Shown here piece by piece: positions 1 to 33,662 of a stretch of DNA of 33,662 nucleotides. The notes below the pieces were generated by a model that saw only the letters and a list, made by a program, of their open reading frames with translations, was not told the DNA's origin and ran no database searches. Source of the stretch: Clostridiales bacterium DTU070 (GTDB lineage: Bacteria; Bacillota; Clostridia; DSM-8532). Numbering within the stretch: position 1 is the first letter of the stretch; each line of letters opens with the position of its first letter. Both the position numbers and the translations under genes were made by a program. The stretch lies in contig LFSH01000075.1 in the NCBI GenBank assembly GCA_001513105.1, positions 1 through 33,662 on the forward strand, read 5' to 3'.

Positions 1-8
1 AAAACAAG

Positions 9-27
9 TTAACGGCCCTCTTTCGTT
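9..27 (+). repeat. 3' arm of a truncated third copy of the peptide-unit hairpin
   Basis: The sequence GTTAACGGCCCTCTTTCGTT at the window edge matches the loop and 3' arm of the hairpins that follow the two peptide genes (412-443 and 846-877). The downstream bases (an ACTGTAAA block at 47-54) also resemble those after the first hairpin. I infer that another peptide gene ends just before base 1 and that the array continues out of the window. Confidence 0.7.
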
Positions 28-109
28 ATAAACCATACAACAAAGACTGTAAAAAGAAATATCAAGAGATATTGCTAACAAAACAGGATAATTGAGATGA
101 GACCAGGAA

Positions 110-139
110 TTTAACGGATGTGAATTATAACGCTATATA
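110..139 (+). promoter_or_regulatory. candidate sigma-A promoter for peptide gene 1
   Basis: TTTAAC (110-115) and TATATA (134-139) are separated by 18 bases, about 75 bases upstream of the first peptide gene. The -35 element is weak, so this is tentative. Confidence 0.35.
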
Positions 140-146
140 AAGAAGC

Positions 147-185
147 AAAACCTGTTCTAAGAAATTAGCATAAACAGGTTGTTTT
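147..185 (+). promoter_or_regulatory. terminator-like hairpin in the leader of peptide gene 1
   Basis: AACCTGTT (149-156) pairs with AACAGGTT (173-180) and is followed by GTTTT, ending about 15 bases before the SD site of peptide 1. It lies between the candidate promoter and the gene. It could therefore be a leader attenuator, or the end of an upstream transcript. Confidence 0.45.
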
Positions 186-211
186 AAAAATACATATAAG
201 GAGATGAGAAT

Positions 212-385
212 ATGCAATATACATCACCGGCCATAAGCGCGCTCGGAACAGAAGGCCTGAGGCGGGATCAGGCAGAAATAGCGGGATTATGGGTTCTCAT
301 TGACACAGCGTTAGCAGTAATAGTTGCGGCAGCTGTTGCTTCAGTAGTGACCGTTATTGCATTTGCTATTGACATTACTCCGTAA
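212..385 (+). CDS. small peptide 1 of a tandem array, putative RiPP/bacteriocin-like precursor
   Basis: This 57-residue ORF has a good SD (AAGGAGATG) 7-10 bases before ATG. The protein starts MQYTSPAISALG, has a charged segment (residues 14-22), then a hydrophobic Val/Ala/Ile-rich stretch (about residues 24-50), and ends FAIDITP. It has no Cys. It aligns end to end with the peptide at 642-821: the first nine residues and last seven are identical while the middle differs. The spacing Y3, P6, I8, G12 matches the Y-x2-P-x-L-x3-G leader signature known from lasso-peptide precursors and bound by RRE domains. The hydrophobic remainder does not look like a lasso core. No modification enzyme is visible in the window. 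I infer a ribosomal secreted or modified peptide; the product class is unknown. Confidence 0.75.
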   Translation: MQYTSPAISALGTEGLRRDQAEIAGLWVLIDTALAVIVAAAVASVVTVIAFAIDITP

Positions 386-411
386 AATTTTCATATTGCA
401 TAAGTGATATG

Positions 412-443
412 ACGGAAGGGGCCCGTAAATGGCCTTCTTTCGT
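412..443 (+). repeat. conserved hairpin after peptide gene 1
   Basis: ACGGAAGGGGCC (412-423) pairs with GGCCTTCTTTCGT (431-443) around a 7-base loop, giving about 12 pairs with one bulged T. It lies 27 bases after the stop codon and is repeated after peptide 2 and at the window start. It resembles a terminator stem but lacks a clean T-run, so it may be a terminator or an mRNA 3'-end stabiliser. Confidence 0.7.
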
Positions 444-641
444 GTTTAGCCATAAAACTGTAAATGTTAAAAGGTAATATAGAACAAAGATTAAAGAATT
501 ATAAAAAGTTATGAAATCCGGAATTGTAAAAGATTTATATTATCACAGAAGAAATAGGAGAAGAATTCGAAAATATTTCTCTGTAATGAGAATTATTTAT
601 ATACAACCTGGTTCAGAAATACAGAGAAGGAGGTGAAGATA

Positions 642-821
642 ATGCAATATACATCACCGGCTATCAGCAAACTCGGGGCAGAAGGTTTTAGCCAGGATCA
701 TGCAGAGATTATGGGAGTATGGTTTCTTACCGAGACAGTAGTAGCAGCGATTGGAGTAGTTGCAGGAGTAGCTGCTGCAGTGACGATTTTTGTTCTCTTT
801 GCTATCGACATTACTCCGTAA
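642..821 (+). CDS. small peptide 2 of a tandem array, putative RiPP/bacteriocin-like precursor
   Basis: This is a 59-residue paralogue of the peptide at 212-385. I chose ATG 642 rather than GTG 633 because GAAGGAGGTG sits at 626-635 and ATG 642 gives the same MQYTSPAIS start as copy 1. Shared positions are MQYTSPAIS-x-LG-x-EG, D19, AEI, G25, W27 and the C-terminal FAIDITP. The hydrophobic segment (about residues 26-52) differs strongly and is two residues longer. The first 20 nucleotides are identical between copies and the 3' end is nearly so. Conserved ends around a diverged centre suggest that the ends are recognised by a shared export, processing or modification system. The actual product is not known. 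Confidence 0.75.
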   Translation: MQYTSPAISKLGAEGFSQDHAEIMGVWFLTETVVAAIGVVAGVAAAVTIFVLFAIDITP

Positions 822-845
822 ATTTCTTATTACATAAGTAATAAG

Positions 846-877
846 ACGGAAGGGGCCTGTTAACGGCCTTCTTTCGT
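846..877 (+). repeat. conserved hairpin after peptide gene 2
   Basis: ACGGAAGGGGCC (846-857) pairs with GGCCTTCTTTCGT (865-877) around TGTTAAC. It has the same stem as at 412-443 and lies 24 bases after the peptide 2 stop. A TTGACA/TATAAT promoter starts 13 bases further on, so the hairpin probably separates the peptide transcript from the transporter gene. Confidence 0.7.
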
Positions 878-889
878 TAATTGAGGTAA

Positions 890-916
890 TTGACAAAAAA
901 TGTAAAACCGTATAAT
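890..916 (+). promoter_or_regulatory. promoter for the ABC exporter gene
   Basis: Perfect TTGACA (890-895) and perfect TATAAT (911-916) are separated by 15 bases. The spacer is short; reading the -10 as TAATAT at 913 gives 17. It lies about 95 bases before the exporter start. Confidence 0.5.
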
Positions 917-1009
917 ATAAGATTAGAAGAATACTTTATGTTAATTTATATAAATTCAGGTATTATTATAAATATATTATACTATGAAGGAATAGGAGAT
1001 AAAATTGCT

Positions 1010-1297
1010 ATGAGTAAAGGAAAAACCATGAGAATGGGTATGAAAGCATTTTTTAAAATTGTATCTGAATTTATAACTGAAAATGAAGTTTCAATTATTA
1101 TTGGGTTTATTTTATCACTTTTGTTCTTTGTTTTTAACTCTGTATCTCCGTTTTTGACAAGATTTCTTATTGACAAGGTTTTTGCCGCCATGAGGGAAGA
1201 CCTTTTGATAGTTTTCCTGGTTTTGTCTGTTTCGGTACTGGTAATTGTTTCAGGAGCCGGACTTGGGTCTAACTTTATACTGGTAAGAGCATTTTAG
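1010..1297 (+). CDS. N-terminal fragment of an ABC exporter (TM1-TM2), ended by in-frame TAG
   Basis: The 95-residue product starts at ATG 1010, preceded by AGGAGAT (994-1000); the in-frame TTG at 890 lies inside the promoter and lacks an SD. It shows the first two helices of an ABC type-I exporter: one at about residues 28-52 ending in the typical PFLTRFLID elbow, and a second at about 66-90. It stops at TAG (1295-1297). The frame continues without shift (DIN then MKTKWALF) into the next ORF, whose sequence is the expected continuation of the same membrane domain. I infer one gene with a nonsense codon after TM2. It lies after the peptide array and would plausibly export those peptides if functional. 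Confidence 0.75.
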   Translation: MSKGKTMRMGMKAFFKIVSEFITENEVSIIIGFILSLLFFVFNSVSPFLTRFLIDKVFAAMREDLLIVFLVLSVSVLVIVSGAGLGSNFILVRAF

Positions 1298-1306
1298 GAT
1301 ATTAAT

Positions 1307-2671
1307 ATGAAAACAAAATGGGCACTGTTTAATAAAATCCGGAATGCGGGAATTGTCTTTTTCGGAGAGAACCGAAGCGGAGAAATTAATTACAGGCTGT
1401 TTAATGATACCGATACCCTGGACCGATTATATAATATTTTGTTCATAGGCCTTCCTTTGGATATAATCACAATACTGTTTTTGGGTATTACCATATTTAT
1501 ATGGAACTGGCAGCTGGCGATATTTATTTTTCTTGTCTTGATAGTGCAGGCGGTACTCATTGTGAAGCAAAGGAAAAAAATACTGGCGAATTACCAGGTT
1601 CAGAAAATGAAAACACAACACTTGTACGGTAATGTTGTGGAGTTCCTCAGGAATATCAACCTGATTAAAGGCATGGGAATGGAGGAGTTTTCAGGAAATA
1701 GCTTCCGGGAAGGCCTTAATGAGCTTAAAGAAGTAAATATAAAGACATTTATGGTAAATAACCTGACAAGTGTTTTGTCAAGTATGATAAATAATCTGTG
1801 GACATTCGGAATACTATGGTATGGAGGAAAACTTACTCTGCGGGGGGAAATAACTTTAGGTACGCTGATGGGATTACTGATTATTACAAATATGCTGTAT
1901 CCGCGGATTTCATCCATTACCGGAAGCATTTTGTCGTTCCAGGAAATCGGAGCCAGCATGATGCGGTTTCTTGAATACTATAATATCCCGCAGGCAGTGG
2001 CGGAGAGCAGGGAAGCGAAACCAGCCGCTGTACATAAGGGTGATATCAGGTTTGAGAATGTCAGTTTTGCCTATGACAGGGGGCCGAAAATACTGGATAA
2101 CGTGTCATTTTTAATCGAAGCCAAAAAAGCAACTGCCATTATCGGAAGCAACGGGGCAGGAAAAAGCACGATCTGCAAGCTGATTGCCAGGTTTTTTGAT
2201 CCTGTCGAGGGCAGAATAACAATAGACGGTGAAGATATAAAAGATTTTACCTTGGCTTCATTGAGATCTGTTATCAGATACCAGCCCCAGAACGAGTTCC
2301 TGCTGAGCGGTACCATACTTGAAAATATTACCTGCGGGGAGAAAGCGGCAAGTGAGGAAGAGGTGCTTGAGGCAGTCAGGAAAGCAAAAATAGCATCATT
2401 TATAGAGCAGCTTCCCGACGGACTTAATACCCGTATCGGGGAAGGCGGGCTGCAGCTTTCAGGAGGGCAGGCGCAAAGAATAGCATTGGCGAGAATTTAC
2501 TATCATAAACCGCCGATTGTTATTTTAGATGAGCCGACAGCATTTATAGATGCAGAAGGTGAGAGCCTGTTCAACGAAATAATCCGGGAACTGAAGGAGC
2601 AATGTACCGTTATAGTGGTTGCGCACAGGCAATCCACCATTAGCATGGCCGACAATAAAATACAATTATGA
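1307..2671 (+). CDS. ABC exporter, remaining membrane domain plus ATP-binding domain
   Basis: The 454-residue ORF is in the same frame as 1010-1297, separated only by TAG and three codons. AGGA overlapping the TAG could permit re-initiation at ATG 1307. Residues 1-220 carry the rest of an exporter membrane domain (the ENRSGEINYRLFNDTD coupling segment, then hydrophobic helices). The nucleotide-binding domain has Walker A GSNGAGKST, Q-loop QPQNEF, signature LSGGQAQR, Walker B VILDEPTAFID and switch histidine AHRQST. There is no C39 peptidase domain. The C-terminus stops at NKIQL, roughly 20-25 residues shorter than usual after the switch histidine. Family membership is certain; substrate (the nearby peptides) and activity of the split protein are inference. 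Confidence 0.8.
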   Translation: MKTKWALFNKIRNAGIVFFGENRSGEINYRLFNDTDTLDRLYNILFIGLPLDIITILFLGITIFIWNWQLAIFIFLVLIVQAVLIVKQRKKILANYQVQKMKTQHLYGNVVEFLRNINLIKGMGMEEFSGNSFREGLNELKEVNIKTFMVNNLTSVLSSMINNLWTFGILWYGGKLTLRGEITLGTLMGLLIITNMLYPRISSITGSILSFQEIGASMMRFLEYYNIPQAVAESREAKPAAVHKGDIRFENVSFAYDRGPKILDNVSFLIEAKKATAIIGSNGAGKSTICKLIARFFDPVEGRITIDGEDIKDFTLASLRSVIRYQPQNEFLLSGTILENITCGEKAASEEEVLEAVRKAKIASFIEQLPDGLNTRIGEGGLQLSGGQAQRIALARIYYHKPPIVILDEPTAFIDAEGESLFNEIIRELKEQCTVIVVAHRQSTISMADNKIQL

Positions 2672-2688
2672 TATGGGGGTATTCTGAA

Positions 2689-2994
2689 ATGGGAAATGAT
2701 AAAATCTTTTCGGTATTCAGGAAGTTTGGCTGGTTTTTGATTCCGCTTACGTTGGCAGCAAATTTTATTGCCTCCGGGCATATGAATGAGACCGTGGGAC
2801 TGCAAAAGGATATTATCAGCGGAACCACGCGCTATCATGTGCCTAAAAGCGTGTTTATTTTTTTAGTGCCCGCCATTCTCACCCTGTTATATGTTTATGT
2901 ATTAAACAGGAAGGAAAATGCTGCAAAGGGCATTATAATCAGTATTATTTTCTTTTTGGGAAACTTCTTTCTTATATTCGTTAATCTTAAATGA
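2689..2994 (+). CDS. small three-helix membrane protein, putative immunity/accessory protein
   Basis: The 101-residue protein starts at ATG 2689 with GGGGGT (2675-2680) nine bases upstream; the in-frame ATG 2668 overlaps the exporter end and has no SD. Hydrophobic segments lie near residues 12-27, 48-65 and 80-98, with a polar loop (about 28-45) between the first two. I do not recognise a family. Its position, immediately after the exporter and before an adaptor-ATPase-permease operon, is typical of immunity or accessory proteins in bacteriocin loci. That role is inference only. Confidence 0.65.
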   Translation: MGNDKIFSVFRKFGWFLIPLTLAANFIASGHMNETVGLQKDIISGTTRYHVPKSVFIFLVPAILTLLYVYVLNRKENAAKGIIISIIFFLGNFFLIFVNLK

Positions 2995-3009
2995 CATTTC
3001 TGATGCGGC

Positions 3010-3035
3010 TTTCCCGGACGGTGCAGTCCGGGAAA
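3010..3035 (+). terminator. hairpin after the small membrane protein
   Basis: TTTCCCGGAC (3010-3019) pairs perfectly with GTCCGGGAAA (3026-3035) around GGTGCA, 15 bases after the stop codon. There is no T-run, so termination efficiency is uncertain. Confidence 0.5.
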
Positions 3036-3163
3036 AACATTATTATCGGAATTAAAACCGAAACCTTTTGATCATTTTCGGATTAGTTCCAGGTCCCGTG
3101 AATATAAGTAATTGCACTAACGAAAAATAATAATTCAGCGCATGTTTCACGGAGGCCTGTACA

Positions 3164-4048
3164 ATGGATAAAAAAAGAAAGAAAAACAAAAGAGCATGGA
3201 TTATAACCGGAACATTAGCTGTTTTAATATCGATAATGGTATCTTACTATTTTCTTCGCCCGGCAAACTTATCCTACAGGAAGGTAAAAGCCCGGACAGG
3301 CAGTATTGCAGCCTATTACTCGTTCTCCGGCAATGTTGCATCAAAGAAGCGGCAGTCTGTATTTTCCGAAAAAGCAATACAGATATCCAGGATAAACACG
3401 GAGAGAGGGCAGGAGGTAAAAGCAGGCGATGTTCTGCTTGTTACCGCTGACGGCGATGAACTGATAGCTGAAATCGACGGTGAAGTGGCACTTATCAATG
3501 TTCAGGAGAACAAGCAGGTAATGCCGGGAACGCTTCTGATTGAAATAGTTGATTATAATGAGCTTAAAGTGGTGTTTAAAGTTGATGAGTATGATGTCAA
3601 TGCGTTAAGTACCGGTAAAGAGGCAATTATCCATATACCGGCGGTTAAAAAGGAGCTTAAAGGGAATATCAGGGAAATATCAAAAGAAGGCCGGATAGAA
3701 AACGGTGTTACGTTCTATACCGCCTCAATCGACATAAAGCAGGACGAAAGCATTCGTACGGGCATGTCAGCCGAAATCAGGCTTTTGAGTGAAAAAGCTG
3801 AAAATATTGTAGTTCTCCCGATGGACGTGATCCGGTTTGATGATCAAAATCAGCCCTATGTACTTAAAGCCGGCGAAAAAAACAAGGTTATAAAACAAAG
3901 CATTGTAACGGGAATTAATGATGGTATTTATGTTGAAATAAGAAGCGGGGTTACAGACGGAGAAGAGGTGTTTTACGAAAATGATTTGAAACCGGAGGCA
4001 TTATTGTTTCCTGAAGGAGGGAAAAACATAAGGTTAAATCCCAGGTGA
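3164..4048 (+). CDS. MacA/HlyD-like membrane-fusion (adaptor) subunit of an ABC efflux system
   Basis: The 294-residue protein starts at ATG 3164 with GGAGG (3151-3155). Residues 1-12 are very basic, followed by one membrane anchor (about 13-31). An extracellular region with the biotinyl-lipoyl-like fold follows (segments QISRINTERGQEVKAGDVLL and ALINVQENKQVMPGTLLIEI), then beta-barrel and membrane-proximal domains ending in RSGVTDGEEVFYEN. The usual coiled-coil hairpin is nearly absent, as is common in Gram-positive homologues without an outer membrane. It is followed after 8 bases by an ATPase gene and then a permease gene. Together they form a MacAB-type tripartite set. In some bacteriocin loci (for example AS-48 EFGH) such sets give immunity or aid export; that role here is inferred from context. 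Confidence 0.85.
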   Translation: MDKKRKKNKRAWIITGTLAVLISIMVSYYFLRPANLSYRKVKARTGSIAAYYSFSGNVASKKRQSVFSEKAIQISRINTERGQEVKAGDVLLVTADGDELIAEIDGEVALINVQENKQVMPGTLLIEIVDYNELKVVFKVDEYDVNALSTGKEAIIHIPAVKKELKGNIREISKEGRIENGVTFYTASIDIKQDESIRTGMSAEIRLLSEKAENIVVLPMDVIRFDDQNQPYVLKAGEKNKVIKQSIVTGINDGIYVEIRSGVTDGEEVFYENDLKPEALLFPEGGKNIRLNPR

Positions 4049-4056
4049 GGCAGAAG

Positions 4057-4737
4057 ATGAGTGAAATTGTCAGCATGAAAAACATATGCAAAAGTTATTA
4101 TCTGTGTGATGAAGAGATTAAGGTTCTGAAACATATAAACCTTAAGGTGTATAAGGGAGAATTCATATCGGTCCTGGGTCCTTCGGGTTCCGGAAAAACC
4201 ACGCTGATGAATATTATCGGATGCCTTGACGTGCCTACTTCGGGAAAATATATATTGTGCGGAAACGACATATCCGAAATGAACGAAACAGAGCTTGCAG
4301 TAATACGGAACAAGGAAATAGGCTTTGTTTTTCAAAGTTTTTTCCTTCTTCCAAGGCTGACGGCACTGCAGAATGTAGAACTTCCCCTTGTTTATTCCGG
4401 CTTGCCGCAGAAAGAACGCAGAGGCAGGGCGAAGGAAATGCTTTGCAGGGTTGGCCTTGCTGATAAAATGAATAACCTGCCGAGCCAGCTTTCAGGAGGC
4501 CAGCAGCAACGTGTGGCGATCGCCAGGGCTCTTGTAACTGAACCGTCAATTATTCTTGCAGACGAACCAACAGGCGCCCTGGACCAAAAAACCGGCGCAG
4601 ACATTATTGGATATTTTGAAAGGCTGAATGCCGAGGGCAGGACAATAATAATGATCACTCATGACATTAATGTTGCACGCCATGCGCACAGAACTGTAAA
4701 CATACTTGACGGACAGTTGACGGAGGCACGGGCTTAA
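4057..4737 (+). CDS. MacB/LolD-type ABC transporter ATP-binding protein
   Basis: The 226-residue ATPase starts at ATG 4057, with AGGTGAG (4043-4049) overlapping the adaptor stop codon; GTG 4045 is the in-frame alternative. It has Walker [11 protein letters not shown]-loop [11 protein letters not shown], signature [15 protein letters not shown], Walker [12 protein letters not shown] and switch histidine ITHD. The size and the [11 protein letters not shown] signature are typical of the MacB/LolD/SalX family, which drives mechanotransmission permeases rather than classical substrate translocation. Its stop overlaps the next start as TAATG, indicating translational coupling to the permease. Confidence 0.92.
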
Positions 4738-5909
4738 TGCTTTTTGAAAGCATCAGGATGTCTTTTGTGAATATAAGGAAAAACAAGCTAAGGTCACTGC
4801 TGACAATGCTGGGCATTGTTATCGGTGTGGCTTCAGTTATAGCTTTGATTACAATTGTCCGGGGAGCGGCAGATGATATAGGAAACAGGGTTATAAGTCT
4901 CGGCGGCAAAAAAATATATATCAATGTGATTGGAACTCCGCTGAAGCAGGGACTAACACATAATGATGCGGAAGAAATTCTGTCCGTTGGCAATATAACC
5001 GGTATCTCCCCGACGGTATCGGGTATGGCTTCGGTGGTTTACCAGGGCAAAGTGCTGGAAAATGTTGTTGTAGAAGGCAAGAACGAAGTGTATTTCAAGG
5101 CCGATCCCGATTTGCTGGCTTCGGGAAGGGCTGTTAACATTCTTGACCTAAAAAGCAGGAACCAGGTTGCGGTAATCGGGTTCAACATTGCAAGGGAGCT
5201 GTTTTTCGGAAGAAACCCCATAGGAGAGGAAATCATTATAAACGGAATGACCTACACGGTTATCGGCACCCTTAAGGAAACCACAGGCTTCAGGCCGGAT
5301 TCAACCAACGATGCCGTAATAATACCATATACAACGGCTTTGCGTGTTCTCGGCGTAAAATACATAAAGACCCTTGATGCCTATCTTGAGGATACAAGCC
5401 TTGCGGATCAGACAATAATGGAAATAAAGGGAATTTTAAACCGGGCCTTCAACTATAACGAAGATGCTTATAATGTTTATAACATGGGTGATATAATAGA
5501 TTCCTTCCAGTCGATAATGTCAATGATGTCTATGCTTCTTGCCGGAATTGCCGCAATATCCCTCGTCGTCGGCGGAATTGGAATCATGAATATGATGCTG
5601 GTATCAGTATCCGAGCGCACAACGGAAATAGGGCTGCGTAAAGCCTTAGGTGCAACACCGTTTGCAATAAGGCTACAGTTCATAACAGAATCCATATTTC
5701 TGTCGGTTACGGGAGGGATTATAGGATTAATAATGGGGGTGCTGCTGGCATATATACTTGCAGCGGTTATAGGCATAAGCGTGTCGGTTTCCCTGTCAAC
5801 AAACCTGCTTGCAGTTGGTTTCTCGGCGGCCGTCGGCATTGTATTCGGATATATGCCTGCAGGGAAAGCAAGCCGGCTTAACCCGATAGATGCCTTAAAA
5901 AGTCTTTAG
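4737..5909 (+). CDS. MacB-like FtsX-family ABC permease
   Basis: The 390-residue permease overlaps the ATPase stop by one base (TAATG). Topology is that of a MacB-type permease: TM1 (about residues 18-41), a large extracellular MacB_PCD-like domain (about 45-240), then three C-terminal helices (about 262-290, 315-345, 352-375). The cytoplasmic motif ERTTEIGLRKALGAT, which contacts the ATPase, is well conserved. With the adaptor and ATPase it forms a complete efflux or defence complex. It ends at base 5909, directly against the convergent minus-strand gene, with no room for a terminator. Confidence 0.9.
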   Translation: MLFESIRMSFVNIRKNKLRSLLTMLGIVIGVASVIALITIVRGAADDIGNRVISLGGKKIYINVIGTPLKQGLTHNDAEEILSVGNITGISPTVSGMASVVYQGKVLENVVVEGKNEVYFKADPDLLASGRAVNILDLKSRNQVAVIGFNIARELFFGRNPIGEEIIINGMTYTVIGTLKETTGFRPDSTNDAVIIPYTTALRVLGVKYIKTLDAYLEDTSLADQTIMEIKGILNRAFNYNEDAYNVYNMGDIIDSFQSIMSMMSMLLAGIAAISLVVGGIGIMNMMLVSVSERTTEIGLRKALGATPFAIRLQFITESIFLSVTGGIIGLIMGVLLAYILAAVIGISVSVSLSTNLLAVGFSAAVGIVFGYMPAGKASRLNPIDALKSL

Positions 5910-6212
5910 CTACCTGGCTTTGGGCGGAGGAACGGCAATTCCCGGATCAATATCAGGTCCCTGGAGAACTATTTTACGGTCAATGTCCGGTCCCTCAATC
6001 AGCATTCCGGGATCGCACAGGTATTCATTCATGGCCTGGGCGTTTCTGTACTCAGCTTTAAATACCAATAGATTTATATCATCCGTTTCTTCATGCTTTT
6101 CATACTTTTCATACTTATGGCATGCATTATTATCAATGCTGCTCAGAAAAAGAGCGGCAACCAAAAGCATAAATATCAGAGAGATACCAATCAGCTGTTT
6201 AATTCCTGTCAT
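5910..6212 (-). CDS. small secreted or membrane-anchored protein with a C-terminal GPDID repeat
   Basis: The 100-residue protein has an SD (GGAGTG at 6219-6224, minus strand) six bases before ATG 6212; a GTG nine bases upstream is less likely. Residues 1-27 form a signal peptide or membrane anchor. A Lys/Glu/Tyr-rich segment follows, then an Asp/Pro-rich tail with two copies of GPDID (EGPDID and QGPDID) ending in a proline run and a basic end. I do not recognise a family. It is convergent with the permease gene and their stop codons abut. Reading-frame quality, the SD and a TATAAT element upstream support a real gene. Confidence 0.6.
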   Translation of the reverse strand: MTGIKQLIGISLIFMLLVAALFLSSIDNNACHKYEKYEKHEETDDINLLVFKAEYRNAQAMNEYLCDPGMLIEGPDIDRKIVLQGPDIDPGIAVPPPKAR

Positions 6213-6241
6213 GGCAGTCACTCCGTTATTTTTTCGGATAT

Positions 6242-6247
6242 ATTATA
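6242..6247 (-). promoter_or_regulatory. candidate -10 element for the small secreted protein gene
   Basis: TATAAT on the minus strand lies about 30 bases upstream of the start codon at 6212. No good -35 is visible at the right distance. Confidence 0.35.
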
Positions 6248-6479
6248 CCTGTTTTGACGTGTTTAATACTTTTTTGTTCCAGGGTTCGTCCTGTTTATTT
6301 ATACGTAAAATGCAGTTGTTTTGATACGCGTTTAGCTTGTTTTGTTTGTTTTATACCTGAAATGGGCACTTTCGCACAACGGACTTTATGGATAAAATAA
6401 TAATCGGGGAGGCTTATAAAACGCCCGAACCACAGGTACATTAAACTGTAAAGATATTGAACCCGGGGTGAGAAAGAGA

Positions 6480-8270
6480 ATGCAGGTTAACGGACAGATT
6501 GAAGGATTAAGGAAAGGTGTCCTGGAATCCCTTAAGAGCATATATGATATGCAGATTCCCAGAGGTCAGGTTTATACCGGGGAGCTTGTTTCGGTCCTGG
6601 CCCAGGTATCTACCTCTGCCAACCGCGAGGTTTCGGTTTTGATTGACCGAAAGGGAAATGTCCTGGATGTGAGGGTTGGCGACAGCAGCACAACCGGTGT
6701 TTATCCTGTTAACGTAAGAAGAAGCGGAATGAGCCTTGCAGGTGTCAGATGTATCCACACGCACCCGGGCGGGAAAAGCGCCCTGTCTGAACTGGATATA
6801 AGCACTTTAAGGCAATTGCGCCTTGATATGATGATTGCTGTAGGTGTTTTAAACGGAAAGCCGACAGAAGTATCGGCCGCGATATTGGCCGGGAGTCTGC
6901 AGGATGTTGAACTCTTTGGCCCGTATAATCCCTGTGACAGCAGGCTCAATGAAATCCTGGACACTGTCCTGGCGATGGACAAACCCGGAAAGGAAATGAC
7001 CGTTTTCCGGGAGGAAAAGGAACGTGCCCTTTTAATCGGTATTGAAACGCCCGACACACCCGTTATTTCAGGTGTAAGCGAAGCAAGCATCTCCCTTGCG
7101 GAACTGGTTGAACTGGCCAAAACCGCAGGGGCAACCGTTGTAGATACAATACTGCAGAAAAGACCGTCCAAAGATCCCGCATACCTTGTGGGAAAAGGAA
7201 AACTTGAGGAAATCAGCAGGATAGTTCAGGCAAAAGAAATAGATCTTATAATATTCGACGAGGAGTTATCGGGTTCACAGCTTCGGAATATTGAAAATTT
7301 TACAAACACAAAAGTAGTGGACAGAACGGGGCTGATCCTGGATATATTCGGGCAAAGGGCAAAATCAAGGGAAGGCCGGGTACAGGTTGAGCTGGCCCAG
7401 CTGAATTACCTTCTGCCGAGGCTGCAGGGCCGGGGTGTTATACTGTCAAGGCTTGGAGGCGGCATTGGCACAAGAGGCCCGGGTGAAACAAAACTTGAAA
7501 CCGACAGGCGTCATATAAGGCGTCGTATAGATTATCTGAAAAAGGAGCTTACCGAGATACAAAGCCAGAGACAGACAATGAGACGGGAAAGGGAGAAAAA
7601 CAAAATTCCCGTGATTGCTCTTGTCGGGTATACGAATGCCGGGAAATCCACGCTGTTAAATGCCTTGTGTTCAGCAGACGTTTTTGTTGAAGACAAACTG
7701 TTTGCCACCCTTGATACAACCACCCGAAGGATGCAGCTTGATGACAGCACCGTTGTTTTGTTGTCCGACACAGTCGGATTCATACGCAAACTTCCCCATC
7801 ATCTTGTGGAGGCGTTCAAGTCCACCCTCGAGGAAGCGGTTCTTGCAGATCTTCTTTTAATTGTAGCAGATGCATCCGATCCCTATTCACCCGATCATAT
7901 CCGGGTTGTGAATGAAATATTGTCGGATCTTGGGGCATCGGACAAACCATTGGTTCTTGTATGGAACAAGTGTGACCTGGCAGGCGGGGATTTTCGGAGT
8001 CCTTTTTTCCGGAACGAGTTCAGCGAGGTTTATGTTTCTGCGGTTACAGGGCAGGGTTTTGACGATCTGAAGGAAGCAATAAAAAGCAATCTGAAATCGG
8101 ATATCGTGAGACTGATACTTCATGTCCCCTTTTCGGAAGGCTGGGCTTTGCCCTTCCTGTATGAGAACGGCACGGTAATTTCAGTTGATTACGAGGAAAA
8201 CGTTTCGGTTGTTGAAGTGGAAATCAACAGGAAATTCATTGGCAGAATCAGTTCTTTTATAATAAATTGA
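6480..8270 (+). CDS. hflX: GTPase HflX with N-terminal JAMM-like domain
   Basis: HflX is a ribosome-binding GTPase that splits stalled or stressed 70S ribosomes. I chose ATG 6480 because GGGGTGAG (6465-6472) lies seven to eight bases upstream; GTG 6468 falls inside that SD. The 596-residue protein is longer than usual (about 420). Residues 1-180 form an extra domain with H93-T-H95-P..S103-E-L-D106, matching the HxHPx6SxxD metal-site pattern of JAMM/MPN proteins. The HflX domain follows (KGKLEEI, then FGQRAKSREGRVQVELAQLNYLLPRL, GGGIGTRGPGETKLE). The G domain has G1 GYTNAGKS (about residue 383), G3 DTVGF and G4 NKCD. Such extensions occur in other clostridial HflX proteins as far as I recall; whether the domain is enzymatic is unknown. 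Confidence 0.95.
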   Translation: MQVNGQIEGLRKGVLESLKSIYDMQIPRGQVYTGELVSVLAQVSTSANREVSVLIDRKGNVLDVRVGDSSTTGVYPVNVRRSGMSLAGVRCIHTHPGGKSALSELDISTLRQLRLDMMIAVGVLNGKPTEVSAAILAGSLQDVELFGPYNPCDSRLNEILDTVLAMDKPGKEMTVFREEKERALLIGIETPDTPVISGVSEASISLAELVELAKTAGATVVDTILQKRPSKDPAYLVGKGKLEEISRIVQAKEIDLIIFDEELSGSQLRNIENFTNTKVVDRTGLILDIFGQRAKSREGRVQVELAQLNYLLPRLQGRGVILSRLGGGIGTRGPGETKLETDRRHIRRRIDYLKKELTEIQSQRQTMRREREKNKIPVIALVGYTNAGKSTLLNALCSADVFVEDKLFATLDTTTRRMQLDDSTVVLLSDTVGFIRKLPHHLVEAFKSTLEEAVLADLLLIVADASDPYSPDHIRVVNEILSDLGASDKPLVLVWNKCDLAGGDFRSPFFRNEFSEVYVSAVTGQGFDDLKEAIKSNLKSDIVRLILHVPFSEGWALPFLYENGTVISVDYEENVSVVEVEINRKFIGRISSFIIN

Positions 8271-8352
8271 TTTTTGCAAATACAGGAATGGTTAAAGAAA
8301 AAATTTCATGGTATGATAAAAATAGCGACAGAATTTTTTTCAGGAGGCAAAT

Positions 8353-8961
8353 GTGCAGGATTTTTTATCAAGTGATTTATTTACATGGGTGGTTTTTCCG
8401 CTGCTGATAATAATAGCCCGTATGATTGATGTTACCCTGGGTACATTACGTATTATCTTTGTTTCAAGGGGAAACCGTATTATAGCACCAATACTTGGTT
8501 TTTTTGAAGTACTTGTCTGGGTAATTGTAATAAGCCAGATTATGCAAAACCTGAACAACCCGCTGAACTACATCGCGTATGCCCTGGGCTTTGCAATAGG
8601 AAACTATCTTGGCATACAGGCCGAGGATAAACTGGCGATAGGCCATCTGGTAATCCGTCTTTTTGTTACCGAAGGCGAAGAAGAGATTATGAAAAAAATA
8701 ATCAATGCCGGCTTCGGCATAACATCCATTAAGGGCAAAGGAGCCACAAATGAAGTCACAATTCTCTTTTCGGTAATAAAAAGAAAGGACCTTGAATCCT
8801 TCCTTGCCATTATAAATGAAAGCGACAAAAAAGTTTTCTATTCGGTAGAGTCTGCAAGAGAGGCTCATTTAGGAATTTACCCCCAGAAAGACAGCAGTTT
8901 CTCCAGCCAACGGAAGGATATCCTTCGCAAAATAACAAATGGTTTCAGCAAAAGAAAATGA
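8353..8961 (+). CDS. UPF0316 / DUF2179 family membrane protein
   Basis: The 202-residue protein begins at GTG 8353 with a strong SD (AGGAGGC, 8342-8348). It has an N-terminal membrane domain of three or four helices (about residues 10-30, 38-65, 68-90, DUF5698-like; motif MIDVTLGTLRIIFVSRGNR). A soluble C-terminal DUF2179 domain follows (NAGFGITSIKGKGATNEVTILFSVIKRKDL). This matches the UPF0316 family (Bacillus YebE-like), whose function is unknown. The last 30 residues are polar and basic. It is 82 bases after hflX and may be co-transcribed with it. Confidence 0.85.
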   Translation: MQDFLSSDLFTWVVFPLLIIIARMIDVTLGTLRIIFVSRGNRIIAPILGFFEVLVWVIVISQIMQNLNNPLNYIAYALGFAIGNYLGIQAEDKLAIGHLVIRLFVTEGEEEIMKKIINAGFGITSIKGKGATNEVTILFSVIKRKDLESFLAIINESDKKVFYSVESAREAHLGIYPQKDSSFSSQRKDILRKITNGFSKRK

Positions 8962-8963
8962 TC

Positions 8964-8993
8964 TTTACAAATATCTGATTTGCCTATTATAAT
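8964..8993 (+). promoter_or_regulatory. promoter of the ribonucleotide reductase gene
   Basis: TTTACA (8964-8969) and TATAAT (8988-8993) are separated by 18 bases, directly upstream of the NrdR-type boxes. Confidence 0.6.
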
Positions 8994-8995
8994 AT

Positions 8996-9038
8996 ACAAT
9001 ATATAGACAATATATTAAATTATAAGTACAATATATTG
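8996..9038 (+). promoter_or_regulatory. tandem NrdR-type operator boxes
   Basis: Two sites match the core ACWATATATWG exactly: ACAATATATAG (8996-9006) and ACAATATATTG (9028-9038), 32 bases apart, about three helical turns. A near-copy ACAATATATTA lies between them at 9007. They sit just downstream of the -10 and before the RNR start codon. Paired boxes about 31-32 bases apart are the known NrdR arrangement. Repression when dATP/ATP is sufficient is inferred from the family. Confidence 0.75.
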
Positions 9039-9050
9039 GGGGTAAATGTC

Positions 9051-11348
9051 ATGAAATTGACTGAAAATGCTGTTAGGGTACTTGAAAAACGGTACTTGGC
9101 AAAAGATGAGAACGGCAATTTGCTTGAAACACCTGAGCTGATGTTCAGACGGGTTGCAAAAACCGTAGCTATGGCAGACAAGGATTACGTGGATGAAAAA
9201 GAGCTAATGGCCATAGAAGAAAGATTTTACAACCTGATGACTCAGCTTTATTTTTTGCCAAATTCGCCGACGCTGATGAATGCAGGAAGACCCTTGGGGC
9301 AGCTGAGTGCCTGCTTTGTATTACCCATAGAAGACACTATGGAAGGAATTTTCGACAGCGTCAAAAATGCGGCACTTATACATAAAAGCGGCGGAGGTAC
9401 AGGGTTCAGCTTTTCAAGACTGAGATCAAAGGGTTCATCTGTTAATTCAACTGGCGGTGTTGCAAGCGGACCTGTGAGTTTCATGAAAGTTTTCAACGCA
9501 GCAACAGAGGCGGTCAAGCAGGGCGGCACACGCAGAGGCGCCAACATGGGAATTTTGCGCGTGGATCACCCCGACATTCTTGAGTTTATAACCTGTAAGC
9601 AGAATAATGATGATATCACTAATTTCAATATAAGCGTAGGGATTACCGAAACGTTCATGAAGGCCGTTGAAGAAGGCAGGGATTACGACCTGATAGAACC
9701 AAAAACGAAGCAGAAATCCGGTACACTGAATGCCCGAGAAGTTTTCAACCTTATGGTGGAAATGGCGTGGAAAAACGGGGAGCCGGGTATAATTTTTCTT
9801 GACAGGCTAAACCGTGACAATATAACCCCCGAACTTGGCGAAATAGAGAGCACCAACCCTTGCGGCGAGCAGCCTTTGCTTCCTTACGAAGCATGCAACC
9901 TTGGTTCCATTAACCTGAGCCTTATGCTGAAGGAAACAGAAAACGGCCCTGAGGTTGATTACGATAAACTGAAGGAAGTTGTCCATGAATCTGTACATTT
10001 CTTAGATAACGTTATAGATGTAAACAAGTATCCGCTGCCCGAAATAGACAAAATGACCCGTGGCACCAGGAAAATCGGGCTGGGCGTAATGGGCTGGGCG
10101 GATATGCTGCTGAAACTTGGTATTCCGTATGACTCTGAAGAAGCGATAGCCCTTGCCGAGAAAATTATGGGCTTTATAAGGGAAGAAGCCCGCCGAAAAT
10201 CGATGGAGATTGCAAAAGTAAAGGGTGTGTTCCCTTACTATGACAAGAGCATATACAAAGGCAAAAAGATAAAGATAAGAAACGCTACAACCACAACCAT
10301 TGCACCAACGGGTACCCTGAGTATTATTGCCGGGGTCTCAAGCGGAATTGAACCGCTTTTTGCCATCTCATTCATTAAGAATGTTATGGATAACGACGAA
10401 CTTGTGGAAACCAATCCTATTTTCAGCGAAGCGGCAAAGAAGAGAGGTTTTTATTCCGACGAACTGATGAGGACCATAGCAAAAAAAGGCGGCGTACAGG
10501 ATATAAAAGAAATACCTGAGGATATTCGCAGAATCTTTGTTACAGCCCACGATATCTCTCCTGAATGGCACGTGAAAATGCAGGCCGCATTTCAGAAGCA
10601 TACCGACAATGCTGTTTCAAAGACTGTTAATTTAAGGCATGATGCAACCCTTGATGATGTGCGCGAGGTATTCCTGACAGCGTACCGCATGGGATGCAAG
10701 GGTGTAACAATATATCGCGACGGAAGCAGGGACTCCCAGGTACTAAATATCGGAAAAGTGAAGGGCAAGGAGGATAAAGAGCAGGCTGAAACCAAGGAAA
10801 GGTTCAAGATCAGCCCAAGACCGCGCCCGGATATTACAAACGGGTTTACCGAGAAGGTCAGAATAGGCTGTGGAAACCTGTATATAACGGTTAACTACGA
10901 CGATGAAGGAATCTGCGAGGTGTTTACAAACACCGGACGCGCAGGGGGATGCCCATCCCAGTCCGAAGCAACCGCCCGCCTTGTATCAATCGCCCTTCGT
11001 TCGGGCATAGACGCCGAATCAATTATAGAGCAGCTGAAGGGAATCCGCTGTCCTTCAACTATACGCCAGCGTGATATGAAAGTTTTATCCTGCCCGGATG
11101 CCATAGGCCACATGATTGAAAAGGTCATGCTCCACCAGAACGGAAACGGTAATGGAAAAAACGGCAAAAACGGAAATACAACCCCTTCCGCTCCGGGAGC
11201 GAAGGTACTGTATAACCCGCTGAATACCGGGAAAACAGAGAAACGGAATCATCATGAGGATCATCTTTGCCCCGAATGCGGAGAACCGGTGGAACATGAA
11301 GGCGGATGCGTAACTTGCCGCAGCTGCGGTTATTCAAAATGCGGATGA
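9051..11348 (+). CDS. nrdJ: adenosylcobalamin-dependent (class II) ribonucleoside-diphosphate reductase
   Basis: NrdJ makes deoxyribonucleotides using a B12-derived thiyl radical, without oxygen. ATG 9051 has GGGGGT (9038-9043) upstream; TTG 9036 lies within the operator. The 765-residue protein lacks an N-terminal ATP cone. It shows the first active-site Cys in QLSACFVLP, the catalytic finger loop [20 protein letters not shown] (N269-P-C271-G-E273), and the phosphate-binding stretch [22 protein letters not shown] domain follows ([18 protein letters not shown]). The C-terminus is a zinc-ribbon-like tail with CPECG and [13 protein letters not shown] that probably carries the reducing cysteines. 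An Asn/Gly/Lys-rich linker (about residues 695-720) precedes the tail. Regulation by NrdR is suggested by upstream boxes. Confidence 0.97.
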
Positions 11349-11419
11349 CATACAGCTGATGGAACGGCGGAATTAATGCAGGTTCATTTGGCTGATTCCT
11401 TAAACAGCTCTGATTATAG

Positions 11420-11465
11420 CCTCTGTACCCATTAGCGATAATGGTTACAGGGGTTTTCCTTTTTC
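11420..11465 (+). terminator. rho-independent terminator of nrdJ
   Basis: CCTCTGTACCCATTA (11420-11434) pairs with TAATGGTTACAGGGG (11439-11453) around GCGA, with one mismatch and one wobble. A pyrimidine-rich TTTTCCTTTTTCC tail follows. Confidence 0.8.
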
Positions 11466-11716
11466 CGGGTATGATTACCGTTTCAGAGATTCTTTGTAAC
11501 ATCAGATTCAAATGGTTTTATCGCGCCGTTTACAAAGAGGATAAACAAATGTTATAACCCATGTTAAAAATAATTCGATCACATTGATTATTTTGAAATT
11601 GTTCACAACATTGTTAAACAAGCGCCAGGAAGTTCCTGAATTTAGAGGCATCTTATAGGGTTACATAACTAAAAATTACTCATATACATGATTAATTCAA
11701 TTTATACAAATATTTC

Positions 11717-11745
11717 TTGACAATGCAAAAAAATAATTTTATAAT
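11717..11745 (+). promoter_or_regulatory. consensus sigma-A promoter of the sugar importer operon
   Basis: Perfect TTGACA (11717-11722) and perfect TATAAT (11740-11745) with a 17-base spacer. It would give a leader of roughly 260-325 bases before the first permease gene. Confidence 0.8.
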
Positions 11746-11945
11746 AACGATAGATTTAACATATCCATAAAATACTTCAGCTAAGTATAAATATAAATTA
11801 TGGAAAAATACTGAAAGGAATTTCTGAATATCTGCATATGGCATCAACTCCCTGGTTTCTCCGGAAACGGTTCAATCTGCTTCATTAAGAGTACTTTAAA
11901 GAGTGAAACGACGCAAATGGCAAACAGACTGAACAGTAAGGATAA

Positions 11946-11972
11946 TTGCAGGGATTTATAAAAATCCTGCAA
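11946..11972 (+). promoter_or_regulatory. hairpin in the importer leader
   Basis: TTGCAGG-(G)-ATTT pairs with AAATCCTGCAA around a short ATA(A) loop, with one bulged G. No T-run follows. Role unknown; a regulatory or stabilising structure is possible. Confidence 0.4.
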
Positions 11973-12014
11973 ATAATAAATACAATAATTCAGAACAGAG
12001 AGTGACGGTGGATT

Positions 12015-12053
12015 ATGTATAAACGTACGCGTTCTCAGAAATCACGGTATTAA
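12015..12053 (+). CDS. 12-codon upstream ORF in frame with the permease (possible broken permease start)
   Basis: ATG 12015 is preceded by GGTGG (12008-12012) and encodes MYKRTRSQKSRY then TAA. The same frame continues as TDLTWKKA into the permease at TTG 12078. The combined sequence looks like a normal basic LplB-family N-terminus. It is therefore either the real start interrupted by a nonsense codon, or a short leader peptide translationally coupled to the permease. Confidence 0.45.
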   Translation: MYKRTRSQKSRY

Positions 12054-12077
12054 ACCGACTTAACCTGGAAGAAAGCT

Positions 12078-12968
12078 TTGAAACGGGATTGGGATCTTTA
12101 CTTATTGCTGATTGTTCCGCTGTTTCTTACAATTCTGTTCAAGTACGGTGCATATCCCGGTTTAAGAATTGCTTTCATGAACTACTTACCTGCTAAAGGC
12201 TATGCCGGCAGTGAATGGGTTGGTTTTGAAACATTTCAGAAGGTATTTAAAGACAGAGACTTCCATGTAGCGCTTCGGAACTCACTTCTCTTTAATTTTG
12301 CCGAAGTTATTGTAAGTTTTCCGATGCCCATTATTCTTGCATTAATATTGAATGAGCTGAAGGTTCCACGGTTTAAAAAAGTATCACAGACAATTCTGTA
12401 TTTGCCGCATTTTCTGTCGTGGGCGATCATCGGAAGTATTACCTATACTTTGTTCAGGACCGAAACAGGACTGGTGAATAACATGCTTGTAAACTTTGGT
12501 TTGGCTGAAAACAGAATCCCGTTCCTGACTGAAAACCTGAACTGGGCAATCACTTATTTATTGGTTGGAGTTTGGGCAGGAATGGGCTGGGGTTCGATCG
12601 TGTACCTGGCAGCAATTTCAAGTATTAATGTAGAACTGTACGAAGCAGCAATGATAGACGGTGCCGGCAGATGGAAAAGAATGTGGTATATTACGCTCCC
12701 CGGAATCAAGCCAACCATTATTACTTTACTTATAATGACCCTGGGCCGGCTTATGGGAAGCAACTATGAGCGGCTGCATGCAATGGGGAATGTAAATGTA
12801 AAGGGTGTTCAATATCAGCTGGCCATATACATATATGAGAAAGGGCTTGCAAGCGGAGGTTTCTCCAGGGCTGCTGCCGTGGGTCTTTTTCAATCCATTG
12901 TAGGTCTGCTTTTGGTTCTGGCATCTGATAAGTTCGCGAAAGCGCTCGGCGAAGAAGGAATGATTTAA
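12078..12968 (+). CDS. LplB-type carbohydrate ABC transporter permease (CUT1)
   Basis: The 296-residue protein starts at TTG 12078 with GGAAG (12067-12071) six bases upstream. It is an integral membrane protein with about six helices (first at about residues 6-25) and the coupling-loop motif EAAMIDGAGRWKRMWYITLPGIKP typical of importer permeases. Family members pair with an LplC-like permease and a lipoprotein to import oligosaccharides; both partners follow. No ATPase gene is present, so a shared MsmX-like ATPase elsewhere is expected. An in-frame ATG at 12015 is separated by TAA, so the natural protein may have been 317 residues. Substrate is not determinable. Confidence 0.88.
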   Translation: MKRDWDLYLLLIVPLFLTILFKYGAYPGLRIAFMNYLPAKGYAGSEWVGFETFQKVFKDRDFHVALRNSLLFNFAEVIVSFPMPIILALILNELKVPRFKKVSQTILYLPHFLSWAIIGSITYTLFRTETGLVNNMLVNFGLAENRIPFLTENLNWAITYLLVGVWAGMGWGSIVYLAAISSINVELYEAAMIDGAGRWKRMWYITLPGIKPTIITLLIMTLGRLMGSNYERLHAMGNVNVKGVQYQLAIYIYEKGLASGGFSRAAAVGLFQSIVGLLLVLASDKFAKALGEEGMI

Positions 12969-12986
12969 AAAGAAGGTAGAGTTGAT

Positions 12987-13865
12987 ATGTGGTATAACAG
13001 AAGGAAATCTATAATTGCTGATTATATTATGGTGTTAATAATTATATTACTGTGCTCAATCTGTTTGTTACCGTTTATACATCTGGCATCCAAATCCATT
13101 AGTGACAATTCCTTTGTTCTTGCGAAAAAAGTATATTTCCTGCCTAAGGGTTTTAACCTGGAAGCATATATTGTAATTTTCAAAGATGGCCAGCTTACTC
13201 ATTCAATGCTGTATTCGGTTTTAGTTACTGCCGTTTTTACAGTATTGGGATCCATTACAACTGTTATGGCTGCCTGGCCGTTGTCAAGAAGGCGGCTTAA
13301 AGGGCGAATTGTTTTTACTTTTATCATTATGTTTACCATGTATTTCGGTGCAGGCCTTATTCCAACATATTTACTTTACAACAAACTGAAAATGCTGAAT
13401 ACAATGTGGGTTTTGATTCTGCCGCTGATATTCGCACCTTACAACTTTCTGATAATGAAAACTTACTTTCAGAGCATGATACCCGACAGCCTCGAAGAAT
13501 CCGCCTATATAGACGGCGCGTCAAATACAACCATATTAATCAGAATTGTTCTTCCGCTTTCCAAACCCATCCTGGCTACAATAGCGTTATTCCTTGCGGT
13601 GGGACGCTGGAACGCATATGAGGACAGTAAGTTCTTTATTACAAAAAAGTCTTTACATATGATCCAGTATCTGCTGAGCATGATGGTACTGTCTGCTTCG
13701 GAAGCCGAAAAAATAAGCATTTCCGAAGCCTCGCTTGTAACAACAACACCGGAAGTTATCCATGCAGCAGCCATTATGTTTGTTTCAATTCCTGTTCTGT
13801 GTGCTTATCCTTTTGTTCAGAAGTATTTTGTTAAGGGCATAATGATAGGTGCCATTAAAGGCTGA
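12987..13865 (+). CDS. LplC/YtcP-type carbohydrate ABC transporter permease (CUT1)
   Basis: The 292-residue partner permease begins 18 bases after the LplB-like gene, with an AGAAGGTAGAG SD region. Six hydrophobic helices are visible, beginning at about residues 13-31. The coupling motif is EESAYIDGASNTTILIRIVLPLSKP, as in LplC/YtcP proteins, and the protein ends FVKGIMIGAIKG, a typical LplC end. It forms the heterodimeric channel with the preceding permease. A weak hairpin (13882-13912) separates it from the binding-protein gene. Confidence 0.92.
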   Translation: MWYNRRKSIIADYIMVLIIILLCSICLLPFIHLASKSISDNSFVLAKKVYFLPKGFNLEAYIVIFKDGQLTHSMLYSVLVTAVFTVLGSITTVMAAWPLSRRRLKGRIVFTFIIMFTMYFGAGLIPTYLLYNKLKMLNTMWVLILPLIFAPYNFLIMKTYFQSMIPDSLEESAYIDGASNTTILIRIVLPLSKPILATIALFLAVGRWNAYEDSKFFITKKSLHMIQYLLSMMVLSASEAEKISISEASLVTTTPEVIHAAAIMFVSIPVLCAYPFVQKYFVKGIMIGAIKG

Positions 13866-13881
13866 GACAGCCGGTATAAGT

Positions 13882-13912
13882 AAAACCCTGGGAACAAAAA
13901 CTTTGGGGTTTT
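13882..13912 (+). promoter_or_regulatory. intercistronic hairpin before the binding-protein gene
   Basis: AAAACCC (13882-13888) pairs with GGGTTTT (13906-13912). It lies between permease and lipoprotein genes. Such structures often protect the mRNA of the highly expressed binding protein; here that is inference. Confidence 0.35.
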
Positions 13913-13955
13913 GCTGCTTTTATATAAAATAATGGAAGAAAGGATGGAGATTAAC

Positions 13956-15686
13956 ATGAAGGCAAAACGGCTGAAACTTTTGCCCCTTCTATTGATTGTC
14001 ATTTTTTCGCTGAGTGTTTTGACAGCCTGCAATTCTTTGAGTGATGACACCGGAAAAGATACCGACATCACAGGTAAAAATGGAGGAGAAAGTGGAATAA
14101 CGCTTGATACAGAACCCGGCATCGAAGGCTTTAAGCCTTTTGAAAAGAAGGTTACTATCAAAATACCCGTTTATGACAGGGGAGTGGAAGGTTTACCGCC
14201 TGTGGACGACAATTACTGGACAAAATGGATCCAGAAAAATTTCGGTGACAAATATAATATAACGGTGAATTACGAACCAATCCCAAGATCGGACGTAATG
14301 ACGAAATACTCACTCCTGATTGCAGCCCAGGAAACACCTACTATTCTAATGGAATACGATTATCCGAAGGTATCTCAATGGGCTGCTGAAGGTGCCATGA
14401 GAACAATCGACCTAAATGAGTTCAAACATGTGGCACCTACATATTACAATGAAATGGAAAACAATGATCTTCTTATCTATACCAGTATCGGCGGCGAAAC
14501 CTATTTCGTGTGTGCGGTAAGACCATATGCTGCAACGGAGTATAAATGGATTAACTTCTACAGAATGGACTGGTTAAGAAAAGTGGGCTATGATCACGTT
14601 CCTACCAATATACAGGAGGAAATTGATGCATTAACAAAGATTAAACAGGCCGGACTTACCGATATTGAACCAATGAACCTGCAGCTGCCGACGGCAAATT
14701 ACCAGGCGAATGCCTACCGTGACTTTCCATTGGATGAGAAAGAATGGGCTGTACACGTTGGCATAGACGTGGCGGCTTTACCCTGGGAGCCTGTAAAGGA
14801 GCAAATCAGGAAGGAAAACAAATATTGGCATCTTGGCCTTGTTACAAAAGAGTTTGAGTTAAATGATGACACTAATGCACGGGCAAACTTTATTGCCGGC
14901 AAATTGTATTCTTACGGCGGATATATGGCGTCCAACGTGGATTGGCTGGATGCATTCTACAAGAACAATCCGGGTGCCGAACTGGCTACTGCCACCGTTC
15001 TGTACGACGATACGGGCAAAATTACCTTTGACCTGTCAGACGGACTGATACCGCAGGAACGTTCCAATACACCGTACGGTATGGTTATCGGTTTTTCATC
15101 CCTCGCATCGGATGACCAGTTGAAAGCGGCATGGATGTATCTTGAATGGATGCGGCAGAAAGATGTATTGCATACACTGCAGTATGGTATTGAGGGAATC
15201 CATTACAAGGAATTTGATGAACTTGGATATCCCATTATGCTGGATATGACAGGCAAGGAAGAAAGACTCAATTATAATGACAATAAGGATATCTGGTGTG
15301 CTGTTATTGAATCGAGGGAAAGAGATACGATAGAAGATTCTATAGCCGCCATAGCGCCGAGGGGCCTGCCACAGGATTTCACACAGAATATGATTAACGA
15401 GTTCTATATGAAGAAGGAAAAAGTTGAACGCGGCTGGATCTATCCCGATCCCGTGTTCTCAGTGCCTATTGAGTCACTGAACGAATACCGTGCTACATTG
15501 CAGAGCCTGTTCCAGGAGTTCTATACAAAGATTGTGAAGTGTGATCCCGCACAGTTTGACGCCCTTTACGAAGAGCTCAGCAAACAGTACCTCGAAGCCG
15601 GATACCAGGAAATTATGGACGAAAAATTAGCCGCTTATGAAGCAGGTAACTGCACAAGGCTGCCTGATAAATCAAAAAAGAAATAA
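13956..15686 (+). CDS. extracellular solute-binding lipoprotein of the sugar importer
   Basis: The 576-residue lipoprotein starts at ATG 13956 with GGATGGAG (13942-13949) upstream; an in-frame start at 13911 has no SD. The signal peptide has a basic start, a hydrophobic core and lipobox L-T-A-C25, after which the protein is lipid-anchored outside the membrane. An Asp/Gly/Thr-rich linker (about 26-50) precedes the binding domain. Length and aromatic-rich composition fit the LplA/large family-1 binding proteins found with LplB/LplC permeases in Clostridia and Paenibacillus. The ligand is probably an oligosaccharide, not identifiable here. A strong terminator follows. Confidence 0.9.
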   Translation: MKAKRLKLLPLLLIVIFSLSVLTACNSLSDDTGKDTDITGKNGGESGITLDTEPGIEGFKPFEKKVTIKIPVYDRGVEGLPPVDDNYWTKWIQKNFGDKYNITVNYEPIPRSDVMTKYSLLIAAQETPTILMEYDYPKVSQWAAEGAMRTIDLNEFKHVAPTYYNEMENNDLLIYTSIGGETYFVCAVRPYAATEYKWINFYRMDWLRKVGYDHVPTNIQEEIDALTKIKQAGLTDIEPMNLQLPTANYQANAYRDFPLDEKEWAVHVGIDVAALPWEPVKEQIRKENKYWHLGLVTKEFELNDDTNARANFIAGKLYSYGGYMASNVDWLDAFYKNNPGAELATATVLYDDTGKITFDLSDGLIPQERSNTPYGMVIGFSSLASDDQLKAAWMYLEWMRQKDVLHTLQYGIEGIHYKEFDELGYPIMLDMTGKEERLNYNDNKDIWCAVIESRERDTIEDSIAAIAPRGLPQDFTQNMINEFYMKKEKVERGWIYPDPVFSVPIESLNEYRATLQSLFQEFYTKIVKCDPAQFDALYEELSKQYLEAGYQEIMDEKLAAYEAGNCTRLPDKSKKK

Positions 15687-15711
15687 GATAACGCAAGCAG
15701 GTTAATTAATG

Positions 15712-15753
15712 CCGCATAAGAGATTAAAGTCTCTTATGCGGTAATTTTTTTTA
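15712..15753 (+). terminator. rho-independent terminator of the sugar importer operon
   Basis: CCGCATAAGAGA (15712-15723) pairs perfectly with TCTCTTATGCGG (15730-15741) around TTAAAG, followed by TAATTTTTTTT. Confidence 0.92.
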
Positions 15754-15754
15754 T

Positions 15755-15784
15755 TTGCTATATTCTCATTAAAGAATCTATGTT
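15755..15784 (+). promoter_or_regulatory. candidate promoter of the large ABC permease operon
   Basis: TTGCTA (15755-15760) and TATGTT (15779-15784) are 18 bases apart, about 65 bases before the permease start. Both elements are imperfect. Confidence 0.3.
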
Positions 15785-15847
15785 ATCATGAAATAGTTGA
15801 AACTTGCTGATATGGCAGCTTAAAAATAAGAATCCGGGTGACGATAG

Positions 15848-18800
15848 ATGGTATTTCGCAACAGCATGCTTGGTTTATTGCGTACGAAAGGGAAAACCGT
15901 ATTATTTACTCTGCTGATATTTGCTCTTACGCTGTCACTGTGCCTTGGCATCAATGCCTGGGTTTCAATAGAGGGTTTTCTTGAAAACCTGGATGAAAAT
16001 TATACCACTATCGGGCTGATAGAATACATTGGAGCTGATTACCCTGACGATACTGTCTATGACCTGTCCATGACTGATGCGCTGAAGGATTTTGATTTTT
16101 CCGCAGTCACCGGCTTTGAAGGCAATGTTCTTTGGGACGGTTCCTCCCGCACCGTTGGTTATATTGACGGTTTTACCCGGACCGATTCGTATGTACCGAA
16201 CAACGGAGCGTCCATCCTTGTTGTGGGCAGTGTTACGCCTACCGATGAAGGGTATTACAGCGCCATAGTACATGAAGTTCTTTATTCCAATGTGGCCCGG
16301 GAGAATACGAGGATTATTATAAATGCAGGTGACACCGAACTCCAATACGGGCGCTATTATCTTGTCTATGGCAGCCTGTACCGCACAAGGTCCAATTTTC
16401 TGCATTTCAGTTTTGATGAATATTCAAATCCTATCGCTGAAGAAAAAGGCATAGAGTTTCCCTTTCTCCTGGACATTACAACCGGAAGCGAAAGCGGGCC
16501 GCGGTATAAAATACCTGAAGATTGTCCGCTGTACGAGGCTGCCGATACGTGGAAGGTCATAAACAACAGTGTACTGATATGCGCCACCGTCAATATCATG
16601 GCCTTGTTCCCATTCCAGCAGCAGGAGATGTATATTGTAGAAGGCAGGGTGTTTTCGGAAGACGAATACAGAAACAGAAGCAAAGTATGCATTATAAGCG
16701 AGACCGCTGCAAAACGCCTGGGTATCGGAACGGGTGATTCAATACAGCTGTCCGCTGCTGTATCTGATTATCCGGGTATAGAAAACAGTTTCTGGGTTGA
16801 AGACGGTTTTCAGTACAGTGATACATTTACCGTTGTTGGAATAACAAACAGTACGCCTGACAAGGATTACTATGTTTTTGTGCCGAAGTCGGCCGGTATA
16901 CCTGTATCGCCTTACTATATCGGGTATACGGTGGGACAGGCTGTTGTTAAAAACAGCGAAGCGGCTGCATTTTACGAATATATGGCACCGCTGATGACGG
17001 GAAGGCTTAACCTTACCATGTATGACCAGGGCTATTCTTCTGTCGCCGAGCCCTTTGGAATAATTCTGAGAGTGATAAAGATTGTGACCGTTGTCTGCGG
17101 CGTAATGGAAACAGCAATGCTTGTGCTTTTCGGTTTCCTGTTCGTATACCGCCAGAGGGAAACGTCCGAGATTATGCTGCTTCTTGGTTCGGGCAGGAGG
17201 AGGGTATGCGCATATTTTCTGTACGGTTCAGGGCTGATTTCATTGATAGCCTCTGCCCTGGGTGCTGCTTCAGGATATTATTTCCACGGACGGGTTGTCA
17301 GGTTTATATCCGATATTGCAAAAGGTTATACGACCGTTGACAGGCGGTTCAGCGACGGAAACCTTTCGGTTGTCAAATCCATGGAAATTAACCTGAGTGT
17401 TGACCCTAAACTGTTTATTTACGCAGGAACAGTGATTTGTCTGCTGGCAATACTGTTTTGCCTGATTTTTACCGTCATGACCTTTATCCGCAATAAATCG
17501 GGTATGAGGAAGATATCTGGACCCAGGAAGGCGGGCAGAACATCGAGACTTTCCGGGGGAAGCGTGAAATACGCAATGCTTTCCATTTTGAGAGGCGGGA
17601 CACGCAGCACAGTTATACCTGTTGTTGCAGCGGCGGTTGTCTTTTTCCTCGGCCAGATGGCGAATACGTCGGAAAATTACCGAAAACAGCTTTCTGATAT
17701 TTATGAGAATACAAAAATAAGCGGTTATTTCACCGACATTAACGGGAAAAAGGTAGGAAACCTGCTGATTGAAGCCGTCAATATAAATAATCTTTATCAT
17801 TCCGGCTACATAACAGATCTGACAGTTTCCCTCGATATAAAATACTACTACCTTGGTATAAGCGAGTATGCAGACGGCACCGTGCAGGAGCTTGCTCCGT
17901 TGTTCGTCCCTGAAGGCTTTGCGGCTGAAACGCTGAAAAACTACATACAACGCGGTCCCTCCCTTGTAGGCACGAATGACATAAGGTCGGCACCCGAGTT
18001 CTTTTATGCCGAAAACATTATCATGGAGTTTGTTGAAGGTTTTGATGAGTCTTTTCTTGAAACGGCGCAGGAAGACGCATACTATTGCATGGTACCTGTA
18101 TCACTTATGAAGGAGAAAGGTATAGCCCTTGGTGATACAATCCGGATTGCAACAGATCGCGAAGTTTACAGTGAGGAATATGATGCCAGGATATTTTACG
18201 AGGTGGATCTTAAGGTTATCGGATGCTTTGAAAAACAAGGTACCCAGGACCTTATATACGTCCCGTTGAGTATTATGTTTCCAACCGAACATATATGGGG
18301 AAATAAAGACGGGCTTAAAGGGCCTCCTTCCGAGACTTTCGATACAGGTTATACAGTAACTGAGGAGCAAAAAAGATACCTTCCCCGGTTCACGTTTAAA
18401 AGCGCAGGGTTTAAACTTGTTGATACAACGAAACTTAACGAGTTCAAGGACTACCTTGAAGAGATGGGATATTCGCAGGTGAACAGGATAGGCAAAATAC
18501 GCGAATTCGTCGTGCTCCGGGACCAAAGGTTCAACAATATTGTCAACAATATTAATCAGCAGATGAGATATATAGATGTATTGTACCCATGCCTGTATGC
18601 ACTGATAGGAATTATAGCCGTTATTATCTCCTATCTTATGACCGTTAGCAGGAAAATGGAGTTTGCAATAATGAGAGGCCTTGGTGGTACGAAAATACAT
18701 ACGTTTTTCAGCTTTTTCACCGAGCAGGTTATTCTGTGCACTGCGGGCTGCGCCTTTGGACTGGCTATATGGAGACTTTTAATAGGAACATTAATTCCAA

Positions 18801-18913
18801 TGCATCAGTTACTGGTGCTTGGATTTCTGATATGCTACTATACAGGCAGTGCAATATCCATTACGGTAATGAACGGCAGAGTTGTGTCCGAAATATTGTC
18901 TGATAAGGATTGA
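15848..18913 (+). CDS. large FtsX-family ABC transporter permease (two modules)
   Basis: The 1021-residue protein starts at ATG 15848 with a weak GGGTGACGAT SD. It appears to be two FtsX-like modules in tandem. Module 1 has TM1 (about 17-39), a large extracellular domain, and three helices at about 412-440, 458-480 and 528-552. Module 2 has a helix (about 595-612), a second extracellular domain, and three C-terminal helices (about 912-990). RETSEIMLLLGSGRR and RKMEFAIMRGLGGTK are the matching cytoplasmic coupling motifs of the two modules. The next gene, seven bases on, is its ATPase. Eight-helix permeases of this kind serve peptide-antibiotic sensing and resistance or lipoprotein handling in Firmicutes. 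Here no sensor kinase is adjacent, so the role is open. Confidence 0.85.
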   Translation: MVFRNSMLGLLRTKGKTVLFTLLIFALTLSLCLGINAWVSIEGFLENLDENYTTIGLIEYIGADYPDDTVYDLSMTDALKDFDFSAVTGFEGNVLWDGSSRTVGYIDGFTRTDSYVPNNGASILVVGSVTPTDEGYYSAIVHEVLYSNVARENTRIIINAGDTELQYGRYYLVYGSLYRTRSNFLHFSFDEYSNPIAEEKGIEFPFLLDITTGSESGPRYKIPEDCPLYEAADTWKVINNSVLICATVNIMALFPFQQQEMYIVEGRVFSEDEYRNRSKVCIISETAAKRLGIGTGDSIQLSAAVSDYPGIENSFWVEDGFQYSDTFTVVGITNSTPDKDYYVFVPKSAGIPVSPYYIGYTVGQAVVKNSEAAAFYEYMAPLMTGRLNLTMYDQGYSSVAEPFGIILRVIKIVTVVCGVMETAMLVLFGFLFVYRQRETSEIMLLLGSGRRRVCAYFLYGSGLISLIASALGAASGYYFHGRVVRFISDIAKGYTTVDRRFSDGNLSVVKSMEINLSVDPKLFIYAGTVICLLAILFCLIFTVMTFIRNKSGMRKISGPRKAGRTSRLSGGSVKYAMLSILRGGTRSTVIPVVAAAVVFFLGQMANTSENYRKQLSDIYENTKISGYFTDINGKKVGNLLIEAVNINNLYHSGYITDLTVSLDIKYYYLGISEYADGTVQELAPLFVPEGFAAETLKNYIQRGPSLVGTNDIRSAPEFFYAENIIMEFVEGFDESFLETAQEDAYYCMVPVSLMKEKGIALGDTIRIATDREVYSEEYDARIFYEVDLKVIGCFEKQGTQDLIYVPLSIMFPTEHIWGNKDGLKGPPSETFDTGYTVTEEQKRYLPRFTFKSAGFKLVDTTKLNEFKDYLEEMGYSQVNRIGKIREFVVLRDQRFNNIVNNINQQMRYIDVLYPCLYALIGIIAVIISYLMTVSRKMEFAIMRGLGGTKIHTFFSFFTEQVILCTAGCAFGLAIWRLLIGTLIPMHQLLVLGFLICYYTGSAISITVMNGRVVSEILSDKD

Positions 18914-18919
18914 TACAGG

Positions 18920-19588
18920 ATGAGTATTTTAGAGTTGAAGAATGTTTGTTACAGCTACAGCGGCAAGCATCAGAATGTCCAGGTTTTAAAAAACATCAGC
19001 TGCTGTTTTGAAAAGGGAAAGGTATACGCCATTGTGGGGAAATCGGGCAGCGGCAAAAGTACCATGCTTTCGCTTATGGCAGGGCTGGACATCCCCACCT
19101 CGGGCCAGGTTCTTTATGAAGGCACGCCCACCTCAAAGATGGATCTGGACAGGTACAGAAGGGAGTGTGCCGCAGTTATATATCAGAGCTTCAGGCTGTT
19201 TCCCCTGCTTACAATCTCCGAAAATATTACATATCCGATGGAACTGCGCGGTTTCAGGGGAGAACAGGCCCGCGAAAAAGCAAGGGAACTGGTTCGTAAA
19301 GTGGCTCTGCCCGAGTCGGTTCTTGATCGTTTCCCGAATATGCTTTCAGGCGGCGAACAGCAGCGTGTTGCAATTGCGCGCGCACTATCCATGGACTCAA
19401 AGCTGATACTTGCCGATGAACCTACCGGTAACCTGGATGAAGAAAACAGCAAGAACATTATCGATATTCTTATAAACCTTGCACGGCAGGACAATTACTG
19501 TGTCATCATAGTCACCCATGACCTCAGCGTGATACCGAGGATGGATGTGGTTTTCCGGTTAAGCGGAGGCGAGCTGAAGCCGGTATGA
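18920..19588 (+). CDS. ABC transporter ATP-binding protein (LolD/SalX type)
   Basis: The 222-residue ATPase starts at ATG 18920, seven bases after the permease stop, so the two are an operon. It has Walker [11 protein letters not shown]-loop [11 protein letters not shown], signature [15 protein letters not shown], Walker [12 protein letters not shown] and switch histidine VTHD. These features place it with the MacB/LolD ATPases that power FtsX-type permeases. No adaptor gene is present, unlike the set at 3164-5909. A promoter for the next gene begins about 65 bases after its stop. Confidence 0.93.
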
Positions 19589-19654
19589 AGAGAGAATTAA
19601 GTTCTTTTCATTGCACGATATCTTTGCTGCCGGCCCGGAACTGCAAAATTGCTA

Positions 19655-19683
19655 TTGTACGGTTATGAGTTTTATGTTATAGT
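19655..19683 (+). promoter_or_regulatory. candidate promoter of the Ldh2/malic enzyme operon
   Basis: TTGTAC (19655-19660) and TATAGT (19678-19683) with 17-base spacing. Transcription would start near 19690, upstream of the hairpin at 19719-19766. Confidence 0.45.
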
Positions 19684-19718
19684 TAAACTGTAAATAAATA
19701 GTTGTTGGCGGAGAAAGG

Positions 19719-19766
19719 GAGTCACTTAATCTGATGCTTTGCATCTGATTTTGTGACTCTTTTTTA
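19719..19766 (+). terminator. strong terminator hairpin, possibly a leader attenuator for the dehydrogenase gene
   Basis: GAGTCAC (19719-19725) pairs with GTGACTC (19753-19759). An inner stem (AATC-GATGC with GCATC-GATT) extends it, and seven Ts follow. It ends 40 bases before the next start codon. It may simply terminate the ABC operon, but a candidate promoter lies before it, which would place it in the leader of the Ldh2 gene. Confidence 0.85.
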
Positions 19767-19805
19767 TAGTTACAGAACAGAATAAACATAGAGGTGGTGT
19801 TTTAA

Positions 19806-20912
19806 ATGTCTGATAAAACAGTATGGGTTGACTGTGATACCCTGGAAAGGTTTATGGTGGATGTATTTAAAGGTGTCGGAGTTCCTGAAGAGGATGCGAA
19901 AATATGTGCAGAAGTTCTGATTGAATCCGATAAAAGGGGAATTGATTCACATGGAATAAACCGCTTGAAACCAATTTATTACGACAGGATTAAAGCCGGT
20001 ATACAGAACCCGGTAACAAATTTTGAAGTTGTCAGGGAAGGTCCTACAACCGCCGTGGTTGACGGGCATAACGGCATGGGCCATGTAATAGGCAAAAAGG
20101 CCATGGACATGGCAATTGAAAAGGCAAGAAAATACGGCATGGGAATGGTAGCGGTAAGAAACTCCACCCATTACGGAATTGCAGGTTATTATGCAACAAT
20201 GGCTACACAGCAGGGAATGATCGGAATAACGGGAACAAATGCAAGGCCTTCCATTGCCCCGACTTTCGGTGTTGAAAACATGCTCGGAACAAATCCGCTT
20301 ACATTCGGTATACCAACCGATGAAGAGTTCCCCTTTGTTCTTGACTGTGCAACATCAATCACACAGCGCGGGAAGATTGAGGTGTACGCCAAGATTGGAA
20401 AGCCCCTTCCTGAGGGATGGGTAATTGATGAAAACGGAAACACAATGACCGATCCGAATGAAACCCTTGAGGCTCTTGTAAAAGGAAAGGCCGCTTTAAC
20501 CCCGCTGGGCGGAATTGGGGAAGATACCGCGGGATACAAGGGTTATGGCTATGCAACGGTGGTGGAAATTCTGTCTGCCGCCCTTCAGAGCGGAAGCTAT
20601 CTTAAAATGTTGACCGGGATTGAAAACGGAAAGAAGGTTCCGTACCGTCTTGGCCATTTCTTTATAGCAATAGATGTTTCTGCGTTCGTGGAACTTGATG
20701 AATTCAAAAAGACAGCAGGAGATATACTGAGAGAGCTCAGAACTTCCAAAAAGGCACCAGACCACGACAGGATATACACCGCGGGTGAAAAGGAATATCT
20801 TGCATGGCTTGAAAGAAAGGAGAAAGGCGTTCCGCTGAATGAGGAACTCCAGAAAGATATAAAGACTTTAATACAGGAACTTGACCTGAAGGGGTACAAT
20901 TTCCCGTTTTGA
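19806..20912 (+). CDS. Ldh2 family malate/L-lactate dehydrogenase
   Basis: The 368-residue protein starts at ATG 19806 with AGAGGTGGTG (19790-19799). It belongs to the type-2 malate/lactate dehydrogenase family of NAD(P)-dependent 2-hydroxyacid oxidoreductases, a fold distinct from classical LDH/MDH. Visible signatures are SDKRGIDSHGINRL, VRNSTHYGIAGYYA with the catalytic His, and the nucleotide-binding stretch MLGTNPLTFGIPT. The malic enzyme gene follows after 32 bases, so a malate shunt (oxaloacetate to malate to pyruvate, moving electrons from NADH to NADPH) is the likeliest role. Substrate specificity within the family (malate, lactate, ureidoglycolate) cannot be decided from sequence. 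Confidence 0.92.
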   Translation: MSDKTVWVDCDTLERFMVDVFKGVGVPEEDAKICAEVLIESDKRGIDSHGINRLKPIYYDRIKAGIQNPVTNFEVVREGPTTAVVDGHNGMGHVIGKKAMDMAIEKARKYGMGMVAVRNSTHYGIAGYYATMATQQGMIGITGTNARPSIAPTFGVENMLGTNPLTFGIPTDEEFPFVLDCATSITQRGKIEVYAKIGKPLPEGWVIDENGNTMTDPNETLEALVKGKAALTPLGGIGEDTAGYKGYGYATVVEILSAALQSGSYLKMLTGIENGKKVPYRLGHFFIAIDVSAFVELDEFKKTAGDILRELRTSKKAPDHDRIYTAGEKEYLAWLERKEKGVPLNEELQKDIKTLIQELDLKGYNFPF

Positions 20913-20944
20913 TGCAAACTTAAACTGTCAGGGGGATAAAACAT

Positions 20945-22117
20945 ATGTCTGTACAGCAGGAAGCTCTTGAACTCCATAGAAGACTGAAAGGAAAAATAGA
21001 GGTTGTATGCAGGGTGGAAGTAAAGGACCGAAAGTCTCTCTCCTTGGCTTACACACCGGGCGTAGCCCAGCCGTGCCTTGAGATACAGAAGGACATTAAT
21101 CTGTCATATGAGCTTACAAGAAGATGGAATACAGTGGCAGTAATTACCGACGGTACCGCTGTTTTAGGCCTGGGGGATATCGGACCCGAGGCCGGAATGC
21201 CGGTTATGGAAGGAAAATGTGTTCTGTTTAAAACCTTTGCCGACGTGGATGCCTTTCCTCTGTGTATCCGTTCAAAGGACGTCGACGAAATTGTCAACAC
21301 GGTAAAATTAATAGCAGGCAGCTTCGGAGGGATAAACCTTGAAGATATTTCGGCACCGCGCTGCTTCGAGATTGAACGAAGGCTGAAGCAGGAATGCGAT
21401 ATTCCTGTTTTCCATGATGACCAGCATGGAACGGCGGTAGTGGTCCTCGCAGCCATGATAAACGCGTTGAAAATAGTTAAAAAGGACGCAGGCGACATAA
21501 AAATTGTAATAAACGGTGCAGGCGCTGCCGGTGTTGCCATAACCCGGCTGCTGGTGAGCAACGGTTTCAGGAGGATAATCCTTTGCGACCGCGCAGGAGC
21601 ACTGTATGAAGGCTTTGAAGGCCTTGACCCCGAAAGGGAATCAGTAGCCCGGATTACGAACAGGGAAAAGAGGAAAGGAACCCTTAAGGATGTTATTGCG
21701 GGTGCAGACGTGTTTATCGGGGTGTCGGGTCCGTATGCGGTAACCGGCGATATGGTAAGGAGCATGGCCAGGGACCCGATAGTCTTTGCAATGGCAAACC
21801 CTGTTCCTGAAATCATGCCTGATGAAGCATTGGGAGCCGGTGCAAAGGTAGTCGGTACAGGACGTTCCGATTACCCGAACCAGATAAATAATGTCCTGGC
21901 CTTTCCCGGGATATTCAGAGGTGCTTTGGACGTCCGGGCAAGGGATATCAACGATCAGATGAAGATTGCAGCGGCGGAGGCAATTGCTTCGCTGATATCC
22001 GAAGAGGAACTGGGCCCTGAATATATAATTCCGGCTGCTTTTGATCCCAGGGTAGGGGAAGCGGTAGCCCGGGCAGTTGCAAAAGCAGCAAGGGAATCAG
22101 GCACAGCCAGGATATAA
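20945..22117 (+). CDS. NAD(P)-dependent malic enzyme
   Basis: The 390-residue bacterial short-form malic enzyme starts at ATG 20945 with GGGGG (20932-20936). It catalyses oxidative decarboxylation of malate to pyruvate and CO2. The N-terminal domain has the catalytic tyrosine in SLAYTPGVAQPC, the metal/substrate segment VITDGTAVLGLGDIGP, EGKCVLFKTFADVDAFP, and DDQHGTA. The C-terminal Rossmann domain has INGAGAAGVAITRLL. Cofactor preference is not evident. Together with the upstream dehydrogenase it suggests the malate shunt known from cellulolytic Clostridia. A terminator follows 15 bases after the stop. Confidence 0.95.
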   Translation: MSVQQEALELHRRLKGKIEVVCRVEVKDRKSLSLAYTPGVAQPCLEIQKDINLSYELTRRWNTVAVITDGTAVLGLGDIGPEAGMPVMEGKCVLFKTFADVDAFPLCIRSKDVDEIVNTVKLIAGSFGGINLEDISAPRCFEIERRLKQECDIPVFHDDQHGTAVVVLAAMINALKIVKKDAGDIKIVINGAGAAGVAITRLLVSNGFRRIILCDRAGALYEGFEGLDPERESVARITNREKRKGTLKDVIAGADVFIGVSGPYAVTGDMVRSMARDPIVFAMANPVPEIMPDEALGAGAKVVGTGRSDYPNQINNVLAFPGIFRGALDVRARDINDQMKIAAAEAIASLISEEELGPEYIIPAAFDPRVGEAVARAVAKAARESGTARI

Positions 22118-22131
22118 AGAGGTTTATGTAT

Positions 22132-22173
22132 CAGAAAAAGGGATTGCTTGCGCAGTTCCTTTTTCTGTTTTAT
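22132..22173 (+). terminator. terminator between malic enzyme and glycerol kinase genes
   Basis: CAGAAAAAGG (22132-22141) pairs perfectly with CCTTTTTCTG (22158-22167), followed by TTTTATT. Only about 40 bases separate it from the glycerol kinase start, and I see no convincing promoter there. Confidence 0.8.
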
Positions 22174-22213
22174 TATCAGATTGGATGCAGAATGAAGAAA
22201 GTGAGGTAATAGC

Positions 22214-23707
22214 GTGGAAAAGTATGTAATAACCCTGGATCAGGGCACAACCAGTTCCCGGGCGATAGTATTCGACAGGTACGGTAATATAAAGGGCTCG
22301 GCTAAAAAGGAACACAGGCAGATCTATCCCAACCCCGGCTGGGTTGAGCATGATCCCGGCGAAATCCTCGCAAACCAGGTTGAGGTATTGCGCGGTGCAA
22401 TTGAAAACGCCGGAATTTCCGCGGATGATATTCTTGCCTTAGGCATAACAAACCAGCGGGAGACCATAGTTCTATGGGACAGGAATACAGGCAGGCCGGT
22501 ATACAACGCGATAGTCTGGCAGTGCAGAAGAACGGCGGACATATGCGACAGGCTGATGAAAGAAGGCGCTGCGGATGAAATCCACCGGAAAACGGGATTA
22601 ATAATAGATGCATATTTTTCGGGCTCCAAAATAAAGTGGATCCTTGACAAATTCCCGGATATCAGGAAGGAAGCCGAAAAAGGCAACATTTGCGCCGGTA
22701 CGATAGACACCTGGCTTATATGGAATTTAACAGGCCGCAGGGTTTTTGCGACAGACTATTCGAACGCATCAAGAACAATGCTGTTCAATATTCTCGAGCT
22801 TAAATGGGATGAGGATATACTGAAGATGTTCGGCATCCCTGTATCAATGCTGCCCGAGGTCAGGCCGTCGGCTTCGTTGTTCGGGCTTGTTGAGAAGAGC
22901 ATTCTTGGCAGGGAAATTCCGATTGCATCGGTCATGGGCGACCAGCAGGCATCCCTTTTCGGTCAGACCTGCTTTGAACCCGGCATGGCAAAAAATACAT
23001 ACGGCACGGGATGTTTTCTATTAGCAAATACCGGAAACAAGGCCGTTTTTTCCAGGAACAAACTGTTAACAACCATTGCCTGGGGCATAGGAGACAGGGT
23101 TGACTATGCAATAGAAGGCAGCGTGTTTATAGCCGGCTCGGCCATCCAGTGGCTCAGGGACGGCCTGAAAATAATAACCACATCAAGGCAGTGCGACGAG
23201 TTCGCCGAATCAGTTGAGGATACAAAAGGCGTATACTTTGTTCCCGCCTTTACCGGCCTGGGAACGCCTTACTGGGACATGTACGCAAGGGGAGCCATAT
23301 TCGGTCTGACAAGCGGGGTTACCCGGGAACATATAGCCAGGGCTACGCTTGAAGCCATAGCTTACCAGGTAAAGGACCTGGTTGAATGCATGAAAGAGGA
23401 TGCCGATTGTAATTTACGCCTGATCAAGGTTGACGGCGGCGCAAGCGTAAGTGATATTATGATGCAGTTCCAGGCCGATATTCTGCGTATCAACGTGGTG
23501 CGTCCGAAGGTGGTGGAAACCACCGCACTTGGCGCAGCTTTCATGGCGGGGCTTCACACAGGCATGTGGTCATCCCTTGAAGATATATCAAAAACATGGG
23601 CGGTTGACCGCATTTTTGAGCCCGGAATGGATGAACAGCAAAGCAGGAAACTGTATGCAGGCTGGAAAAAGGCTGTTGAACGTACCCTCAGATGGATTGA
23701 TGACTAA
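22214..23707 (+). CDS. glpK: glycerol kinase
   Basis: The 497-residue enzyme starts at GTG 22214 with GTGAGGT (22200-22206). It phosphorylates glycerol to glycerol-3-phosphate using ATP. FGGY-family features are visible: LDQGTTSSRAIVFD at the N-terminus, the substrate-binding NQRETIVLWDRNTGRPVYNAIVWQ region, SNASRTMLFNI, the GDQQASLFGQ motif, NTYGTGCF, and the second signature with GLGTPYWDMYARGAIFGLT. Length is normal for GlpK. It stands alone: no glpF or glpD adjoins it. Expression could depend on readthrough of the terminator at 22132-22173, reminiscent of GlpP antitermination in Bacillus, although no such protein is encoded here. Confidence 0.97.
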   Translation: MEKYVITLDQGTTSSRAIVFDRYGNIKGSAKKEHRQIYPNPGWVEHDPGEILANQVEVLRGAIENAGISADDILALGITNQRETIVLWDRNTGRPVYNAIVWQCRRTADICDRLMKEGAADEIHRKTGLIIDAYFSGSKIKWILDKFPDIRKEAEKGNICAGTIDTWLIWNLTGRRVFATDYSNASRTMLFNILELKWDEDILKMFGIPVSMLPEVRPSASLFGLVEKSILGREIPIASVMGDQQASLFGQTCFEPGMAKNTYGTGCFLLANTGNKAVFSRNKLLTTIAWGIGDRVDYAIEGSVFIAGSAIQWLRDGLKIITTSRQCDEFAESVEDTKGVYFVPAFTGLGTPYWDMYARGAIFGLTSGVTREHIARATLEAIAYQVKDLVECMKEDADCNLRLIKVDGGASVSDIMMQFQADILRINVVRPKVVETTALGAAFMAGLHTGMWSSLEDISKTWAVDRIFEPGMDEQQSRKLYAGWKKAVERTLRWIDD

Positions 23708-23726
23708 TTCCTGAAATGCTGTATTG

Positions 23727-24695
23727 TTACCCGGTGGCAGAGGCGGTGAACTGGTTGTATTTGCCGCATCTGTCACCGAAATAGCCTACGGGCTGCTGGT
23801 TCTCAAGAACCGAAACAACCTCGCACTGGTTTGAACATCCGCTGCAGACAAAACTTTTGGATTTGAAACTTGACTCTGAAACAGAAAAGCCTTTAAAGCG
23901 GGTTCCGGCCCTCTCCCTGTTCACTTTTTCCCTTGCCAGTATTGCAGCGCCCAGAGCCCCCATTACATCATAATGCTCGGGTATTATTACAGGCATATTC
24001 AAAGCCTTTTCAAAGGCCCGGTGAATTCCGCTGTTCGCTGCAACTCCTCCCTGGAATATCACCTTCGGCAGAATTTCCTTTCCCTTTGCCACGTTGCTCA
24101 GGTAGTTTCTCACCAGTGCATCGCATAAACCTGCAATAATATCACAGGTATTATATCCAAGCTGCTGTTTATGGATCATGTCCGATTCGGCGAAAACTGC
24201 GCAGCGCCCTGCAATCCGCACAGGAACTGCTGCCTTCAGCGCATGGTCCCCGAACTCTTCAATCGGAATGCCGAGGCGTTCGGCCTGGCGGTCAAGGAAA
24301 GAGCCCGTGCCGGCCGCGCATACCGTGTTCATTGCAAAATCGGTTACCACACCATCCCTGATAATTATTATTTTCGAGTCCTGGCCGCCTATTTCAAGGA
24401 CGGTTCTGACATCCTTTTCGGTTTGAATTGCTGCAACGGCATGGGCCGTTATTTCATTTTTAACAATGTCGGCTCCAATCTGGATTGAAGCTATCATTCT
24501 GCCGCTGCCCGTCGTTCCGGCCGAATATATTTGCTTTGAATCATACTTTTTCCGGATCTCCGAAAGGACCAGTTGTACTGCTTCCATGGGCTTTCCCCTG
24601 GTTCTGACGTACAGTTTCTCCACTACATTATTGTTATTGTCCAGCAGGACAAGGTTTGTGCTTACAGAACCCACATCAATTCCAAGCGAATACAT
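23727..24695 (-). CDS. BadF/HgdC-type 2-hydroxyacyl-CoA dehydratase activator ATPase with C-terminal Cys motif
   Basis: The 322-residue protein starts at ATG 24695 (minus), nine bases after AAAGGAGA (24703-24710); an earlier in-frame start overlaps that SD. It is an ASKHA-fold ATPase: phosphate-1 GIDVGSVSTN, EIGGQDSK, and CAAGTGSFLD. C126 and C165 match the two Cys that hold the bridging 4Fe-4S cluster in HgdC dimers. The core ends near 260. A 60-residue tail adds C284-x2-C287-x3-C291 and C310, as in the large activase-related fusion proteins. The activator class injects one electron into dehydratases at ATP cost. No dehydratase-substrate genes are near, so the target is unknown. Last gene of a three-gene overlapping operon. 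Confidence 0.88.
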   Translation of the reverse strand: MYSLGIDVGSVSTNLVLLDNNNNVVEKLYVRTRGKPMEAVQLVLSEIRKKYDSKQIYSAGTTGSGRMIASIQIGADIVKNEITAHAVAAIQTEKDVRTVLEIGGQDSKIIIIRDGVVTDFAMNTVCAAGTGSFLDRQAERLGIPIEEFGDHALKAAVPVRIAGRCAVFAESDMIHKQQLGYNTCDIIAGLCDALVRNYLSNVAKGKEILPKVIFQGGVAANSGIHRAFEKALNMPVIIPEHYDVMGALGAAILAREKVNRERAGTRFKGFSVSESSFKSKSFVCSGCSNQCEVVSVLENQQPVGYFGDRCGKYNQFTASATG

Positions 24696-25773
24696 GTTCC
24701 CGTCTCCTTTCAAGCAAGTCGATAAAAGCCTCGATACGGGTCATATAGCCTGCCTCTCCGGTCATTTCGTCAACTATAAGCGAGAGCACCGGGAGCTTTT
24801 TTTCCCGGGATATGGTCGGCAGAATCGCCTTTGAAACAATCTCAGGCATGCAACCCATCGGGAAAATCTGAATGGCGCCGTCAAAGCCCTCCCTCGAAGC
24901 CAATACGGCCTCGCCCACGCATTCCCGCGCATGTCCGCCTATGCAAAGCGGAAGAAATTCATCTGAGGCTTTCAGCAGTTCCCTTGAATTAAGCCTTATA
25001 ATTTTAAGAAGCATGTCTTTCAGCCACCATGACGGGGTCAGATTCCTTCTTGTTGATACTGCCATGTCCATCAGGATATCCTCTATAAAAAGGTTTGTAA
25101 AAGGCTCGATAACGGAATAAATTTCGCCGATAATGGCCACCTTTACGGGCTTTTTTGAATAATCAACGGCAACATTCCTTATTCTGTCCTGGTAATCCTT
25201 CAGAAGTTTCAATGCCTTATCGGGGTTATCGCAGGAGAGGACTTCTTCCTTGCAAAAGTTGAGTATTTTTTTGCATTCTCCTCTTTCTTTTTCATAGCCG
25301 GCTTTAAAATGGGCCTGGCTTTCAATGTCGTCCAGGATACACATGGCATTATAAGCCCGTATAACCGAATTAATCTTACCCGGGAGAGTTTTTCTGCTTT
25401 CAGAGCCGACAATCCGGATCCTGTTGAACAGCTCGCGAAGGCCGATGCTCTTGACGGCATCAATGACAATGAACTCGACATTGTATTTCAAATGCTCAAG
25501 TATTTTATGCTGAAGCTCGGGATACTCTCCAAAACGGCATGGCCCGCAGCTTCCCACAAGGAGAATGGTGTCGGCGCCGTTTTTAATTCCGGCAATGTAA
25601 TTGCCAATCATTAGTTTAAAGGGCAGGCATATTTCATCGGGTGAGTATTTCGAACCTAAATACAGTGCTTCCTTATTATTTAGAGGGGGAATGACATAGT
25701 CGATTCCAAGACCGTCAAACAGGATTTTGACGGCTATATAAACATTGCCCATATGTGGGACGGTTATCTTCAT
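24676..25773 (-). CDS. HgdB-like (2-hydroxyacyl-CoA dehydratase D-component family) protein
   Basis: The 365-residue protein starts at ATG 25773 (minus) with AAAGGAGA (25781-25788). It resembles the HgdB/acyl-CoA dehydratase-activase-related family. Cys-containing motifs are DEICLPFKL, VGSCGPCRFGEY, GGHARECVGEA and FPMGCMPEIVSKA, candidates for iron-sulfur ligation. The C-terminus reads VDEMTGEAGYMTRIEAFIDL then LERRR, nearly the same as the end of the upstream gene's protein. The start overlaps the upstream gene by 59 bases, and its end overlaps the activator start by 20. Function is not established for stand-alone versions of this family. Confidence 0.82.
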   Translation of the reverse strand: MKITVPHMGNVYIAVKILFDGLGIDYVIPPLNNKEALYLGSKYSPDEICLPFKLMIGNYIAGIKNGADTILLVGSCGPCRFGEYPELQHKILEHLKYNVEFIVIDAVKSIGLRELFNRIRIVGSESRKTLPGKINSVIRAYNAMCILDDIESQAHFKAGYEKERGECKKILNFCKEEVLSCDNPDKALKLLKDYQDRIRNVAVDYSKKPVKVAIIGEIYSVIEPFTNLFIEDILMDMAVSTRRNLTPSWWLKDMLLKIIRLNSRELLKASDEFLPLCIGGHARECVGEAVLASREGFDGAIQIFPMGCMPEIVSKAILPTISREKKLPVLSLIVDEMTGEAGYMTRIEAFIDLLERRREHVFAWN

Positions 25774-26662
25774 TCAGAACTCTCCTTTCAAGCATATCTG
25801 TAAATGCTTCAAGCCTGGTGTCAACACCTGCCTCCCCGGTGTGCTCGTCAAACTTGATAACAAGCATCGGAAAGTCTCCTGTATGAAAGCGGATAAGATC
25901 TATTACAACAGAATCAATGCCGCAGGCAAAGGAGGACAGGTATATGATTCCATGTATTTTTTTCTGCTCGTAAAGAGCTGCCGACGCTCCGAACAGATTG
26001 CGTTGGAATGTCCAGAACGGCTTTTTTAAGAGTTTTTTAACCTGCGATTCGGAAGCAGCACAGGGAGCGAATTCCTCAGTTAAGATTCCTATTCCCTTGG
26101 CTTTCAGCTTGTTTACGATGTCCATGTTTAAAAAGGCGTCGTATACGATATATGGGTGCCCTGCAAGCATGACGGTAATGTCCTTCTGATCCATTATTCC
26201 GGTTTTATGGCTGTTCTGCGCTTTCAGTGCAAGTTCAAAGGCATGCCTGATTCTGCTTCTGCTGCGTGTTATGGCCGAACCCGACGAAACGCACCACTGA
26301 AACAGGGATTTTTTGCTGTGCATGTACAACGGAGCGGATGTAACAGGCGGCATGCCGGGTATGCTGTGGACGATCATTTCGGGAAGGCCGCAGAACTTAG
26401 GGCAGATGTATTCGTTCCTGTGAACCTGCATAATCCGCGGGACTACCAATAAATCGCACCGATCCTTTATTGATGCGGCATGCCCGTGATAGATTTTTAC
26501 CGGAAGGCAGGCTTCATCAACGCACACTTTTACACCCATGTTCAATATGTTTTTGCTTGTGTCTTCAGAATTTACGATTTCGGCTCCAAGACCGCGAAAG
26601 AAAGTTTCAAAAAAGGGATGGTATTTACAGTATAATAACCCTTTCGGAATTCCAACCCGCAT
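25715..26662 (-). CDS. DUF2229-like acyl-CoA dehydratase activase-related protein
   Basis: The 315-residue protein begins MRVGIPKGLLYCKYHPFFET at ATG 26662 (minus) with a poor SD (GTGTGAT). Its N-terminus matches the DUF2229 pattern (GIP then a large-lobe start, and VCVDEACLPVKIYHGH). Further Cys motifs are NEYICPKFCGLPEM, EEFAPCAASE and SSFACGIDSVV. The C-terminus has FDEHTGEAGVDTRLEAFTDM then LERRV, paralogous to the next protein. In other anaerobes DUF2229, HgdB-like and BadF modules occur fused in one very large protein; here they are separate overlapping genes. It is first in the operon. Biological role unknown. Confidence 0.78.
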   Translation of the reverse strand: MRVGIPKGLLYCKYHPFFETFFRGLGAEIVNSEDTSKNILNMGVKVCVDEACLPVKIYHGHAASIKDRCDLLVVPRIMQVHRNEYICPKFCGLPEMIVHSIPGMPPVTSAPLYMHSKKSLFQWCVSSGSAITRSRSRIRHAFELALKAQNSHKTGIMDQKDITVMLAGHPYIVYDAFLNMDIVNKLKAKGIGILTEEFAPCAASESQVKKLLKKPFWTFQRNLFGASAALYEQKKIHGIIYLSSFACGIDSVVIDLIRFHTGDFPMLVIKFDEHTGEAGVDTRLEAFTDMLERRVLNEDNRPTYGQCLYSRQNPV

Positions 26663-27076
26663 TGTATCACACTTTCAATCCTGCCTGTAATTTTTTGTGA
26701 TTCATCCGAAAGCTGAAACTTTTCCGGTAAATTAAAGTCATATTAAGTGGCAATAATAAAATGAATAGGAAACAGATCAGGCTTTCGGGTGATAAATGTA
26801 TTATGCCCGGAATAAAACTGATTATTTATAATAAGCATTGATCAACCGAAGAATTTATTATAAAACTGCAGATTTTTGATTTCTGCAGAAAGCCATGACA
26901 AGTTGATGGTTAAACTTTTTTTAGGTTTTAAACGTATGTTTATGACAGGAACAAAAACGATCTGACAGGGATAAATTATTTTCGCCAAAAATCGTATATT
27001 TTGGCTCTACACAAAAACCTGTTTAAGTTTTATAATATCAGGGCAGTACAAAAAAGAGCAAAGCCGGGAGATGTGT
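26663..27076. other. 414-base intergenic region between divergent operons
   Basis: It carries a candidate -10 (TATAAT, 27031-27036) for the LCP gene and a hairpin (CTGCAGA 26866-26872 with TCTGCAG 26882-26888) that, read on the minus strand, is followed by TTTTATAATAAATT. AT-rich elsewhere; no ORF or RNA gene that I can support. Confidence 0.6.
27006..27036 (+). promoter_or_regulatory. candidate promoter of the LCP gene
   Basis: A perfect TATAAT (27031-27036) lies about 40 bases before the start codon. The -35 is weak: CTACAC at 27007-27012, 18 bases upstream, or TCTACA at 27006. Confidence 0.4.
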
Positions 27077-28162
27077 ATGAAAAAGAAAGGTTTGATGATT
27101 TTATATACAGTAATTGCAATAGCGGCAGGAGTATTGACGGGCCTTTTTGTATCATCGGTTGTATCTGCCGATAAAAACACATCCATAATATCAATATTAC
27201 CTGATGATTCCGCAGACGACGATATAACTACAGATTACAATAATAAGGATAGCACCGGCGAAAACCAAGGCAAAGACGGGGAAAGCAGCAGGAATTACAA
27301 TATAACCAGGAACCAGAGGTATTATAAACCCCTTGTAAGCGATGCCGAAAGAAATGTACTGCTTATCGGGGAGGATGCCTACAGCGGCAACTATGATACC
27401 ATAATCATTGCGTCCATATCCGAGAAGGATAAAAAGATATATCTTTTTAATTTTCCGAGGGATATCTATATTGACTACAGCGACGAGATACTTGACAGGC
27501 TGAAGAAAAAATCCCCGTCCCTGTACAATGCAAAAGGGTTCCAGAAGATAAATGCAGCCCATACCGTTGGTGCAAGAATTGAGTATAAAAAGGGGACGGG
27601 CAGGTTCGGCAACAGTAATTTTGACTTTTTGGCCGAACTGATTGAGGAGATTTTCAATATAACCGTTCATGATTATGCATATGTTAATACCAAAGGTTTC
27701 CGTGAAATCGTGGATTTGTTCGGCGGCGTGACAATAAATGTTCCTGTAAGAATGAAGTATGACGACCCGGTCCAGAATCTGCATATTGATATTGAAAAGG
27801 GGCTGCAGCACCTGAACGGGGAGCAGGCGGAAGGGTTTGTAAGGTTCCGCCAGGGGTATGACGAGAAAGGTGAATTCAAAAACTACTCCGACCAGTTCAG
27901 GAAGGAAAACCAGAATGAATTCCTGAAAGAATTTTTCAAACAGCATGTTAACTTCAGGAACCTGGGAAAGGTTGATGAATTGGCGGAGCTGTTGGGCAAG
28001 AATATAAAAACCAGCGTAGACGACACTAAAAAGATAAGCACCTATATTGGATTGTTCGGAAAGGCTTTAACCGGAAAATACACCCAGGAATCTTCGATTG
28101 TTGAATGCGAGGGAACAAAAAGCATAAACGGGGTTTATTTTGACATTATAAGAACCGAATAA
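27077..28162 (+). CDS. LytR-CpsA-Psr (LCP) family cell-wall protein
   Basis: The 361-residue protein starts at ATG 27077, six bases after GGGAG (27066-27070); the ATG at 27071 abuts that SD. It has an N-terminal membrane anchor (about 5-28), an Asp/Asn/Ser-rich linker (about 32-75), then the extracellular LCP domain. Signatures are NVLLIGEDAYSGNYDTIIIAS, LFNFPRDIYIDY with the catalytic-type Arg, KINAAHTVGA, FREIVDLFGGVTINVP and LNGEQAEGFVRFRQGY. LCP enzymes transfer undecaprenyl-phosphate-linked glycopolymers to peptidoglycan. It is monocistronic as far as visible. Confidence 0.92.
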   Translation: MKKKGLMILYTVIAIAAGVLTGLFVSSVVSADKNTSIISILPDDSADDDITTDYNNKDSTGENQGKDGESSRNYNITRNQRYYKPLVSDAERNVLLIGEDAYSGNYDTIIIASISEKDKKIYLFNFPRDIYIDYSDEILDRLKKKSPSLYNAKGFQKINAAHTVGARIEYKKGTGRFGNSNFDFLAELIEEIFNITVHDYAYVNTKGFREIVDLFGGVTINVPVRMKYDDPVQNLHIDIEKGLQHLNGEQAEGFVRFRQGYDEKGEFKNYSDQFRKENQNEFLKEFFKQHVNFRNLGKVDELAELLGKNIKTSVDDTKKISTYIGLFGKALTGKYTQESSIVECEGTKSINGVYFDIIRTE

Positions 28163-28343
28163 TCAGGCTAAACTAAAATACTGATATAAAAAAGGAAATA
28201 TTAACTGATTATCAGAATTATAATCATACTTCCGATGAAATTATACGTATTATTAAGTGAGTACATGAGAATGTTTCTTTTTCTCAGAAAAAAGCAGTGC
28301 ATTAGCAGCCTCGCATTAATTTATCAAAGAAAGGGTGATTGTT

Positions 28344-28679
28344 ATGATGAATTTTCTGGAAAAGACTCTATACTTCGGACTGGGACTTGTAACTTATTCA
28401 GCTGAAAAAATAGAATCACTGGTAAACGAACTGGTGAAAAAAGGGGAAGTTGCTTCAGAGGACGCGAAAAAGCTGATTAACGAGTTGATTGAAAAAGGAG
28501 AAAAGCAAAAAGAAGCAATAAGAAACTACATCAAGGAAGAACTCTCCAGAATGCAGGCAGACAAGGAAGCAAAAGGTCCTGTTACCAGGGACGAAATCAG
28601 GCAGATAATCAGGGAAGAATTGTCCAGGTTGAATGAAGACAGTGATGAAGTTGAGGTTGAAGAAGAGGAAGCCGAATAA
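28344..28679 (+). CDS. phasin-like coiled-coil protein
   Basis: The 111-residue protein has SD AAGGGTGAT (28331-28339) and adjacent ATG codons at 28344 and 28347; either may be used. The N-terminal 20 residues are mildly hydrophobic (LEKTLYFGLGLVTYSAEKIE). The body is a charged amphipathic helix (about 25-100) rich in Lys/Glu, with repeated EEL and ELIEKGEKQKEAIR-type heptads. The end is very acidic (EVEVEEEEAE). It resembles proteins annotated as phasin-family or polyhydroxyalkanoate-synthesis regulators, but no polymer genes are nearby, so that name should be taken only as a structural likeness. Confidence 0.75.
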   Translation: MMNFLEKTLYFGLGLVTYSAEKIESLVNELVKKGEVASEDAKKLINELIEKGEKQKEAIRNYIKEELSRMQADKEAKGPVTRDEIRQIIREELSRLNEDSDEVEVEEEEAE

Positions 28680-28691
28680 AATCAATTCTGA

Positions 28692-28712
28692 AAGGGAGCT
28701 CAAGGCTCCCTT
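28692..28712. terminator. hairpin between convergent genes
   Basis: AAGGGAGC (28692-28699) pairs perfectly with GCTCCCTT (28705-28712). It lies 13 bases after the phasin-like gene and 30 bases after the end of the minus-strand mini-gene, so it may serve both directions. The T-runs are poor. Confidence 0.5.
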
Positions 28713-28742
28713 ATATTGTGCCCTTTACCCTGTTCTTTTTTA

Positions 28743-28871
28743 TTAGAGCCTTCGAAGCAGGAAGAACAGGGGTCCCACTCTGAAGCGCGGGCGGAAACGA
28801 CGTCTGAAGCGTCTTCTGGGCCGGAAACGATAGTACGGCCTGTATCTGTAATAGTTATATCCGTTAGGCAT
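28743..28871 (-). CDS. 42-residue arginine- and aromatic-rich mini-protein, possible spore protein
   Basis: This small minus-strand ORF starts at ATG 28871, nine bases after a perfect AGGAG (28881-28885); another ATG at 28877 is too close to the SD. The product starts MPNGYNYYRYRPYYRFRP, contains RRRFRRRFRPRFR, and ends PLFFLLRRL. By my count it has 15 Arg and 12 Tyr/Phe in 42 residues and no acidic residue. Arg codons are mixed (AGA, CGT, CGC, CGG, AGG, CGA), arguing against a simple DNA repeat. Upstream, CATAAAATA (28906-28914, minus strand) fits the mother-cell sigma-K-type -10 pattern CATANNNTA. I do not recognise the family. A protamine-like DNA- or spore-coat-associated protein is a reasonable inference. 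Confidence 0.6.
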   Translation of the reverse strand: MPNGYNYYRYRPYYRFRPRRRFRRRFRPRFRVGPLFFLLRRL

Positions 28872-28905
28872 TAGCATCAACTCCTGTTATATTCTCTTTC
28901 CATAT

Positions 28906-28914
28906 TATTTTATG
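28906..28914 (-). promoter_or_regulatory. candidate sporulation (sigma-E/K-type) -10 element
   Basis: CATAAAATA on the minus strand fits CATANNNTA. An AC dinucleotide 17 bases further upstream could be the -35 part. It would give a leader of about 28 bases for the Arg-rich mini-gene. Confidence 0.35.
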
Positions 28915-28989
28915 TAAATTAAAAGGATTAAGTGACAAGCCCTGTCCTTCGAAGATAAACCCGTACTTTTCGGCATGGGAACGATAGGG

Positions 28990-28995
28990 TATAAT
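28990..28995 (+). promoter_or_regulatory. -10 element of the TM1266-family regulator gene
   Basis: TATAAT (28990-28995) lies 36 bases before ATG 29032. No good -35 is seen at 16-18 bases. Confidence 0.4.
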
Positions 28996-29031
28996 CATTA
29001 TTGTACCTTAACGAGTCTGGAGGGGAGTTAT

Positions 29032-29283
29032 ATGGAAAAGCGGATCGGCGTTGTCGGCATTGTTGTGGAAAACATGGACTGTACCGCAAGGCTGAACTCG
29101 ATACTGCATGACCATGCAGATATAATAATAGGAAGGCTCGGTGTGCCGTTAAAGGAACGGAAAATAAGCGTTATTTCACTGATAGTCGAAGGAACAACCG
29201 ATCAGATTGGAGCTCTTACAGGAAAGATTGGCAACCTGCCCGGGGTAAACGTAAAGAGTGCGTTATCCAAAAGCTATTCTTAG
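29032..29283 (+). CDS. TM1266 family iron-only hydrogenase system putative regulator
   Basis: The 83-residue protein starts at ATG 29032 with GGAGGGGAG (29019-29027); upstream in-frame starts lie across the -10 element. It matches the TM1266-type family with an ACT/CopG-like fold: RIGVVGIVVENMDC, LNSILHDHADIIIGRLGVP, SVISLIVEGTTDQIGALTGKIGNLPGVNVKSALSK. The family is usually found with FeFe-hydrogenase maturation genes (hydEFG), but none is in the window. Ligand and target are unknown. It is separated from nadB by its own promoter. Confidence 0.85.
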   Translation: MEKRIGVVGIVVENMDCTARLNSILHDHADIIIGRLGVPLKERKISVISLIVEGTTDQIGALTGKIGNLPGVNVKSALSKSYS

Positions 29284-29396
29284 CTGCCCTAATACAGGAA
29301 GATAATGTGTATTTGCTGAATCCATGCCGGATAACAGGTGAATTAATGCTATGGCGGCTGAGGGAAGCGGTCAGAACATATTATTAAACAGTGTGC

Positions 29397-29425
29397 TTTA
29401 CAAAAGAAAAAGACAGTATTACAAT
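29397..29425 (+). promoter_or_regulatory. promoter of nadB-nadC
   Basis: TTTACA (29397-29402) and TACAAT (29420-29425) with 17-base spacing, about 72 bases before the nadB start. Confidence 0.6.
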
Positions 29426-29443
29426 AATGCTTAAACGCATTAT
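29424..29443 (+). promoter_or_regulatory. palindromic operator candidate overlapping the nadB promoter
   Basis: ATAATGC (29424-29430) and GCATTAT (29437-29443) form a perfect inverted repeat with a 6-base spacer. It overlaps the end of the -10 and the expected start point. A repressor site is likely. NAD biosynthesis in Firmicutes is often controlled by NiaR, but I cannot confirm that this is its motif. Confidence 0.45.
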
Positions 29444-29497
29444 GTATCATTATCGATATGGGCATTTTTGGCAGCAAATGCCCGAAGGAAGGACATC

Positions 29498-31087
29498 GTG
29501 GACAGGTATTTGGTAAATTTCAATATCAACGACATACCGGCGGAACATTATGACGCAGTCATAATCGGAAGCGGTATCGCAGGGGTTTATACAGCACTTC
29601 AGACAGACAGGCGGGTTAATATAGCCGTTATTACGAAGGAAACCCTTGACATAAGCAATTCAGTACTGGCACAGGGCGGTATTGCCGTTTCGCTGGACAA
29701 GGACGATTCCCCCGAATGTCATTTTAAAGATACCATTTATGCAGGAGCAGGTTTATGCAATGAAGAAACGGTGTGGACTCTTGTCAGCGAAGCCGCTGAA
29801 AATATTGAAATACTGTGCCGGTATGGCGTAAATTTTGACAAATCCGATGAACACCATCTGGCCCTTTCCCGTGAAGGAGCGCATAGCAGGAACCGGATTG
29901 TGCATACAGGGGACGCTACCGGAAAAGAGGTATGCGACACCCTTATTCATGCCCTGATAAAGCATGACAATGTCAGGATATACGAGAGAACCTATGCAAT
30001 AGATATTATTACGGATAACCGAAAATGCATCGGGATTCTTTCCTATCTTGAAGACAGCGGCGAGTATAAACTGTTCCTGGCAGATGCCATTGTATGCGCA
30101 TCAGGCGGATACGGGCAGCTATATAATTACACAACCAATCCGCCTGTGGCAACAGGGGACGGTGCGGCTATGGCATACCGGGCCGGGTGCAGGCTGATGG
30201 ACCTTGAGTTTGTACAGTTCCATCCTACCGTTTTGTATCATCCGCAGAACAGGTCTTTTCTGATTTCAGAAGCGGTGAGGGGCGAAGGAGCCGTACTTTT
30301 GAATGAAAAGGGCGAGCGTTTTATGCAGGGATGCCATCCGATGGCGGAACTTGCTCCAAGGGACGTGGTATCAAGGGCGATTTTCCGGGAGATTGGGAAA
30401 ACCGGTTCAACCCATGTATACCTGGATATTTCCCACAAGGAACCGGAGTATGTTAAACACCGTTTCCCTACAATCTATAAAACCTGCCTGCAATATGGAA
30501 TAGATATAACAAGGGATAAAATACCCGTTGCCCCGGCGGCTCATTACAGCATGGGTGGCATTATGACCGATTCTTACGGCAGGACCGGTATAGAAGGTTT
30601 TTATGCCTGCGGTGAAGCGGCATGCAACGGAATACACGGTGCCAACCGCCTGGCAAGCAATTCCCTTTTGGAAGGCCTTGTATTCGGCAGAAGAATCGCC
30701 CTGGAAATCAGCAGCAGGGTTTTAGGCAGGACAAAACATGAAACGGTCATTCCGGATAACCTTGTTGTTTCAGAAAAGAAAAACGGTCCCCTTGAAGACG
30801 CAGGCGAATTAAAGTCAAGGCTTCGCAGGCTTATGACCGAAAAAGTAGGTATAATCCGCAATGAAGAGAACCTGAAGGAAGCGTTGAACCAGGTTATGGA
30901 GATTAAAAGAGAAACCGAAGGTAAGGCCTGTACAACAATTGAGCAATGGGAGCTTGTAAACATGCTGACACTGGCCGAACTTGTTATTAAATCCGCATTG
31001 ATGCGGAAGGAAAGCAGGGGAGCTCATTACAGGACCGATTATCCACATACCGATGACGTGAATTTCAGGAAGAATACGATAATATAG
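29498..31087 (+). CDS. nadB: L-aspartate oxidase
   Basis: NadB oxidises L-aspartate to iminoaspartate, the first step of de novo NAD synthesis; anaerobes use fumarate or another acceptor. I chose GTG 29498 with GAAGGA (29484-29489); TTG 29468 would overlap that SD and lacks its own. The 529-residue flavoprotein has the FAD-binding AVIIGSGIAGVYTAL, the family motifs VLAQGGIAVSLDKDDSPECH and RIVHTGDATGKEV, the catalytic-region REIGKTG and APAAHYSMGGI, and the end of the FAD domain GANRLASNSLLEGLVFGRR. nadC follows after 63 bases. The expected nadA is not in this operon. Confidence 0.95.
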   Translation: MDRYLVNFNINDIPAEHYDAVIIGSGIAGVYTALQTDRRVNIAVITKETLDISNSVLAQGGIAVSLDKDDSPECHFKDTIYAGAGLCNEETVWTLVSEAAENIEILCRYGVNFDKSDEHHLALSREGAHSRNRIVHTGDATGKEVCDTLIHALIKHDNVRIYERTYAIDIITDNRKCIGILSYLEDSGEYKLFLADAIVCASGGYGQLYNYTTNPPVATGDGAAMAYRAGCRLMDLEFVQFHPTVLYHPQNRSFLISEAVRGEGAVLLNEKGERFMQGCHPMAELAPRDVVSRAIFREIGKTGSTHVYLDISHKEPEYVKHRFPTIYKTCLQYGIDITRDKIPVAPAAHYSMGGIMTDSYGRTGIEGFYACGEAACNGIHGANRLASNSLLEGLVFGRRIALEISSRVLGRTKHETVIPDNLVVSEKKNGPLEDAGELKSRLRRLMTEKVGIIRNEENLKEALNQVMEIKRETEGKACTTIEQWELVNMLTLAELVIKSALMRKESRGAHYRTDYPHTDDVNFRKNTII

Positions 31088-31150
31088 CCCGGGAATGAAA
31101 TTTTGCCTGGCAGAATATATACCGGTGCGAAGGAAAGGAAGAGTTGGAGA

Positions 31151-31981
31151 ATGGAACAGTGGGCGCTGAGGGATATACTTGAAAGAGCTTTTCGTGAAGA
31201 TATGCCGATGGGCGACATAACAACCGACTATACCGTTCCGGAGGACAGTGTTTCGAAAGCCTGTCTTATAGCAAAGCAGGACGGGGTTATTGCAGGTCTC
31301 GGAATTTGCATGGAAGCATTCAGGATGCTTGACCCTGACGTGAAACTTACTCCCCTTGTAAAAGAGGGGGATTATGTTAAGAAAGGCGAAAAACTCCTGT
31401 TCGTCGAGGGAAAAAGCAGGGCCATGCTGAAGGCCGAAAGAACTGCTCTGAACCTCCTTCAGAGACTTAGCGGCATTGCTTCCGAAACACGAAAATACGT
31501 TGAGAAGGTTGCCGGTTACAAGGCAAAGGTGGTAGATACAAGGAAAACAACACCGGGGCTTAGGATTTTGGAAAAATACGCGGTAAGGGTTGGAGGCGGG
31601 ACAAACCACCGTTTCTCCCTTTCGGACGGAGTATTGATAAAAGACAATCACATTAAGGCAGCAGGCGGGATTAAGCAGGCTATTGAAGCGGTAAGAAAGG
31701 CAATACCTCATACCGTAAAAATCGAGGTTGAAACCGAAACTCTTGAACAGGTAAAGGAAGCCCTGGACAACGGGGCAGACATCATTATGCTTGACAATAT
31801 GCCGCCCGAGATTATGGAGCAGGCAGTAAAGATGACGGAAGGAAGGGCCGTAACCGAGGCATCGGGAAATGTAACTCTTGACAATATTCAGAAGGTAGCT
31901 GCATCAGGGGTTGATATAATATCGGTCGGAGCGATAACCCACTCGGTAAAGGCAATGGATATAAGCATGAAGTTTGAATGA
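31151..31981 (+). CDS. nadC: nicotinate-nucleotide pyrophosphorylase (carboxylating)
   Basis: The 276-residue enzyme converts quinolinate and PRPP to nicotinate mononucleotide, CO2 and pyrophosphate. ATG 31151 has AGGAAG (31136-31141) upstream; the frame is open further upstream to 31103 but without SD support. It has the N-terminal sandwich domain (REDMPMGDITTD, AERTALNLLQRLSGIAS) and the barrel with quinolinate/PRPP-binding residues DTRKTTPGLR, KYAVRVGGGTNHR and SDGVLIKDNHI. It ends with DNMPPEIM, EASGNVTLDN and GVDIISVGAITHS. It forms an operon with nadB and is followed by a terminator (32111-32143). Confidence 0.95.
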   Translation: MEQWALRDILERAFREDMPMGDITTDYTVPEDSVSKACLIAKQDGVIAGLGICMEAFRMLDPDVKLTPLVKEGDYVKKGEKLLFVEGKSRAMLKAERTALNLLQRLSGIASETRKYVEKVAGYKAKVVDTRKTTPGLRILEKYAVRVGGGTNHRFSLSDGVLIKDNHIKAAGGIKQAIEAVRKAIPHTVKIEVETETLEQVKEALDNGADIIMLDNMPPEIMEQAVKMTEGRAVTEASGNVTLDNIQKVAASGVDIISVGAITHSVKAMDISMKFE

Positions 31982-32040
31982 AATTACGGTCTGTTGAACT
32001 TTGTTGATACATGACATGAAGTTAGGTTGTATTGACATCC

Positions 32041-32283
32041 TGTGGACAAAACGTAAAAATATCCACAAAAAATGGGATAAAATCAGGCTTTTTAAACAGG
32101 TGGTCGCTTAAACCCTTGTAATCAGAGGATTACAGGGGTTTTTGCATGCAAAAAGTTATCCACAGCCTTGTGGATATCCTGCATATTTTTGAGGTATTTT
32201 CAAGCAAAATGCCGTGAAAAACATTGGAAGACGTGAACTTATCCACAGCCCTGTCAAGAGTTTTACCGCTTCCCTGTGGATAA
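32041..32283. promoter_or_regulatory. cluster of six DnaA-box-like sites
   Basis: Perfect TTATCCACA occurs at 32156-32164 and 32239-32247, and its perfect complement TGTGGATAA at 32275-32283. One-mismatch sites are TGTGGACAA (32041-32049), ATATCCACA (32059-32067) and TGTGGATAT (32169-32177). The sites are arranged as three inverted pairs. No replication gene is nearby, so a DnaA titration or regulatory cluster is more likely than the main origin. Confidence 0.65.
32111..32143 (+). terminator. rho-independent terminator of nadB-nadC
   Basis: AACCCTTGTAATC (32111-32123) pairs with GATTACAGGGGTT (32128-32140) with one wobble, around AGAG; five Ts end the element (32139-32143). It lies between the first two and remaining four DnaA-box-like sites. 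Confidence 0.85.
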
Positions 32284-32377
32284 TAAAAAGCATTTCCGGG
32301 AAAAATGGTTTTCCAGAAACACACTCCGGCCGCTTCGGTTTAATAAAAGTAAATAATAACATGCCCGGAATAAGTTT

Positions 32378-32406
32378 TTGCAGAATGTGAAAGGATAGTC
32401 TATATC
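32378..32406 (+). promoter_or_regulatory. candidate promoter of the CBS-domain gene
   Basis: TTGCAG (32378-32383) and TATATC (32401-32406) with 17-base spacing, about 28 bases before ATG 32435. Confidence 0.45.
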
Positions 32407-32434
32407 CGAATATTGAAAAGGAGAGGAGAAAACA

Positions 32435-32884
32435 ATGAAAGTACGCGATATAATGACAAAGTCAGTAGTCACAGTCAGACCTGATACAACAATAAATGAA
32501 GTGGCCAGACTTATGCAGCAGCATAATGTTGGTGCAATACCCGTTGTGGATAATAACGGTCTTATGGGAATTGTTACCGACCGGGATCTTGTGGTCAGAA
32601 ATATTGCGTCCGGGAAGGACCCGAATTCAACCCCTGTACGGGATATTATGACATCACAGGTGACCACGGTTACTCCCGAAGATGATGTACAGTCAATCAC
32701 AAAACTTATGGCAACAAGGCAAATCAGAAGGATCCCGGTTGTTGAAAACCAGCAGCTCATTGGAATGGTATCCCTTGGCGATATTGCAACAACAGGCCGG
32801 ACAGACCTGGCCATGGAGGCATCGGAAGCATTGTCTGAAATAAGCAAGCCGTCCAAACCGCTGAACACTATTGCATCCAAATAA
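32435..32884 (+). CDS. CBS-domain pair protein
   Basis: The 149-residue protein starts at ATG 32435 with a strong AAGGAGAGGAG SD region. It is almost entirely a tandem pair of CBS domains: residues about 7-57 (VRDIMTKSVVTVRPDTTINE, then GAIPVVDNNGLMGIVTDRDL) and about 68-122 (VRDIMTSQVTTVTPEDDVQS, then RIPVVENQQLIGMVSLGDI). Such stand-alone pairs bind adenine nucleotides and often act as energy or redox sensors. The partner is unknown. The last 25 residues are Ser/Lys-rich and probably disordered. Its upstream region holds the DnaA-box cluster. Confidence 0.92.
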   Translation: MKVRDIMTKSVVTVRPDTTINEVARLMQQHNVGAIPVVDNNGLMGIVTDRDLVVRNIASGKDPNSTPVRDIMTSQVTTVTPEDDVQSITKLMATRQIRRIPVVENQQLIGMVSLGDIATTGRTDLAMEASEALSEISKPSKPLNTIASK

Positions 32885-32889
32885 TTCAA

Positions 32890-32918
32890 GTATAGACTTT
32901 ACAGGACGGGACAAAATA
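32890..32918 (+). promoter_or_regulatory. candidate forespore (sigma-G-type) promoter of the spore protein gene
   Basis: GTATA (32890-32894) fits the GNATR -35, and CAAAATA (32912-32918) differs by one base from the CATNNTA -10, with 17-base spacing. It lies about 70 bases before the spore protein gene. Confidence 0.35.
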
Positions 32919-32988
32919 ATCCTGTACGCCGGGGAGTTCGCAGCAAGATCCGCAAGGCTTTTATGCCGGAACATTGAGGAGGGATACC

Positions 32989-33171
32989 ATGAGCAGGCGC
33001 AGCGGCATCATGTCGGAACACCTCAAGGAGGAAATTGCTAAGGAACTCGGTGTGTACGATATAGTAAAAACTGATGGTTGGGGTGCGGTATCTTCAAGAG
33101 ACTGTGGAAACATGGTTAAGAAAGCCATAGAAATGGCTAACCGCAGTTCCGTTCAGAACCATCAGGGGTAA
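32989..33171 (+). CDS. small acid-soluble spore protein, alpha/beta type
   Basis: The 60-residue protein starts at ATG 32989 with GAGGAGGG (32976-32983). The family coats and protects spore DNA and is degraded at germination. Key segments are HLKEEIAKELGVYDIV, containing the germination-protease-type site around E-I-A-K-E-L-G, and WGAVSSRDCGNMVKKAIEMA, matching the conserved second helix (SR-x2-G-x-MVK). A Cys occurs where most members have other residues (D-C-G). The N-terminus MSRRSGIMS is short. A sigma-G-like promoter is seen upstream and a strong terminator downstream. Confidence 0.9.
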   Translation: MSRRSGIMSEHLKEEIAKELGVYDIVKTDGWGAVSSRDCGNMVKKAIEMANRSSVQNHQG

Positions 33172-33265
33172 TTGTTGCAATACTGCAGTGAATGGCTTTG
33201 ACAAATCTCTGATTTTGCAACAATGAAGCCACAGCCGGGATAGGAAACTCCCTGGCGTATTTTGA

Positions 33266-33296
33266 AAAAGGGCATGAAACATGCCCTTTTGTTATT
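33266..33296 (+). terminator. rho-independent terminator after the spore protein gene
   Basis: AAAAGGGCATG (33266-33276) pairs perfectly with CATGCCCTTTT (33280-33290) around AAA, followed by GTTATT. It lies 95 bases after the spore protein stop codon. Confidence 0.85.
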
Positions 33297-33354
33297 ACGG
33301 CATCAGCCCGCTCAATGCATGGATTATTCCGCAAATTACCGATTGTGCGGGGTA

Positions 33355-33384
33355 TTGACAATCATTAATTCATCATGTTATACT
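33355..33384 (+). promoter_or_regulatory. promoter of the tRNA-Ser genes
   Basis: Perfect TTGACA (33355-33360) and TATACT (33379-33384) with 18-base spacing, 16 bases before the first tRNA. Confidence 0.75.
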
Positions 33385-33400
33385 TACATAGCAAAAACGT

Positions 33401-33491
33401 GGAGAGATGGTCGAGCTGGTTTAAGGCACCGGTCTTGAAAACCGGCGTGGGTTTACGCCCACCCTGGGTTCGAATCCCAGTCTCTCCGCCA
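33401..33491 (+). tRNA. tRNA-Ser (anticodon UGA)
   Basis: The acceptor stem GGAGAGA (33401-33407) pairs with TCTCTCC (33481-33487), with discriminator G and encoded CCA (33489-33491). The anticodon arm CCGGT-CTTGAAA-ACCGG gives TGA at 33436-33438. A long variable arm (GTGGGTTTACGCCCAC) and GGTTCGAATCC T-arm confirm a class II serine tRNA. Confidence 0.97.
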
Positions 33492-33515
33492 GTTTAATAT
33501 TATAATGTTTATTCT

Positions 33516-33609
33516 GGAGAAGTACTCAAGTTGGCCGAAGAGGCGCCCCTGCTAAGGGTGTAGGTCGTTTAAAGACGGCGCGAGGGTTCGAATCCCTCCT
33601 TCTCCGCCA
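33516..33609 (+). tRNA. tRNA-Ser (anticodon GCU)
   Basis: The acceptor stem GGAGAAG (33516-33522) pairs with CTTCTCC (33599-33605), with discriminator G and encoded CCA (33607-33609). The loop CTGCTAA gives anticodon GCT at 33551-33553. A long variable arm (GTCGTTTAAAGACGGC) and GGTTCGAATCC T-arm are present. It is 24 bases after the first serine tRNA and probably co-transcribed. Confidence 0.97.
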
Positions 33610-33619
33610 CAATTCGTCC

Positions 33620-33655
33620 GAAAACCCTTTCGTAGAAAGGGTTTTCACTATTTTT
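33620..33655 (+). terminator. rho-independent terminator of the tRNA-Ser operon
   Basis: GAAAACCCTTTC (33620-33631) pairs perfectly with GAAAGGGTTTTC (33635-33646) around GTA, followed by ACTATTTTT. Confidence 0.92.
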
Positions 33656-33662
33656 ACCGATA

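What the first reader, a model, noticed from the sequence alone, without database searches (positions are those of the whole stretch)
1..885. Tandem array of small peptides with fixed ends and diverged hydrophobic centres
Two adjacent genes (212-385, 642-821), spaced 430 bases start to start, encode peptides sharing MQYTSPAIS and FAIDITP exactly, with near-identical DNA at both ends but a diverged hydrophobic middle. A third unit is implied at the window edge. Fixed ends with a variable centre suggest shared recognition by an export or modification system, with diversification of the active segment. Neither the sequence nor the layout matches a bacteriocin class that I can name.
Basis: partly seen in the sequence, partly recalled or inferred. 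Interest (0 to 1): 0.85.

Follow-up and report, generated by a model that had tools for sequence, protein, structure and literature searches.

The report
Orphan tandem hydrophobic peptide genes
A clostridial-type bacterium carries at least two, probably three or more, tandem genes for an undescribed family of small, greasy, helix-forming peptides beside an exporter gene; they look like exported antimicrobial-peptide precursors, but the enzymes or partners that would prove it are not on this piece of sequence.

Summary
Two RBS-preceded ORFs (212-385, 57 aa; 642-821, 59 aa) are 63% identical paralogues (E=4e-15) with invariant MQYTSPAIS and FAIDITP ends. Each is followed by the same pair of RNA hairpins. 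The 3' half of the second hairpin recurs at 8-28 and nowhere else in the ~2 Mb of this genome that I read, so a third unit ended about 30 bp before the contig edge. The window is the whole contig. No other copy was found in the searchable assembly, nor in 390 other genomes of the class, the species-level genome collection, viral contigs, phages or plasmids. Pfam and NCBIfam are silent. Best reading (0.5): precursors of an exported hydrophobic helical peptide (RiPP/bacteriocin-like). The N-terminus carries the lasso-type RRE recognition motif YxxPxI, and a peptidase-less BmrA-like ABC exporter follows, though an in-frame TAG interrupts it. No modifying enzyme was found, and lasso, daptide and class IIb tests each fail on defining features. 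The substitutions do not indicate diversifying selection (dN/dS about 0.36 in the middle). MacAB downstream is ancestral in congeners and probably not part of the system. New orphan peptide family; mechanism unproven.

The parts
8..28 (+). 3' half of the downstream hairpin of a third, upstream unit (unit 0) whose coding part is off the contig
   Evidence: GTTAACGGCCCTCTTTCGTTA, matching 859-879; the motif is found only in this array
148..185 (+). 5' hairpin with U tail (AAAACCUGUU...AACAGGUUGUUUU) ahead of unit 1; terminator-like for unit 0 or a leader structure
   Evidence: RNA fold of 130-185: -12 kcal/mol, z -2.84
212..385 (+). peptide gene 1, 57 aa, MQYTSPAISALGTEGLRRDQAEIAGLWVLIDTALAVIVAAAVASVVTVIAFAIDITP
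   Evidence: ORF with RBS AAGGAG; paralogue of gene 2
392..443 (+). twin hairpin after gene 1
   Evidence: fold -22.2 kcal/mol, z -3.53; 100% of pairs kept in both copies, one compensatory
642..821 (+). peptide gene 2, 59 aa, MQYTSPAISKLGAEGFSQDHAEIMGVWFLTETVVAAIGVVAGVAAAVTIFVLFAIDITP
   Evidence: ORF with RBS GAAGGAGG; AlphaFold: one helix 6-57, mean pLDDT 84
826..877 (+). twin hairpin after gene 2
   Evidence: fold -23 kcal/mol, z -4.09
1010..2671 (+). peptidase-less type IV (BmrA/Sav1866-like) ABC exporter gene, interrupted by an in-frame TAG at 1295-1297; an ATG at 1307 in the same frame could restart a 454-aa product
   Evidence: residues 8-549 of the read-through align to BmrA 9-545; gap-free alignment across the TAG
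2689..2994 (+). 101-aa hydrophobic, probably three-helix membrane protein; candidate immunity or accessory protein; no clear homologue
   Evidence: no Pfam hit, NCBIfam only a spurious E=0.07; absent from congeners, only weak hits in 390 other class genomes
3164..5909 (+). MacA-like adaptor, MacB-like ATPase and FtsX-type permease; probably NOT part of the peptide system (ancestral neighbours)
   Evidence: families; permease next to hflX in three congeners and MacA orthologue upstream in two of them, all without the peptides

Best explanation
The two (probably three or more) genes encode precursors of secreted hydrophobic peptides (RiPP/bacteriocin-like). Residues 1 to ~24 act as a leader whose YxxPxIxxLG motif is read by a processing or modification protein. 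Residues ~25 to 59 form the product, a membrane-inserting helix with a fixed FAIDITP end. The adjacent peptidase-less ABC exporter carries the processed peptide out, and the 101-aa membrane protein may give immunity. Each unit has its own RBS and conserved 3' hairpins that would stabilise or terminate abundant short messages. Shown: the paralogous genes, RBSs, hairpins, predicted helix, adjacent exporter gene and absence from congeners. Inferred: leader function, processing, export, membrane activity and immunity. The exporter's in-frame TAG means the pathway may be broken or decaying in this strain.
For: Paralogous coding genes with synonymous excess: pS 0.48 against pN 0.19, and no amino-acid change at residues 1-9 and 53-59 despite synonymous changes there. 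Fixed polar N-terminus (Y3, P6, I8, G12) matching YxxPx[L/I]; the form YxxPx[IL]xxxG occurs in 6 of 15,085 other short ORFs of this genome, and YxxP(xL) is the described RRE recognition sequence of lasso leaders (PMC6784204; PMC12710340). Hydrophobic C-terminal half (KD about 2.0-2.7) predicted as one helix. Directly followed by an ABC exporter and a small membrane protein on the same strand, neither with an orthologue in congeners. Multi-copy similar short ORFs near transporters raised confidence in precursor calls in the daptide work (PMC10036551). The genome holds other radical-SAM peptide clusters, so the organism is likely to make such products.
Against: No modification enzyme or leader peptidase next to the peptides or identified in the searchable genome. 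No homologue anywhere, so conservation cannot be tested beyond two copies. The YxxP match was noticed after the fact. The exporter has a premature stop. No direct evidence of expression, processing or activity.
Confidence: 0.5

Rival explanations
1. Unmodified small single-span membrane proteins that stay in the cell, for example regulatory partners of the exporter or type-I-toxin-like membrane peptides kept in tandem. The polar N-terminus stays inside and the DITP end outside.
For: One long predicted helix; no processing enzymes found; strong 3' hairpins; no diversifying selection.
Against: A ~24-residue polar N-terminus with invariant residues is long for a membrane toxin; no Rfam match in the region; position directly before an exporter fits a secreted substrate better.
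Confidence: 0.25
2. Lasso-peptide precursors: leader ends before G25, and the ring forms between G25 and the acid at position 31 (E in peptide 2, D in peptide 1), leaving a very long hydrophobic tail.
For: YxxPxI leader motif; a conserved Gly followed six residues later by an interchangeable D/E, a 7-residue ring; peptidase-less ABC exporter alongside.
Against: The Thr described at -2 in all lasso leaders (PMC6784204) is absent (I23). No lasso B2 match over cut-off (PF13471, best 17.7 bits in a 278-aa ORF). The only PqqD/RRE match lies in a 452-aa ORF with a radical-SAM Cx3Cx2C motif. A 33-35-residue core is unusually long.
Confidence: 0.08
3. Two-peptide (class IIb) bacteriocin: the two peptides act together as a GxxxG-type transmembrane pair.
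For: Two adjacent hydrophobic peptides; GVVAG in peptide 2.
Against: No double-glycine leader and no C39 peptidase on the exporter. The peptides are 63% identical duplicates of each other with a third unit, unlike the dissimilar partners of class IIb.
Confidence: 0.05
4. A decaying remnant: a once-functional peptide cluster acquired by this lineage and now losing function, as shown by the nonsense codon in the exporter.
For: In-frame TAG in an otherwise intact 553-codon exporter frame; absent from congeners; no enzymes found.
Against: Both peptide genes are intact with purifying-type substitution patterns. A restart ATG with an upstream AGGA lies 9 bases after the TAG. The TAG may be an assembly error.
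Confidence: 0.12

Closest known systems
Lasso peptides (YxxP-leader type with separate RRE, Actinobacteria/Firmicutes)
   Same: Leader motif YxxPx[L/I]; short precursors beside a peptidase-less ABC exporter
   Different: No Thr at -2, no B2 peptidase or stand-alone RRE found, very long hydrophobic core, fixed C-terminal DITP
Daptides
   Same: Several similar short precursors per locus, hydrophobic helical core, ABC transport
   Different: C-terminal residue is Pro, not the invariant Thr; no daptide model match; no oxidoreductase/aminotransferase/methyltransferase seen next to the genes
Class IIb two-peptide bacteriocins
   Same: Adjacent small hydrophobic peptides plus an ABC exporter
   Different: No double-glycine leader, no C39 peptidase, peptides are near-duplicates
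Circular bacteriocins
   Same: Hydrophobic helical peptides
   Different: Single hydrophobic stretch of ~30 residues, no family-model match; the MacAB-like transporter here is an ancestral neighbour
BmrA/Sav1866-type ABC exporters
   Same: Full-length alignment of the adjacent exporter
   Different: This copy carries an in-frame TAG and is only ~22-28% identical to the relatives tested in the same family of organisms

Membership tests
Lasso peptides | YxxPx[L/I] RRE-recognition motif in the leader | tested here: met
   Y3-T-S-P6-A-I8 in both peptides; motif from PMC6784204
Lasso peptides | Thr at -2 of the cleavage site | tested here: not met
   I23 precedes M/A24-G25 in both; depends on the assumed cleavage site
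Lasso peptides | Gly at core position 1 and Asp/Glu at 7-9 | tested here: inconclusive
   G25 and E31/D31 fit a 7-residue ring, but the cleavage site is not known
Lasso peptides | B2 transglutaminase-like peptidase and RRE in the genome | tested here: not met
Lasso peptides | Asn-synthetase-like cyclase (C) | tested here: inconclusive
   SGG[LVIM]DS motif scan of ~2 Mb found three proteins, none judged a lasso cyclase by eye; a motif scan only
[quoted passage not shown]
   Both end in ...DITP; criterion from PMC10036551
Daptides | DapBCDM enzymes in the cluster | not testable with these tools
   None downstream; upstream is off the contig and was not searched for by family
Class IIb two-peptide bacteriocins | Double-glycine leader | tested here: not met
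   No GG site before the hydrophobic part in either peptide
Class IIb two-peptide bacteriocins | C39 peptidase-containing ABC exporter | tested here: not met
   Exporter aligns from residue 8 with BmrA residue 9; no C39 domain hit
Any Pfam/NCBIfam family | Model match | tested here: not met
   0 NCBIfam hits at E<=1; only a spurious Pfam hit, E=0.05 and below cut-off

The most novel reading that the evidence does not exclude
A new RiPP class in which a lasso-type YxxP leader directs processing of an otherwise lasso-unlike precursor into a ~33-residue transmembrane helical peptide whose invariant C-terminal DITP is a second recognition or modification site, produced from a multi-copy array.
Probability: 0.2. 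Interest if true: 0.65.

Novelty: new variant of a known kind. Interest (0 to 1): 0.4.

Why it matters
If it is an exported peptide system, it adds an orphan precursor family that current family models miss, with a leader logic seen in lasso pathways attached to a hydrophobic helix not seen there. That would give a concrete test of how far RRE recognition motifs can be used to find new peptide classes.

Tried and rejected
1) Further copies: protein, profile and DNA searches of the own genome found only the two. 2) Relatives: none convincing in 98 relatives and 390 class genomes (best non-self profile hit E=0.024, a 28-aa frame), plasmids, phages, the species genome collection or viral contigs. 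3) Upstream contig: I fetched both ends of every other contig and looked for sequence overlap, motif peptides and RiPP enzymes. No overlap and no further copy. A broken CapK-like gene at the end of C93 was examined and dropped: its contig ends after a tRNA-like stretch with no link to the array. 5) MacAB as part of the cluster: rejected, because it is conserved next to hflX in congeners lacking the peptides. 6) A scan with MacA for related clusters returned one distant Flavobacterium protein. 7) Fold search of the single helix is uninformative. 8) Diversifying selection: not supported. 9) Hairpin covariation: every pair is kept but only one is compensatory between two sequences, so it is suggestive only.

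Full report
Observation. The peptides are 63% identical, pairwise E-value 4e-15. Residues 1-9 and 53-59 are identical. The DNA similarity runs on into the RBS region and, strikingly, into the 3' UTR, where each copy is followed by the same two stem-loops. The coding pattern is that of real genes: 21 synonymous against 24 nonsynonymous differences over 44 and 127 sites, pS 0.48 against pN 0.19.

Third unit. The 3' half of the second stem-loop is found at 8-28, at ~428 and at 859-879. It is found nowhere else in the window or in ~2.0 Mb of the same genome that I read. In units 1 and 2 this element begins 41-43 bases after the stop codon, so a unit 0 stop codon would lie about 30 bases left of the window. 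The window is the full contig C33 of 33,662 bases.

Divergence. Residues 1-9 and 53-59 have no nonsynonymous changes. The middle (26-52) has dN 0.35 and dS 0.99, a ratio of about 0.36. Replacements there are nearly all between hydrophobic or small residues, apart from T/I30 and E/D31. This is weaker constraint on a hydrophobic segment, not evidence of diversification for its own sake. With two sequences of under 60 codons the estimate is rough.

Distribution. Neither peptide matches Pfam or NCBIfam, solved structures, plasmids or phages, species-level genomes, viral contigs, 98 relatives or 390 other genomes of the class. The two collection scans rely on exact short peptide patterns, so diverged relatives could be missed. 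The adjacent exporter's best matches in the organism's own family are only about 26% identical. The 101-aa membrane protein has no hit in congeners and only weak, mostly stop-interrupted hits elsewhere in the class. By contrast MacA/MacB and hflX are the same neighbours in congeners without the peptides: the permease directly before hflX in three, the MacA orthologue upstream in two. So the lineage-specific part is about 1-3000, and MacAB is probably not part of it.

Anatomy. The N-terminal ~24 residues are polar and include Y3-x-x-P6-x-I8-x-x-x-G12. Among 15,085 other short ORFs in the same genome this motif occurs in 6. YxxP(xL) is the recognition sequence described for RRE domains of lasso-peptide pathways (PMC6784204; PMC12710340). 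The rest is a hydrophobic helix ending in FAIDITP. The exporter is a peptidase-less type IV ABC protein alignable end to end with BmrA, but codon 96 is TAG in a position where relatives align without a gap. An ATG nine bases after the TAG, behind AGGA, could restart translation. Whether the TAG is real, tolerated or inactivating is open.

Mechanism. I favour exported peptide precursors (0.5): a leader for recognition, a hydrophobic helical product, and ABC export. The gene anatomy is shown; processing, export and activity are inferred. The main rival is that the peptides stay as small membrane proteins (0.25). Lasso, daptide and class IIb memberships were tested and each fails at least one defining feature. 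The lasso case keeps some life because of a conserved Gly25 and an interchangeable acid at 31, but no lasso peptidase or free-standing RRE was found in the searchable genome.

Limits. The organism was not identified. That the organism is clostridial-type is my inference from the gene content (a SCIFF-type radical SAM maturase, several radical-SAM peptide clusters), not a database assignment.

Noticed in passing
window 1295-1297: In-frame TAG in the ABC exporter gene; relatives align across it without a gap, and an ATG with AGGA upstream follows nine bases later.
   Followed up: partly
L097:7824-17320 (contig C38 of the same genome, minus strand): Unusual putative peptide-modification cluster: 36-aa peptide ending in CCISSC, B12-binding radical SAM, a second radical SAM protein, acyl-carrier-like protein, a TldD/PmbA-like metalloprotease pair, a PapB/SCIFF-like radical SAM/SPASM protein and an ABC exporter.
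   Followed up: partly
L090:11748-15364 (contig C30 of the same genome): Cys-rich repeat peptide of 122 aa next to a CefB-like radical SAM/SPASM maturase (574 bits against a cut-off of 600) and an ABC exporter.
   Followed up: partly
L201:17753-19108 (contig C93): CapK/PaaK-like adenylate-forming gene broken by frameshifts near the contig end.
   Followed up: partly
window 33401-33606: Two tRNA genes at the right end of the contig.
   Followed up: no
window 5910-6221, minus strand: 103-aa ORF between the permease gene and hflX with repeated GPDIDxxI segments; a similar short ORF (GPDIDPKIAVEGPDIDRGI) sits at the same place in congener locus L213.
   Followed up: no
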